A stretch of 64,000 nt of DNA from a bacterium BMS3Abin14 (GCA_002897695.1 BDTG01000028.1:1-64000); one strand, 5' to 3'; shown: positions 1 to 64,000, numbered from the stretch's first letter. A program made the numbers and translations. The notes: a model not told the origin generated them from the sequence alone.

Positions 1-16
1 CAATGAAGGAGCTGTC

Positions 17-3228
<3,212 letters not shown>

Positions 3229-3229
<1 letters not shown>

Positions 3230-4203
3230 TGGACCTCGATCCCAAGTCCGTGCTGCACACTGCGAGGCAGGTCCTGATCATTGAGGAGCGGTCCATCGCG
3301 AAAATGAGGAAAAGGATTGGGAAAGAGTTCGTCACTGCTGTCGAGATGCTCCTGGCCTGTAAAGGGAGGGTCGTTTTCGTCGGTATGGGGAAGTCGGGAC
3401 TGGTATGTCGGAAAATCGCCGCGACCTTCGCGAGCACCGGCACCCCTTCCATGTTCATTCATCCCGCGGAAGGAGGCCATGGCGATCTGGGGATGCTTGT
3501 CAGGGGAGATATCCTTGTCGCCGTGTCCAACAGCGGGGAGACGGAAGAGATGGTCAGGCTTCTGCCGGCCGTCAAGAGGTTGGGAATTCCCATAATATGT
3601 ATGACAGGCAAGGGCCCTTCCACTCTTGCCAAAAGGGCGGATGTGGTCCTGGATATTTCGGTGGAGGAGGAGGCCTGTCCCCTGGGACTGGCCCCTACCG
3701 CCAGCACCACGGTAACTCTGGCGCTGGGGGATTCTCTCGCCGTTGCCCTGCTGGAACTAAAGGGATTTTCCGAGGAGGATTTTGCCATGGTCCATCCGTG
3801 GGGAACGCTGGGGCGCCGTTTCCTCACCGTGGCTGATATCATGCACACCGGCGATGAAATTCCGGCGGTCAAGGATGCCGCCCCCCTCCGGGATGCCATC
3901 CTGGAAATTACCTCCAAACGGCTCGGTTTTACGACTGTTGTGGATTCAAATCGCTCTCTCCTGGGGATTATCACCGACGGAGATCTCAGGAGGCTCCTTG
4001 AAAGGCAGGCAAGCCCGCTTGATCTTACCGCCGGACAGGCAATGACCACGGCCCCCAAGGTCATCACCATGGATATCATGGCAGCCAAGGCCCTCCAGAT
4101 AATGGAAAGCCACTCCATTACAGGCCTGGTCGTCGTGAACTCCGAGGGGGCCATTGAAGGGGTTATCCACCTGCACGATATCCTGAAGGGGGGGGTTGCC
4201 TGA
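3229..4203 (+). CDS. kdsD: arabinose-5-phosphate isomerase
   Basis: Makes arabinose-5-phosphate from ribulose-5-phosphate, the substrate of KdsA. The start is ATG 3229 with AGGAGG at 3213-3218; an in-frame upstream extension to 3130 lies in kdsA and is rejected. The 324 residues comprise a SIS domain (GMGKSGL, HPAEGGHGDLG, SNSGETEE) followed by two CBS domains from about residue 205 to the end. Family length is normal. Stop and next start overlap by one base. Confidence 0.95.
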
Positions 4204-4766
4204 TGACCTCCCCGAATGGGATAAATGGTTCCGGCATGGAAGCTGCCGGAAAAATTCTGGCTTCCGCCAGAAAAGTGCGGCTGGTGGCTTTCGATGTTGA
4301 TGGGGTGCTGACGGATGGAAAGGTGTCCTACACATCCTCCGGCGAGGAGATAAAATCGTTCAATGTGCGGGATGGGCATGCCATCAGGCTCGCACGAAGG
4401 GCAGGGTTGACGGTTGCTTTTATTACCGGACGCAAGAGCCCCATGGTGGACATCAGGGCCATGGATCTGGGAGTAGAACACGTTTTCCAGGGGGTAAAAG
4501 ACAAGATAGTTGTCTTGGATTCCCTTCTTTCCACACTTGGCCTGGATCATTCCCAGGTTGCATACATGGGGGATGACCTGGTCGACCTTCCGGTATTATT
4601 GAAAGTCGGCCTTGGTTGTGCGGTTGCCGATGCCCCGCTGGAGGTACGGGACCGCGCGGCCATCGTTTTTGACTCTCCGGGGGGATGCGGGGCGGCAAGA
4701 GATCTTATCGTTTTCATTCTCAAGGCCCAGAATATGTGGGATAGCATTCTTAAACGCTACCTGTAA
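4203..4766 (+). CDS. kdsC: 3-deoxy-8-phosphooctulonate phosphatase
   Basis: Hydrolyses Kdo-8-phosphate to Kdo. A small HAD-superfamily (C0, capless) protein of 187 residues: the DxDxxLTDG motif is seen as FDVDGVLTDG near residue 30, then ITGRKS, and the metal-binding GDDLVDLP near residue 123. Together with kdsA, kdsD and kdsB it completes the arabinose-5-P to CMP-Kdo path in one operon. A 61-base gap separates it from lptC. Confidence 0.95.
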   Translation: MTSPNGINGSGMEAAGKILASARKVRLVAFDVDGVLTDGKVSYTSSGEEIKSFNVRDGHAIRLARRAGLTVAFITGRKSPMVDIRAMDLGVEHVFQGVKDKIVVLDSLLSTLGLDHSQVAYMGDDLVDLPVLLKVGLGCAVADAPLEVRDRAAIVFDSPGGCGAARDLIVFILKAQNMWDSILKRYL

Positions 4767-4827
4767 TTCATGCAACTTTTGCGCCATGTTCTTTCTTTTC
4801 TCCCGACATTATGGTAGCCTGACCGGT

Positions 4828-5364
4828 ATGGGCATCCGTGATAAATCACCCCGTGCCTCAACACGGATAATTCTGCTGATCGGTGGCGTTGCCATGGCCA
4901 TTATTTCTATGGCGCCACCCTCAAGCATGGCCTCGAATATTCAGTTAAAGGGGTTTACAATTGTTGAAAAGACCGGACCTGCGACATGGCGGATTCGTGC
5001 CTCCGAGGCTGTCGTCCGGGATGAAGCGCTGGTCGCCCTCAAGATGATCAGGGCACGGGTGCTGGAAGGCGGGGCGGAAAAGGTCTGGGCCCAAGGTGAC
5101 AGGGGCATATATAATACGGATATCAGGACCCTTGATCTTGAGGGGAATGCGAGAGCCGGGACCGCTTCCGGCTACCGTTTTTCGGCTCCAGCGCTTCGGT
5201 GGGATGGAAAGAGTTCGAAGATCACCTCCCGGGGCGGGGTAGAGTTGAGAACTTCCTGGCTTCGTGTGCGGGGCCGGACTCTCAGTTATAATGTTTCTTC
5301 CGGCATAGCCTCTGTAACCGGGGACGTCAGGGCCATATGGATTCTGGACAGGGGGGGTCCATGA
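4828..5364 (+). CDS. lptC: LPS export periplasmic-bridge protein LptC
   Basis: Bitopic inner-membrane protein that passes lipopolysaccharide from LptBFG to LptA. The ATG at 4828 gives 178 residues with a short basic N-terminus, one membrane segment (IILLIGGVAMAIISMA) and a periplasmic beta-jellyroll-like part. Sequence conservation in this family is low, so the call leans on size, topology and position between kdsC and lptA. In-frame codons continue upstream into kdsC but have no matching features. It overlaps lptA by ATGA. Confidence 0.82.
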   Translation: MGIRDKSPRASTRIILLIGGVAMAIISMAPPSSMASNIQLKGFTIVEKTGPATWRIRASEAVVRDEALVALKMIRARVLEGGAEKVWAQGDRGIYNTDIRTLDLEGNARAGTASGYRFSAPALRWDGKSSKITSRGGVELRTSWLRVRGRTLSYNVSSGIASVTGDVRAIWILDRGGP

Positions 5365-5828
5365 GAGGCTTGTTCGCAAAAGCACTGACTATCCTGATGC
5401 TTCCGATTCTGTTGCTGCCCATAGCTGGTTTCGCGGCCGGTCAGGAACTGAAGATCCAGTCTGATTCACTTCAGATCGACGAGACCAGAGGCGAGGTCAG
5501 GTTCGAAGGCTCCGTGATCGTAAGATTTCAGGCCGCCGAGCTGACATGCAACTCCCTGCTGCTGGTCACCGCAAATTCCTCCCGGATCAAGAGGGGGACC
5601 GCGCAGGGAGATGTTGTTTTGAAAAATATGGGTGACAGGGTCGAGGCCCAAAAGGCAGCGTTCGAACTGACAGGCGGGCAGGTCATCCTGACTGGCTCGC
5701 CGCGGCTTTTAAGGGGGGGTGACAGCATTAATGCCACCAGAATAACCTACGACGTGAACACCGGTGTGGCGGTGTTTGACGGTCCCGTGAATGCCGTGAT
5801 AATCTCGTCGCCGGGGAGCAGCCAGTGA
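5361..5828 (+). CDS. lptA: LPS export periplasmic protein LptA (OstA-like)
   Basis: Periplasmic beta-jellyroll protein that polymerises into the bridge carrying LPS to the outer membrane. The ATG at 5361 overlaps the lptC stop and follows a G-rich site at 5351-5357. The 155 residues begin with a clear signal peptide (ILMLPILLLPIAGFAAG), followed by the OstA-type phrase IQSDSLQIDETRGEVRFEG. An in-frame start at 5337 is possible but would place extra residues before the signal peptide. It overlaps lptB by four bases. Confidence 0.9.
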   Translation: MRGLFAKALTILMLPILLLPIAGFAAGQELKIQSDSLQIDETRGEVRFEGSVIVRFQAAELTCNSLLLVTANSSRIKRGTAQGDVVLKNMGDRVEAQKAAFELTGGQVILTGSPRLLRGGDSINATRITYDVNTGVAVFDGPVNAVIISSPGSSQ

Positions 5829-6544
5829 GGCTTGTCGCCGAATCCCTCATTAAGCGTTATGGGAAAAGGACGGCGGTGGACGGTGTGTCCATCACCCTGT
5901 CACCCGGCGAGGTCGTGGGGCTGCTCGGGCCCAATGGGGCCGGCAAGACAACAACGTTTTACATGATCGCGGGGATGGTTAGGCCCGATGGCGGACAGGT
6001 TCTCCTTAACGGCACGGATATGACCAGGTGGCCTGTGCATCGCCGGGCCCGGGCAGGTCTCGGGTATCTCCCCCAGGAACCATCCATATTCAGGGGGATG
6101 ACCGTGCAGGACAACCTTCTGTCCGTTATGGAAGCGGTGGGCATACCGGCAGGATCCAGGAACGCTCTGCTGGAGGAGCTCACCGAGGCAATGGGCGTCG
6201 CCCATCTTGGCAAAAGCCTCGGTGGAAAACTTTCGGGCGGTGAGAGACGGAGGGTGGAGATCGCCAGGGCCCTCGTGTCGGACCCAGCATATCTTCTGCT
6301 GGACGAGCCTTTCGCCGGGATCGATCCTATCACCGTCCTGGAGTTGCAGAAACTCATCCGGATGTTGAGAGACCGGAATCTCGGAATCCTGATTACGGAC
6401 CACAACGTAAGGGAATGTCTTGGAATTACCGACAGGGCCTATATTCTGGCGGCCGGCAAGATCCTGGAAGAGGGATCCCCGGAGATGATCACCTCCAGTG
6501 AAAAGGCCCGGAAAGTTTACTTTGGAGAGGGTTTCAGCCTGTGA
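5825..6544 (+). CDS. lptB: LPS export ABC transporter ATPase LptB
   Basis: Cytoplasmic ATPase that powers LPS extraction through LptF and LptG, which are encoded at 16-18.3 kb in this window. The 239 residues show Walker A GPNGAGKTT near residue 36, Q-loop YLPQEPS, signature LSGGERRRVEIARAL, Walker B LLLDEPFAGIDP and the switch His in ITDHNV. The start is GTG 5825, overlapping the lptA stop. Its own stop overlaps the GTG of rpoN, so LPS export and sigma-54 are co-translated. Confidence 0.96.
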   Translation: MRLVAESLIKRYGKRTAVDGVSITLSPGEVVGLLGPNGAGKTTTFYMIAGMVRPDGGQVLLNGTDMTRWPVHRRARAGLGYLPQEPSIFRGMTVQDNLLSVMEAVGIPAGSRNALLEELTEAMGVAHLGKSLGGKLSGGERRRVEIARALVSDPAYLLLDEPFAGIDPITVLELQKLIRMLRDRNLGILITDHNVRECLGITDRAYILAAGKILEEGSPEMITSSEKARKVYFGEGFSL

Positions 6545-7992
6545 ATATCAAAACACAGCTCCAGATGAAACAGACCCAACAGCTGGTTATGACCCCCCAG
6601 CTTCAGCAGGCCATTAAACTCCTTCAGCTTTCCAGGCTTGAACTTGCAGAAATGGTGTGCCAGGAGATCCTCGAGAACCCTGCTCTTGATGAGACGGCCC
6701 CCCCGGAAAGCCCAAATGACATTTCCCTGGACCAGCAGGACGTCTCCACAGAGGAACCGGCAAGGAAGGAACCGGAGAGGGAGGAAGAGATAAATATCCT
6801 GTCTATCCCCGATAACCTCAAGGAGTGGGAGGCCTATCTTGACTCGGGACAGAACCTTCCATACCATGTCCGGGAAGAACAGGAGCGCCCTTCCTTCGAG
6901 GGGCTGATCAGCCGGCCCGACACCCTGCAGGAGCACCTTCTGTGGCAGCTCCGGATGTCGAAGCTCAGCCCGGAAGAGTTCAAGGCCGGATCCCTGATCA
7001 TCGGGAACCTGGATGAGAACGGCTACCTGAGAATGGACCTCGACGAGGCTCTCGCTCCCCTCGGCGATAATGTGCTTTCAGTCGGGGAGAAGATGCTGAA
7101 CCAGGTCCAGCAGCTGGATCCTCCCGGCGTGGCAGCCAGGGACCTGAGGGAATGTCTTCTCCTGCAGGTTCGTCAGCTTGGAATCGAAGGTAGCCTGACG
7201 GAACTTCTGATAGCCGAACATCTGGAGGACCTGGGCAAGGGGAACCTTTCCGGCATCGCCAGGGAAATCGATGTTTCCATGGAGGACATCCTGTCCGCCC
7301 AGGGAATACTGCATGGATTGGAACCCAAACCGGGAAGGCCTTTCGGCGGCAGCGCCCCCGTCTACGTGACGCCGGATGCGCATCTTTTTAAAATGGATGA
7401 TGAATGGATTATCCTGCTTAATGATGATGGAATGCCGAAGCTCAGAATCAACAGCTATTACAGGGAACTTCTCAAACGCGGCTCCAAACTTCCGGAGAAG
7501 GACAGGGCATTTCTACTGGAGAAGGTCAGATCTGCCGCATGGTTGATAAAAAGCATCGATCAGCGGCAGCGGACCATCTACAGGGTAGTAAAAAGTATTC
7601 TGGGTAAACAGATGGGATTTTTTGAGCGCGGGGTTAAATATTTAAGGCCCATGGTCTTAAGGGATGTGGCGGATGACATCGGGGTGCACGAGTCAACGGT
7701 CAGCCGTGTCACCACGCAGAAATATCTTCATTGTCCTGAAGGTTTGTTTGAGCTCAAATACTTCTTCAACCCCGGAATTCGGACTGTTTCCGGGGAGTTT
7801 CTGGCGTCGGAAAGTGTGAGGGCCAAGATACGGGATATTATAAAGGCCGAGAACCACGGGAGACCGGTAAGCGACCAGGCTATTTCCGATATGCTAAAAT
7901 TGGAGGGTATTGACATAGCCAGGAGAACCGTTGCCAAATACAGGGAGAACATGGGAATACTGCCTTCCTCCCGAAGGAAAGAATCCCCCTGA
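6541..7992 (+). CDS. rpoN: RNA polymerase sigma-54 factor
   Basis: Sigma factor for -24/-12 promoters that need AAA+ activators; one such activator is encoded at 59692. The 483-residue protein has the glutamine/leucine-rich activator-contact region I at the N-terminus (QTQQLVMTPQLQQAIKLLQL), an acidic region II near residues 60-95, the core-binding region, and the RpoN box ARRTVAKYRE near the C-terminus. GTG start at 6541 overlapping lptB. The lptB-rpoN-hpf-ptsN order is the classical proteobacterial arrangement. Confidence 0.97.
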   Translation: MNIKTQLQMKQTQQLVMTPQLQQAIKLLQLSRLELAEMVCQEILENPALDETAPPESPNDISLDQQDVSTEEPARKEPEREEEINILSIPDNLKEWEAYLDSGQNLPYHVREEQERPSFEGLISRPDTLQEHLLWQLRMSKLSPEEFKAGSLIIGNLDENGYLRMDLDEALAPLGDNVLSVGEKMLNQVQQLDPPGVAARDLRECLLLQVRQLGIEGSLTELLIAEHLEDLGKGNLSGIAREIDVSMEDILSAQGILHGLEPKPGRPFGGSAPVYVTPDAHLFKMDDEWIILLNDDGMPKLRINSYYRELLKRGSKLPEKDRAFLLEKVRSAAWLIKSIDQRQRTIYRVVKSILGKQMGFFERGVKYLRPMVLRDVADDIGVHESTVSRVTTQKYLHCPEGLFELKYFFNPGIRTVSGEFLASESVRAKIRDIIKAENHGRPVSDQAISDMLKLEGIDIARRTVAKYRENMGILPSSRRKESP

Positions 7993-8070
7993 CGCTGAAA
8001 CTCTCGGCGGGGTTGACTTTGACCCGCAATCATGTTTACGTCCATTTACTTTTCTTGAGGAGGACTGTAA

Positions 8071-8616
8071 ATGCAGATCGAGGTATCGTTTAAAAGGATG
8101 GAACAAAGTGATGCTCTGCGAAGCTACGTTGATGAGAAATTGTCAAAAGTTCTCAGACCGCTGATGGACCCCGTCAGTGCGCAGGTTGTTTTGCATGTGG
8201 AAAAATACCGGCACATTGCCAAGGTGACTGTGGCGGCCAACGGTATCATTATCAAGGGCAAGGAGGAGACGAACGATATGTATTCGTCAATCGACCTCGT
8301 CCTGGATAAATTGGACCGACAGGTCAAGAAGTACAGGGAAAAGATTCAGAGCCGTGGTGATCGGGATGCTGTCAGGGTATTCAAGGCCAGCCACAAAATT
8401 ATTCATGATGCTGCTGAACCGGAAAAAGCGCATGAGATCATTCAGCAGAAGGAAATAATCCTGAAACCCATCACGGTAGATGAAGCCGTAATGCAGATGG
8501 AGCTGATGAATAAATCCTTTCTGCTATTTAATAATGCCAACTCCAGCGAACTTAATGTAATCTACGTACGGGATGATGGGCATTACGGCCTCATTGAACC
8601 CCGGATGCAGGATTAG
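8071..8616 (+). CDS. hpf: long-form ribosome hibernation promoting factor
   Basis: Binds the 30S subunit and dimerises ribosomes in stationary phase. At 181 residues this is the long form: an N-terminal RaiA/HPF domain (about 1-95) and a C-terminal dimerisation domain (about 120-178, with IIQQKEIILKPITVDEAVMQM). ATG 8071 follows a strong GAGGAGG at 8057-8063. A TTGACT at 8013-8018 in the 78-base gap after rpoN could be part of a promoter, but I see no good -10 at the right distance. Confidence 0.94.
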   Translation: MQIEVSFKRMEQSDALRSYVDEKLSKVLRPLMDPVSAQVVLHVEKYRHIAKVTVAANGIIIKGKEETNDMYSSIDLVLDKLDRQVKKYREKIQSRGDRDAVRVFKASHKIIHDAAEPEKAHEIIQQKEIILKPITVDEAVMQMELMNKSFLLFNNANSSELNVIYVRDDGHYGLIEPRMQD

Positions 8617-8629
8617 GCGAGAGGTTTTC

Positions 8630-9091
8630 ATGAAGATCGTGGATGTTCTTTCACCGGAGGATATTTTACCCGAACTTGCCGCCTCTTCCATGGAGGAGGT
8701 GTTAAGAGAGTTTGCGGAGTATCTTAAAACACGAGAGGTTATCAAGGACGTTGATGAGTTGGTGGATGTCCTTCAGAACAGGGAAAAACTGGGGAGTACC
8801 GGGATCGGCAACGGTGTTGCTGTTCCTCATGGCAGGCTTCCCGATATGGATGGAATAGTTGTTGTTTTCGGACGTTCCACCGGAGGGGTTGACTTTAATG
8901 CCCCCGATCGGGAATTGGTTCACCTGTTTTTTCTCCTGGTTGCGCCGGAGGATTCCGCTGGTGATCATCTCAAGACCCTCGCACGGATTTCACGGATCGT
9001 TAAAAGCCCCGATTGCCGCCGGGCACTTATGGAATCCATGGACAATGAATCCCTTTACCAGGTGATTTCCGAGGAGGACAAGCGGCACTGA
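8630..9091 (+). CDS. ptsN: PTS nitrogen-regulatory EIIA protein
   Basis: Phosphoryl-accepting regulatory protein of the EIIA-Ntr/fructose family, not tied to sugar uptake. The 153 residues carry the active-site His in GVAVPHGRLP (residue 67). ATG 8630 is preceded by GAGAGG; the in-frame extension back to 8573 lies in hpf. Its likely phosphate donor is HPr encoded at 13258, because no Npr or PtsP is seen nearby. Confidence 0.93.
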   Translation: MKIVDVLSPEDILPELAASSMEEVLREFAEYLKTREVIKDVDELVDVLQNREKLGSTGIGNGVAVPHGRLPDMDGIVVVFGRSTGGVDFNAPDRELVHLFFLLVAPEDSAGDHLKTLARISRIVKSPDCRRALMESMDNESLYQVISEEDKRH

Positions 9092-9103
9092 TCCCGGGGC
9101 CGG

Positions 9104-10075
9104 ATGATCAGCATCCCCGTAGGCACTTTCTTTGAACATAACCGGGAGGAACTTGATCTTGAGGTCCTCGCCGGCTGGGACGGGGTTGAAAGACCGATCC
9201 GGATCGCACGTATTCAGAAGCCCGGACTGGCCCTGGCGGGTTATCTCGACCAGATTCACAGGGACCGGGTACAGATTCTCGGAAAGACTGAAATATCCTA
9301 TCTTGCAGCACTGGAGACCAAGGTGGCATGGCAGCGCCTGAACGGGCTGTGTTCCTCGGGGGTTTCCTGCCTCATCGTCGCAAAGGGCCTTGATGTTCCT
9401 GATGCGATGCGGGAACTGGCCGACCGGCACAAGGTCCCGTTGCTCAGATCACCGGAGATCTCGTCAAACCTCATCAGAAGGGTTACAAACTATCTCGAGG
9501 ATATTCTGGCGCCGGAGACCTCTGTTCACGGCGCCATGATTGATGTGTTCGGCGTAGGCATACTGCTGCTGGGAAAGAGCGGTATCGGCAAAAGCGAGTG
9601 TGCCCTCGGGCTGGTGGAAAGAGGCCACAGGCTTGTGGGTGATGATGTAGTTATCATTAAAAGAAAGGTTGCCGGTATTCTGTCCGGAAGCTGTGATGAA
9701 CTCATAGAACACCACATCGAGATCCGGGGACTGGGCATTATCAATATCAAAGACCTGTATGGTGTCTCATCCATCCGAAAAACAAAAAAACTAGAGCTTA
9801 TAGTTGAACTGATTGAGTGGCTGCAGGGAGAGGAAATCGAGCGGACTGGACTCGACGAGCGCACCTATTCCATCCTGGATTCCAGTGTGCCCTATCTGAG
9901 AATCCCCGTTCGCCCGGCCCGGGATCTTTCCCTCATTGTCGAGGTGGCTGCCCGCAACCATCTACTCAAGGGAATGGGGTATGACGCGGCGCAGGAATTC
10001 GACATAAACCTGTCCAGGAAGATAAACAGCAACAGAGTGAAAAGGAAAAAACCAGACCTGGGGTCGGTCGAATGA
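9104..10075 (+). CDS. hprK: HPr kinase/phosphorylase
   Basis: Phosphorylates and dephosphorylates HPr on Ser46. The 323 residues consist of an N-terminal regulatory domain (about 1-130) and a kinase domain with the P-loop GKSGIGKS near residue 160, then GDDVV and the family signature EIRGLGIINIKDLYGV near 212-227. The HPr in this operon has Ser at position 46, so kinase and substrate are encoded together. The stop overlaps the ATG of rapZ. Confidence 0.96.
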   Translation: MISIPVGTFFEHNREELDLEVLAGWDGVERPIRIARIQKPGLALAGYLDQIHRDRVQILGKTEISYLAALETKVAWQRLNGLCSSGVSCLIVAKGLDVPDAMRELADRHKVPLLRSPEISSNLIRRVTNYLEDILAPETSVHGAMIDVFGVGILLLGKSGIGKSECALGLVERGHRLVGDDVVIIKRKVAGILSGSCDELIEHHIEIRGLGIINIKDLYGVSSIRKTKKLELIVELIEWLQGEEIERTGLDERTYSILDSSVPYLRIPVRPARDLSLIVEVAARNHLLKGMGYDAAQEFDINLSRKINSNRVKRKKPDLGSVE

Positions 10076-10941
10076 AGAGAACCGAATTTGTCATTATCAC
10101 CGGAGCATCAGGCACCGGGAAGACAACCGCGCTGAAGACCCTGGAGGATATCGGTTATTACGCTGTCGATAACCTTCCGGTGGACCTGCTCCACTCCTTT
10201 GCCCATCTCGTTGAAACGGGACATCCGGATATCAGCCGAGCTGCAATGGTTATGGACATACGGGAGCCCGACCTGCAGTCTCGCTTTCCAGCCGTCATAG
10301 AATCCCTGAGAGAGTTCGGCTACAGGGTTGTCGTCGTATGCCTGGAAACATCGATGGAGGCGCTGCAGAAGCGATTCAGCGAGACGAGGCGAGTTCATCC
10401 CCTTGCCTCCGCGTCGCCTTTGTCGGAGGCCCTTCAAATTGAGCACGAACTCATTAAACCGCTGAGTGAGGCAGCCGATATTCACCTGGATACCACGGAT
10501 CTTAATCCACATGAGTTAAAGAAACTTATCCGGAGACGATTTGGAGGAACGGACAAGGACGGCCGGATGGTCCTGAGCTTTGTCTCCTTCGGATACAAAC
10601 TGGGGCTTCCCAGGGAGGCGGATCTGGTTTTCGACGTTCGTTTTCTTCCCAACCCGTTTTTTGTGGAGGATCTCAGGGACAGGGACGGCAGAGACCCCGA
10701 GGTTCGGCGTTTCCTTGAGATGTCCGCCGGAACAGAGGAATTTCTGCAAAAACTGGAGAACTTCCTCACGGACCTTATCCCGAAATATGCTGGTGAGGCC
10801 CGGGGTTATCTGACGGTGGCCATCGGGTGTACCGGTGGACGGCATCGTTCGGTTGCCGTTGTAGAGAGGGTGGCGGGAAAATTCTCGAACGATAAACTGG
10901 TTAACGTACAGGTCAGACATCGGGACCTGCGGGAGGGGTGA
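10072..10941 (+). CDS. rapZ: RNase adapter/nucleotide-binding protein RapZ
   Basis: P-loop protein of the RapZ (YvcJ) family. In enteric bacteria it binds small RNAs and directs RNase E; its role elsewhere is less clear. The 289 residues show the Walker A motif GASGTGKTT at the N-terminus, DNLPVDLL, and the conserved C-terminal phrase IGCTGGRHRSVAVVE. ATG 10072 overlaps the hprK stop. The position between hprK and the mannose-type PTS genes is typical of deltaproteobacteria. Confidence 0.95.
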   Translation: MKRTEFVIITGASGTGKTTALKTLEDIGYYAVDNLPVDLLHSFAHLVETGHPDISRAAMVMDIREPDLQSRFPAVIESLREFGYRVVVVCLETSMEALQKRFSETRRVHPLASASPLSEALQIEHELIKPLSEAADIHLDTTDLNPHELKKLIRRRFGGTDKDGRMVLSFVSFGYKLGLPREADLVFDVRFLPNPFFVEDLRDRDGRDPEVRRFLEMSAGTEEFLQKLENFLTDLIPKYAGEARGYLTVAIGCTGGRHRSVAVVERVAGKFSNDKLVNVQVRHRDLREG

Positions 10942-10947
10942 TCACGC

Positions 10948-11358
10948 ATGATTGAAGGTATAGGCATAGTCCTTGTTACCCATGAGGGGCTCGGTGGGGC
11001 ATTGGTTGACACCTGCGTCGCTATAACCGGCACATTGGAGAACCTGACCCATGTAGCGGTCATGGCTTCCGACGGTGTCGGGGAGGTCAGGGAAAACATT
11101 GATCGCGCGATCAATAGCGTAAAGGGCGACAGAGGCGCCATCCTGCTGGTGGATATGTTCGGGGGGACTCCATCAAATATCAGCCTTTCGTTTCTTGCTG
11201 AAGGTAAGGTTGAGGTTGTGACAGGCGTCAATCTCCCCATGTTGCTGAAGGTTGCGGCCTTCGACAGCACAACCTCTCTGGACGAAGCGGCCCGGATGCT
11301 CAGAGATTATGGCAGGCAGCACATCAAGGTGGCTGCGGAATACCTGTCCGGTAAATAG
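10948..11358 (+). CDS. PTS mannose-family EIIA component
   Basis: Phosphocarrier domain that takes phosphate from HPr-His15 and gives it to EIIB. The 136 residues match the EIIA-man fold: phospho-His in VTHEGLGGA (residue 12), then the DMFGGTPSN loop near residue 70. It starts six bases after rapZ with a GGGAGGGG site. First of four separate EII genes; the sugar cannot be read from sequence. Confidence 0.94.
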   Translation: MIEGIGIVLVTHEGLGGALVDTCVAITGTLENLTHVAVMASDGVGEVRENIDRAINSVKGDRGAILLVDMFGGTPSNISLSFLAEGKVEVVTGVNLPMLLKVAAFDSTTSLDEAARMLRDYGRQHIKVAAEYLSGK

Positions 11359-11361
11359 CGC

Positions 11362-11850
11362 ATGCCGGTGGTTCTTGCCAGGGTGGATGATCGTCTTGTA
11401 CATGGACAGATCATTGAAAGCTGGGTCCCGCATCTCCAGGCTGATTTTGTCTGTGTGATTGGCGATAAGATTTTCGAGGACGGTCCCAGATGCCGCCTGA
11501 TGCGCATGATCGTTCCCGTCCCAATCGTATTTTCCGTCGTTTCCACCGCCGGCCTGAAATCATGTCTTGAACATCGAAAGGATAAAAATGTTCTTCTCCT
11601 GTTCGGTTCCCTCGCGGACGTACTCACGGTGGCCAGAAACGGAGTATCCATCGGTGCGGTGAACATCGGCAACCTCCATCACCTGCGGCGGGGATTGAAG
11701 GTGAGCCCATCGGTCTTTCTGGACAGAAACGACATTGAAATTCTCGGTGAGTTATTATCCCTGGGGATCGGAGTCGAAGCCATGGACCTTCCCGGAGGAA
11801 GATCCTATGACCTGTCAAAAATCGCTCTCTCAAGGGGTGATGTCCAGTGA
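11362..11850 (+). CDS. PTS mannose/fructose/sorbose-family EIIB component
   Basis: Takes phosphate from EIIA and passes it to the sugar entering through EIIC/EIID. The 162 residues contain the family N-terminus ARVDDRLVHGQI, with the phospho-His at residue 14, and a full-length EIIB-man fold. It starts three bases after the EIIA stop and overlaps the EIIC GTG start by four bases, so it belongs to a tightly coupled operon. Confidence 0.95.
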   Translation: MPVVLARVDDRLVHGQIIESWVPHLQADFVCVIGDKIFEDGPRCRLMRMIVPVPIVFSVVSTAGLKSCLEHRKDKNVLLLFGSLADVLTVARNGVSIGAVNIGNLHHLRRGLKVSPSVFLDRNDIEILGELLSLGIGVEAMDLPGGRSYDLSKIALSRGDVQ

Positions 11851-12542
11851 GTTCCCTGCCGGTCCTTCTGTTTTCCACAGCCCTTGTCGGCGGCCTTCTT
11901 GGCGTGGAGAGAACAGCCTTCGGTCAGTTTTCTCTGTCCAGGCCCTTGGTCGCCTCCTTTCTTTTCGGCGCCCTTACCGGCCGGCCCGCGGAGGGGGCAA
12001 TGGTGGGTATCATCTTTGAACTGTTGTATATCAGATCCATTCCCGCCGGCTCCTATGTCCCCTACCATCCGCTCTACCCTGCGCTTCTTTCCGTGATGCT
12101 GCTCGCCTCGGGGGTTTTGGGCGACCATGGCTGGATGAGGATTCCGGCAGCCGCGCTGCTTGCCCTGCCGGCTATCCTGCCGGACCGCCTGGCAGAAATT
12201 ATCTGGAGGAGGTCAAACGAACGGGCCATTATCAGGTCAGTGGCCCTTTGCAGAATGGGGAAACCCGGCCAGGCTCGCACCGTCCACATGGTGGGCATCA
12301 GCAGGGCATTCCTTTTTCATGCCATATCCATCACCCTTTCCGGCGGTATTCTCTATTTCCTTTCCTCCCGGGTTCTTGCTGCGGTTCCGGGAGCGCTTGG
12401 TTATTTTTCTGTGCTTGGCATAGCTCCGTTTTTTGTCGGGTTGGCAGGTGTGTCGGCCAATCGTCTCCGGGGGTTTGGATGGATAGGGTTTGTCCTGGGC
12501 CTGCTGGCGGGGGCGCTTGTGGGAAGCGGCGTTCTGGCATGA
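11847..12542 (+). CDS. PTS mannose-family EIIC membrane component
   Basis: Integral membrane half of the sugar channel. GTG start at 11847 overlapping EIIB. The 231 residues are almost entirely hydrophobic, with about six to seven predicted membrane spans and the EIIC-man stretch GRPAEGAMVGIIFELLYI near residue 45. It is somewhat shorter than enteric EIIC-man proteins. It overlaps EIID by four bases. Confidence 0.88.
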   Translation: MSSLPVLLFSTALVGGLLGVERTAFGQFSLSRPLVASFLFGALTGRPAEGAMVGIIFELLYIRSIPAGSYVPYHPLYPALLSVMLLASGVLGDHGWMRIPAAALLALPAILPDRLAEIIWRRSNERAIIRSVALCRMGKPGQARTVHMVGISRAFLFHAISITLSGGILYFLSSRVLAAVPGALGYFSVLGIAPFFVGLAGVSANRLRGFGWIGFVLGLLAGALVGSGVLA

Positions 12543-13276
12543 TCGGAATCGGAATCAGGGAGAGAATCCTTTTTCTTGTGCGCTCCCTGTCAATACAGGG
12601 ATCCTGGAGCTATCGGCACATGCAGGGATTGGGATATTTTTTCGTCCTTTACCCCTGGCTCAGGAGGATCACCGGGGATGATTTTCATAAGGTGTTTAAG
12701 CGCCATCTCACTTATTTCAACACCCACCCCATTATGGCCTCCTACCTGTTCGGCGTAAGCGCCCGTCTGGACGAGGAAGGGGATCATGAGGGTTCGGTTC
12801 GGGCCAAAAACACTCTCATGGGCCCCATGGGAGCAGCGGGAGACAGTCTCTTCTGGGGTTCGCTGAGGCCGCTTGTCACCGTTTCAGGCCTGTGCGTCGC
12901 TCTTTTTAACCCTTTGGTCGGGGTGTTTACACTTCTCTTTCTTCACAACGCCATCCAGCTTTTCGCCAGGTGGTTTCTGTTTGACAAGGGGTTTGAGAAC
13001 GCCGCCGACCCGTTGTCCTGTTTTGCCGATCACGATATCCTGGGATATTCCAGGAAAATTCGCTCGGCCATAGCGCCGCCGGCAGGTTTTCTCCTGGGAA
13101 TGGTTGCGGTCAGGACAGGGACGCCCGGAACCGTTCTCCTGCTTTTCTGTGTTCCCCTGAGCCTTTACCTGATGGGGAGAAAAACACTGACGGTGTGGGC
13201 TGTTGTGGCGTTTATCTCTCTGATCCTGGGTGTGCTGGGGTTAAGGATGGAATTACCGTGGTTTCTGCCGAGGTGA
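12539..13276 (+). CDS. PTS mannose-family EIID membrane component
   Basis: Second membrane subunit of the mannose-type transporter. ATG 12539 (245 residues) overlaps the EIIC stop; a much longer in-frame reading back to 12248 lies inside EIIC and is rejected. Family features: SIQGSWSYRHMQGLGYFF near the N-terminus, FNTHPIMASYLFG, and GPMGAAGDSLFWGSLRP near residue 98, followed by C-terminal membrane spans. Its last 19 bases overlap the HPr gene. Confidence 0.93.
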   Translation: MIGIGIRERILFLVRSLSIQGSWSYRHMQGLGYFFVLYPWLRRITGDDFHKVFKRHLTYFNTHPIMASYLFGVSARLDEEGDHEGSVRAKNTLMGPMGAAGDSLFWGSLRPLVTVSGLCVALFNPLVGVFTLLFLHNAIQLFARWFLFDKGFENAADPLSCFADHDILGYSRKIRSAIAPPAGFLLGMVAVRTGTPGTVLLLFCVPLSLYLMGRKTLTVWAVVAFISLILGVLGLRMELPWFLPR

Positions 13277-13521
13277 TCATCAGCAACACTCTTGGCATGC
13301 ACGCTCGTGCTGCCGCCGTATTTGTTCGGGAGGCCGCCCGATTCCATAGCGAGATATGGCTCGAGAAGGGCGAAAACAGGGTCAACGGCAAGAGTATCAT
13401 GGGTATACTTACCCTTGCGGCCGCCAAAGGCGAGACCCTTGTTGTGGCGGCTGAGGGCACGGACGAGGATGATGCCGTCAGGACCCTGGTTGAGATCGTG
13501 TCTTCCGGGTTCGGGGAATGA
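13258..13521 (+). CDS. ptsH: phosphocarrier protein HPr
   Basis: Small PTS phosphocarrier. I set the start at GTG 13258, inside the end of EIID, with AAGGA at 13243-13247. This gives 87 residues and places both regulatory residues exactly: His15 in NTLGMHARAA and Ser46 in VNGKSIMG, the HprK target. An upstream in-frame start at 13195 would break this numbering. A ptsI gene usually follows in related clusters; here the next gene is metK. Confidence 0.94.
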   Translation: MVSAEVIISNTLGMHARAAAVFVREAARFHSEIWLEKGENRVNGKSIMGILTLAAAKGETLVVAAEGTDEDDAVRTLVEIVSSGFGE

Positions 13522-13542
13522 TCGACATAACGCACTGGAAGG

Positions 13543-13571
13543 TTGTATTAATAGAGGTGTTTTGCTATTAA
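13543..13571 (+). promoter_or_regulatory. candidate promoter / weak stem-loop upstream of metK
   Basis: The 102-base gap before metK holds TTGTAT (13543-13548) and, 17 bases later, TATTAA (13566-13571), a weak sigma-70-like pair. The same bases form a 7-bp A+T-rich inverted repeat, TTAATAG / CTATTAA, with a 10-base loop. Either reading is possible. The gap is too short and lacks the helices for a SAM riboswitch. Confidence 0.3.
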
Positions 13572-13623
13572 AGGCTCTGTTTTAATAATAATTTGAAAAC
13601 CATGATATGGAGGATGATAGAAA

Positions 13624-16048
<2,425 letters not shown>

Positions 16049-16058
16049 CCGGATGCCA

Positions 16059-17150
16059 TCAGATCAGCCGCGGTGATGGTTTTATCAGGATCGCGGTTAC
16101 GGCGACCATGGAAAAAATAATGTTGGCGCCCCATGCGGCCAGGGGGGCGGGCAGAATCCCTGAGTTTCCGAGGGACAAAAGAAGGGAATAGACCGACCAG
16201 TAGGCGAGGGCGACCACGATTCCCAGCCCCATGCCCAACGGAGCCCCGCCCTTGACCGGGACCTGAAAACCCACGGGGAGAGCAAGCAGAGCGAAGATAA
16301 AAGGGAGAAAGGCGGTTGCCGCCTTATTGTAGAGCCGCACTTCGAATCGACTGTACGGCACCCCGGATCTCCGAAGGTTATCCACATATTTTCTTATTTC
16401 CCTGCTGTTCATCTCATCGGGGCTCCTGCGTATTCCGAAAAAATCCTGCGGGCTGATTTCAATGGGCGCTTTGATGCGGCCCGGGTCGGTGGCCTGGATG
16501 ATAGCTCCGTTTGAAAAGGTCCGCGCTATCCCGCGGTCCATGATCCAGGCTCCGTTTTCCCATCGGGCCTGGGGGGCATCAAGCCTCCTTACGAGAGTCT
16601 TGAACCCCTTACCGGAAAATTCCAGGACGGTCGGTTCAAGCAGTAGCTTTCCATTCCCAACGACGCTCCCGATATGGATAACCCTTTTGCCTTCCAGGAG
16701 CCAGATCTGGCTGCCGCCGATAATCCTTGAAACATTCTTTTGACCGGATCTCAGGATGTCCTTGCCGGCCTTTATGGATGATGGAGCCAGCGTTTCCCCC
16801 CAATAATAACCGACGGCGCATATCGCCAGCGTGGCGCCAAGCAGCGGAACGCCGATGCGAAAGCTCCCGAGTCCCGTGCAGAACATGGCGGTAAGCTCTT
16901 TTGTCCTTTTCATCCCCGTAAGTACCATGAGTGTGGCAAGCAGTGCCGCCAGTGGCGCCATCTGATAGGAGATGGAGGGGAGCTTCAGGAGAAAGTGAAG
17001 GGCCAGTTTGAAAGGGGGGATGTTCTGCCCCAGGAGGCCCCAGACCCGAAAAGCGATCTCACTGGAGAGGTAGACAGAGCTGAGAACGGCAAGCGTTGGC
17101 AGGAAAAACACGAACCAGCTTTTGATCAGATACCGGTCGATGCGGGTCAT
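16059..17150 (-). CDS. lptG: LPS export permease LptG
   Basis: Inner-membrane permease that with LptF and LptB2 extracts lipopolysaccharide. The ATG at 17150 gives 363 residues; 35 further in-frame residues upstream overlap lptF and are rejected. Topology fits the YjgP/YjgQ family: three membrane spans, a periplasmic jellyroll (about 125-265), and three C-terminal spans. The N-terminus MTRIDRYLIKSW is typical of LptG. The start overlaps the lptF stop by four bases. Assignment of G versus F rests on this N-terminus and order. Confidence 0.9.
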   Translation of the reverse strand: MTRIDRYLIKSWFVFFLPTLAVLSSVYLSSEIAFRVWGLLGQNIPPFKLALHFLLKLPSISYQMAPLAALLATLMVLTGMKRTKELTAMFCTGLGSFRIGVPLLGATLAICAVGYYWGETLAPSSIKAGKDILRSGQKNVSRIIGGSQIWLLEGKRVIHIGSVVGNGKLLLEPTVLEFSGKGFKTLVRRLDAPQARWENGAWIMDRGIARTFSNGAIIQATDPGRIKAPIEISPQDFFGIRRSPDEMNSREIRKYVDNLRRSGVPYSRFEVRLYNKAATAFLPFIFALLALPVGFQVPVKGGAPLGMGLGIVVALAYWSVYSLLLSLGNSGILPAPLAAWGANIIFSMVAVTAILIKPSPRLI

Positions 17151-18298
17151 GCCCCAATCCCTTTCCGGACTTTTGGCCTGTGGAAGCAATGGCCGGCAAG
17201 GAAGGGGCAGAAAAAGACGAGAGCAATGACGGATAAAACGGCGTCGGGCATCCACGCCGCGAATACCGGCGAGAATGCATCACCTGCGGTTAACCTGGAA
17301 CTGAGGGAAAAGAGGAAGAAACTGATGCCGAAGAGAACTATGGATGCCAGAAAAGCCGCGGGTTTCCCGTAGCTCCGTGAGGAAATGGCCATGGGGAAGA
17401 TTATGAAAGGAAAGATCATGATAACCGCAGGCAGTGAAAACCTCCTGTGGATGGTCATTATCAGCTTTCGCAGTTCCATTGTTCTCCCCTCCGATTTCAG
17501 CTCAGGCACCTTTTCGCGCAATTGCCCCAGGGTAAGGCTGGAATAGAGCTGTTCACTGTTCAGGCCCTCCGCGGATCCATGTTTTTCAATTCGCGTGACA
17601 AGGTTGTCGAAAGCTCCGGATATGTACCCTGGTTCCGGCGCGCTGATCGGCTGAATCGTGCCATGGTGGAGACGGAGTGTTACGTCCCCTCCAAGCACCG
17701 TGGGGATCTCGATAATACCGGATTTCGCCAGGATAATATCCCCCTTGCCCTTTTTCCAGCTTTGCACCATCAGCAAGTGGCCCATTTTTCCGGATGCAGG
17801 ATCAAAATCATCCACCAGGAGGACGGCGCCCGGTATACCCCTGAAAAAGGTTCCCGGTTTTAATTCACTCAGTACCCTTTGTCTTGCTATTTCCAGCAGG
17901 CTGTCGTTATAGGCCCTGAAACTCATGGGGGAGATGTAGATTGAAAGGCTTGCCAGGAGAAGAAATATGCACGAGGCCGAAAAAACAAAGGGAACGAAGA
18001 CGGAGAGCGGGGAGACCCCGGCGTAATAGATCGAGGTCAATTCCTGGTCCTGCTTCATCTGTCCGATGGTCGCGATCATCGCCATGAGAAATGCCAGTGG
18101 GAGGCTGTAGGTCAGCATCTCCGGCAAGAGGAGGGAAAAGGTCGTCATGAACTGGCTGAAGCTGTTCATCTGGGGGGCGATCTCATTGACCTGTCTTGAG
18201 GCCTGATCCATCAGGAAAAGAGCAGTAAAGATACCGGCGCCAGCCGAGAAGTGGCTGATGAATTTGAGCATGATGTACTTCTGGATCTTAAGCGCCAT
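17147..18298 (-). CDS. lptF: LPS export permease LptF
   Basis: Partner of LptG in the LPS exporter. Starting at ATG 18298 it has 383 residues: N-terminal spans (SAGAGIFTALFLMDQA; YSLPLAFLMAMIATIG), the conserved QDQELTSIYYAGVSP loop, a periplasmic domain and three C-terminal spans. An in-frame GTG at 18316 would add six residues; neither start has a strong ribosome site. lptF and lptG form a two-gene minus-strand operon far from lptCAB. Confidence 0.9.
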   Translation of the reverse strand: MALKIQKYIMLKFISHFSAGAGIFTALFLMDQASRQVNEIAPQMNSFSQFMTTFSLLLPEMLTYSLPLAFLMAMIATIGQMKQDQELTSIYYAGVSPLSVFVPFVFSASCIFLLLASLSIYISPMSFRAYNDSLLEIARQRVLSELKPGTFFRGIPGAVLLVDDFDPASGKMGHLLMVQSWKKGKGDIILAKSGIIEIPTVLGGDVTLRLHHGTIQPISAPEPGYISGAFDNLVTRIEKHGSAEGLNSEQLYSSLTLGQLREKVPELKSEGRTMELRKLIMTIHRRFSLPAVIMIFPFIIFPMAISSRSYGKPAAFLASIVLFGISFFLFSLSSRLTAGDAFSPVFAAWMPDAVLSVIALVFFCPFLAGHCFHRPKVRKGIGA

Positions 18299-18338
18299 GA
18301 GATGAAAGCCCCGCACTGTCTGGAGTTGAATGAATACA

Positions 18339-18368
18339 GCTATAGCATAGAATGGAGTGAGGTGTCGA
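18339..18368 (-). promoter_or_regulatory. candidate promoter for lptFG
   Basis: On the minus strand, TCGACA (complement of 18363-18368) and TATAGC (complement of 18339-18344) are separated by 18 bases, about 40 bases upstream of the lptF ATG. The match to a sigma-70 promoter is moderate: 5/6 and 4/6. Confidence 0.3.
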
Positions 18369-18412
18369 AGTGTCCGCCGTCGCTCAAGGAGCCATGGCGG
18401 ACAGGCCGAACT

Positions 18413-18460
18413 GTGGAGTAAGGGGGTAAGGGAGTATGGGCGTGTGGGGGTATGGGCGAA
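18413..18460. repeat. degenerate 8-base tandem array (WGGGNGTA type)
   Basis: Six consecutive octamers in exact register: GTGGAGTA, AGGGGGTA, AGGGAGTA, TGGGCGTG, TGGGGGTA, TGGGCGAA. The same octamer type recurs in register at 49133-49156. Confidence 0.8.
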
Positions 18461-18589
18461 GGTGGATCAAACTTGACCTGCCAAGGCTGGGATGGTACTT
18501 TGCAATTGCTTGGATTTGCACAATTTTTCAGCAGTGAATCCATCCCTGTGCATGGAAGAACAGGACGTCGGGCAAGTGGGGTTTTCATG

Positions 18590-18624
18590 ATAGAATACTG
18601 TGGGCTCAGGCGGCAGTATTCTAT
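18590..18624. promoter_or_regulatory. perfect 11-bp inverted repeat before the cheW-like gene
   Basis: ATAGAATACTG (18590-18600) and CAGTATTCTAT (18614-18624) are perfect inverted copies with a 13-base spacer. The right arm ends next to the GGGG ribosome site of the gene starting at 18638. As RNA it would form a stem-loop next to the ribosome site; as DNA it could be an operator. It lacks a T-run, so it is not a standard terminator. Confidence 0.55.
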
Positions 18625-18637
18625 GGGGTCATCGTAA

Positions 18638-19051
18638 ATGGGCGACAGAGTGGTACTTTTTCGCATCGGAAAAATCCATTTTTCGGTGCCCTTCGAAGCG
18701 GTTGGTGAGATCGTGGGCAAGGAGCGTATTGTCCACAGGGAAGCCCTTCCCGAGAACGTACCGGCGGGCGAGAATGACATCGAGGAATGGGTGTATGCCC
18801 GGGGGGACTGGTTTCCTTTAAACCCCCTCATTTCCGAACCCGGCCTTCCTGGACGAACACAGGTGATCATTTTGAGGCTCAACGGGAAAGGCAGGGCTTT
18901 TTTTGTTGATGAGGTGCTGGGGATTGAGAATCTGTCGGCGCTGCGGCCGGTTCCCCCTGCGGTATCTCGTTGCACTGACTTTCCCCTGTCGGGGTTTCGT
19001 ATATGGGAGAGTAAAATCGTTTTCGACCTTGACCTTTCCAGGCTGATTTAA
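18638..19051 (+). CDS. CheW-like scaffold domain protein (first of two)
   Basis: A 137-residue single CheW-type domain: VVLFRIGKIHFSVPFEAVGEIV at the N-terminus (first part VVLFRIGKIHFSVPFEA), a central WVYARGDWFPLNPL loop and a C-terminal DEVLGIENL strand. CheW proteins couple receptors to CheA kinases, but no CheA, receptor or methylation genes are nearby. It starts at ATG 18638 after GGGG at 18625-18628. Lower similarity to chemotaxis CheW than the next gene. Confidence 0.75.
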   Translation: MGDRVVLFRIGKIHFSVPFEAVGEIVGKERIVHREALPENVPAGENDIEEWVYARGDWFPLNPLISEPGLPGRTQVIILRLNGKGRAFFVDEVLGIENLSALRPVPPAVSRCTDFPLSGFRIWESKIVFDLDLSRLI

Positions 19052-19076
19052 TATTCATGGAGCCGGGAGGACCTTC

Positions 19077-19505
19077 ATGACCGACAGTCGCCTCATCTCA
19101 TTCCATGTGGGTGATTGTGATTTTGCCGTGCCTCTGAGTGAGATCCGCGAGATCGTCGCCGCTGTCTCTGTGACCCCGGTTCCAGATGGCAGACTTCCTC
19201 TGGAAGGGTTGATGGTTTACCGGGGTGGGCAGGCCCTGCCCGTGTTTTCTCTTTTGGGCGCTCTGGGCAGAGATTCCGAATCGGGCGGGAGCCTTATTGT
19301 GGTCTCAGAACTTGGACCTGCCTTTGTCGGGTTTAGGGTTGAGGGGATCGGAGGGGTTGTCGATGGGGTTCAAGGGGACCGCCTGGATGAGTATCATGGT
19401 GAATTGAAAGGCCGGGCCGGCGCCATTGAAGGGACCTTTGAGTCCGGAGATCGGTCCATGATCGTTCTCAGCCTTTCTGCTGTATTTCAGGAGGTGGTTC
19501 GTTGA
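19077..19505 (+). CDS. CheW-like scaffold domain protein (second of two)
   Basis: A 142-residue CheW domain with the usual order of features: LISFHVGDCDFAVPLSEIREI, the PLEGLMVYRGGQALPVFSL loop near residue 40 and FRVEGIGGVVDGV near residue 85. It starts 25 bases after the first copy with GGGAGG upstream. The pair precedes a receiver protein, so the three genes may form a signalling or polarity module separate from classical chemotaxis. Confidence 0.85.
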   Translation: MTDSRLISFHVGDCDFAVPLSEIREIVAAVSVTPVPDGRLPLEGLMVYRGGQALPVFSLLGALGRDSESGGSLIVVSELGPAFVGFRVEGIGGVVDGVQGDRLDEYHGELKGRAGAIEGTFESGDRSMIVLSLSAVFQEVVR

Positions 19506-19534
19506 AAAGGTCGCTGTTGCAAAATTCACTTGGA

Positions 19535-19561
19535 GGGAGAGGAACCCCTTATAATTCTCCC
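19535..19561 (+). promoter_or_regulatory. TATAAT box inside an inverted repeat before the receiver gene
   Basis: A perfect TATAAT lies at 19550-19555, but the best -35 (TTCACT, 19525-19530) is 19 bases away. The TATAAT sits inside an inverted repeat GGGAGA (19535-19540) / TCTCCC (19556-19561) followed by TTATT. The element could be a promoter for the receiver gene or a weak terminator for the cheW pair. Confidence 0.35.
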
Positions 19562-19590
19562 TTATTGGGCAGGGGAGGGGAGGACCGCGG

Positions 19591-20904
19591 ATGAAAAAGA
19601 TCCTGGTAGCTGATGACAGCGTCACTATTCAGAAGGTTATTGCCCTTACCTTTGCCGACGAGCCCGTCGATATCCAGTCTGTTGGTTCCGGATCGGATGC
19701 CCTGGATAAGATGAGGGACTGGAAGCCCGATATTGTTCTGGCTGACGTCATCATGCCGCAGGTGAATGGGTATGAACTCTGCCGGGCAGTCAAGGAAAAT
19801 GAGTCCACCAGGGATATCCCTGTGCTTCTCCTGGCGGGAACATTTGAGGCTTTCGATGAGGAAGAGGCAAAGGGCGCCGGCGCCGATGGCTTCATCACCA
19901 AACCCTTCGAGGCGCTGGAGCTCATTGAAAAGGTTAATGGGTTAATGGAAAAGGGTGTCCAGGTGGAACCCCCCAGGACCCCTGTTGTGGAGCCTGCTTT
20001 TGAACCCGCCCAGAAACCCGTTTTTGAACCCGTTCAGGGTGCTGCCGATACTGAACCAGCCCCGGCAACCGTCCCCCCCGTAGAAGAGACCATTTCCGAA
20101 CCGGATATCTGGGACATCCTCAGCGAGGCCGATGAGATGGAGCCCGTAAAGCCGCGGGGACCGACGGAGGTGGAGACTGCATCTCCATCTCTCGGACCGC
20201 TGGAGGGCTCCGGTGTCGTTGATTTTGGGAGTTTCGACATCGGGCTTGACAGGGCCGAGGAATCCCATGAAGTCCCGATGGTTCCAACCCCGGATGCAAT
20301 CCAGCCGCCCGAAATGCCGCCGCCCGTAATGCCGCCGCCCGTAATGCCGTCGCCCGTAATGCCGCCGCCCGTAATGCCGTCGCCCGTAATGCCGCCGCCC
20401 GTAATGCCGGTTGGTTCTGAAGGCGAAAGTAAGATTGAACGACGGGAAAAAGACTTCTTCGGATTTGAGACCGGAAGAACGGACTCAGTGTCCCTGGATA
20501 TCATGGAAGACGCGATCGAGGAAATCACCTTCGATGTCGAGGAGCCCGCCCCGTCCGGGGTTCCCGATCCTGACCCATTTAAGGCACAGGAGTCCGTTCC
20601 GCTTGAGATACAGGAACCCGCCTCGTTTAAGGTGCAGGAACCTGCCCCGTTTGAGATACAGGAATCTGTTCCACAGGATGCCGGGAAGGAAGAAACCGCA
20701 TTCACCGTCCACGAGCCCCTCCCGGATGGGAGTCATGGGACGGCAGAGGCCGTTTTATCCCAAATTGATGATGCCCAGCTTGAATCCATCATCAGGGAGG
20801 CCGTGGAAAAGAAGGTTGAGAAGATTGTATGGGAGGTTGTGCCGGAACTCTCAGAGATCCTGATTAGGGAAGCCATCGAGAAAATCAGGGGCGGCAGAGC
20901 CTGA
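19591..20904 (+). CDS. receiver-domain protein with repetitive proline-rich linker
   Basis: A 437-residue protein in three parts. Residues 1-120 are a CheY-type receiver (LVADDS, phospho-Asp52 in LADVIMP, Lys in ITKPFEA). Residues about 125-390 are a low-complexity proline/glutamate linker with two tandem-repeat blocks. The C-terminal 45 residues are an amphipathic helix region (REAVEKKVEKIVWEVVPELS) often seen in deltaproteobacterial receivers. No DNA-binding or enzymatic output domain is visible. The layout recalls RomR, the polarity receiver that works with MglA in myxobacteria, but that link is inference from architecture only. Confidence 0.8.
   Translation: MKKILVADDSVTIQKVIALTFADEPVDIQSVGSGSDALDKMRDWKPDIVLADVIMPQVNGYELCRAVKENESTRDIPVLLLAGTFEAFDEEEAKGAGADGFITKPFEALELIEKVNGLMEKGVQVEPPRTPVVEPAFEPAQKPVFEPVQGAADTEPAPATVPPVEETISEPDIWDILSEADEMEPVKPRGPTEVETASPSLGPLEGSGVVDFGSFDIGLDRAEESHEVPMVPTPDAIQPPEMPPPVMPPPVMPSPVMPPPVMPSPVMPPPVMPVGSEGESKIERREKDFFGFETGRTDSVSLDIMEDAIEEITFDVEEPAPSGVPDPDPFKAQESVPLEIQEPASFKVQEPAPFEIQESVPQDAGKEETAFTVHEPLPDGSHGTAEAVLSQIDDAQLESIIREAVEKKVEKIVWEVVPELSEILIREAIEKIRGGRA
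20304..20410. repeat. 15-base coding minisatellite in the receiver-protein linker
   Basis: Seven tandem 15-base units of the type CCGCCCGTAATGCCG encode PPEMP, PPVMP, PPVMP, SPVMP, PPVMP, SPVMP, PPVMP. The alternation of PPVMP and SPVMP makes a 30-base higher-order unit, which suggests recent expansion by slippage or unequal exchange. Confidence 0.85.
20577..20664. repeat. 24-base imperfect coding repeat in the same linker
   Basis: An eight-residue unit recurs: FKAQESVP, LEIQEPAS, FKVQEPAP, FEIQESVP. The DNA copies (TTTAAGGCACAGGAGTCCGT and kin) are imperfect, so this block looks older than the 15-base array. Confidence 0.65.
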
Positions 20905-20926
20905 TTCAAGCCAATGTCCAGCACGG

Positions 20927-20959
20927 GAGGGCTTTCGGGGAACCGTCAGCCCTCTTTCT
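20927..20959 (+). terminator. candidate terminator after the receiver gene
   Basis: GAGGGCT (20927-20933) pairs with AGCCCTC (20948-20954), followed by TTTCT. The 14-base loop itself contains a CGG/CCG pair. It lies 23 bases after the receiver stop codon. Confidence 0.5.
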
Positions 20960-20984
20960 GTATGGCTCCACAACGATAGAACCG

Positions 20985-21007
20985 GCGGCCTCGGCCGTGC
21001 CGCTTTT
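20985..21007 (+). terminator. second candidate terminator before valS
   Basis: GCGGC (20985-20989) pairs with GCCGC (20999-21003), followed by TTTT. The stem is short, and the loop also contains complementary GGCC-type bases. It lies 64 bases before the valS start, in the 5' leader if valS is transcribed from upstream. Confidence 0.35.
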
Positions 21008-21070
21008 GAAAAGGTGTTTACTAAATACTACGGGCATGATGCTGAGGTATTTCATCGGGAGTGATGATTG

Positions 21071-23731
21071 ATGAATGATAGCAATGACACTCTGGGCAAA
21101 TATTTCAACCCCGCGGAAGCGGAAAAGCGCTGGTATGCCACCTGGATGGATAAAGGGTATTTCCATGCCGATGAGAGATCCTCCCTCCCTCCCTTCAGTA
21201 TCGTGATTCCCCCTCCGAACGTTACAGGTTCTCTCCACATGGGACACGCCTTAAACAACACCCTCCAGGATATTCTTGTCCGTTACCGGAGGATGTCCGG
21301 GTTCGAGGCTCTCTGGATGCCGGGGACTGATCATGCCGGTATCGCAACACAGAATGTCGTCGAGAAACAGTTGGCCATCGAAGGGATCGACAGACACACT
21401 CTTGGGCGTGATCGTTTTGTGGAAAGGGTTTGGGAGTGGAAAAAGAAGTATGGCGGAGTCATCCTTGAACAGCTCCGGCGCCTGGGAGCGTCATGTGACT
21501 GGGAAAGGGAACGCTTCACCATGGACAAGGGCCTCTCAAAGGCTGTCCGGGAGGTGTTTGTCCGACTATACAGGGAAGATTTCATATACCAGGGCGATTA
21601 TATAATAAACTGGTGTCCCAGGTGCCAAACAGCAATTTCGGATCTGGAGGTGGAACACAAAACTGATAAGGGGCGTCTCTATCATATTCGATACCCCGCT
21701 TCAGATGGGCGGGGGGACGTGGTGGTTGCCACTACCCGGCCGGAGACCATGTTGGGGGATACAGCCGTCGCTGTTCATCCGGAGGACACACGTTACGCCG
21801 GCCTGACCGGTCGATCTTTCCGTCTTCCCCTGACGTCACGGGAGATCCCCCTCATCACCGATACCTACTGCGACATGGATTTTGGCACAGGCGCCGTTAA
21901 GGTGACCCCAGCCCATGATCCCAACGATTTTGACATCGGTCAGCGCCATGGTCTTCCCAGTATAACTGTAATTTCACTTGATGGAACAATGACACTTGAG
22001 GCCGGAGAGCATTATGAGGGATTGGATCGATACGAGTGCCGCAGGAAGGTTGTCAATGACCTTCAGGATGGCGGGTATCTGGTAAGTGTCGCTGATTACG
22101 AGCATTCGGTTGGACAATGCTACCGGTGTCAGACGGTCATAGAGCCCATCATCTCCAGACAATGGTTTGTTAAAATGAAGAATCTGGCCGGGCCGGCCAT
22201 GGAAGCCGTGAAGGATGGCCGCATCAGGATCTATCCGGACAACTGGGAGAAAACGTACTTCGAGTGGATGAACAATATCAGGGATTGGTGCATATCCAGA
22301 CAGATCTGGTGGGGGCATCGGATTCCGGTCTGGACCTGCCGGAAATGCGACGAACTCATGGTTGAGGTCGAGGATCCGACGGCCTGCGCCGCCTGCGGAT
22401 CCAGCGATATCCAACAGGCCGAGGATGTTCTGGACACCTGGTTTTCCTCCGCGCTTTGGCCTTTTTCCACCATGGGATGGCCGGAAGAAACGCAGACGCT
22501 GAAAAAATTCTATCCCACAAGCTGTCTGATTACCGGTTTCGATATCCTCTTTTTCTGGGTAGCCAGAATGATCATGATGGGAATGAAATTTATGGATGAT
22601 GTCCCCTTCCGGGAAGTCTATATTCACGCCCTTGTCCGGGACGCTGAGGGGCATAAGATGAGCAAGTCGAGGGGAAACGTTATTGATCCGCTTGTGATGA
22701 TCGATAGGTTCGGCGCCGATGCATTCCGGTATACTCTCGCCGCATTCGCTGCCATGGGAAGGGACATCAAACTGGCCGAGGACAGAATAGAGGGCTACAG
22801 GCACTTCATCAACAAGATCTGGAACGCATCCGGCCTTGTCCTGCGATATGTCGACGGTTTCAGGGAGGAGGAGATTTTGAATCCGCCCCTTCCGGACGCT
22901 CAGCACAACAGATGGATATTGAGCAGATTATCTCAGGTGATAATATCTGTGACGAATTCTCTGGACACCTATCGGTTTAATGAGACGGCCAACCTCATCT
23001 ACCAGTTTTTCTGGCATGAGTTCTGTGACTGGTACCTGGAGTTGGCCAAACCGTCTTTTTATGGTGAGGCCGGCGAGTCGGCCCTTCGGGAGACGTCGTT
23101 GACGGCCGCTCATGTCCTTGAGGCTGTCCTGAGGCTCATGCACCCCATTGTCCCGTTCATAACCGAGGAGATCTGGCAGAGGCTGCCCATGGAAGGGGAG
23201 AGCATCATGCTGGCCCCGTTTCCCATGGCCGGGGAAGATGGCATAAATCCCGAAGTGGAGGAGGTGGCGAACGTCATAATGGATGTCACCACCGCAATTC
23301 GGAACCTCAGGACGGAGCTGGAGGTTCAGCCGTCCCAACGGGTTCCGGCAACCGTGCTTTGCCATGACAAGAAAATGGCCGCGGTGCTCAGCGCCAATGC
23401 GGCCGACATTATAAGATTGGCCGGACTCGAAGGCCTCGAAATTATCGAGAAGGGGGAGAAGCCGGCTGATGTTTCCATCAACATTGTTCGGGGAATGGAG
23501 GTTTTCATCAGGCCCGATACCAGGGTGGATGTGGAGGCCGAGACGCTTCGCCTTGGCCGTGCCCTTCAGAAGGCCTCCGCGGAGCTGGAAAAGGTTGAGT
23601 GCAAGCTTCAAAACCCGCAGTTTATCCGGAAGGCGCCCGGTGAGGTTGTTGAAAAGAACCGAAATACCCGGGATGAATTAAACCTTCAGATCCTTAAACT
23701 GAAACAGAACATGGAACGGCTGAATGCGTGA
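21071..23731 (+). CDS. valS: valyl-tRNA synthetase
   Basis: Class I aminoacyl-tRNA synthetase charging tRNA-Val, with an editing domain. The 886 residues contain the HIGH-type motif [14 protein letters not shown] near residue 46, the CP1 editing domain ([17 protein letters not shown]), the KMSKS motif HKMSKSRGN near residue 530 and a C-terminal coiled coil rich in Glu/Lys/Leu. I chose ATG 21071 (GGGAG at 21057-21061, spacing 9); an in-frame TTG at 21068 is also possible. The last 8 bases overlap nadC. Confidence 0.97.
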
Positions 23732-24560
23732 ACTTCCCGCCGCCGTCCTCCGGCTGATCGATCTGGCCCTGGAGGAAGATCTGGGCCCCGGCGATGTGAC
23801 CGCCGCCGCCCTCATCGGACCCCTGAAGGGCAGGGCAATTATAGAGGCGAGGGAAAAAACCGTCGTATGCGGTTTGGGTGTGGCGGGATCCGTTTTCAAG
23901 AGGATCGACCCGGCCATACGTTTCAAAGGCCTTGCCGGGGAGGGAGAGACCGCCGCAGAGGGGGACGTTCTGGCGGAGCTCACCGGGTCTGTTGCCTCCC
24001 TGTTGGCCGGGGAACGCACAGCCCTTAACTTTATCCAGAGGATGAGTGGGGTTGCAAGCCTTTCACGGCAATACGCCGAAAGGGCGAAAAATAAAGCCGT
24101 CGTCTTAGACAGCAGAAAGACCATCCCCGGATGGCGATGGCTTGACAAACTCGCCGTTCGGACCGGAGGCTGCCGGAACCATCGCATGGGGCTTTTCGAC
24201 GGGATCCTGATCAAGGATAACCATATCGCGGCCTGTGGCGGAATCCGCCAGGCGGTGGCAAGGGCTCTTGTTAATTTACCCCCCGGCCTGGCTGTAGAGG
24301 TCGAGGTGGATTCCATAGCGGGGATAAAAGAGGCGTTGTCGGCGGGGGCGGGAATCATCATGCTCGATAACTTCACTTCCGATCAGGTCGCCGCCGCTAT
24401 CCCCATTGTGGCCGGCAGGGCGCTTGTTGAGGTGTCCGGCGGGATCACCCTGGAAAACATTGATGGATACATTCAAAGCGGAAAGGTGGACTTCATTTCC
24501 GTTGGAGCCCTGACTCATTCGGCGGTTTCAAAGGACATCAGTATGGAGATAATGGAGTAA
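23724..24560 (+). CDS. nadC: quinolinate phosphoribosyltransferase (nicotinate-nucleotide pyrophosphorylase)
   Basis: Converts quinolinate and PRPP to nicotinate mononucleotide in NAD synthesis. The 278 residues show [33 protein letters not shown] and [20 protein letters not shown], the substrate-binding core. Normal length. Start ATG 23724 lies within the valS end. nadA and nadB are not in the window. Ten bases later birA begins, forming a cofactor cluster with coaX. Confidence 0.95.
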
Positions 24561-24570
24561 AAACCCACGG

Positions 24571-25365
24571 ATGGACGTTTTGTCAGATGATCAATATTCG
24601 GTGAACTATCCGATGAACCTGCGCCGATACGACACCGTCCCCTCCACCAGCGATCTGCTCAAAACCATGGCGGACGAGGGAGCCGCCGAATGGACCGCTG
24701 TCCTGTCAAAATCCCAGACGAGGGGAAGGGGGCGTCTCGGGCGGCCCTGGCATTCTCCCCCGGGCAACATCTACCTTTCCATCCTTCTACGCCCCACCAT
24801 CCTGCCCAATGAGCTTCCCAGGTTGTCCCTTATTGCAGCCCTGGCCGTTTTTGAAACCCTCCGGGGGGAGATGCTTTTGCTTAAGCTGAAGTGGCCCAAC
24901 GATATTCTCTTCGAGGGCCGGAAACTCGCAGGCGTACTTCTTGAGGCCAAAACGCAGGCTGAGAAAGTGGAATATGTCGTGGTTGGAATAGGGATCAATC
25001 TCAAGGCATCCCCGGCGGGCATGCCGGAAGCTCTGGCTGGGAAAACCGCTTCCCTGGAGGAGGCGGGAGGGGACTTGAACGCCGAACGTATCATCAAGAG
25101 GCTGGAGATTAACCTTCGACGGCACAGTACCTCATATCGAGGCGCCGGCTGGGAGGATGTCAGGGCCAGGTGGCTGGAATGCGCTGATTGGAATCGGGAA
25201 TATTCCGCCATGAGCTCCGGGCATCGATGTGTCGGACGCCCCGTAAGCCTGAATCCGGACGGGTCGCTTCTTTTCGCAACTTCCGATGGACATGTTACCT
25301 TAACCTCCGGGGAACTCGTCGATATTGCAGATCACCGTCCCGGTTATCAAAATACGATGAGGTGA
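24571..25365 (+). CDS. birA: biotin-[acetyl-CoA-carboxylase] ligase, no DNA-binding domain
   Basis: Attaches biotin to carrier proteins. The 264 residues contain the catalytic motif GRGRLGRPWHSPPGNIYLS near residue 50, KWPND near 109, the lysine-bearing KLAGVLLE near 117 and a C-terminal SH3-like domain. There is no N-terminal helix-turn-helix, so this is a ligase only and not a biotin repressor. ATG 24571 is the first in-frame ATG; MNLRRYDTVPSTS (ATG 24613) could also be the true start. Confidence 0.92.
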   Translation: MDVLSDDQYSVNYPMNLRRYDTVPSTSDLLKTMADEGAAEWTAVLSKSQTRGRGRLGRPWHSPPGNIYLSILLRPTILPNELPRLSLIAALAVFETLRGEMLLLKLKWPNDILFEGRKLAGVLLEAKTQAEKVEYVVVGIGINLKASPAGMPEALAGKTASLEEAGGDLNAERIIKRLEINLRRHSTSYRGAGWEDVRARWLECADWNREYSAMSSGHRCVGRPVSLNPDGSLLFATSDGHVTLTSGELVDIADHRPGYQNTMR

Positions 25366-25367
25366 AC

Positions 25368-26144
25368 ATGAGGAAAGACCTGCTTCTTTGTATCGATGTC
25401 GGTAATACCCAGACAGTCCTTGGAACATTCAGCGGCCTCAAGGTCACCTCCAGGTGGAGGATTCGGTCGGATCGTGGAAGAACAGCCGATGAATACGGCC
25501 ACCTCATAAAGGATCTCCTTCGGAGCTCGGATCTGGACATAGATTCCCTGAAGGGTATTGCCATCTCCTGTGTGGTTCCACCTGCCCGCCAGGCCCTTGT
25601 GGAAATGTCGAAATCGAGTTTCGGGATCGATCCCATCGTTGTAGGCCCGGGGATCAGGACCGGAATGTCCATCCTCTACGATAATCCGAAGGAAGTTGGC
25701 GCGGACAGGATCGCCAACACGGTCGCCGCCTACGAACATTTCAAGCGGGCCCTGATAGTCATCGACTTCGGCACCGCCATAACATTCGATGTAGTATCCG
25801 GCAACGGGGATTATCTGGGCGGGGTGATCTTCCCAGGGATACAGATCTCCCTGGATGCGCTCTTTCTCAAAGCGTCAAAACTCCCCCGGGTTGAGCTGGA
25901 ATCTCCCCCATCTGTTATCGGGAGAGATACCATAGGCAGCATTCAATCCGGGATCGTATACGGATACGCCGGACTTGTGGATTCCCTTGTCAAAAAAATA
26001 GGGGAGGAGATGGTTGAGGCGCCCTATGTCGTGGCAACAGGAGGAATGACGCCCGTGCTGGCCGGTGAGTCTCAAACCATTATGGAGGTTCTCCCCGACC
26101 TTACGCTGGAAGGTCTCAGGATTCTCTACGATCGGAATTGCTGA
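25368..26144 (+). CDS. coaX: type III pantothenate kinase
   Basis: First step of coenzyme A synthesis. ATG 25368 follows GAGG and the birA stop; the long in-frame extension to 25188 lies in birA and is rejected. The 258 residues have the ASKHA-fold phosphate loop CIDVGNTQTVLG, GADRIANTVAAYEH near 108, DFGTAITFDVV near 128 and GGVIFPGI. Type III enzymes need a monovalent cation and resist CoA feedback (family knowledge). Confidence 0.95.
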   Translation: MRKDLLLCIDVGNTQTVLGTFSGLKVTSRWRIRSDRGRTADEYGHLIKDLLRSSDLDIDSLKGIAISCVVPPARQALVEMSKSSFGIDPIVVGPGIRTGMSILYDNPKEVGADRIANTVAAYEHFKRALIVIDFGTAITFDVVSGNGDYLGGVIFPGIQISLDALFLKASKLPRVELESPPSVIGRDTIGSIQSGIVYGYAGLVDSLVKKIGEEMVEAPYVVATGGMTPVLAGESQTIMEVLPDLTLEGLRILYDRNC

Positions 26145-26159
26145 CCGGTCGCTTTGACC

Positions 26160-26187
26160 TTGACGCTATTTTCCACAGGATGATACT
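26160..26187 (+). promoter_or_regulatory. candidate sigma-70-type promoter for the EF-G-like operon
   Basis: TTGACG (26160-26165) and GATACT (26182-26187) are separated by 16 bases, in the 139-base gap after coaX. It would start a transcript about 90 bases before the fusA2 start codon. Confidence 0.45.
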
Positions 26188-26283
26188 TATATATGTTTGA
26201 AACACACGCATAGGTAAAGTTAAAGGGATAGAGACCTACAACGGAATTGCCGGAATTGTCAAAACTGACGGAGGTGCCAACGG

Positions 26284-28368
26284 ATGAAACAGGTTCAGGT
26301 GGACAGGATCAGGAATATTGCAATCATCGCCCACGGCAGCGCCGGCAAGACCGCCTTGGCTGAGGCCATTTTGTTTAATGCCGGGGCCACGAACCGCCTT
26401 GGAAAGATCAATGAAGGCAACACAATGATGGATTTTCTGCCCGAAGAGATTTCCCGAAAAATAAGCACAAGTTCGGCCACGGCCTCCATACAGTGGGATG
26501 ACCATCAAGTCAACCTTATCGATACTCCCGGATATCAGGATTTTATCGTCGATACCCTGTATGCCCTCATGGTTTGCGAAGGGGCGCTGATTATCGTAAG
26601 CGCCATCTCGGGCGTCAAGGTCCAGACAGAGAGGCTGTGGAAGATCGCCAGGGAAAATGATGTTCCATGCGTTGCCTTCGTAAACAAGATGGACCGGGAG
26701 AGGGCCAACTTCAATAAGGCCGTCGGCGACATCAAAACGGCCCTCAATGCCAATCCTGTTCCTGTCCAGATTCCCATAGGGTCGGAAGCGGATTTCAAAG
26801 GGGTTGTCGACCTGATCAGGATGAAGGCATTCATCTATAAAATGGATGGAAGCGGCAACTTCGAGGAAGGCGACATTCCCGCTGAAATGGTGGACGAGGT
26901 TAACGAATACAGGGAAAAACTCGTGGAGTCGGCAGCGGAGGGTGAGGATGCTCTGGTCGAAAAATACCTGGATACCGGAGAGCTGTCGGCTGGGGAGATA
27001 ATCCGGGGCCTGAGGGCCGGTGTGATCGCCGGCCAGGTTGTCCCGGTATTCTGCGGCTCAGCGGCCCTGAATATCGGGGCCCGAAAACTTCTGGACAATC
27101 TCGTTGCGCTCTTGCCGTCCCCGGTGGATCGCGGGCCGATTTCAGGTGTTGATGCCGAAGGGGCTGAAACATCGAGGAATCCCTCCACAGACGACCCTTT
27201 TGCCGCCTACGTTTACAAGACATTCGCCGACCCATACGCCGGCAAACTGACCCTGTTCAAGGTAATTTCCGGGTCCATTAAGGCGGATTCCGGGTTTTTC
27301 AACGCAACCCGGGAGGCCAAAGAGAGGTGTGGCAACATCTTCCAGCTCCAGGGCAAGAAACAGACCCCCGTTCCCGAATTATTCGCTGGTCAGCTGGGCG
27401 CTGTTGCCAAGCTCAAGGAGACCGGGACCGGGGATACCCTTTGCATGGAGAGTGACCCATTTATACTTTCTCCCCCCCACGTCCCCGAACCAGCGCTTTC
27501 ATACGCCATCGTTCCCAAAACCAAGGGGGACGAGGAGAAGGTCAGCGCTGCCATCAATCGACTCCTGGATGAGGACCCGTCCCTTCGAGTGTCGAGGGAC
27601 AAGGAAACCAAAGAAAATATCCTTTCAGGTATGGGGCAGCTCCACATTGAGGTTACCATAGGGAGAATGAAGGAGAAATTTGGAGTGGATGTGGAGATGA
27701 AAATCCCCAAAGTTCCCTACAGGGAAACCATCAAGGGGAAGACCAGGCTCCAGAGCCGTTACAAAAAGCAGTCCGGAGGGCGGGGACAGTATGGGGATGT
27801 CTGGCTGGAAATCGAGCCTCTTGCTAACGGAGCAGAGTTTGAATTCGTTGACAGAATAGTTGGCGGCGTTGTGCCGAGGCAGTATATTCCGGCTGTTGAA
27901 AAAGGGGTCCGTGAGGCCATGACCGAGGGTGTCCTGGCGGGCTATCCCGTGACAAATGTCAAGGTATCCCTCTACGACGGGTCGTTCCACTCGGTGGATT
28001 CCTCGGAGATGGCGTTCAAAATAGCCGCGTCCATGGGATTCAAGAAGGGTTTCATGGAGGCGAAACCAATCCTTCTTGAACCAATTGTCGACCTTGAGGT
28101 CTCTGTGCAGGATGATTATATGGGATCCGTTATTGGGGACCTTAACTCCAGAAGGGGAAAAGTCGTGGGTGTGGAACCCCAGGCAGGAAGCCAGTTGGTG
28201 AGGGCCCAGGTCCCCATGGCGGAGGTTCTGACCTATGCGCCCGACTTGAGGTCTATGACCGAGGGGAGGGCCTCTTTCAGCCAGACGTTTTCACATTACG
28301 AGGAAGTTCCGGCGCACCTGGCGTCGGGAATTATCGAAAAAACCGGGGATAAAAAAGAAAAGGATTGA
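26284..28368 (+). CDS. EF-G-like translation GTPase (EF-G2 type)
   Basis: A 694-residue protein with all five EF-G domains but changed GTPase motifs. G1 reads AHGSAGKT (residues 16-23), G3 reads DTPGYQDF with Tyr84 where canonical EF-G has the catalytic-loop His, and G4 reads NKMD. The switch I ERGITI of true EF-G is replaced by ISRKISTSS. This is the pattern of the EF-G-like/EF-G2 family, whose role is poorly defined; canonical fusA is expected elsewhere. ATG 26284 with GGAGG upstream. Confidence 0.9.
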   Translation: MKQVQVDRIRNIAIIAHGSAGKTALAEAILFNAGATNRLGKINEGNTMMDFLPEEISRKISTSSATASIQWDDHQVNLIDTPGYQDFIVDTLYALMVCEGALIIVSAISGVKVQTERLWKIARENDVPCVAFVNKMDRERANFNKAVGDIKTALNANPVPVQIPIGSEADFKGVVDLIRMKAFIYKMDGSGNFEEGDIPAEMVDEVNEYREKLVESAAEGEDALVEKYLDTGELSAGEIIRGLRAGVIAGQVVPVFCGSAALNIGARKLLDNLVALLPSPVDRGPISGVDAEGAETSRNPSTDDPFAAYVYKTFADPYAGKLTLFKVISGSIKADSGFFNATREAKERCGNIFQLQGKKQTPVPELFAGQLGAVAKLKETGTGDTLCMESDPFILSPPHVPEPALSYAIVPKTKGDEEKVSAAINRLLDEDPSLRVSRDKETKENILSGMGQLHIEVTIGRMKEKFGVDVEMKIPKVPYRETIKGKTRLQSRYKKQSGGRGQYGDVWLEIEPLANGAEFEFVDRIVGGVVPRQYIPAVEKGVREAMTEGVLAGYPVTNVKVSLYDGSFHSVDSSEMAFKIAASMGFKKGFMEAKPILLEPIVDLEVSVQDDYMGSVIGDLNSRRGKVVGVEPQAGSQLVRAQVPMAEVLTYAPDLRSMTEGRASFSQTFSHYEEVPAHLASGIIEKTGDKKEKD

Positions 28369-28371
28369 GCT

Positions 28372-29463
28372 ATGGGCGATGATTTTGATCTCTTTCCCAA
28401 GAGGGATAACCTTGACCCGTTTTCTTTCGGACAGGATGAAAAGGGTCCGAAAGAAGAGGATAAACCGGAGGAACCCGCCGATCTTGTTTTTGGCGTAAAA
28501 GAGGAAAAGGCTGTCGACAGCCTACCGGACCTGGATGTGGACAAACTCCTGGGTGAGCCGCGTTCATCCGACAGGGAGCTCGAACCTCCAATGTCAGGGC
28601 CCATACCCGATGAACAGTCGGGTATAGGTATTCCTCCAGCAGAAGGTCACCCGGGGACCGGCAGAAGAGCCGGTTCGGGAAAGCGCAAGACTTCACCGTT
28701 TGTCCTCATCGGAGGCGCGCTTGTACTTATTCTGCTCATCCTGTGGGGAGTCTTGAACTATCTTCACCAGGACAGGAGAACAGATTCCAGTTTTCGGGCA
28801 CCTGCGGTTAACAAGGTCACCGTGAAGATGGAGAAGCTTCCCCGGAATACGGCTCCAAAGGTGACAGCTCCCGTTCCCAAACCGGTCCCTGTGCCCATTC
28901 CCAAACCTGTTCCTGCACCGGCGCCTGAACCGGTTCAAACACCCGCTATAAAACCTGTTAAAACACCATCGTTGCAAAACCCCATGCCGGTTGTCGAAGG
29001 GGCGGAGGGGAAATATTCTGTTCAGGTTGGGGCATGCATTCTCAAGTCGAGCGTAAGGGAACTCGAAAAAAAGCTGGCTGCTGTCGGCTACAGTCCGCTC
29101 TATAAAAAAGGGTCTACTCACGCGATGATGCATTTTCTGACAGTAGGCCCCTTTGCCAGTACCAGCGAGGCCGAAAGGGTTCTTTCCGACCTTAAACAGG
29201 CGAGGGTAGAGGCTAACCTTTCGAGGGTTTCCGGAGGAGAAACGGCTATCAACGCCGGCAGTTACCTGTTTGAGGGAAATGCCCGGATGATAATGACCCG
29301 CATAAATAAGATGGGGTACAGGGTCAGGCTGACCAAAAGAGAAACCAGGCTTCCCATGACCTTTGTCAGGGTTGGTAAGTTCCGGACAAGGTCGGATGCA
29401 GGAAGTTTAAGTGATGAGCTCAAGGATAAAGGATTTGATGCCATTGTCGTCAAGCTTCAATAG
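28372..29463 (+). CDS. SPOR-domain membrane protein
   Basis: A 363-residue bitopic protein. Residues 1-105 are charged and cytoplasmic, about 106-127 form one membrane span (FVLIGGALVLILLILWGVL), then comes a Pro/Val/Lys-rich periplasmic linker (KPVPVPIPKPVPAPAPEP). Two SPOR-like repeats end the protein: KYSVQVGACILKSS from about 217 and TAINAGSYLFEG from about 294. SPOR domains bind denuded septal peptidoglycan, so a division or envelope role is likely. It begins three bases after the EF-G-like stop. Confidence 0.82.
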   Translation: MGDDFDLFPKRDNLDPFSFGQDEKGPKEEDKPEEPADLVFGVKEEKAVDSLPDLDVDKLLGEPRSSDRELEPPMSGPIPDEQSGIGIPPAEGHPGTGRRAGSGKRKTSPFVLIGGALVLILLILWGVLNYLHQDRRTDSSFRAPAVNKVTVKMEKLPRNTAPKVTAPVPKPVPVPIPKPVPAPAPEPVQTPAIKPVKTPSLQNPMPVVEGAEGKYSVQVGACILKSSVRELEKKLAAVGYSPLYKKGSTHAMMHFLTVGPFASTSEAERVLSDLKQARVEANLSRVSGGETAINAGSYLFEGNARMIMTRINKMGYRVRLTKRETRLPMTFVRVGKFRTRSDAGSLSDELKDKGFDAIVVKLQ

Positions 29464-29474
29464 GAAACTCACCA

Positions 29475-30134
29475 ATGACTCCGGCAAATGAGCGTGAATT
29501 AGGTGTTCTTGTCCGGATGGTAGCCTCGGACGACCCGCAAAGGCGGGATATCGCGCTCCGGGCCATCAGGAAAATTCCTTCGGCCGAGGTCGCGGAGTAC
29601 CTGGCATCCCGTAAGCCTGACGAGAAGACCTCCGGCCTGATAACACAATCACTCCAGGAAAGCGAATCCGACCCCGTTCCAACTGCTCAACAGGAAAATC
29701 ATCCGGATAATGATAAGGAGTTGACATTGACCCAGCGCGTCCAGTTCATGACCGTGGGTGAAAAGATTAAATTGGCTTTCAAGGGCGACAAGGAGTCCAG
29801 GACGCTTCTCCTCAAGGACACTAACCGTGAGATATACATGTCCGTCCTGGAAAATCCAGGCCTTAAGGAGACCGAGGTCGAGATGATAACTAAAAATACG
29901 GCCACCAATGCCGACATTCTAAGGGCCATCGGAAAGAACAGGGAGTGGTCGTCAAACAGGAATATAATGAGAAACCTTGTACACAATTCCAAAACCCCTG
30001 TGGAGCTTTCCATAAGGTTTCTTCCCAGAATGAATTTTAAAGATCTGGAATTTATCGCCAAGAGCCGGAACCTCCCGATGGCAGTCAGGACAAACGCCAA
30101 GAGGCTCGTCTCCAGCAAAAGGAAAGGGCGGTGA
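29475..30134 (+). CDS. conserved hypothetical protein upstream of MglA-like GTPase
   Basis: I do not recognise a named family. The 219 residues are soluble and charged. The N-terminal 55 residues (LVRMVASDDPQRRDIALRAI) and the C-terminal 120 residues look helical and HEAT-like, joined by a Gln/Asn/Asp-rich linker near 60-80. Phrases such as GEKIKLAFKGDKESRTLLLKD and NPKTP-type turns resemble proteins beside MglA-like genes in deltaproteobacteria (inference). It starts 11 bases after the SPOR gene and ends four bases before the GTPase. Confidence 0.65.
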   Translation: MTPANERELGVLVRMVASDDPQRRDIALRAIRKIPSAEVAEYLASRKPDEKTSGLITQSLQESESDPVPTAQQENHPDNDKELTLTQRVQFMTVGEKIKLAFKGDKESRTLLLKDTNREIYMSVLENPGLKETEVEMITKNTATNADILRAIGKNREWSSNRNIMRNLVHNSKTPVELSIRFLPRMNFKDLEFIAKSRNLPMAVRTNAKRLVSSKRKGR

Positions 30135-30138
30135 AGCT

Positions 30139-31500
30139 ATGCCGGTTTTTAACTACCCCGGTAAAGAAGTAAACATAAAGGTCGTCTATTACGGTCCCGG
30201 CCTGTCCGGAAAGACCACCAACATCCAGTTTATCCACGGCAATGTCAGGCCCGATTTCAAAGGGAAGCTCGTATCTCTTGCCACCCAGACAGACAGGACG
30301 CTGTTTTTTGACTTCCTTCCCATGGAACTGGGAGTGTTGGGTGGGTACAAGATAAGGCTCCACCTGTATACCGTCCCTGGCCAGGTTCATTACAACGCGA
30401 CAAGAAAACTCGTCCTGAAAGGGGTGGATGGGGTTGTCTTTGTGGCTGATTCCCAGCGTGCGATGCAGGAGACGAATCAGGAGAGTCTTTCCAACCTTGA
30501 GAAGAACCTGGCATCCTACGGCAAGGGTCTCGCCGATCTTCCCCATGTCATACAATGCAACAAAAGGGACCTTGATGATCTTTTGGACATGGATGCACTC
30601 AGCGCTCAGCTAAACCCCCACAAAGCGCCGATTGTCGAGGCCGTCGCATCGGATGGAAAGGGTGTGCTGGAATGTCTGAGAGAAGTCCTGCGGCTTGTCA
30701 TGAAATCACTTCGGGACCAGTTTCCATCGCGGGAAATGGGGACCAAACAGGCGGAGACCCCCCCTTCTGAGGCCAGGGCCGAGGTTGTCCCGGAACCTGA
30801 ACCATTGGAGGATTATGAGGCAGCTTCGCCGCTCCAGGAGCGGGATCTTTCCAATGAGTCGGCGTTATCCCCTGATTCCGACGGTGAGGCCGATGAATCC
30901 GAGATAATGCTGGAGGTCCCGGAAAGGGAGGCCACCCAAATACCTGAACCTGAGGCTACGGTCGCCCTTGATGCGCCGGAAGCGCAGATTTCCACCGATA
31001 CGAACGATGTGGTCGTTCATCTGCCCATCCCCGGCGGTGGGGAGATGGAGGTTTCCGTCCGGATCATCGCCCGTCTTACCAGAGCGCCGGTTTCCGCGGA
31101 GGTCATTCCCCCGGAGCCTGTGAGGGAACGACGGGAGGAAAATTCCCCCGAAGGGATTTCCGAAGAGATCGAAACCGTCGTCCTCGATCCGGATCTGGAG
31201 ATAGAGAGCGCAGATATTGAGGAGACGGCCCTCGATGACGAGTTCGATGTCGAGGAGGTTATCGCCGAGCTGGAGGAGGAGATGGAACTCGATGCCCTTG
31301 AAACCGCAACCGGGGACGGTGAAGACAGCAGGGCTGGAGGTCCGGATGGGGGGTCCGCCCCGGGGACTCCGGATGAACACTATGACCCTTCTTTCCGGGA
31401 GTTGCAGTTCACTGATTTTGACGGAAATCAGGAGTCCGAGGCTGGAAAGGGGAAGCGGAAAGGCCTTTTCGGGCGGCTCAGGAAGAAAAAGCGGCCCTGA
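30139..31500 (+). CDS. MglA-like small GTPase with long acidic C-terminal extension
   Basis: Residues 1-195 form a prokaryotic Ras-like GTPase of the MglA family: P-loop GPGLSGKTT (19-27), the MglA-type G3 box TVPGQ in place of DTAGQ, and NKRDL. MglA sets cell polarity in myxobacteria. The remaining 250 or so residues are an acidic, Glu/Pro-rich tail with a predicted compact part (VVVHLPIPGGGEMEVSVRII) and a basic end (GLFGRLRKKKRP). Standard MglA ends near residue 195, so this is a fused or extended form. No mglB gene is adjacent. Confidence 0.88.
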   Translation: MPVFNYPGKEVNIKVVYYGPGLSGKTTNIQFIHGNVRPDFKGKLVSLATQTDRTLFFDFLPMELGVLGGYKIRLHLYTVPGQVHYNATRKLVLKGVDGVVFVADSQRAMQETNQESLSNLEKNLASYGKGLADLPHVIQCNKRDLDDLLDMDALSAQLNPHKAPIVEAVASDGKGVLECLREVLRLVMKSLRDQFPSREMGTKQAETPPSEARAEVVPEPEPLEDYEAASPLQERDLSNESALSPDSDGEADESEIMLEVPEREATQIPEPEATVALDAPEAQISTDTNDVVVHLPIPGGGEMEVSVRIIARLTRAPVSAEVIPPEPVRERREENSPEGISEEIETVVLDPDLEIESADIEETALDDEFDVEEVIAELEEEMELDALETATGDGEDSRAGGPDGGSAPGTPDEHYDPSFRELQFTDFDGNQESEAGKGKRKGLFGRLRKKKRP

Positions 31501-31520
31501 CGGGACAGGTAAGGAAAATA

Positions 31521-31557
31521 GTCCAGAGTCCAGAGTCCAGAGTCCAGAGGCTGGACT
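31521..31557. repeat. (GTCCAGA)4 heptamer array with terminal hairpin
   Basis: Four perfect copies of GTCCAGA run from 31521 to 31548, followed by GGCTGGACT. The last AGTCCAG (31541-31547) pairs with CTGGACT (31551-31557) over a three-base loop. It lies between the MglA-like gene and comEC. Related arrays occur at 48928, 56604 and 61065. Confidence 0.85.
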
Positions 31558-31635
31558 CCCTGCCGCGCCGAAGCCCGGAAGGCGAAGGCGGATGAATCCT
31601 GGCCCGTTTGGCAGCACTTTTGCTTGTGTGTTTCC

Positions 31636-33972
31636 ATGCGGACGGGTTCCACCGGAAATAATCGCGGGATAGTTTCTCTCAGACCCGCCAGTGCCCTTCT
31701 TGCCGTGGGATTTTTGTGCGGCTCCCTGTTGGGAATGGCCATTCCCAACTATCCGGAAGCTGCGATAGGTCCAGTCGCGGCGGTTACGGGACTCTCTGTT
31801 GTTGCTTCGACTCCCCTCGCTCTGATGGCGGCCGGCTTTTCACTGGGCATCCTGACCGCAGTTATTCCAGAAAAATACCGGACCGGAACAAACTCCCCGG
31901 ATATTACGGGCACCATGGAGGGCAGGGTCCTGTCTGTCGCTTCCGGAGTGGCCGGGGGCGGGGTTGCCACCGTCTCAGTGGACCGGGTTTTTCTGCCCCG
32001 GCCTGTAACCGTTCGTTTTAAGGCCCGTCTGCGTTTTTCCGGCGGGCCTATGCCTTTCGCCGGAGATCTGATCAGAGCTCCTGTCCATTTGATCCAGTTT
32101 GAGTCGGCAAACAGGCCCGGTTTGCGCTATCTCGGCAATGTGGACCCTCGAGGATGGGCCCTCATCCGTGAAGGGGGGTACCTTTCGCATCTCAGGAGGA
32201 AGATCAGGAATTCACTGCTGAAAGGAGGTGAGAGGTTTGGCCCTTCAGTCACAGGGATGCTTGCCAGTATAGCTCTTGGGGACAAATCCCTTTTGCCGGC
32301 AGAAACATCCAGAGCCATGCGGCATACCGGCATCTATCATCTTCTGGCCGTATCCGGAGTCCACCTGGCTGCAGCTCTGCTGATGGGAATCCTGTTGGCC
32401 CGCCCTCTGGGTGCGGCAATAGCGGGCGCCGGGCGCCCGGGCCTGTCCCTCGAAATTCGAGTGGTTGCAGGTGGCCTGTTCTGCATCCTTTACCTGTGCA
32501 TAACCGGAATATCCCCTTCCGCTGCCAGGGCCGGAGTTTTTGCGGCTCTGACGGCTTTGGCATTGATGACAAAGAGGGAAATCCACCCGATTAATGTCCT
32601 TGCATTATGCTACCTGGCTATCGGCTCATTTTCCACCGTTCCTCAGCCCGGGGTCTCACTGGCCCTTTCAATGCTCGCGTGTCTGGGTATCTTTGCATCC
32701 GTCGGGAGGGGTCCAAGGGATCTGACGTCTGCGATGAGGGTGTCGGTAGGTGCATTTATCTTTACCCTTCCACTGGTTGTAACGGTTTTCAGGGGAATCC
32801 CGTTCTTGGCTCCGGCGATCAACCTGATCGTCGGAGTTCCCTTTGCCGCCATGCTGATTCCAGGGGTGGTACTCGGCGATGTCCTTTCAGTTGTGTTGCC
32901 CCAAGGGGCGAATATCGTTTTTGCCGTTTGTGCCGGTCTCGGTAAGATATTCTCGGTTTTTATCGCTGCCCTCGGGAGCGTGAGATGGATCTATCTCCCC
33001 CTGAACGAATACGGATGTGCTGTAGCTGCAGCCGCAGGCGTCCTGTGTGCATTTCTGTGGATTAGATGGTGTGGAAACCTTGGTCGCGGAGTGGTGTTAA
33101 TAATCCTCATTTCCAGCGCTGCGCTTGCAGGAAACTTTCTCGGGGACATGTTTGTTTACAACAGGCTTGTAATGCAATTTCCCGGCCTGGGCCAGGCCGA
33201 CGCAGCTGTCCTCAGAGCCAGCGGCAAGACGGTTATGGTTGATACAGGGCCACCCGGAGTTGGATTGCGCAGCCCTCCCATTGCCCGGATGATGGAGAGA
33301 GAGGGGATAAGGAGGATTGATGTCATCATTCTTACCCACCCACATCCTGATCACGTGGGCGGGGTTGCGTTTCTGATGAAAAACTGGGACGTTGGCGAGG
33401 TCGTCCTGCCCCAGACCATGCAGGCGTTTGACCTCTGGCGGAAGGTCCTGACGACCGTCCCTCCGGGTACCGTTGTGCGTTTTCTGGCCAGGGGGGATTC
33501 CATAAGGGTGGGAGAGATGGAATTCGAGGCCATGGCCCCGTTTTCCGAACTGTATCGGGATGGAGACGATCTGAACGGGCTTTCGCTGGTCATGCTGCTG
33601 CATTGGCGAAAATTTACTGCGCTGTTCACCGGTGATGCCCCCTGGGGGTCGGTGGAAAAAATAATCGGCCGGTTAGACAGCCTCTATCTTCTCAAAGTCC
33701 CCCATCACGGGAGCGCCAGAGGTTTCGACCCGGTCGCCATGAAAAGGATCGGTATGATCAAAGGGGTGTTCCGAAAACTGCTGGCCGTGTTCACTTCCGA
33801 TCCGCTTGGGGAGAGGGCGCTCCCCTCCCTGAAAGTGGTCCGATGGTTTGAAAGGGCAGGGGCACGGTTTTTACTGACAGGACGTGGAGAGGGTGTTAAC
33901 ATTATTTGCCGTTTTCCGCGAAAGTGGAGAAAGGGCGAGATTGGGAAAGTTGACATCCATTATGGCTTCTGA
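31636..33972 (+). CDS. comEC: ComEC/Rec2-family DNA uptake channel
   Basis: Inner-membrane channel for single-stranded DNA in natural transformation. About 778 residues: N-terminal membrane segments, an OB-like region, the competence domain (MRHTGIYHLLAVSGVHLA near 230) with many spans, and a C-terminal metallo-beta-lactamase-like domain with THPHPDHVGG near 566 and VPHHGSARG near 690. I use ATG 31636, but the ribosome site is poor; an in-frame TTG at 31624 is an alternative. No other competence genes are visible. Confidence 0.92.
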   Translation: MRTGSTGNNRGIVSLRPASALLAVGFLCGSLLGMAIPNYPEAAIGPVAAVTGLSVVASTPLALMAAGFSLGILTAVIPEKYRTGTNSPDITGTMEGRVLSVASGVAGGGVATVSVDRVFLPRPVTVRFKARLRFSGGPMPFAGDLIRAPVHLIQFESANRPGLRYLGNVDPRGWALIREGGYLSHLRRKIRNSLLKGGERFGPSVTGMLASIALGDKSLLPAETSRAMRHTGIYHLLAVSGVHLAAALLMGILLARPLGAAIAGAGRPGLSLEIRVVAGGLFCILYLCITGISPSAARAGVFAALTALALMTKREIHPINVLALCYLAIGSFSTVPQPGVSLALSMLACLGIFASVGRGPRDLTSAMRVSVGAFIFTLPLVVTVFRGIPFLAPAINLIVGVPFAAMLIPGVVLGDVLSVVLPQGANIVFAVCAGLGKIFSVFIAALGSVRWIYLPLNEYGCAVAAAAGVLCAFLWIRWCGNLGRGVVLIILISSAALAGNFLGDMFVYNRLVMQFPGLGQADAAVLRASGKTVMVDTGPPGVGLRSPPIARMMEREGIRRIDVIILTHPHPDHVGGVAFLMKNWDVGEVVLPQTMQAFDLWRKVLTTVPPGTVVRFLARGDSIRVGEMEFEAMAPFSELYRDGDDLNGLSLVMLLHWRKFTALFTGDAPWGSVEKIIGRLDSLYLLKVPHHGSARGFDPVAMKRIGMIKGVFRKLLAVFTSDPLGERALPSLKVVRWFERAGARFLLTGRGEGVNIICRFPRKWRKGEIGKVDIHYGF

Positions 33973-33978
33973 TAAAAA
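33950..33978 (+). promoter_or_regulatory. candidate promoter at the end of comEC for the GGDEF gene
   Basis: A perfect TTGACA at 33950-33955, within the last codons of comEC, is followed after 17 bases by TAAAAA (33973-33978). A transcript would begin about 40 bases before ATG 34026. Confidence 0.45.
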
Positions 33979-34025
33979 AACGCATATATTCTATATTGTT
34001 AGATGAGTTTCAGCCGGGGAAGGCG

Positions 34026-35453
34026 ATGAAAAAATTCACGGTCCTTGTTGTTGATGATGACAAATTTTCCAGAACTTTCTGCCGCCAGATCCTGGAGGAA
34101 GAGGGAAATGTGGTGGTTGAAGAGTCCGCAGGGGTGGATGAGGCCCTGGGCAGGGTAAAAGATGGTGGAATCGATCTTGTTGTTTCCGACATGGTCATGC
34201 CGGACAAGTCAGGCCTTGACCTTGTACAAAGTTTAAGCGTTGAGTCACCTGACCTCAAGGTCATCGTTATTACCGGCCACGCCTCAATTGAGAACGCGGT
34301 TGAGGCCATGAAACTCGGTGCGCTGGACTACATACGAAAACCTCTGAACCCCGGTGAGTTCAAGGTGGTCGTTCAGCACGCTCTCGATCGAATGACCCTC
34401 ACCAGGGAAAACAGGGAGCTCAAGAGCAGCCTAAACCTCTACAATGTGAGCAGTCGGATCATGCGAACCATTGAGATTGAGGAACTGTATGAGGTCGTCT
34501 TCGAAAAGATGCTACAGGAGGTTGGGGCCACAAGCGGGTTTCTTTATCTCATCGACCAGGAACAAGGTGAATCGAACATCGTTATCTCCGAGGGTTTCGA
34601 TGTGGATCGTAATCCTGATCTTGACCGGAAGGTCTTTGAACTATACGGGGTCGCACTGTCCGAGACAACGCTCCCGTACTGTCCCGAGGTTGTTCTCCCC
34701 CTGAAGATCAACTACAGGAGCAGGTCCGATTCCATTCTTTCCATTATCTTTATCCCTCTCAGAAGCAAGAGTGACCTGGTCGGAATGGTGGTATTTTTTG
34801 ACACCGAACAGGAGAGCGCCTTCGATGACGAGGACCTGAAAGCGGCCCAGTTCCTCTGTGATCATGCCGGTTCTGCTTTTGAAAACGCACTTTTATACTC
34901 CAAGGCAAAAATCCTCACTATTACCGATGATCTGACCAGCGTGTTTAACTACCGGTATCTGAATAATATTCTTGACCGTGAAATGCTCAGGGCTGAAAGG
35001 CTGGAGTCGTCCATGTCCGTTCTCTTCCTGGATCTGGATTCGTTCAAGAAGGTCAATGACCGGTTCGGGCATCTGGTGGGGAGTAAAATTCTGGTTGAAC
35101 TGGCCGGCCTGCTCAAGGAAGCTGTGCGAAAGGTCGATGCCGTTGCGCGATACGGTGGCGATGAGTACATCATCGTTTTGACGGATACATTTGCCGAAGG
35201 GGCTGTGATCGTTGCAGAACGAATCCGGCAGATGATTGAAGAGTTTGTCTTCCTCGAAGAGGAGGGATATTCTATTCGCCTGACGATCTCCATAGGGGTC
35301 GCCTCCTATCCGGAGCATGCCCAGAGCAAGGCGGAACTGCTGCATCTCGCCGATGAGGCAATGTACAGGGGCAAGTTCGGCAAGAAAAACGTTGTCTATC
35401 TTGCCGTTCCCGGCCAGGGAAGTTCGGGCTCCAGTATTCTATCAGCCCCCTGA
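34026..35453 (+). CDS. response regulator diguanylate cyclase (REC-GAF-GGDEF)
   Basis: Predicted to make cyclic di-GMP under phosphorylation control. ATG 34026 follows GGGGAAGG; 475 residues. The receiver (about 5-120) has VVDDDKFS, the phospho-Asp in VVSDMVMPD and Lys in IRKPLNP. A GAF-like domain (about 140-300) follows, then a GGDEF domain (about 310-465) with the active-site motif GGDEY and an RxxD product-inhibition site (RKVD) five residues before it. DDLTSVFNYRYL marks the GGDEF start. An in-frame TTG at 33996 is less likely. Confidence 0.93.
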   Translation: MKKFTVLVVDDDKFSRTFCRQILEEEGNVVVEESAGVDEALGRVKDGGIDLVVSDMVMPDKSGLDLVQSLSVESPDLKVIVITGHASIENAVEAMKLGALDYIRKPLNPGEFKVVVQHALDRMTLTRENRELKSSLNLYNVSSRIMRTIEIEELYEVVFEKMLQEVGATSGFLYLIDQEQGESNIVISEGFDVDRNPDLDRKVFELYGVALSETTLPYCPEVVLPLKINYRSRSDSILSIIFIPLRSKSDLVGMVVFFDTEQESAFDDEDLKAAQFLCDHAGSAFENALLYSKAKILTITDDLTSVFNYRYLNNILDREMLRAERLESSMSVLFLDLDSFKKVNDRFGHLVGSKILVELAGLLKEAVRKVDAVARYGGDEYIIVLTDTFAEGAVIVAERIRQMIEEFVFLEEEGYSIRLTISIGVASYPEHAQSKAELLHLADEAMYRGKFGKKNVVYLAVPGQGSSGSSILSAP

Positions 35454-35478
35454 GAAAAAGGGTAAAGGTCAAACTTCA

Positions 35479-36753
35479 ATGCACAAAGCGATCAAGGCGA
35501 TACGCGGCTTCAGCGATGTTCCGACCGAGGATGCCTGGAAATACACCTATATTGAAAATTGCGCCCGGCGGCATTTTCAGCTGTATGGCTACAGGGAGAT
35601 ACGGCTTCCGGTGCTTGAGTACACCGAACTGTTTTCAAGAGGGATCGGCGAGGCCACGGATATTGTTGAAAAGGAAATGTATACTTTCCCCGACCGTAAA
35701 GGGAGAAGCCTGACCCTCCGTCCCGAGGGAACCGCATCCGCGATGCGCGCATACCTGGAAAGGGGATGGCACTCTAACGGGGCTCTCAGTAAACTCTTCT
35801 ATTCCGGCCCCATGTTCCGGCATGAGAGGCCGCAGAAGGGCCGGTATCGCCAGTTCTATCAGCTTGGGTTGGAGGCCATCGGCCATGGCGGGCCTTTGGT
35901 GGATGCCGAGGTAGTCGACCTTCTGTACCGGTTTTTCCTCCGAATGGATGTCCAGGACGTCAGGATCCTCCTTAACAGCCTGGGGTGCGAGGATTGCCGA
36001 CCCGGGTTCCGTGATAAATTGCTGGTTTTTCTCGGGTCCGTCTCCGACAGGCTATGCTCAAATTGCAGAAGAAGGACACAGACAAACCCTCTCAGGGTCC
36101 TGGATTGCAAGGTGCCGACCTGTCAGGAGGCTCTAACAGGCGTCCCGGTAATGGTGGATTCTCTTTGCGATGAATGCCGGGACCATTTTTCCGGCGTGTG
36201 CCGTACCCTGGACGGTCTTGAAGTGCCTTACACCGTAGACCCCAGGATCGTTCGCGGCCTGGACTACTACAGCAGGACCGCAATTGAGGCCGTCTGTGAC
36301 CGTCTGGGTTCCCAGAACGCTGTGGCGGCCGGCGGGCGATACGATGGCCTGGCTCGGCAGATCGGAGGGGATGTGCCGGGAATCGGGTTTGCCCTGGGTG
36401 TTGAACGTCTGAAGCTGATTATGAAATGGGATTCTCCTGCTCCTCCGGTTCCCGACTATTATCTTGCGGGCGCCACACCCGATGCAAGGATCCCCGTTAT
36501 GAAATTGGCGGATCAAATCAGGGGATTCGGGATTCGGGCCGAGGTTGATCTGGAGGAAAGGAGCCTTAAGGCACAGATGAGGCGTGCAAATAGAATGTCG
36601 GTACACAAGGTGGTTATCATCGGGGATGACGAGCTGTCGAGAGGAACCGTGACGCTGAAAGATTTTTCCAGTAATAAACAGGAGGAGATCTCTCGAGATA
36701 ATTTTCTCGCTGGACTGATCAGAACCGGAGAAAACCTGAAAGGAGCGGAGTGA
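35479..36753 (+). CDS. hisS: histidyl-tRNA synthetase
   Basis: Class II synthetase charging tRNA-His. ATG 35479 gives 424 residues; the long in-frame extension to 35317 lies in the GGDEF gene. Motif 1 near MHKAIKAIRGFSDV and IRLPVLEYTELFSRGIGEATD, motif 2 around GPMFRHERPQKGRYRQFYQLG, and the histidine loop GLDYYSRTAIEA near 257 are visible (each quoted in part). The C-terminal anticodon-binding domain ends the protein. It overlaps the next gene at its stop. Confidence 0.96.
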   Translation: MHKAIKAIRGFSDVPTEDAWKYTYIENCARRHFQLYGYREIRLPVLEYTELFSRGIGEATDIVEKEMYTFPDRKGRSLTLRPEGTASAMRAYLERGWHSNGALSKLFYSGPMFRHERPQKGRYRQFYQLGLEAIGHGGPLVDAEVVDLLYRFFLRMDVQDVRILLNSLGCEDCRPGFRDKLLVFLGSVSDRLCSNCRRRTQTNPLRVLDCKVPTCQEALTGVPVMVDSLCDECRDHFSGVCRTLDGLEVPYTVDPRIVRGLDYYSRTAIEAVCDRLGSQNAVAAGGRYDGLARQIGGDVPGIGFALGVERLKLIMKWDSPAPPVPDYYLAGATPDARIPVMKLADQIRGFGIRAEVDLEERSLKAQMRRANRMSVHKVVIIGDDELSRGTVTLKDFSSNKQEEISRDNFLAGLIRTGENLKGAE

Positions 36754-38420
36754 TGGTTACGTCGGGAAGCCTGAAGGCGATAGGTCTTGCAAAATTGCTC
36801 GCCGATGCCGAGAGCCGGGGGTTCACAGGGTCATTGACCCTTAAGGGCAAGACAGGCCTTGCCGGTATTACCCTTAAGGATGGCCATGTCGTTGATGTTC
36901 AGGAACCACGGATCAGGAGCCGCCTCGGCCGTTACCTGGTGACGAAGAACCTCATTACCGAGAAGGAACTCCAGGCGGCTTTGAATACGCAGAAACAGTC
37001 GGGTAAAGGAAAATTTCTTGGTGAGATCCTTGTTGACCAGGCGGTTCTGGACAGGAAAACCCTCGACAGTTCCATGAGGAATGTCGTTGAGGACTCCCTT
37101 GTCCATCTCCTCGGGTGGGAAGAAGGGCTGTACAGGGTTGAGCCCCTGGACGTTGTGGTGGGTGATCCCGTGGAAATAGCCCCCATCCCGGAGCTCCTCT
37201 CAAGGACGGCTCAACTTGCCTCGGCTGTGGAGGAGGAATGGATTATCAGCGAAATTCTTCCTGACGGTGGGGAGCTTGAAAATGGTGTAAGGGGTGAGAT
37301 CCTCGCGGCGGTTCGCAGGGTCAGCCAGAAGTTGAGGGAGCTCAAGCCACAGGAGATCGTTCTCATGGTTGAGGATGAGGCCCTTATGCGTAAGATGTTC
37401 AAGGACAAACTGGAGAGTTTTGGTTTTGATGTGGACGCTGTGGAGTCGCCGCAAAAGGCCATCGAAAAGCTTTCCGACTACGACCTGGAGGGAAAGCTGC
37501 CCATCGTTCTGGCGGATCTTATCATGCCCACCATCAGCGGCAAGGGTATATTCGGCGGGCTGGAACTGCTTGAGGAGATACAGAAGACCCACAGCCATGT
37601 TCCCGTAATAGTCAACACGGCCTACCCGGATCCGACCATAAGGAGAAGGGCCCTTTTCCTGGGCGCGACCTATTATATAAACAAACCTGAAAGAAAGGAC
37701 ATCACCCCCGACAAGCTTGAAAATCAGTTGAACCTCTTTATTGAGGAGGTCGCCCTCTGCATACAGAATGTTATCCAGAGGCATGAGATTTATTTCGAGA
37801 GGGAGCAGCAGAACATTCTGCGGGAGGAACTTCTTTCCCAGCTCATTCAATCCCGCGAGGAATTGCAGAAAGTGGGGGAACTTGTTCAAAGGGACACGGG
37901 GGATATTCGTTTCCTTCGTGAGACCAGCGACAAGATGGTGCATAACAAGAGTCTGGCGAAGATGGCAGAGACCATCGTCCAGTTCGCAGGTGATGAGATG
38001 GACCGGAGCGCCATCTTCCTGATCAGGCGGGAAAAGGTGGCGGGTTTTTTCGGCCACGACAGAAGGTCTGATCAGGATGATTTTGGAGATCGTATAAGAG
38101 GCCTGAACTTTACCCTGGAAGATTCTCCAGCTATCCAGGAAGCGGTAATCTCCAGGGACGGGGTCGTCAAACGGAACCCGGGAGATGCTCTGGGATCCGC
38201 GCTGTTGGAAGTATTCGGGGATTCTCCTCCCGAACATTCGGTAATACTCCCCCTGCTGGTGCAGAATATGGTCGTTGCGGTTTTATACTGCGATGTCGTA
38301 GCCGGAGGGACCCCGCCGCGGGAGCTGGATTCACTGGAAATCCTGCTGAACCTGGCTTCCATGTCCCTGGAGATCCAGCAGCAGCATGCGATTATCCAGA
38401 GGCTCAGACAGAGCAGTTAG
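36753..38420 (+). CDS. DUF4388-receiver-GAF signalling protein
   Basis: About 555 residues in four parts. Residues 1-60 are DUF4388-like (GFTGSLTLKG); residues 60-115 are a GspE-N-terminal-like segment (GRYLVTKNLITEKELQAAL). A receiver follows at about 205-330, with LMVEDEALMRKM, phospho-Asp in LADLIMPT and Lys in INKPE, and then a helical linker and a GAF-like C-terminus. No enzymatic or DNA-binding output is visible. ATG 36753 (AGGAG at 36741-36745, spacing 7) is preferred over GTG 36750. Shared operon with hisS is probably only positional. Confidence 0.8.
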   Translation: MVTSGSLKAIGLAKLLADAESRGFTGSLTLKGKTGLAGITLKDGHVVDVQEPRIRSRLGRYLVTKNLITEKELQAALNTQKQSGKGKFLGEILVDQAVLDRKTLDSSMRNVVEDSLVHLLGWEEGLYRVEPLDVVVGDPVEIAPIPELLSRTAQLASAVEEEWIISEILPDGGELENGVRGEILAAVRRVSQKLRELKPQEIVLMVEDEALMRKMFKDKLESFGFDVDAVESPQKAIEKLSDYDLEGKLPIVLADLIMPTISGKGIFGGLELLEEIQKTHSHVPVIVNTAYPDPTIRRRALFLGATYYINKPERKDITPDKLENQLNLFIEEVALCIQNVIQRHEIYFEREQQNILREELLSQLIQSREELQKVGELVQRDTGDIRFLRETSDKMVHNKSLAKMAETIVQFAGDEMDRSAIFLIRREKVAGFFGHDRRSDQDDFGDRIRGLNFTLEDSPAIQEAVISRDGVVKRNPGDALGSALLEVFGDSPPEHSVILPLLVQNMVVAVLYCDVVAGGTPPRELDSLEILLNLASMSLEIQQQHAIIQRLRQSS

Positions 38421-38543
38421 ACTCACAGGCAGGGGACTTCGAGTCACGTTTACCTGTCACGTCGCAGCTCAAGTGAAGACCGGCAGCGTGACGAGCGGGC
38501 GAGAGAAAAAGGTTTTTATCCGGACTGATATTGGGAGGATAAG

Positions 38544-40346
38544 TTGGATACGGGATCAGATGCACTGGACCAGCAGGGTGATTGGGAGCGAACGCACAAC
38601 TGTGGAACCCTGAAAAAAGATAATATCGGGAATGAGGTCATCCTCATGGGTTGGGTCCTTCGCAGAAGGGATCACGGCGGGTTGATCTTCGTCGATCTGA
38701 GAGACCGGTGGGGCATAACCCAGGTAGTTTTCAACCCGGAGAGGGAACCTGAATCCCACGGGAAAGCTGAGCGCCTGAGATCCGAATACGTTATCGCCGT
38801 CAGGGGTGAGGTGTCTCCAAGACCCGAAGGCATGGGAAACCCTGGTCTGGTCACGGGAGCGATTGAGGTGCTGGTTGACGAGTTGAGGGTTCTCAACTCC
38901 AGTCTGACCCCCCCGTTTTCCCTTGACGAGCGTGAGGGTGGGGATGTCGCTGAAATCGTCCGCCTCAAGTACCGGTACCTGGCCCTGCGGCGGGACACCC
39001 TGAAAAACAATATGATACAGCGTTCCCTCTTGGCGAAATGGGTCAGGGACTATTTTTACGATGAGGGATTTCTCGAGATAGAGACACCCTTTCTCACAAA
39101 AAGCACCCCAGAGGGCGCCAGGGATTATCTTGTGCCCAGCAGGGTTAGCCAAGGTAACTTCTACGCACTTCCACAGTCCCCACAGCTTTTCAAACAGATC
39201 TTGATGGTAGCCGGGTTCGACCGCTATTTCCAGATTGTACACTGTTTCAGGGACGAGGACCTGCGTGCGGACCGGCAGCCGGAGTTTACCCAGATCGACG
39301 TGGAGATGTCCTTTCCCACGGTTGACACCCTGTTCGATATAATGGAGCGGATGATGTCCGGGGTCTTCCGGTTCGCCCTGGACCTGGACATAGCGGGACC
39401 CTTTCCACGACTGGGTTATGGGGAGTGCCTTGACAGGTTTGGACTGGACAGGCCGGACACAAGATTCGGGATGGAGCTGGTTGACCTGACGGAGATCCTT
39501 GGCTGTACCGAGGCGAGAGTGTTCTCCGAAACCGTGGCGGCCGGCGGTATTATCAGAGGGCTGACGGTTAAGGATGGGGGTGGAATGTCCCGCAGAGAGC
39601 TCGATGAGCTTACAGCCTATGTGGGGGTTTACGGGGCAAAAGGGCTGGCCTGGTTCAAGTATTCCGAGAATGGCTGGCAGTCTCCCCTGGCCAAGTTCAT
39701 CGGTGAGGACGAAAAAGCGCGGGTGTCCCAAACGGCCATGTTTGAACCGGGCGACCTGCTTCTGGTAGTCGCGGGCGCCTCCGGCATGGTTAACGAGTCG
39801 TTGGGGCAGCTGCGGGTCCACCTCGGGAACATGCTCGACCTCATACCTGCTGACCGCTACGATTTTCTCTGGGTTACCGATTTCCCCCTTTTCGAATACG
39901 ACGAGAAGGCGGGCAGGTACAACTCCATGCACCACCCGTTCACCTCCCCGGTGGAAGAAGACCTGCCCCTCCTCGAAACGGACCCCGGCCGGGTCAGGGC
40001 CAAGGCCTACGACATGGTCCTGAACGGGTCTGAGATCGGTGGCGGCAGCGTTCGTATTCACCGGCAAGACGTACAGAGCACCGTATTCAAGCACCTGAAC
40101 ATAGGACCTGATGAGGCAAGCGAAAAATTCGGATTTCTCCTTGACGCGCTGCAGTACGGCGCCCCTCCTCACGGCGGCATCGCATTCGGTCTGGACCGCA
40201 TTATGATGATACTGACCGGATCTGCCTCCATCAGGGACGTCATTCCTTTTCCCAAGACCCAGAAAGCCGCTTGTCTCATGACCGATGCGCCCAACCCTGT
40301 TGATCCAACCCAGCTTATGGAACTTGGACTGAAGCTGCGCCGGTAA
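38544..40346 (+). CDS. aspS: aspartyl-tRNA synthetase
   Basis: Class II synthetase of the bacterial type (600 residues, with the GAD insertion domain around 290-400). Start TTG 38544 after GGGAGG at 38533-38538. N-terminal OB fold with VILMGWVLRRRDHGGLIFVD (20 residues), motif 2 FRDEDLRADRQPEFTQID near 230, and motif 3 GIAFGLDRIMMIL near 550. Whether it also charges tRNA-Asn cannot be read here. The 123-base gap before it holds two GTCACG copies and one inverted CGTGAC, with no clear promoter. Confidence 0.96.
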   Translation: MDTGSDALDQQGDWERTHNCGTLKKDNIGNEVILMGWVLRRRDHGGLIFVDLRDRWGITQVVFNPEREPESHGKAERLRSEYVIAVRGEVSPRPEGMGNPGLVTGAIEVLVDELRVLNSSLTPPFSLDEREGGDVAEIVRLKYRYLALRRDTLKNNMIQRSLLAKWVRDYFYDEGFLEIETPFLTKSTPEGARDYLVPSRVSQGNFYALPQSPQLFKQILMVAGFDRYFQIVHCFRDEDLRADRQPEFTQIDVEMSFPTVDTLFDIMERMMSGVFRFALDLDIAGPFPRLGYGECLDRFGLDRPDTRFGMELVDLTEILGCTEARVFSETVAAGGIIRGLTVKDGGGMSRRELDELTAYVGVYGAKGLAWFKYSENGWQSPLAKFIGEDEKARVSQTAMFEPGDLLLVVAGASGMVNESLGQLRVHLGNMLDLIPADRYDFLWVTDFPLFEYDEKAGRYNSMHHPFTSPVEEDLPLLETDPGRVRAKAYDMVLNGSEIGGGSVRIHRQDVQSTVFKHLNIGPDEASEKFGFLLDALQYGAPPHGGIAFGLDRIMMILTGSASIRDVIPFPKTQKAACLMTDAPNPVDPTQLMELGLKLRR

Positions 40347-40387
40347 AAATACACACTGACCCGGATGAACCCCACTACCTAAAGTTC

Positions 40388-40435
40388 TTGACACCTGAGG
40401 GCTACCCTTATATAGGTATACTGTATACAGTATAC
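40388..40435 (+). promoter_or_regulatory. mdh promoter with 20-bp GTATAC palindromic operator
   Basis: TTGACA (40388-40393) is followed after 17 bases by TATAGG (40411-40416). Directly overlapping its end is the perfect palindrome GTATACTGTATACAGTATAC (40416-40435). A repressor bound there would cover the transcription start. The core TGTATACA resembles operators of FadR-type GntR regulators (family knowledge). The first 14 bases of the palindrome recur at the sdhC promoter. Confidence 0.7.
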
Positions 40436-41555
<1,120 letters not shown>

Positions 41556-41588
41556 TTTTTCCGGGGTTTCTTCTATCTAACTGCAGAT

Positions 41589-41631
41589 GGAGGGTCGTCT
41601 TCTACTTTCACGGAGGACCCTCCTTCTGTTT
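41589..41631 (+). terminator. stem-loop between mdh and fumarase genes
   Basis: GGAGGGTC (41589-41596) and GACCCTCC (41616-41623) form a perfect 8-bp stem with a 19-base loop, followed by TTCTGTTT. It may be a partial terminator that sets mdh apart from the downstream genes, or an RNA-processing or stability element. Confidence 0.45.
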
Positions 41632-41704
41632 GTGAACGCGAAATTCTACTTTTGGAAAAAGATGGAGACCTGTTCGGCGTGATTGGATGCCCGGAGGAAA
41701 AACC

Positions 41705-42544
41705 ATGAGAGAGATCGAGGCCCGGCAGATAACCCGGGCCGTTAAAGAGCTTTGCATGAATGCGGCTTATCACCTGGGCGATGATGTGGTCGGGGCTATC
41801 AGGGAAGGTCTGGAAAAGGAGGCATCTCCCACCGGCAGGGATGTGTTGAACCAGCTTCTCGAGAATGCGGAGATAGCCTCGGCAGGGGAGTTCCCCCTTT
41901 GCCAGGATTGCGGCCTTGCGGTTATCTTCGTTGAACTTGGCCAGGATGTCCACGTGAGCGGCAGCGACCTCAACGATGCCATCCATGAAGGGGTCAGGCA
42001 GGGCTATGGGGAAGCCTATCTCCGAAAGAGCGTATGTCATCCCTTCACCCGTAAAAATACCGGAGATAACACGCCCTCCATCATCCACGTTAAGATTGTC
42101 CCTGGTGAAAAGATCAAGCTGACCATGGCCGCCAAGGGAGGGGGCAGTGAGAATATGAGCCGGGTCATGATGCTCAAACCTTCCGATGGGAAGGAAGGTA
42201 TCATGGATTATGTTATCGGGCGGGTAATAGAATCAGGCCCCAACCCCTGTCCTCCAACCATCGTCGGTGTTGGAATAGGGGGGACATACGAAAAGGCCGC
42301 TCTTATTGCCAAGGAGGCTCTCCTCCGCCCCGTCGGCCGACCAAGCCCTGACCCGGAACTGGCAGAGATGGAGAAAAAAATTCTCGATGCAGTGAATGGA
42401 TCCGGCATCGGTCCGGCCGGGCTGGGGGGCAGGGTGACTTCATTTGCCGTCCACATCGAGATGAACCCCTGTCACATCGCCAGCCTTCCGGTGGCGGTTA
42501 ATATCAACTGCCATTCCCACCGGCACAAGGAAACGGTCATCTAA
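41705..42544 (+). CDS. class I fumarate hydratase, alpha subunit
   Basis: N-terminal subunit of the two-subunit, oxygen-sensitive [4Fe-4S] fumarase. ATG 41705 with GGAGGA upstream; 279 residues. Cluster-binding cysteines are visible in PLCQDCGLA near 69, GPNPCPPTIVGVGIGG near 184 and EMNPCHIASLP near 257. It could in principle be a tartrate dehydratase, but placement in a TCA operon favours fumarase. Confidence 0.92.
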   Translation: MREIEARQITRAVKELCMNAAYHLGDDVVGAIREGLEKEASPTGRDVLNQLLENAEIASAGEFPLCQDCGLAVIFVELGQDVHVSGSDLNDAIHEGVRQGYGEAYLRKSVCHPFTRKNTGDNTPSIIHVKIVPGEKIKLTMAAKGGGSENMSRVMMLKPSDGKEGIMDYVIGRVIESGPNPCPPTIVGVGIGGTYEKAALIAKEALLRPVGRPSPDPELAEMEKKILDAVNGSGIGPAGLGGRVTSFAVHIEMNPCHIASLPVAVNINCHSHRHKETVI

Positions 42545-42558
42545 GGGAGGTATTGATC

Positions 42559-43116
42559 ATGTCGGAACCTGTTCGGTTGACTCCCCCTCTGTCGGGGGAA
42601 GATGTTGAGTTTTTGAAAGCAGGTGACAGGGTGCTGATCTCCGGTACGATCTACACGGGGCGGGATGCCGCCCATAAGAGGCTTGTGGATCTGTTGGAGA
42701 AGGGTGATCCTCTTCCCCTGGAACTGGAGGGCCAGGTCATCTATTTTGTCGGTCCCTCTCCGAGCAGGCCTGGAAATCCCATCGGTTCTGCCGGCCCGAC
42801 CACCAGTTACCGTATGGACGCCTATTCTCCTGTCCTCATAGAGAAGGGGCTGAAAGTAATGATAGGCAAGGGAGCGCGTTCACAGGAAGTTATTGATGCG
42901 ATGGTACGCTATAAGGCGGTTTATCTTGCGGCGGTAGGCGGGGCAGCGGCCCTGATATCCCGAAGGATCGAGTCCTGTGAGGTCATCGCCTACGAGGACC
43001 TCGGCCCGGAGGCCATTCGAAAGCTGGAAGTCAGGGATTTTCCCGCTATCGTGGTAAACGACTGCGAGGGAAACGATCTTTACAGGCAGGGTGTGGAAGA
43101 GTACAAGACGGCGTAA
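42559..43116 (+). CDS. class I fumarate hydratase, beta subunit
   Basis: C-terminal-type subunit of the same fumarase. ATG 42559 follows GGGAGG at 42545-42550; an in-frame TTG at 42553 is less well spaced. The 185 residues include [20 protein letters not shown] near residue 20, the GPTTSYRMD loop near 77 and GKGARS near 98, all typical of the beta domain. An 89-base gap without obvious signals precedes sucC. Confidence 0.92.
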
Positions 43117-43205
43117 TATTTTTATGGAAGGGGAAGGCTCGGTGCTACCCCCTATACAGCAGTCGGTCCCCCGGGTGGCGGGATCAGATAGCGGGAGGTC
43201 ATTGC

Positions 43206-44375
43206 ATGAAGGTCCACGAATACCAGGCGAAACAGCTTCTTCGGGAATATGGCGTTCCGGTGCCGGACGGGGGGATGGGCAGAACCCCTGCGGAGGCCCG
43301 GAAGATAGCCGAAGAATTGGGCGGGAAAGTCGTTGTAAAGGCTCAGATCCATGCCGGGGGCCGCGGCAAGGCCGGCGGCGTTAAGTTGGTTTCAGGACCC
43401 GCGGAGGCCGAGAAGGTGGCTGGGGAGCTTATAGGCAAAACCCTGATAACCCACCAGACCGGACCCGGGGGGAAGGTTGTCAATCAGATCCTCATCGAGG
43501 GAGGGGTTGAGATCGCATCCGAGTTCTACCTCGGCATGGCCATCGATCGCGCAACCGAGAGGGTCGCCATCATGGCGAGTACCGAGGGAGGGGTTGAGAT
43601 CGAGAAAGTAGCGGCCGAAGCCCCTGAGAAGATCCTCAAGGAATTCGTGGACCCGGCCGTGGGATTGATGCCCTTTCAGGCCAGGAAGATTGCATTCAAT
43701 CTGGGTTTGACCGGAAAGACTGCGTCTGCCGCGGCCTCCTTTGTCCTGAAGCTTTACAGACTGTTTATGGACAAGGATTGTTCACTGGCTGAGATCAATC
43801 CGCTCATCACCACTGCGACCGGCGAGGTGATTGCCCTTGACGCAAAGTTGAATTTTGACGACAATGCCCTTTTCCGGCACCCTGATATCGTTGAGCTTCG
43901 GGACCTTTCGGAGGAACAGCCGCAGGAGACCGAAGCCTCGGAGTACGGGCTCTCCTATATAAAACTGGAGGGCAATGTGGGGTGTATGGTCAACGGTGCG
44001 GGCCTAGCCATGTCCACCATGGACATTATCAAGCTTGCAGGCGGCGAGCCGGCGAATTTTCTGGATGTGGGCGGAGCGGCCAAGGAGGAATCCGTCACTA
44101 ATGCCTTCAGGATCATTCTCTCCGATAAAAATGTTAAGGTTGTCCTCGTCAATATTTTCGGGGGCATCGTCCGTTGCGATATCGTGGCCCAGGGTGTGAT
44201 CAATGCTGCGAAAAACCTGAACGTGACGGTCCCTGTCGTCGTCAGGCTCGAGGGCACGAATGCGAAGGAGGGGCTCAGCCTTATTGAAAAATCAGGGATG
44301 AAATTTATTACGGCCAAAGGCCTGAAGGCCGCTGCAGAGCAGGCGGTAGCTGCCGCAAAGAGCGGGGAGGTGTAG
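43206..44375 (+). CDS. sucC: succinyl-CoA synthetase beta subunit (ADP/GDP-forming)
   Basis: ATP-grasp subunit that binds nucleotide and succinate. 389 residues: N-terminal [35 protein letters not shown] near 40, INPLITT near 200 and the C-terminal FGGIVRCD (near 320) and EGTNAKEG loops. ATG 43206 with GGGAGG upstream. One base separates it from sucD. In this operon it acts between the KGOR and succinate dehydrogenase steps. Confidence 0.97.
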
Positions 44376-44376
44376 G

Positions 44377-45249
44377 ATGAGCATCCTGGTAAACAGCGAT
44401 ACGAGGGTTGTCGTTCAGGGAATCACGGGACACGAGGGTAGTTTCCACACAAGGCAGTGCGTAGCCTACGGGACCAAAGTGGTCGCCGGGGTGACGCCTG
44501 GAAAGGGCGGCCAGGACGTCGATGGCATCCCTGTTTTCAACACGGTATCCCAGGCGGTAGAAAAGGAGGGCGCCGACGCGGCCCTGATTTTCGTTCCACC
44601 TGCATTTTGCGCCGACGCTATCCTTGAGGCGGCTTACGGGGGGGTCGATCTCGTTGTATGTATTACCGAGGGGATTCCCACTCTGGACATGGTCAAGGTG
44701 AAAAACGCACTTGGGGCTACGGGTGTGCGGATGATCGGGCCTAACTGTCCCGGTGTCATGACCCCGGGTCAGTGCAAGATGGGCATCATGCCCGGGTTTA
44801 TCCATAAGGAGGGGCGCGTTGGCGTTATCTCCAGGAGCGGGACCCTGACCTACGAGGCCGTCGGCCAGTTGACGGAGCTTGGCATCGGTCAGAGTACATG
44901 CATCGGCATTGGGGGAGACCCCATTATCGGCAGCACATTTGTTGATCTTTTACGGCTTTTCAACGATGATCCTGATACCGACGCCGTGGTGATGATCGGC
45001 GAGATCGGCGGCTCTGCGGAGGAGACCGCCGCAGACTTTATCAAAAAAGAGATGGGTAAACCGGTTGTGTCGTTCATCGCCGGACAGACTGCCCCTCCCG
45101 GGAAGCGGATGGGGCATGCCGGGGCTATTATTGCTGGTGGAAAAGGTACTGCCGCCGAAAAGATTGTCAGCCTGGAGGCAGCCGGGGTTACCGTCAGCAG
45201 GAGCCCCTCGGAAATTGGCGCCAGGATAGCTGAAGTCCTTGGCGCCTGA
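44377..45249 (+). CDS. sucD: succinyl-CoA synthetase alpha subunit
   Basis: CoA-binding and phosphohistidine subunit. The 290 residues have the Rossmann CoA site [13 protein letters not shown], the GPNCPGV loop near 125, and the active-site His in [16 protein letters not shown] near 247. Normal length. ATG 44377 directly after sucC. Confidence 0.97.
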
Positions 45250-45262
45250 CAGGGAGGAAAGA

Positions 45263-45517
45263 ATGGCCAATATCGCTCCTGACGAGAAGACTGAGGTAGC
45301 GCAATATGGTGGGAGAAAAATCACCATAATTCCCCGATATTGCAAGGGGTGCGAGATCTGTGTGAAGTTCTGCCCTGCTTCGGTCCTGGAAATGAAAGAT
45401 TTCAAGGTTCACACAGCTCGCATTGAGGACTGTACCGAATGCATGCTCTGTGAGGTGAGATGCCCCGATTTTGCCATTTTTGTAGATGAATCGGGTAAAA
45501 AGGGGAAGGCGAAATGA
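45263..45517 (+). CDS. korD: 2-oxoglutarate:ferredoxin oxidoreductase delta (ferredoxin-like) subunit
   Basis: An 84-residue two-cluster ferredoxin with motifs CKGCEICVKFCP and CTECMLCEVRCP, each binding one [4Fe-4S]. ATG 45263 with GGGAGG at 45252-45257. It starts the korDABC set and overlaps korA by four bases, so it is the electron-transfer subunit of the complex and not a free ferredoxin. Confidence 0.94.
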   Translation: MANIAPDEKTEVAQYGGRKITIIPRYCKGCEICVKFCPASVLEMKDFKVHTARIEDCTECMLCEVRCPDFAIFVDESGKKGKAK

Positions 45518-46647
45518 GCGGCAAGGACGTATTTTTTCAAGGTAATGAAGCCTGTGCGCACGGTGCCCTTTATGCCGGCTGCCGTTTTTTCGCCGGCTAT
45601 CCCATCACCCCATCAACCGAGGTAGCTGAATTGATGTCACGCTTCCTGCCGAAGCTTGGCGGGGCGTTTATCCAGATGGAGGATGAGATCGCCGCCATGG
45701 CGGCCACCATCGGGGGGTCCCTCGCAGGCAAAAAAAGCCTGACGGCTACCAGTGGTCCCGGTTTTTCCCTCAAACAGGAAAACATCGGGTTCGCATGCAT
45801 AACGGAGATACCGTGTGTGATCCTGAATGTCATGCGAGGCGGCCCCAGCACCGGGCTGCCCACCGGCCCCAGCCAGTCGGACGTCATGCAGGCCAGGTGG
45901 GGCACCCATGGGGATCATCCGGTCATCGCCTTAACCCCCGCCTCCGTTCAGGAGATCTTCACCGAAACGGTGAGGGCTTTCAACCTGGCCGAGAGGCTCA
46001 GGACCCCGGTTATCCTTCTCCTCGATGAGATTATCGGTCACATGAGGGAAAAGATCACTATTCCCCCCGAAGGGGAGCTTGAGATCTGGGACCGTCCCAG
46101 GCCAACGTGCAAACCTGAGGAGTATAAACCTTACGACATCAGTGAAGGGTTGATTCCGCCCATGGCCGATTTCGGCTCCGGCTACCGCTGGCACACCACC
46201 GGCCTGAACCATGATGAAACAGGATTTCCAACCAACAAGCCCGAATTGGTGGAACCGGAAGCTGAGAGGCTTATGAACAAGATCACCCGCAATCTGGACA
46301 TCATAGAAAAGTATGACTACCACGAGGCCAGGGGGGCTAAGGTCGGGATGATGGCCTTCGGTTCCACATCCCGGTCCGCGCGCGCGGCCATCAGAACCCT
46401 GGCCGCAGAGGGGATTCCTGTGGAGTTCCTCAGGCCCGTCACCCTTTGGCCCTTTCCCACGAAGATCATCGAGAAGATGGCCGAAAATGTTGATGCCATA
46501 ATTGTCCCTGAGATGAATCTCGGCCAGATGTCTGAGGAGGTCCAGAGGTGCGCCTGCGGCAAGGCCAGGGTCGTTGGGATTAACAGGGTGGACGGTGATC
46601 CGATAACACCCGCGCAGATCATTGACAAGATCAGGGAGGTGTCGTGA
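45514..46647 (+). CDS. korA: 2-oxoglutarate:ferredoxin oxidoreductase alpha subunit
   Basis: Pyrimidine-binding part of the thiamine-dependent oxidoreductase. 377 residues: GNEACAHGALYAGCRFFAGYPITPSTE at the N-terminus (parts GNEACAHGALYAGC and GYPITPSTE), ATSGPGFSLKQENIG near 70, and a transketolase-C-like domain at the end. Substrate choice (2-oxoglutarate and not pyruvate or branched acids) is inferred from the sucCD neighbours. Confidence 0.93.
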   Translation: MSGKDVFFQGNEACAHGALYAGCRFFAGYPITPSTEVAELMSRFLPKLGGAFIQMEDEIAAMAATIGGSLAGKKSLTATSGPGFSLKQENIGFACITEIPCVILNVMRGGPSTGLPTGPSQSDVMQARWGTHGDHPVIALTPASVQEIFTETVRAFNLAERLRTPVILLLDEIIGHMREKITIPPEGELEIWDRPRPTCKPEEYKPYDISEGLIPPMADFGSGYRWHTTGLNHDETGFPTNKPELVEPEAERLMNKITRNLDIIEKYDYHEARGAKVGMMAFGSTSRSARAAIRTLAAEGIPVEFLRPVTLWPFPTKIIEKMAENVDAIIVPEMNLGQMSEEVQRCACGKARVVGINRVDGDPITPAQIIDKIREVS

Positions 46648-47465
46648 TGGCATTTAACTACGCGCAATATACCCGGCCGGGCAAGCTTCCCCACATCTGG
46701 TGTCCGGGATGCGCCCATGGAATCGTTATGAAATCGCTTATCAGGGCCATCGATCGGGTTGGGCTGGATAAGGACAACACCGTTATCGTATCAGGGATAG
46801 GCTGCGCTTCAAGGCTTCCCGGCTATGTCGACTTCAACACTCTGCACACCACCCATGGAAGAGGCCTTGGATTTGCCACGGGAATAAAGATGGCCAATCC
46901 GAAGCTTGATGTTATTGTCGTGGGTGGCGACGGGGATTCCCTCGCCATCGGCGGGAATCATTTTATACACGCCTGCCGAAGGAACATCAACATCACTCTG
47001 GTGGTTTTCAACAACTTTATCTACGGCATGACAGGAGGTCAATTCTCGCCAACGACCCCCCATGGCAGGCTTGCAAGCACCACACCTTACGGCAATCCTG
47101 ATTACTCTTTCGACGTGGTGGAGTTGGCATCGGGCGCCGGGGCGAGCTTTGTGGGGCGCCATACCGCGTATCATGCCATTCCACTGGAGAGGATGATTGC
47201 CGATGCCATCTCCCATAAGGGATTTTCGGTGGTGGATGCCCTGTGCACGTGCCCGACGACCTACGGACGAAGGAACAAACTGGGAACGGCTGTGGATATG
47301 ATCGAGTGGTTTAAAAATAATACCGTGGGCATCAAGGCGGCTGGAAAGCTTCCTCCCGAAAAGGTCGAGGGAAAGATCCTCACCGGCGTGTTTAAAAATA
47401 TTGAAAAGCCCGAATATTGTATGGAATACGAAAACATCAAGGCAAAGGCAGGGAACAGGCCCTGA
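46647..47465 (+). CDS. korB: 2-oxoglutarate:ferredoxin oxidoreductase beta subunit
   Basis: TPP-binding subunit. ATG 46647 follows GGGAGG at 46634-46639 with spacing 7, better than the in-frame GTG at 46644. 272 residues with WCPGCAHG at the N-terminus, GIGCASRLPGY near 51, the TPP/Mg motif GGDGDSLAIGGNHF near 92 and NNFIYGMTGGQ near 119. Together with korA it forms the catalytic core. Confidence 0.94.
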   Translation: MAFNYAQYTRPGKLPHIWCPGCAHGIVMKSLIRAIDRVGLDKDNTVIVSGIGCASRLPGYVDFNTLHTTHGRGLGFATGIKMANPKLDVIVVGGDGDSLAIGGNHFIHACRRNINITLVVFNNFIYGMTGGQFSPTTPHGRLASTTPYGNPDYSFDVVELASGAGASFVGRHTAYHAIPLERMIADAISHKGFSVVDALCTCPTTYGRRNKLGTAVDMIEWFKNNTVGIKAAGKLPPEKVEGKILTGVFKNIEKPEYCMEYENIKAKAGNRP

Positions 47466-47480
47466 CCAGGAGGTAATATC

Positions 47481-48017
47481 ATGGCCGACAGGTTCGAGGT
47501 AAGACTCAGCGGCGCTGGTGGACAGGGATTGATCCTTGGCGGTGTCATCCTTGCGGAGGCCGCATCCCTTTTTGAAGGTAAAAACGCTGTTCAAACCCAG
47601 TCCTACGGACCCGAAGCCAGGGGCGGCGCCAGTAAATCTGAGGTCATCCTCTCGGAAGGAGAGGTCGATTATCCCAAGGCCACGGAGATTGATCTCCTTC
47701 TATGCCTTACGCAGGAAGCCTGTGATAAATACACCGTCGATCTGAAAGACAATGGTGTTCTTATCACCGATTCCCGCATGGTCCAGGATATTCCCGAAGG
47801 GAAATTCAAGGTTTATCAGCTGCCCATAATCGATACCGCCAAGGATAAGGTCGGGAAGGTTTTTGTCGCCAACATCGTGGCGCTTGGAGCCATAACCCGC
47901 CTGATCGAGCAGGTATCCTTCGATTCGGTTGAAAAGGCCGTTCTCAACCGGGTGCCGAATGGAACCGAGGACCTGAACAAAAGAGCCCTGAAACTGGGAT
48001 ACGATCTGGTTAATTAA
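47481..48017 (+). CDS. korC: 2-oxoglutarate:ferredoxin oxidoreductase gamma subunit
   Basis: A 178-residue subunit with the conserved N-terminus RLSGAGGQGLILGGVILAEA and SYGPEARGGASKSEVILS near 38, which bind CoA/substrate regions of the complex. Last gene of the mdh-kor operon. It ends 30 bases from the convergent J-domain gene, with no clear terminator between. Confidence 0.94.
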   Translation: MADRFEVRLSGAGGQGLILGGVILAEAASLFEGKNAVQTQSYGPEARGGASKSEVILSEGEVDYPKATEIDLLLCLTQEACDKYTVDLKDNGVLITDSRMVQDIPEGKFKVYQLPIIDTAKDKVGKVFVANIVALGAITRLIEQVSFDSVEKAVLNRVPNGTEDLNKRALKLGYDLVN

Positions 48018-48047
48018 TCAGGCCTGCGACGGGGATCAGACGGAGAG

Positions 48048-48797
48048 TTACCTGAACCTTATGTTGTGCTTTTGAACGGCCTTAACCAGATATTCTATCT
48101 CGCCGGGATGGAGGATTCCCTTCTTGACAAAGAATTCCCCTATGGGCCGCTGGAGCCAACGCTGAAAGCCAAGGACCGCGGAACGCTGGTAGGGAGTCAT
48201 GTACCCCAGGCGAAGCGCTGAGCCGCCTATCCTTTCCCCGAACACTCTTTCCGCTGAGATGATGTGAAGCTCCTCTGAATTAAGAAACTTCCACGTGGCG
48301 GCAATATGGCCGAAAGAGGGACGCTGACGTCTCTGCCAGGTAATGGCCTTGATAAGGGTTCTCCAGGATATGATCCCGGAGTAGTAAAGGTACTGGCCCA
48401 GCAGAAGCCTGTTCTCGGGAACCAGACCCTGCCAGAAATGGTCATGGGTTTTCCCGCCCGTTTCTGATGCCCTGTTTTCGGCCGGGTCTTCGCGGGGGGT
48501 GTTGCGGGGCTGAGGATTCGTCCGGTGAACAGTCGTGGATAGGTCCTCCGATGACAGGAAAGCCAGAAGGCTGGAGTAGGCCTGAGTTACTGCTATGAAA
48601 TGTTCGGCCATCTCATTCTCATCCTTGCCCTGAATTCTGGCCCTGTCCGGATGAAGCTCCAGAGCCTTTCTCCTGAAGGTGACCTTCAGGCCTGAAGGCC
48701 CCAGCGTTCGCAGAAACTCATCGGTCACCTCGACATCGGCGCCGAAAAGCACCCTGAATGCCGAAGTGATCTCCCGGGTATTTAACGCGGTATTCAA
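48048..48797 (-). CDS. J-domain protein with GspE-N-terminal-like C-terminus
   Basis: TTG 48797 is preceded, on the minus strand, by GGGAGG at a good distance and gives 249 residues; the open frame continues far upstream through repeat DNA and is rejected. Residues about 5-95 resemble a DnaJ domain with the HPD motif in ALELHPDRA. The C-terminal half (LLGQYLYYSGIISWRTLIKA and FFVKKGILHPGEIEYLV) resembles GspE-N-terminal/MshEN-type repeats also seen in the protein at 36753. Probable Hsp70 partner; target unknown. Confidence 0.72.
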   Translation of the reverse strand: MNTALNTREITSAFRVLFGADVEVTDEFLRTLGPSGLKVTFRRKALELHPDRARIQGKDENEMAEHFIAVTQAYSSLLAFLSSEDLSTTVHRTNPQPRNTPREDPAENRASETGGKTHDHFWQGLVPENRLLLGQYLYYSGIISWRTLIKAITWQRRQRPSFGHIAATWKFLNSEELHIISAERVFGERIGGSALRLGYMTPYQRSAVLGFQRWLQRPIGEFFVKKGILHPGEIEYLVKAVQKHNIRFR

Positions 48798-48927
48798 GGA
48801 CCAGAACCTCCCTAAGTCTCCAGCTACAAACAGAAGAATCGCTTGCAGGCACAAAAGCGACAACCGCAACTTTACAGTGACGCTATTCTGGGTAATAAAC
48901 GTGCATGTGTCAAGTGTCTTGAACGTG

Positions 48928-48954
48928 GTCCAATGTCCAATGTCCAACGGGGAA
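48928..48954. repeat. GTCCAAY heptamer array, left flank of the island
   Basis: GTCCAAT, GTCCAAT, GTCCAAC (48928-48948) followed by GGGGAA. The inverted counterpart lies at 56598-56617 on the other side of the island. Same heptamer family as the arrays at 31521 and 61065. Confidence 0.8.
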
Positions 48955-49132
48955 AAGCCGGATGTGGTGACACGGAGACACGGAGAAAAACGAAGAGGGG
49001 GGATAAGAGCAGGCGGTGGGCTCGATTTAACAGGGATGAAGGGGATGAAAACAGGCGATGGGCAGTAAGAGCAAGTTTGTAGTTTGAGGCTTGAGGTTAA
49101 AATCTGGCACTGAAACCTTGGTGAAACAGACA

Positions 49133-49180
49133 TGGGAGCAAGGGAGTAAGGGCGTATCGAAGCATCGAAGAATCGAAGAA
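49133..49180. repeat. in-register 8-base tandem array of two word types
   Basis: Six contiguous octamers: TGGGAGCA, AGGGAGTA, AGGGCGTA, then TCGAAGCA, TCGAAGAA, TCGAAGAA. The first three match the array at 18413-18460. Confidence 0.8.
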
Positions 49181-49374
49181 TCTCAAACTCGCCTATATTA
49201 TGTGACAATTGTCTTGTCCGGTTCGACGTGGTATGCCTCGATCCCAAAAACGACTTTTAAAAAGGGAGACTTTTGGTGTCGGGCAAGCCCATTAATGTCA
49301 TTATCGGGGACGGGGAAAATCCCTCGTCTTTAGGTGAAGGGAAGGATGTGATAACATAATTATGTCAGATATCG

Positions 49375-49689
49375 ATTGAACGTGAGATAGAGATCCTGTC
49401 GGGTAAAGTTGGCAGCGACCATGTTCACGTTTTTATATCCTGTCGTCCGAGTCATAATATCAGTGTATCAGTCAGGTAGTGCAATGGTTGAAGGGAATCA
49501 GTTTCCGGGTGCTTCTTTAAGGAGTTTCCCCACTTGCGCAAGCAATTTTGGGGTCGTCATTTTTGGGCTCGCGGCTATCTTGCTGTTTCCTCCGGTACCA
49601 TCACAGATGAGATGATCCAGGAGTATATTGAAGAGCAAGAAGGGGAGCCGATTCATGATGACAGTCAATTTCCAGTTGACAACCCTTAA
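49375..49689 (+). pseudogene. tnpA: IS200/IS605-type transposase TnpA remnant
   Basis: Three reading frames must be joined to recover a Y1/HUH transposase C-terminal part. 49375-49461 gives REIEILSGKVGSDHVHVFIS with the HUH pair HVH. About 49462-49515 gives SQVVQWLKGISFRVLL. About 49518-49689 gives FKEFPHLRKQFWGRHFWARG, then AVSSGTITDEMIQEYIEEQ and a TAA stop. The N-terminal third and two frames are lost, so the gene is dead. It lies directly before the HEPN/helicase genes. Confidence 0.82.
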
Positions 49690-49694
49690 ACCCA

Positions 49695-49709
49695 TCGCCT
49701 TTTAGGCGA
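49695..49709. repeat. small palindrome after the transposase remnant
   Basis: TCGCC / GGCGA with the loop TTTTA lies six bases after the tnpA stop. IS200/IS605 elements carry subterminal hairpins at their ends, so this may mark the right end. Its right arm runs into the GAGGAG that could serve as the ribosome site for GTG 49720. Confidence 0.4.
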
Positions 49710-49719
49710 GGAGTATCCA

Positions 49720-50215
49720 GTGGAGTCGAGGCTGCGGACAAACATGCCTCCAGTGAAAGCGAGCTTTCTTGCTATGACTCAAAACCATGCGAAAGATAAC
49801 AATCAAATGCAGGCCTCGTTTGCGACTTTACTGAGTGGGGCGGCTGAGGCCCTTGCAAATTATCTTGACAGGCTATTGCCTTCACTTCTTGATAACTGGT
49901 GGAAAAATGCTGTGGTGGACAAGCTGTCTTTTCAGCAACACCGCGGATCAAACAGAAAGGAATAGTCCACCTCTCATCATTGGATCTTGCTGCCTTGCTT
50001 CGGGTGTTGGATCAGAACTGGTACCAGATTTCAATGAAGATGAATCTATCCCCGGAAGTTCGCCATTTTGTTAAAGAAATGCAGACAGTTCGCAATCGGT
50101 GGGCGCACGCCGGCAGTGAAGGATTTCCGGTCGACGATGTATACCGTGACTTGGACACCCTGCAACGTTTTGCCACAGTCATTGAGGCGGACGAAGCTCT
50201 GCTTCAAGAAGTACG
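49720..50215 (+). pseudogene. broken Swt1-type HEPN domain module
   Basis: GTG 49720 with GAGGAG upstream opens a frame (SGAAEALANYLDRLLPSLL, then WWKNAVVDKLSFQQHR) that shifts near 49944 into HLSSLDLAALLRVLDQNWYQ and VKEMQTVRNRWAHAGSEGFP. Adding one C after 49944 joins them as QQHRRIKQKGI. RNRWAH is the Rx4H motif of HEPN RNases. A second frame change near 50210 separates it from the helicase frame. In relatives as I recall them, this module is fused to the N-terminus of such helicases. Sequencing error could explain the first shift. Confidence 0.72.
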
Positions 50216-53179
50216 GTGGAGGGTGAGACGCAGACATACTACGCATCGCAACTCAAAGCTGAAGACCGGCAGGAAGCCGAGTCCCGATTCTTGCCGTGCG
50301 AGGAATTTCATTCCTACCTCACCGCGCTGCAAATTCGATATCCGGGACTCTCCACGCTCTATTCCTTGAATGCCGCACGAGCCGATTTTATCCCCTATCA
50401 GTTCCGGCCCGTCTTGCGGTTTATCAGATCAGACCGTCCTCGATTGCTGGTCGCCGATGGCGTGGGCGTCGGCAAGACAATCGAAGCGGGTCTGATTCTC
50501 CGAGAACTGCAGGCACGACGAGATATACGCTCGATCCTCATCATATGCCCTCGCCCTCTTGTTACCGAGCGTAAGTGGCAGATTGAGATGAAGCGGTTTG
50601 AAGAGCGTTTTATTCATCTTGACGGTGGGACGCTCAGGTATTGCATAAACGAAATGGATTTGGAAGGAACCTGGCCAGAGCAGCACCAGCGAGTCATCAT
50701 CCCATATTCCTTATTCGACGAAGTCCTTCTCTATGGCTCGGGCTCTGACGGCAAACGAAAGTGCAAAAAGGGGTTGTTGGATTTGGACCCACCCCCTCGC
50801 TTCGATCTGGTTATCGTGGATGAGGCGCACCACATCCGGAATCAGGATACGTTCAGCCACAAAGCCGTGCGGTTTTTCTGTGACCATGCGGAAGCCGTGG
50901 TCTTTCTGACAGCGACGCCGATTCAACTTGGCAGCCATGACCTCTTTGTTTTGCTGAACACCCTCCGCCCCGACCTTATTATCGACCAAGAGAGCTTTGA
51001 GCACATGTCAGAGCCGAATCCGTTTATAAACCAAGCGGTCGCATTGGCGCGTGCCCAGGAACCGGACTGGACGACCCAGGCCAATGAAGCTCTCGATCAG
51101 GCTGCTGGGACACCCTGGGGACAATCGATTCTTAAACATAATCCTGAATTCAACCGCATACATACTCTAATTTCGAAAGGCAAAATCGGATTGGAGGAGC
51201 GTGTACAGCTGATTACCGACCTCGAGGCGTTACATACCTTCTCCGGGATAATCAATCGAACGCGACGCCGCGATATCGGGGAGTTCACGATCCGAAATCC
51301 GGAAACCGTGGTTGTTGAATTTACCCCCCCCCAAAAAGAGCTTCATGACGAACTGATTCAAGTCCAGGCGGAGATATTCAGCAGACTTCATGGGGATGTT
51401 AACGTCAAGTTCATGATGACAACAATTAGACGTCAGGCTGCGAGCTGCCTTTTCGGCCTCGCCCCTTTCCTTGACGAAATTCTCAACCGGCATCTTGATG
51501 AATTATCATGGGAGGAGGCCGACAACACCGAACCAGTTCCACAAAGCGACATCATCGATAGCATCGAATCACGAATTAAAACCATCCTTGAGAAGGCGCG
51601 TGCTCTCGATCCGAATGACCCCAAGCTTGACGCTCTCCGTAAAGTCATAAGAGACAAGCAGGGTCTGCCAAACAACAAAGTGATGCTTTTTAGCAGTTTT
51701 CGGCACACGCTTCACTATCTCTATGAACATCTGAACGCAGATAGTTTTCGGGTTGGAATGATTCATGGCGGCACACCTGACGAGGACCGTGTCGATCTTC
51801 GTAACCGCTTTGAGATGCAGCGAGATCAGGATAACGGTCTCGACGTTCTTCTGTTTTCCGAGATCGGTTGTGAAGGCTTGGACTACCAGTTCTGTGATTG
51901 CATTGTGAACTATGACCTGCCCTGGAATCCGATGCGGATTGAGCAGAGAATAGGACGAATTGACCGCTGGGGGCAGAAAAGTGAAAAGGTGGCTATCTTC
52001 AATATGATTACGCCAGGGACTGTGGACGCGGACATCTATGAACGCTGTCTGGTTCGCATAGGAGTGTTCAATAATGCCCTGGGCGGTAGTGAAGAGATAC
52101 TTGGTGAAATCAGTCGAGAAATTCGTAATATTGCGGATAACTTCTCTCTGAGTGAAGCTGAGCGCGGAGAGCAGTTCCAACAATTAGCGGACAATAAGAT
52201 CAGGCTAATACAAGAACAGGATGACCTCGAGCAGAAACAACTTGAGCTATTCGGCATCCGTCTTCCTCAAGACCAAATGAAGCGGGAAATCGAACAGGCG
52301 TCGAGTTTCTGGCTGTCTCCCTCTTCAATACGAAGGCTCATAACGATTTACCTTCAGCGGGTTTGCGGAAAGGAACAGGAGTTCATACTCGGCGAGAAAG
52401 CACTGAAAACGCTTCGGCTTTCGCAAGAATCAAGGAGTAGTGTACTACGGGATTTTCAAAGACTACCCCGCCAGAACACGTCCGCGTATCGAGAATGGGA
52501 AAACTGGTTGAAGGGTGGCAACCCTCATCTTCTAATGACCTTCGAGTCCGAGTGCGCTTCGCACCACCCTGAGGCCGTTTTCATTATGCCCCTCCATCCC
52601 TTGGTAAAACAGGCGGCCATGGCATTCGATGCCAGAAAGCGCGTATTTACAGCCCTGAAGGTTAACAGCAATGATGTCCCGAAAGGCAGATACGAATTCG
52701 CCATCTTCCAATGGCAGTTCCATGGCGTTAGGGAGGATTTGGTCTTGCGGCCTGTTGCTTCCTCGGACGTGGTGACCGAACACCTTCCAGGTCTTGTTGA
52801 GAAAGCGGAAGGAGATCCCACTGGAAGGATCGACGTCGCAGATCCCGCCATTTGGGATGGTCTGGATGCGCAGCATCACAGGCTGTGGTCTGAAGCACGC
52901 AAAAACCATCAACGAAAGACCCAGGAACTGGCTGAATACCGGAGGGAGAGTTTGACAACGAGCCACAGAGCCCGGATCTCACTTCTTGAAGAACAACTGG
53001 GTCAAGCGAGTAATGACAAAATCAGGCGGATGCGCCAAGCTCAAATTGCAGCGGCTGAAGCGGATTACGCGCGTCGCATTCAAGAATTGGATATTGCTAT
53101 GGAACGGGCCGATATTACCGCCCAACCGGTGGCGTATGGGGTAATCCACATCGATGGAGGGTTGTCGGATGCCGAGTGA
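50216..53179 (+). CDS. SNF2/RapA-type superfamily 2 helicase of a candidate defence module
   Basis: 987 residues from GTG 50216 (weak ribosome site; the natural start may have been the HEPN module upstream). It has Walker A DGVGVGKT (81-88), DEAH at 202-205, motif III FLTATPIQ, and in the C-terminal lobe FSEIGCEGLDYQF and QRIGRIDRWGQ. A long helical C-terminal part with heptad-like charge pattern follows (about 640-987). No nuclease or methylase domain is visible. The architecture is like DrmD-type and RapA-type SNF2 proteins. Its stop overlaps the start of the GHKL gene, so the two are an operon. Transfer is likely, given the transposase remnant. Confidence 0.88.
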   Translation: MEGETQTYYASQLKAEDRQEAESRFLPCEEFHSYLTALQIRYPGLSTLYSLNAARADFIPYQFRPVLRFIRSDRPRLLVADGVGVGKTIEAGLILRELQARRDIRSILIICPRPLVTERKWQIEMKRFEERFIHLDGGTLRYCINEMDLEGTWPEQHQRVIIPYSLFDEVLLYGSGSDGKRKCKKGLLDLDPPPRFDLVIVDEAHHIRNQDTFSHKAVRFFCDHAEAVVFLTATPIQLGSHDLFVLLNTLRPDLIIDQESFEHMSEPNPFINQAVALARAQEPDWTTQANEALDQAAGTPWGQSILKHNPEFNRIHTLISKGKIGLEERVQLITDLEALHTFSGIINRTRRRDIGEFTIRNPETVVVEFTPPQKELHDELIQVQAEIFSRLHGDVNVKFMMTTIRRQAASCLFGLAPFLDEILNRHLDELSWEEADNTEPVPQSDIIDSIESRIKTILEKARALDPNDPKLDALRKVIRDKQGLPNNKVMLFSSFRHTLHYLYEHLNADSFRVGMIHGGTPDEDRVDLRNRFEMQRDQDNGLDVLLFSEIGCEGLDYQFCDCIVNYDLPWNPMRIEQRIGRIDRWGQKSEKVAIFNMITPGTVDADIYERCLVRIGVFNNALGGSEEILGEISREIRNIADNFSLSEAERGEQFQQLADNKIRLIQEQDDLEQKQLELFGIRLPQDQMKREIEQASSFWLSPSSIRRLITIYLQRVCGKEQEFILGEKALKTLRLSQESRSSVLRDFQRLPRQNTSAYREWENWLKGGNPHLLMTFESECASHHPEAVFIMPLHPLVKQAAMAFDARKRVFTALKVNSNDVPKGRYEFAIFQWQFHGVREDLVLRPVASSDVVTEHLPGLVEKAEGDPTGRIDVADPAIWDGLDAQHHRLWSEARKNHQRKTQELAEYRRESLTTSHRARISLLEEQLGQASNDKIRRMRQAQIAAAEADYARRIQELDIAMERADITAQPVAYGVIHIDGGLSDAE

Positions 53180-56100
53180 CTACGAACAGATTTGCAAGGA
53201 TAATATTCGCCGTCGTGGTGAGGAATTTGACGACATAGGTCAGCTCATATCAGAACAACTCCACAGTGATCGCACACATTTTATCTACGAGCTTCTTCAA
53301 AACGCTGAAGATGCACTAGGGCGTCGCAAGCGAAACAATCCAGAAAGTGAATTGCCCACCAACGTTAAGTTTCTTCTCTATAAAGATAGAATGGAATTTA
53401 GACACTTCGGGGAAAACTTTAACATAGAAGATGTAAAAGGCATTTCAAACGTTCTTAAAGGCACCAAGTCCGAAGATAAGACTCAAATTGGAAAATTTGG
53501 CATAGGATTTAAGTCAGTATATGCATTTACTTCAACACCAGAAATTCACTCTGGAGCCGAACATTTTATTATCGAACGATATATTCGACCTCGAAGCGCT
53601 GATAAATTTCCACAAATAGCCAGCGGAGAGACAACCTTTGTTTTCCCCTTCAATCATAAAGACCTTTCAAAAGAACAAGCATTTCAGCTCATAGAAGAGA
53701 AGCTGAAAAAGATTGGTTCCCGCATCTTACTTTTCCTGGGTAACATAACGGAAATTAAATGGAAAATTGAAGACCAAGATGAAGGACTATATCTTAAAGA
53801 ATCAAAACAGCAAGGCCAGTTCGCCCAAAAGGTTACTGTGATAGGACAGCACGGAAATGAAAATGAAGAAGAGGAGTGGCTTGTTTTCAGACGACAGATT
53901 GAGGCTGGGAATTCATCTTTTGAGAGTTTTGTTGAAGTAGCATTCAGATTAAAAAATGATGTAAAATTAGAAAGAGAAATTATACAGAAAATTGAATCTT
54001 CTCCATTGATTGTTTATTTCCCCACAAAACTTGAGACGCGTTTTGGTTTTTTTGTTCATGGTCCTTATGACACTACTGCTTCGCGTTCGGACATTGAAAA
54101 TAACGAATGGAATAGAAGACTAATCATCGAAACGGCAGATCTTTTAACCGAAATAGTCTTGCCTTGGTTAAAGGAAAATAGGTTATTAACTCCCAGTTTT
54201 CTTGAGGCTCTACCAATCAGACTCGATGTATTTCCACAAGATAGCTTATTTCGGCCAATATATGAAAAGGTGCGGGGTGCACTAAGAAATCAAGATTTTC
54301 TTCCGACAACAGATGGTAATTACGTTGCCGGGAAGCGTGCAGTGCTCGCTCGCGCTGAAGACCTTGTGAACTTAATGAGCTCGGAACAACTTTCCTTCCT
54401 ATTAAGCAAATCGATAAAATTAGAATGGCTTACAACAGATATAACGGAAAATAAAAAAGATATCCATCGATATTTAGTTGGTTGGAAGCCAGGCTACTAC
54501 GATACTGGAGAGGAGACAGAATCACTTATTGTTGCTGAGATTCGCCCACAAGATTTAATTGAAAAACTTACGTCTGATTTCCTAGAGGCGCAAAGTATCA
54601 CCTGGCTACTTAAATTTTATGCTTTTTGTGAAAAACGCCCCACACTTATTGACAAGTTAAAAAATAAACCTGTTGTTCGTCTCGAAGAAGGTCCTTATGT
54701 TATTCCATTCAAGCAAGACGGTTCTCCTAATGCTTACTTGCCACCTGAAAACGATACAGAGTTTCCAGTGGTGTCCAGAAAAATATCTAAAGATGAAAAG
54801 GCGCTTGAATTCCTCAAGAAATTAGGGCTCACAAAGCCTGATGCAGTTGCTGAAGTGATAGAACATGTTCTTCCCAAATACAGGCAATCTAATCCTGATA
54901 TCTCAGATGATGAACATCGCCAGGACATAAAAAAAATCCTAAAGGCTTACGAAACTGACTCTCAAAAAAAGAAGAGAAGACTGATAGAACAGTTACAGGC
55001 AACGGAGTTTATTTTTACGGAAACACCCGGCATAGAAACGACCAGTTTCAGAAGGCCAATTGACGCGTATTTCTGGAGTAATGAGTTGGAAGCATACTTT
55101 TCTGGCAGCAACACAGTTGGTTTCGTTAGGCCAGAATTTTATAATCAGTCCGTCTTGGCGGTTTTCGAAGATCTGGGAGTCACTGATAAGATACGAATAC
55201 GATGTAAGTCAAAAAATGGTTCAGTGGATTACATGCAGCTTGAATATAAGAATTGGCATAGGCGTGGGCTAAGAGGTTTTGATCCAGATATTCAAATAGA
55301 CGGAATCCAATATGCCATAAAGAATCCATCAGGTGAAAAGAGCAAAATCATTTGGAACGAAGTAGCGGTAAAGTACAGTCATTGCATTAAGGGCAAAATT
55401 ATAAGATCAAGCCGGCAAGATTTTTCACTGAATGCAAGCGTCTACGAAGAAGAGGAATTAACGTCAAATTTTGGCCGATTATTGATGGACACCCCTTGGC
55501 TGCCAGATAAGCAAGACAACTTTCATAAACCCGCTGAACTCAAGCTCGACGATCTACCGGAATCATTTGTTCGTGATGAAAAACCGGTCAACCAGTTAGG
55601 TATGAAGAAAGATGTTGTCGCTAAACTTGCGGAAGAAGCAGGTATTTCATTAGATAATATCGAAAAGGCCAAGAAAATTGCTGAAGCCTCTCCAGAAGTC
55701 AAAGAACAAATTGACTTATTGCTCTCTAATTCCAACGAAAAACAGCCGGAATTCCCCCGAAAAGCCTCATCGAATGTTGACCGCCGCAGAAAAAAAACAA
55801 CTGAAAAATACCATAAGGCACCCAAAAAGAAATATGAAAAGAAACCTTACAGTAAAAAGGTTACTGAAAATACTATAGATCCCAAAATTTGGCTGAGAGA
55901 AACATATACGAACAAAGAAAGGCAGATGATTTGCCAAATATGCCAGAATGAAATGCCCTTCAAAAAGAAGGATAGCCAGTATTATTTTGAAGCCGTCGAA
56001 TTATTGAATGATTTTGATCGCGAGATGGAAGAGTTTTATATTGCCCTGTGCCCCCTATGTGCGGCTATGTATAACGAATTTGTGAAACATGACAAAGGTG

Positions 56101-56240
56101 CCATGGAGCCTTTGAAAAACGCGTTGATAAATTCGGACGACGCTGAAGTCCCGCTGCAGCTTGGAGAGCTGGACACAAGTGTCCGGTTTGTCGAGACCCA
56201 TTATCACGATATACAGACTATTCTCGAGGAGCGAAAATAA
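53169..56240 (+). CDS. GHKL ATPase (sacsin/NOV-like) with C-terminal four-cysteine domain
   Basis: ATG 53169 with GGAGGG at 53156-53161, overlapping the helicase stop; 1023 residues. An N-terminal Bergerat-fold ATPase shows ELLQNAEDA (41-49, with the Mg-binding Asn45) and GKFGIGFKSVY (108-118); the second box is atypical. A long middle region is of unknown function. A Lys/Arg-rich linker (about 860-905) is followed by cysteines at 922, 925, 961 and 964 (CQICQNE, CPLCAAMYNEF). Base composition is plainly more A+T-rich than that of the surrounding genes, a sign of transfer. Function unknown; a defence role is inferred from the helicase partner. Confidence 0.85.
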   Translation: MPSDYEQICKDNIRRRGEEFDDIGQLISEQLHSDRTHFIYELLQNAEDALGRRKRNNPESELPTNVKFLLYKDRMEFRHFGENFNIEDVKGISNVLKGTKSEDKTQIGKFGIGFKSVYAFTSTPEIHSGAEHFIIERYIRPRSADKFPQIASGETTFVFPFNHKDLSKEQAFQLIEEKLKKIGSRILLFLGNITEIKWKIEDQDEGLYLKESKQQGQFAQKVTVIGQHGNENEEEEWLVFRRQIEAGNSSFESFVEVAFRLKNDVKLEREIIQKIESSPLIVYFPTKLETRFGFFVHGPYDTTASRSDIENNEWNRRLIIETADLLTEIVLPWLKENRLLTPSFLEALPIRLDVFPQDSLFRPIYEKVRGALRNQDFLPTTDGNYVAGKRAVLARAEDLVNLMSSEQLSFLLSKSIKLEWLTTDITENKKDIHRYLVGWKPGYYDTGEETESLIVAEIRPQDLIEKLTSDFLEAQSITWLLKFYAFCEKRPTLIDKLKNKPVVRLEEGPYVIPFKQDGSPNAYLPPENDTEFPVVSRKISKDEKALEFLKKLGLTKPDAVAEVIEHVLPKYRQSNPDISDDEHRQDIKKILKAYETDSQKKKRRLIEQLQATEFIFTETPGIETTSFRRPIDAYFWSNELEAYFSGSNTVGFVRPEFYNQSVLAVFEDLGVTDKIRIRCKSKNGSVDYMQLEYKNWHRRGLRGFDPDIQIDGIQYAIKNPSGEKSKIIWNEVAVKYSHCIKGKIIRSSRQDFSLNASVYEEEELTSNFGRLLMDTPWLPDKQDNFHKPAELKLDDLPESFVRDEKPVNQLGMKKDVVAKLAEEAGISLDNIEKAKKIAEASPEVKEQIDLLLSNSNEKQPEFPRKASSNVDRRRKKTTEKYHKAPKKKYEKKPYSKKVTENTIDPKIWLRETYTNKERQMICQICQNEMPFKKKDSQYYFEAVELLNDFDREMEEFYIALCPLCAAMYNEFVKHDKGAMEPLKNALINSDDAEVPLQLGELDTSVRFVETHYHDIQTILEERK

Positions 56241-56597
56241 GTTCGCTCGGTGGCCATTGCGAGCAATTCTCTACATGCGTAGGCCTAATTTTACTGCCAG
56301 ATATCAAGCGAAGACTGAGGCAATTGTTCGGGCCGGAACGGCTTCAAGACAGGGTGAGTCATGATGTTTGAAGCCGCGTCGGGCCTATGCAGCTCCCCCC
56401 AAATGAAAGATCAAGAGGCTCGGCGGAATCTGGAACCCGAGACGAAAGCTTCGAGGAAGCCCTTGTGTCAGAGACAGTTAAGGCAATGGGACGTGTATGG
56501 GAGCATTGAGGTAACGAAGTGTTATCTATGTCCTGAACTAAAAGTGTTGCCCCTGTCCTGATTGCTCCCCCGCATCCCTCAAACCTCAAACTTGCCC

Positions 56598-56643
56598 TTC
56601 CCCGTTGGACGTTGGACATTCTTTCTCACGTTGAACGTTGGAC
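56598..56643. repeat. GTTGRAC heptamer pairs, right flank of the island
   Basis: GTTGGAC twice (56604-56617) and GTTGAAC, GTTGGAC (56630-56643). These are the reverse complement of the GTCCAAY array at 48928; TTCCCCGTTGGAC here is the exact inverse of GTCCAACGGGGAA there. Confidence 0.8.
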
Positions 56644-56699
56644 TTAATGGTAGTTCCCCGACTTTCGGAACAATGTGGTGTTTTTGCCACACATTATCC

Positions 56700-56727
56700 T
56701 TGTTGAGATACTCCTAAATGATATAAT
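56700..56727 (+). promoter_or_regulatory. extended -10 promoter for the DUF4390-ntrYX-like operon
   Basis: A perfect extended -10, TG-A-TATAAT (56719-56727), with TTGTTG (56700-56705) 16 bases upstream of the TATAAT. A transcript would begin near 56734, about 55 bases before GTG 56790. Confidence 0.6.
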
Positions 56728-56789
56728 CTCCAGCAATCTGCCAATAAAAATGTGTATCCGTGCGTACGCAAGGGAGACTCCCGATAACT

Positions 56790-57380
56790 GTGAACTGCGA
56801 AATCCGGCGTGTAACAGGCTGCCTTCTCATCTTCCTGGCGCTCCAGACCCTCCTTTCACCGGGGCTTGCCGTTGCCGCCGCGGGGAGGAAGCCGGTCATC
56901 TCTGAGGTAACACTCAGGGCTGGGCAGCAGGATGTCCTTCTTTCGGCGAAACTCGATGCCCCTATCAGTGAGAAGGTAAGGGAAGCCGTTATGGGGGGGG
57001 TCCCCCTGACATTTCGATACAAAATCAGGCTGACAAAAAAAGGGGCTCCTCTGGGAGAAAGGATTCTCCGCACGGAGGATGTCGTCCACACAATTCAGTA
57101 CAACCCTGTGAAGAAGATTTTCGATTTCAAGACAGAGGGGTACAGGGATGATCTTCAGAAAACAACGAAGGATGCGAACGAGGCTTTCAGGTGGATGTCC
57201 AGGGTAGAGGAATGGCATCTCTACCCTCTGAAAAAGCTCAGGAGCCATGTGCGGTATCGGGTCAGGGTTATGGCGACCTTAAATTCGGTGGAACTACCCT
57301 CTGTTCTGGGATACCTCTTTTTCTTCACGAGCATCTTCAACAGTGACACCCCCTGGAAACAGGTGGAATTTTCCTATTAG
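56790..57380 (+). CDS. DUF4390-type exported protein
   Basis: From GTG 56790 the product has 196 residues; GTG 56760 would add ten. AGGGAG at 56771-56776 favours 56790, though the spacing is long. A signal peptide (LLIFLALQTLLSPGLAVAAA) leads a predicted beta-rich periplasmic domain with RKPVISEVTLRAGQQDVLLS and RMSRVEEWHLYPLKKL-type segments characteristic of DUF4390, which is regularly found before NtrY-like kinases. Role unknown, perhaps in sensing or envelope status. Confidence 0.78.
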   Translation: MNCEIRRVTGCLLIFLALQTLLSPGLAVAAAGRKPVISEVTLRAGQQDVLLSAKLDAPISEKVREAVMGGVPLTFRYKIRLTKKGAPLGERILRTEDVVHTIQYNPVKKIFDFKTEGYRDDLQKTTKDANEAFRWMSRVEEWHLYPLKKLRSHVRYRVRVMATLNSVELPSVLGYLFFFTSIFNSDTPWKQVEFSY

Positions 57381-57388
57381 GAGTGATT

Positions 57389-59602
57389 TTGCCGGCTAAA
57401 CTCCCAAAGATTCTGGATGTAAGATCACGGCTGACCGCCATCGTCCTTCTTGTCCTTCTCATAGGGCTGGCTCTTTTTTTTGGTAGCCGGTACAGGGATT
57501 TTCAGTCCGCCGTCCCCAGGGGCGGGAATCTCTTTGTTTTTTTTCTGATCAATATCAATGTTCTTCTGGTCACGGTACTCATCTTTCTTCTGGCCCGGAA
57601 CGTCATCAAACTGTTCTACGAAGGCCGAAGAAAGGTTTTTGGCTATCACCTCAGGGCTAAACTGGTACTGATCCTTGCCGGGTTTTCCCTTATTCCCACT
57701 ATCCTGCTTCTCTTCGTGGCCGAAGGGTTTATTTCCGACAGTGTGCGGTACTGGTTCAATATCAATGTGGAGCAGGCAGTTGAGGACAGCGTTTCCATCT
57801 CCCGGGACTATTATTCGACCATGACCGGTCGAGCCAGGGTGCTGGCTCAAAGGGTTTCGGACCGCCTTGGGGAGATTGATGGAGAGAAAGACATTGGCGA
57901 TCGGCTTGAAGCTGTTCGAAAGGATTATTCGGTTTCCGACATTGAACTATTCGACCATTATGGACAACGTATTGCCGATGCCTGGGACGGATTGGGACCG
58001 CAGGAGGTGACTGACCCCCAAAGCAGTCTGGTCCAGAACGCAAGTGTCGGCAGGGTTGTTGACGGTATCGGCAAGGCCATGAAAGGAGAGTTTATCAAGG
58101 GGGCGGCTCCTCTTATGACACCCCGGGGTCAGGGCGCTGTGATCGTCTCTATATTCGTTCCGGAAAATGTCAGGGCAAAGGCCGAGAACATTGCCAAGAC
58201 CTACCGTGGCTACACTGAGATGAAGCTGCTGAAAAAACCCATATATACCAACTACAGGGCCTATCTTATTTTCCTGGCCATGCTCATCCTGTTTTCCGCA
58301 TCCTGGCTGGGTTTTTACATTGCACGCAGCATTACCGTTCCCATCCAGTCCCTCGCCGAGGGGGCGGAAAAGGTCGCCGGCGGGGATCTTTCGGTCCGTG
58401 TTGATGTTACGGCAACGGACGAGATCGGTATCCTCGTTCAGGCCTTCAACCGGATGACGGGTGAGCTGGAAGAGGGCAGGCTGCGGCTCGAGAAGGCCCA
58501 TGGTGACCTGGAGAAAGCATACTTCGAAAATGAACAGCGACGCACCTACATAGAGACGGTTTTAAGGGATGTCGGCACGGGCGTAGTTTCCATGGATATG
58601 GAGGGGAGGATCAACACCTTCAACCGTGCAGCCGAGGTCATGTTTGTGGTCAACCCGGAGGATGTGCTCGGGAGATGTATTGACGACCTCCTGGGGGCGG
58701 AGCATGTTCGTGTCATGCGCGGAATGCTGAAGGCGGCTCTCGATTCGGACCTCCGAAACGTCAGGCGTGAAATCCCGATCGTAGTCGCCGGAACACCCCT
58801 TATTCTCCGCCTGAATATCAGTGTCCTGGATGATCCGGCAGGAAAGCCCATGGGGTTTGTCCTCGTTCTGGAGGATATGACGCAACTCGTCAACGCCCAG
58901 AAAAAAGCGGCATGGTCTGAAGTGGCAACCCGGATTGCCCACGAAATAAAAAATCCGCTGACCCCCATAAAACTTTCCGCGGAAAGGATCAGGAAGAGGC
59001 TTATGGGGCATCTGGATGAGGAGGATGCCCGAATTATGAGTGAAGGAACCGCGTCAATAATCAGGGAGGTTGACTGGATGCGGAGTTTGGTTAACGAATT
59101 TTCCCAATTCGCCCGGCTTCCTGTGCTTACTTCCGTTCCGGGGGACATTAACGGGACAATCAGTGAAGTGACTGCACTATATAGCGGCGGAAAATCAATG
59201 AAAATGAAAATTGGGATGCAGCTTGAACCTGATCTGCCTGTTATAAGTTTTGACCACGAGCAGATACGCAGGGTGCTGATCAATCTCATTGACAACGCCA
59301 TCAAGGCCGTTGAGGAAAAAGGAGAAGGGGAGATATTGGTTTCAACCAACCTCCTGAGGACCCATGGCATACTTGAAATATCCGTGGCTGATACGGGGGT
59401 CGGGGTTCGGGAGAATCTTCGGAACAGGATTTTCGAGCCCTATTTCAGCACAAGAGAGGATGGGTCCGGATTAGGCCTGGCGATTACCCAGAGGATCGTA
59501 GAGGAGCATGGCGGAACGATCACCCATATGGAAAACCACCCAAGCGGAAGCGTGTTTTCAGTCAGGATACCGGTTGACATTGATCCCGGAAGGCGAGCCT
59601 GA
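57389..59602 (+). CDS. NtrY-like membrane sensor histidine kinase
   Basis: TTG 57389 follows AGGAG at 57379-57383 (spacing 5), better than the GTG at 57383 that overlaps the site. About 737 residues: two N-terminal membrane spans, another near 90-115, an extracytoplasmic region to about 285, a span (LIFLAMLILFSASWLGFYIA), HAMP, a PAS domain near 390-490, HisKA with phospho-His in RIAHEIKNPLTPIKLSAER, and HATPase (DTGVGVREN, FSTREDGSGLGLAI). Cognate regulator follows at 59692. Confidence 0.94.
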   Translation: MPAKLPKILDVRSRLTAIVLLVLLIGLALFFGSRYRDFQSAVPRGGNLFVFFLININVLLVTVLIFLLARNVIKLFYEGRRKVFGYHLRAKLVLILAGFSLIPTILLLFVAEGFISDSVRYWFNINVEQAVEDSVSISRDYYSTMTGRARVLAQRVSDRLGEIDGEKDIGDRLEAVRKDYSVSDIELFDHYGQRIADAWDGLGPQEVTDPQSSLVQNASVGRVVDGIGKAMKGEFIKGAAPLMTPRGQGAVIVSIFVPENVRAKAENIAKTYRGYTEMKLLKKPIYTNYRAYLIFLAMLILFSASWLGFYIARSITVPIQSLAEGAEKVAGGDLSVRVDVTATDEIGILVQAFNRMTGELEEGRLRLEKAHGDLEKAYFENEQRRTYIETVLRDVGTGVVSMDMEGRINTFNRAAEVMFVVNPEDVLGRCIDDLLGAEHVRVMRGMLKAALDSDLRNVRREIPIVVAGTPLILRLNISVLDDPAGKPMGFVLVLEDMTQLVNAQKKAAWSEVATRIAHEIKNPLTPIKLSAERIRKRLMGHLDEEDARIMSEGTASIIREVDWMRSLVNEFSQFARLPVLTSVPGDINGTISEVTALYSGGKSMKMKIGMQLEPDLPVISFDHEQIRRVLINLIDNAIKAVEEKGEGEILVSTNLLRTHGILEISVADTGVGVRENLRNRIFEPYFSTREDGSGLGLAITQRIVEEHGGTITHMENHPSGSVFSVRIPVDIDPGRRA

Positions 59603-59691
59603 CCCCGATTGATGACTTCGCAGGAAGTCACCGAAGCGCCCACTGAGGGGCGTTCAATTCGAAAAGTCCGGAAGGAAAAGGAGGTAATGGT

Positions 59692-61062
59692 TTGAGCCGA
59701 AGAAAAACCGGCGGACTGATCCTCGTTGTCGATGACGACAAAAGGGTCCGGGAAAGTATCAGCACGATACTTCAGGATGAAGGTTTTTCCGTTCTGGAGG
59801 CAGCCGATGGAGAATCTGCGTTGACCAGGGTGGCCGTGGACAGTCCCGACGCTGTGCTGCTTGACGTCTGGATGCCGGGAATGGATGGAGTCGAAACGCT
59901 CCGGGGAATGGCCCGACAGGATCCCGAGCTGCCTGTAATTATCATGTCTGGCCATGGAAACATTGAGACTGCCGTTACGGCCACCAAGCTGGGGGCTTTC
60001 GACTTTCTGGAAAAACCACTGTCCATTGATCGGCTTACCCTGGCCCTTCGAAATGCCATCAGTCAAAGGGAACTCGTTGAGGAAAATCGGGCGCTCAGGG
60101 ATGCCCAGGGCAGAACGGGTGAGCTCGTGAACAAGTCCCCTGTGATGAAAGCGATTATCGAGCAGCTCCGAATCGTCGCACCGACCATGGCTTCGGTTTT
60201 GATCACAGGAGATAACGGGACAGGCAAAGAGCTCCTGGCAAGGGCCCTGCACTCGGCATCCCACAGGGGAAAGGAACCGTTCGTGGCCGTCAACTGCGCG
60301 GCTATTCCTGAGGGCCTTATCGAGAGCGAGCTGTTTGGATACGAGAGGGGCGCCTTTACCGGCGCCAATGCCCGGAAGATGGGTAAATTCGACCTGGCCA
60401 ACCACGGCACCCTCTTTCTGGATGAGATAGGAGACATGAGTCTTGCTACCCAGGCTAAAATCCTTCGGGTCCTGGAGGAGAAGCTGTTCCAGAGGGTGGG
60501 CGGGAACAGGGATGTTGAAGTTGATGTCCGCATTGTAGCCGCGACAAACAAGGATCTGGGTTTGGAAATTTCCCAAGGCCGATTCAGAGAGGATCTCTTC
60601 TTTCGGCTGAACGTTTTTCCCTTCCATATTCCACCCCTTCGGGAACGGAAAGAGGATATTCCGGAACTGCTGAAAAGTTTTCTGCTCGAGTTGGGGGACC
60701 TTTATTCCAAAAAAAGGCTTTCTTTCTCGAAGGAAGCCCTTGTGATGATGTCATCCTACTCCTGGCCGGGGAATATACGGGAACTCAGGAACGTCGTGGA
60801 GCGCCTCGTGATCCTGTCACCGGATGAAGTTATTTCTGTCGGCCTGATCCCGGTATCCATAAAACAGGGCAACTTGAGGAAGGATGCGGGTGAGGCGGCC
60901 CAGGAGGGGGATTACCGGAAAGCCCGTGAGGATTTTGAGCGGAAGTTTTTCCTCGAAAGCCTTGAGCGCAACGGCTGGAATGTCTCCAAAACTGCCGAGG
61001 AAGTCGGCATCGAACGGAGCAACCTTCACAGGAAGATCAAGCAGTTCGGCCTCAGGAAATAA
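59692..61062 (+). CDS. NtrX-like sigma-54-dependent response regulator
   Basis: TTG 59692 with AGGAGG at 59679-59684; 456 residues. The receiver (VVDDDKRV, phospho-Asp in LLDVWMPG, Lys in LEKPLS) is followed by an AAA+ domain with Walker A GDNGTGKE, the sigma-54 contact loop ERGAFTGA, FLDEIGDM and the Arg-finger region, then a Fis-type helix-turn-helix (NGWNVSKTAEEVGIERSNLH). It activates RpoN-dependent promoters; sigma-54 is encoded at 6541. Target genes cannot be read here. Confidence 0.95.
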   Translation: MSRRKTGGLILVVDDDKRVRESISTILQDEGFSVLEAADGESALTRVAVDSPDAVLLDVWMPGMDGVETLRGMARQDPELPVIIMSGHGNIETAVTATKLGAFDFLEKPLSIDRLTLALRNAISQRELVEENRALRDAQGRTGELVNKSPVMKAIIEQLRIVAPTMASVLITGDNGTGKELLARALHSASHRGKEPFVAVNCAAIPEGLIESELFGYERGAFTGANARKMGKFDLANHGTLFLDEIGDMSLATQAKILRVLEEKLFQRVGGNRDVEVDVRIVAATNKDLGLEISQGRFREDLFFRLNVFPFHIPPLRERKEDIPELLKSFLLELGDLYSKKRLSFSKEALVMMSSYSWPGNIRELRNVVERLVILSPDEVISVGLIPVSIKQGNLRKDAGEAAQEGDYRKAREDFERKFFLESLERNGWNVSKTAEEVGIERSNLHRKIKQFGLRK

Positions 61063-61064
61063 TA

Positions 61065-61085
61065 GTCCAGAGTCCAGCGTCCAGA
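61065..61085. repeat. (GTCCAGM)3 heptamer array
   Basis: GTCCAGA, GTCCAGC, GTCCAGA begin two bases after the NtrX-like stop, preceded by ATA, as in the array at 31521. Confidence 0.8.
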
Positions 61086-61113
61086 GGGGCGAAGAGCGTT
61101 CGCGTCGAAGGGT

Positions 61114-61138
61114 GGTATGACCTGAAAGCGGTCATGCC
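61114..61138. other. stem-loop between the NtrX-like gene and the aminopeptidase gene
   Basis: GGTATGACC (61114-61122) pairs with GGTCATGCC (61130-61138), nine pairs with one G-T, and a seven-base loop. There is no T-run; it may still halt or stabilise the transcript. Confidence 0.4.
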
Positions 61139-61183
61139 GTGGTAAATCAGCCCTGGAATTCCAAAAAACAAGGGGGAATGAAA

Positions 61184-62296
61184 ATGTCTGAGGCCGGTCG
61201 TCGTGAACTGGAGAGTGTTGTACGTTCACTCATCAAGGTCAACCTGGGCGTGAAGGAGGATGAAACGCTCCTGTTGCTTGGCGATAAGGGTGACGATGTC
61301 ATGGACCCGCGACTGGCGCTGGATGTGGGCGAGTGCCTTGAGCTGATTCATCCGGGGACCACGACCGTCATATTCCCGTCCACAGGAAGAAGCGGCATCG
61401 AACCCCCGGAGCAGGTATGGGAAGCCTCCTTTGGCCGGGAGACAGTGCAGCGGTTTCGGAGAAGCGGCCTGTTAAAGAGGCTTATCGAAAAGACCGCCTC
61501 AGAGGAGGATATCCGGGCCGCAGGGGAGATGGTCTCCCCTGCGGATGCCGTGGATACCGTCGTCGCCCTTGCGTTCAATTCCACCAGCCATACCTCCTTT
61601 CGCAAGCTTCTCACCATGTGGGGAAAGGCTCGCTATGCCAGCATGCCCCACTTTCTCAGGGATATGTTTTTCGGTTCGATGAATGTGGACTGGAGAGCCC
61701 TTGCGAATTCCACCCAGGCCCTTGCGAGGGCGCTCGAAGGGGTGAATTCCCTGGAAATCCATGCCGGCAACGGCACCAATCTGGAACTGGATGTGTCGGA
61801 AAGGCCTTTCAAGACGGATGATGGTGACCTGACAAAACCCGGGTCATTCGGCAACCTCCCTGCCGGTGAGGTTTTCGTCGCCCCCCTGGAGGGGACCACG
61901 GAAGGAACCCTGGTCATTGAATGGGGCCCATCGTTAAAACTGGCTGCTCCGATGAAGGTATTTGTCGAAAAGGGCCGGGCGGTCTCGGTCTCCGGCGAGA
62001 ATCCGGATGATGTAAGATGGATCGAGGGCCTTTTTTCCGCCCACCCCGACAACAATAATGTCGCTGAACTGGGCATCGGTACCAATCCAGGCGCAACGCG
62101 CCCGGACAGTATCCTTGAATCGGAGAAAATTCTCGGGACGGTTCACCTCGCCTTCGGTGATAACCACACCTTCGGAGGGAACGTTGTGGCCCCATTTCAC
62201 CTGGATTTTGTGGTCTATGATGCCACACTGACCGGCCTGTGGAAGCAGGGAGGGGGAAGAAGAGTCCTGCTCTCGGATGGAAAGCCGGGTTGGTAG
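61184..62296 (+). CDS. M29-type aminopeptidase (AmpS/PepS-like)
   Basis: ATG 61184 has AGGGGG at 61171-61176 (spacing 7) and gives 370 residues; ATG 61178 and an upstream start at 61139 are less well placed. C-terminal half motifs fit thermophilic (M29) aminopeptidases: NLPAGEVFVAPLEGTTEGTL near 225, AELGIGTNPGA near 292, GTVHLAFGDNHTFGG near 318 and PFHLDFVVYD near 338, supplying Glu/His/Asp metal ligands. Probably a cytosolic peptidase; substrate unknown. Confidence 0.85.
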   Translation: MSEAGRRELESVVRSLIKVNLGVKEDETLLLLGDKGDDVMDPRLALDVGECLELIHPGTTTVIFPSTGRSGIEPPEQVWEASFGRETVQRFRRSGLLKRLIEKTASEEDIRAAGEMVSPADAVDTVVALAFNSTSHTSFRKLLTMWGKARYASMPHFLRDMFFGSMNVDWRALANSTQALARALEGVNSLEIHAGNGTNLELDVSERPFKTDDGDLTKPGSFGNLPAGEVFVAPLEGTTEGTLVIEWGPSLKLAAPMKVFVEKGRAVSVSGENPDDVRWIEGLFSAHPDNNNVAELGIGTNPGATRPDSILESEKILGTVHLAFGDNHTFGGNVVAPFHLDFVVYDATLTGLWKQGGGRRVLLSDGKPGW

Positions 62297-62328
62297 CCGG
62301 CCGACCCCAAGCGCCCCGTCCGGGATAG

Positions 62329-62376
62329 TTGACATCTTGCATCTAAAGTCCTATGTTCCCGTGTATACTGTATACA
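62329..62376 (+). promoter_or_regulatory. sdhC promoter with GTATAC-type operator
   Basis: TTGACA (62329-62334) and TATGTT (62352-62357) are spaced by exactly 17 bases. Just downstream is TGTATACTGTATACA (62362-62376), a palindrome around one central T. Fourteen of its bases, GTATACTGTATACA (62363-62376), are identical to 40416-40429 at the mdh promoter. Position over the expected start point suggests repression. Confidence 0.7.
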
Positions 62377-62500
62377 AATTTTCAGAGGAGGAGGGTACGC
62401 CGGGATTAAGTTTGCTGCGTTTCCCCGGTTTTGCCGCGGGGTAATCATTTCTGTCGTCCGTTTTTATTAACCACAACCGTATAATCAAAGGAAAGGTGCC

Positions 62501-63166
62501 ATGTCAATGCTCACTAGTTCCGTCGGGAGAAAGATGTTCATGGCGGTGAGTGGCCTGTTCATGCTCCTGTTCGTCGTTGCGCACCTGCTGGGAAACTCCA
62601 CTATTTTTGTGGGCGCCGGCTGGTTGAACGCATACGCGGAGCATCTTCGCAGTCTGCCCATCCTGGTGTGGCCGGAACGAATCATCATGTTCGTTCTGCT
62701 ATGTCTGCATATCTATTTCGGAATCACCCTGACGCTGGAAAACTGGGGCGCAAAAGGGCGAAAATACGCTGTAACCAGGAGGCTCAAGGCCACCTTTGCC
62801 GGCAGGACCATGATCTGGACAGGGCTTGTTCTCCTGGCCTTCATCATCTACCACCTGCTCCAGTTCACATTCCGCGTCACCCCGGATATCGTCCAGACAC
62901 TGGATGCCGAAGGGCGTTATGATGTCTTTAACATGGTCGTCAGCAGCCTTCGGGTAGCGTCCAATTCCGCTATATATCTCGTCGCCGTAGTTGCCCTGTT
63001 CCTCCATCTCTACCATGGCGCCGAGAGTTTTTTGCAGACCCTGGGGCTCAATAACGATCGGACACGGCCGAGGATTAACGCGGTGGGCATCGCGCTATCC
63101 GTGCTGTTTCTCGTTGGGTACGGCGCGATCCCGGTCCTCATCCTGGCCGGCATCCTGGCCAGATAG
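62501..63166 (+). CDS. sdhC: succinate dehydrogenase/fumarate reductase cytochrome b subunit
   Basis: Single membrane subunit of the B-type (dihaem) enzyme. 221 residues with five hydrophobic helices and candidate haem-ligand histidines in [24 protein letters not shown] and [13 protein letters not shown] 62501 with AAAGGAAAGG upstream and a leader of about 140 bases. It follows the operator promoter at 62329 and precedes sdhA by 11 bases. Confidence 0.93.
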
Positions 63167-63177
63167 GGGGCGTGACA

Positions 63178-64000
63178 ATGATACTTGACGGAAAGAGTCC
63201 GACAGGACCCATTGAAGAAACATGGGATAAGTACCGCAACGATATGAAGCCGGTCAACCCGACCAACAAACGGAATTTCAAGGTTCTCATCGTCGGCACC
63301 GGCCTTGCCGGCGCTTCGTCCGCCGCAACCCTTGCCGGGCTTGGGTACAACGTGGAGTCGTTCTGCTACCAGGACAGCCCCCGGCGCGCCCATTCCATAG
63401 CCGCCCAGGGCGGGATCAACGCCGCCAAGAACTACCCCAACGATGCCGACAGCGTCTGGCGTCTCTTCTACGATACGGTTAAAGGCGGTGACTTCCGGTC
63501 CCGCGAGGCCGATGTGTGGCGCCTGGCCCAGGTGAGCAACAGCATCATCGACCAGTGCGTCGCCCAGGGCATCCCTTTCGCCCGTGACTACGCCGGTTAC
63601 CTCGACAACCGTTCGTTCGGGGGGGCTCAGGTTTCCAGGACATTTTTCGCCAGGGGGCAGACGGGACAGCAGCTCCTGCTCGGGGCCTACTCGGCCATGT
63701 CCCTCCAGATCAAGGCGGGAGGGGTCAGGATATTCCCCCGGACAGAGATGCAGGACCTCATACTGGTGGACGGTGAGGCTAAGGGGATAACCGTTCGTAA
63801 TCTTCTCACAGGCGAGATCAGCAGCCATGTCGGTGACGCTGTTCTCCTGTGTACCGGTGGGTATGTCAACGTGTTCGACCTGTCCACCAATGCCATGGGT
63901 TCCAGCGTTTCGGCCATCTGGAAAGCATACCGGAAAGGCGCCTTTTTGGCCAATCCCTGTTACACCCAGATCCATCCCACCTGTATCCCGCAGTCGGGCG
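63178..64000 (+). CDS. sdhA: succinate dehydrogenase/fumarate reductase flavoprotein subunit (partial, runs off the window)
   Basis: ATG 63178 after TAGGGGG; 274 codons are present before the window ends. The FAD-binding motif [16 protein letters not shown] is near 39, and the covalent-FAD His is residue 72 in [37 protein letters not shown] near 142 and HPTCIPQSG at the edge are typical of the fumarate-reductase-like B-type subfamily. The rest, and an expected sdhB, lie outside. Confidence 0.95.

Follow-up and report, generated by a model that had tools for sequence, protein, structure and literature searches.

What is the function of a Swi2/Snf2-type helicase gene joined to a GHKL ATPase gene in the bacterium BMS3Abin14, and is this copy still in working order? 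The pair lies in a window of 64,000 nucleotides (BDTG01000028.1:1-64000; contig 28 of a 49-contig, 2.28-Mb draft genome), where the initial annotation had seen a candidate defence module. Our reading, to which we give a probability of roughly 0.6, is that a mobile anti-invader system of two genes, probably of the abortive-infection type, is present here in degraded form. A role in defence as such, probably against phages, is likely.

The helicase–GHKL operon and its relatives

The two genes form an operon, as first proposed: both lie on the plus strand, and the start of the GHKL reading frame overlaps the helicase stop (Table 1). Pfam profiles score above cut-off for all three domain types that had been named, with SNF2-rel_dom (60 bits) and Helicase_C (72 bits) in the helicase, SACS (PF25794, 50.9 bits against a cut-off of 32.8) in the GHKL protein, and HEPN_Swt1 (PF18731, 57.3 bits against a gathering cut-off of 27.5) in a fragment upstream (frame 49899-50369), where the match spans profile positions 45-114 of 115. 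The sacsin ATP-binding domain of NCBIfam (NF047352) also matches the GHKL protein with 76.3 bits against a cut-off of 50. The reported A+T richness of the second gene is confirmed, its G+C content being 39.7% throughout compared with 51.4% in the helicase gene and ~55% in the surroundings. The transposase at the left edge is dead, as had been supposed: the truncated Y1_Tnp relic (PF01797, positions 28-121 of 121, E = 9.5e-22, at 49348-49638) contains three in-frame stops and is the sole Y1_Tnp of the genome.

Table 1. Positions of features in the window and, in the last five rows, defence genes beside relatives of the pair
Feature	Position	Strand	Description and evidence
Inserted block, 7.7 kb	48919-56627		compared with same-genus genome G001, which has ~510 bp at that place
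IS200/IS605-type TnpA relic	49348-49689	+	N-terminus missing, frameshifted; reading frames
Broken HEPN_Swt1 domain, 5' part of helicase gene	49755-50215	+	in two frames; keeps RNRWAH
Junction of 205-bp deletion	50215/50216	+	DNA alignment to L016, L017, L018 and L020
Helicase ORF	50216-53179	+	987 codons, GTG start; RapA-type Swi2/Snf2 helicase/translocase, N-terminus truncated
GHKL ORF	53169-56240 (ATG at 53154 also possible)	+	1023/1028 aa; sacsin/Hsp90-type GHKL ATPase
GHKL motifs HFIYELLQNAED and IGKFGIGFKSV	53277-53519	+	nearly invariant in 51 rows
Hypervariable, exchanged GHKL middle	53709-55890	+	mostly 20-30% identity to relatives with helicases 78-82% identical
McrA-like HNH/treble-clef C-terminal domain (CQxC...CPxC)	55890-56120	+	profile match to 6ghc, E = 4.9e-6; alignment
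Type III methylase and restriction genes	flanks of L037, L041, L068		individually checked
PglZ and PDC-S68	flanks of L082		individually checked
PDC-S68	flank of L043		individually checked
Type I restriction subunit	flank of L048		individually checked
Mokosh-like protein	flank of L041		individually checked

Predicted structures agree with these assignments for the Snf2 core of the helicase and the Hsp90-like head of the GHKL protein, which the fold matches cover. The model of the nearest helicase relative (L016, 82% identical to the window helicase; pLDDT 80.8) has RapA as its best Foldseek match and aligns to RapA 8t0l with Z 23.6 over 793 residues; the model of the window GHKL protein (pLDDT 84.1) has an Hsp90/GyrB-like head and transducer (NTD-middle) with Z ~15-17; the head aligns to sacsin SR1 (5v44) with Z 15.1 and 25% identity over 172 residues.

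The pair is conserved well beyond this genome. At least 570 helicase relatives were confirmed among at least 590 pattern matches listed from a one-genome-per-species collection, which defines a two-gene unit with many related stretches. The best 80 of these relatives (L016-L095) span ~15 phyla by submitter labels, and 75 of them are testable for the pair, the other five ending too soon past the helicase. A GHKL gene adjoins the helicase in 74 of the 75, directly downstream in 73, most commonly with a 4-bp overlap, and directly upstream in the single case of L054. Homologues that do not co-occur would have spoken against a module, as the initial annotation pointed out, and they did not appear. 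On plasmids, four places cover the GHKL query to 80% or more, and all of them likewise adjoin the helicase. The system is patchy and too rare for co-occurrence to be judged from sampled genomes, as 1 of 341 sampled Clostridia has it, namely the centre genome itself.

The reverse relation does not hold, since the GHKL relatives on viral contigs L139, L140 and L142 have other neighbours; the GHKL family is therefore broader than the helicase–GHKL pair, and the module seems to pair with other motors too. UvrD-like helicases adjoin these three relatives, and methylase- and restriction-like genes also stand beside those of L139 and L140. Long GHKL partners of ~1,570-1,590 aa with two tandem ATPase-like domains are found in L072 (12953-17671) and L088 (13075-17856).

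The HEPN domain had been described as a separate module preceding the two genes, a view that the relatives overturn. Intact relatives carry HEPN_Swt1 (65.1 bits in L016), a beta domain that we call Tudor-like only by analogy with RapA and BrxHII (L016 model, strands 188-241) and the RapA-type Swi2/Snf2 part in one protein of ~1,190 aa. HEPN is thus the N-terminal domain of the helicase, and an upstream gene of its own is ruled out by this fusion. It is present on the helicase ORF in 64 of the best 80 of the at least 570 relatives, and RNxxxH is kept in 61 of these 64 domains (59 found by script, and L028 and L030 seen in a separate scan). The helicase tree calls for a minimum of six changes in its presence, and the pair can therefore do without HEPN; a mechanism centred on the RNase may be secondary. 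Forms that lack HEPN but retain an intact Tudor-like domain occur in L025, L054-L056, L067, L089 and a Rhizobiaceae/Sphingomonadaceae clade. In both of these families, the HEPN-free version is preceded by a conserved protein of ~180 aa (L010 11178-11732, L011 11192-11722, L015 9189-9719), which has no Pfam match, resembles a sigma factor by eye and may act as a regulator or stand in for HEPN. In Rhizobium, the gene preceding the helicases was considered as a HEPN candidate and rejected, as it encodes a different protein of ~180 aa, again with no Pfam match.

Transfer and genomic surroundings

The pair is a horizontally transferred operon. In the single other same-genus genome compared (G001), blastn aligns window 48081-48918 and 56628-59595 to positions 5418-6256 and 6767-9735 of L120 with identities of 82% and 84%, respectively, and the flanking genes are collinear. 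The locus is therefore an insertion absent from a same-genus genome, and a housekeeping pair at conserved loci, named at the outset as a finding that would count against defence, did not appear. Near both ends of the block lies a 23-bp inverted repeat with one mismatch (48932-48954 and 56598-56620), which may stem from the insertion or be a repeat that is common between genes. The GHKL gene is absent from eleven other genomes of the phylum, apart from a C-terminal fragment in G009 of the same family. That fragment stands alone (L121 2389-3246, 54% identical) and is followed by a large uncharacterised ORF.

Phyla are mixed in the helicase tree, where the window falls among loci labelled Myxococcota, Thermodesulfobacteriota, Nitrospirota and Bacillota, such labels of metagenome bins being fallible. 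Plasmids of Rhizobium and Ensifer and one of Methanomethylovorans carry relatives, as do the IMG/VR contigs L145, L149 and L153. The helicase query had no match among the viral contigs, yet the GHKL scan still brought out three helicase-bearing loci. A full-length DNA match was not found in E. coli.

On the proposed check for defence islands, relatives often lie among defence genes, and the locus in the window does not. Around 14 loci, 88 ORFs within ~5 kb were compared with 96 ORFs elsewhere on the same contigs (E 1e-20; one control stretch per locus), and 108 PADLOC families were matched in the flanks versus 33 in the controls; these are counts of families, not of proteins, in a small sample, and the control matches are mostly GajB models on one UvrD-type protein. 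Type III or Type I restriction genes, PglZ, PDC-S68 or Mokosh-like proteins flank at least 6 of the 14 loci (Table 1). The PADLOC candidate defence protein PDC-S68 lies directly downstream of the pair in two distant hosts (L043 16164-20033, L082 16632-20339). In the window, PADLOC found no defence genes among seven neighbours, which are housekeeping genes; its RtcR matches on the neighbour NtrX were rejected as generic sigma-54 activator matches.

Cassette exchange, proposed mechanism and state of the window copy

The GHKL gene behaves as an exchangeable cassette. Identity of the protein to its relatives is ~40-70% in the head and tail and mostly 20-30% in the middle. Divergence of the helicase and the GHKL protein correlates overall (r = 0.74), but several pairs fall off the trend, with helicase versus GHKL identities of 96% versus 36% (L078/L080), 89% versus 28% (L052/L059), 85% versus 24% (L046/L059) and 82% versus 31% (window/L016). 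The DNA of L078 and L080 is 94% identical up to the GHKL start and 93% identical from 9 bp past its stop; inside the gene, a single weak patch of 360 bp is alignable, and the rest is unrelated. Similarity of the window DNA to L016 and L017 stops at 53146-53148 and resumes only at 55890 and 56043, within the C-terminal domain. The low G+C content of the window GHKL gene is consistent with exchange; ten relatives likewise have a GHKL gene 1-9 points below the helicase in G+C, and therefore base composition alone is no proof of it. In the HNH-like tail, the cysteines are mostly kept in the aligned rows. The tail is probably a zinc-stabilised binding domain, judging from the alignment, because the catalytic histidines are replaced.

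A constant effector beside a variable partner is what one would expect if specificity lay with the partner, and the Hsp90-like GHKL protein, which recurs in defence loci, may be the part deciding what is recognised. We suggest that the exchanged middle would recognise a feature of the invader, that ATP-driven closure of a GHKL dimer would signal to the Snf2 motor, that the motor would release or concentrate the HEPN RNase, and that RNA cleavage would then stop growth. This particular order of sensor, motor and RNase is tentative, and the rapid evolution of the GHKL protein could instead reflect escape from inhibitors. L078 and L080, a natural pair differing almost solely in the GHKL gene, make the recognition idea directly testable.

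In a restriction-like mode of action, the DNA of the invader would be the target of the Snf2 motor and a GHKL clamp, with the HNH-like tail for DNA binding and HEPN as no more than an optional backup. Such a mode would accommodate the McrA-like tail, the persistence of forms that have an intact Tudor-like domain and no HEPN, and the RapA/BrxHII-like architecture common to BREX-related helicases (PMC12839542). However, no active DNase was found, the HNH histidines being replaced in the aligned rows and Pfam giving no REase domain, and the unit lacks a methylase of its own; we consider this targeting of DNA unlikely.

Whichever way intact members act, the window copy is probably decayed. DNA alignment to L016, L017, L018 and L020 reveals two deletions, one of 1 bp near 49943 and one of 205 bp that takes out the HEPN-Tudor linker together with the opening part of the Tudor-like domain, and the GTG at 50216 falls in the middle of that domain by comparison with relatives. 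The HEPN_Swt1 reading frame is not intact, and the domain now lies in other frames than the helicase because of the two deletions. Its Rx4-6H catalytic motif is present as RNRWAH. With the HEPN effector split by frameshifts and part of the Tudor-like domain lost, the copy probably has no RNase output. The truncation is not a natural HEPN-free form, since those forms keep the Tudor-like domain. The remaining ORF is open aside from the lesions, so either the gene decayed recently or what is left of it is in use. That the copy is intact and both lesions are assembly errors is improbable: the genome is a draft in 49 contigs, the remaining 987 codons are uninterrupted, the residues of HEPN have been preserved well, and the 1-bp lesion could indeed be a sequencing or assembly error, but the lesions are two and separate, a 205-bp deletion would be unusual as an assembly error, and the neighbouring transposase decayed independently. 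For experiments on the proposed anti-invader system, intact relatives are the suitable ones, as the window copy is probably decayed.

Comparison with known systems

A housekeeping pair linked to RNA polymerase or the nucleoid, with a RapA-like helicase and the GHKL protein as a chaperone, would fit the structural match of RapA to most of the helicase (8t0l) and the Hsp90-like GHKL head, yet it is highly improbable in view of the patchy distribution, the insertion with its empty site, the plasmid and viral contigs, the mixed-phyla tree, the defence neighbours of relatives, the exchange of the GHKL gene and a RapA equivalog score of 168.2 bits against a cut-off of 576.

The initial annotation could match the combination to no named system, and comparison with Tiamat, DISARM and BREX leads to the same result. 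Tiamat, which we take to be TmtA of PADLOC, is defined as a single-gene system. In PADLOC, the GHKL protein matches TmtA best (E = 3e-67; 225.7 bits to PDLC03972, which gives no cut-off); the matched models have 1,302-1,782 positions, whereas the GHKL protein is shorter, ends in a dead HNH and, in 74 of the 75 testable loci, is encoded beside a member of the HEPN-helicase family. For the helicase, the best PADLOC relative is the SNF2-like DrmD of DISARM (E = 2e-115), with 303.4 bits against an NCBIfam equivalog cut-off of 610, and 145.1 against 950 for DrmD_b. PADLOC found no DrmA, DrmB, DrmC or methylase among the seven neighbours in the window, and PF09369 (MZB) is absent from the genome. 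The GHKL head resembles the sacsin SR1/Hsp90 family, while the middle and tail regions are unlike it; the tail resembles the HNH domain of EcoKMcrA (6ghc) with the catalytic HH replaced, typically by FEAVE-type residues.

BREX-related systems contain Tudor-Swi2/Snf2 helicases and, in Type 1, an optional N-terminal HEPN on the DUF499 ATPase (PMC12839542). BrxHII, BREX-related helicases and RapA share with the helicase here the layout of Tudor, Swi2/Snf2 and alpha+beta tail (PMC12839542), but here HEPN is on the helicase, the partner is a GHKL protein, and the unit is without PglZ, BrxC/DUF499 and methylase. Neither PglZ nor DUF499/BrxC is among the window neighbours, and PglZ stands beside one relative only (L082).

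The fusion of HEPN and SNF2 is already on record. A Swt1-like HEPN fused to a SWI2/SNF2 ATPase (WQE_15321), the same fusion type as the helicase of intact relatives, is listed as active in Table 1 of Anantharaman 2013 (PMC3710099); this listing is possibly the first mention of the HEPN-helicase effector gene, and the entry itself names neither a GHKL partner nor an exchange of cassettes nor a defined system. A literature search, with many subscription papers and preprints outside its coverage, found no description of the helicase–GHKL pair. The pair may represent an undescribed class of defence, in which exchangeable Hsp90-like GHKL recognition cassettes would direct a constant HEPN-Snf2 effector-motor by analogy with the way HsdS retargets restriction enzymes.
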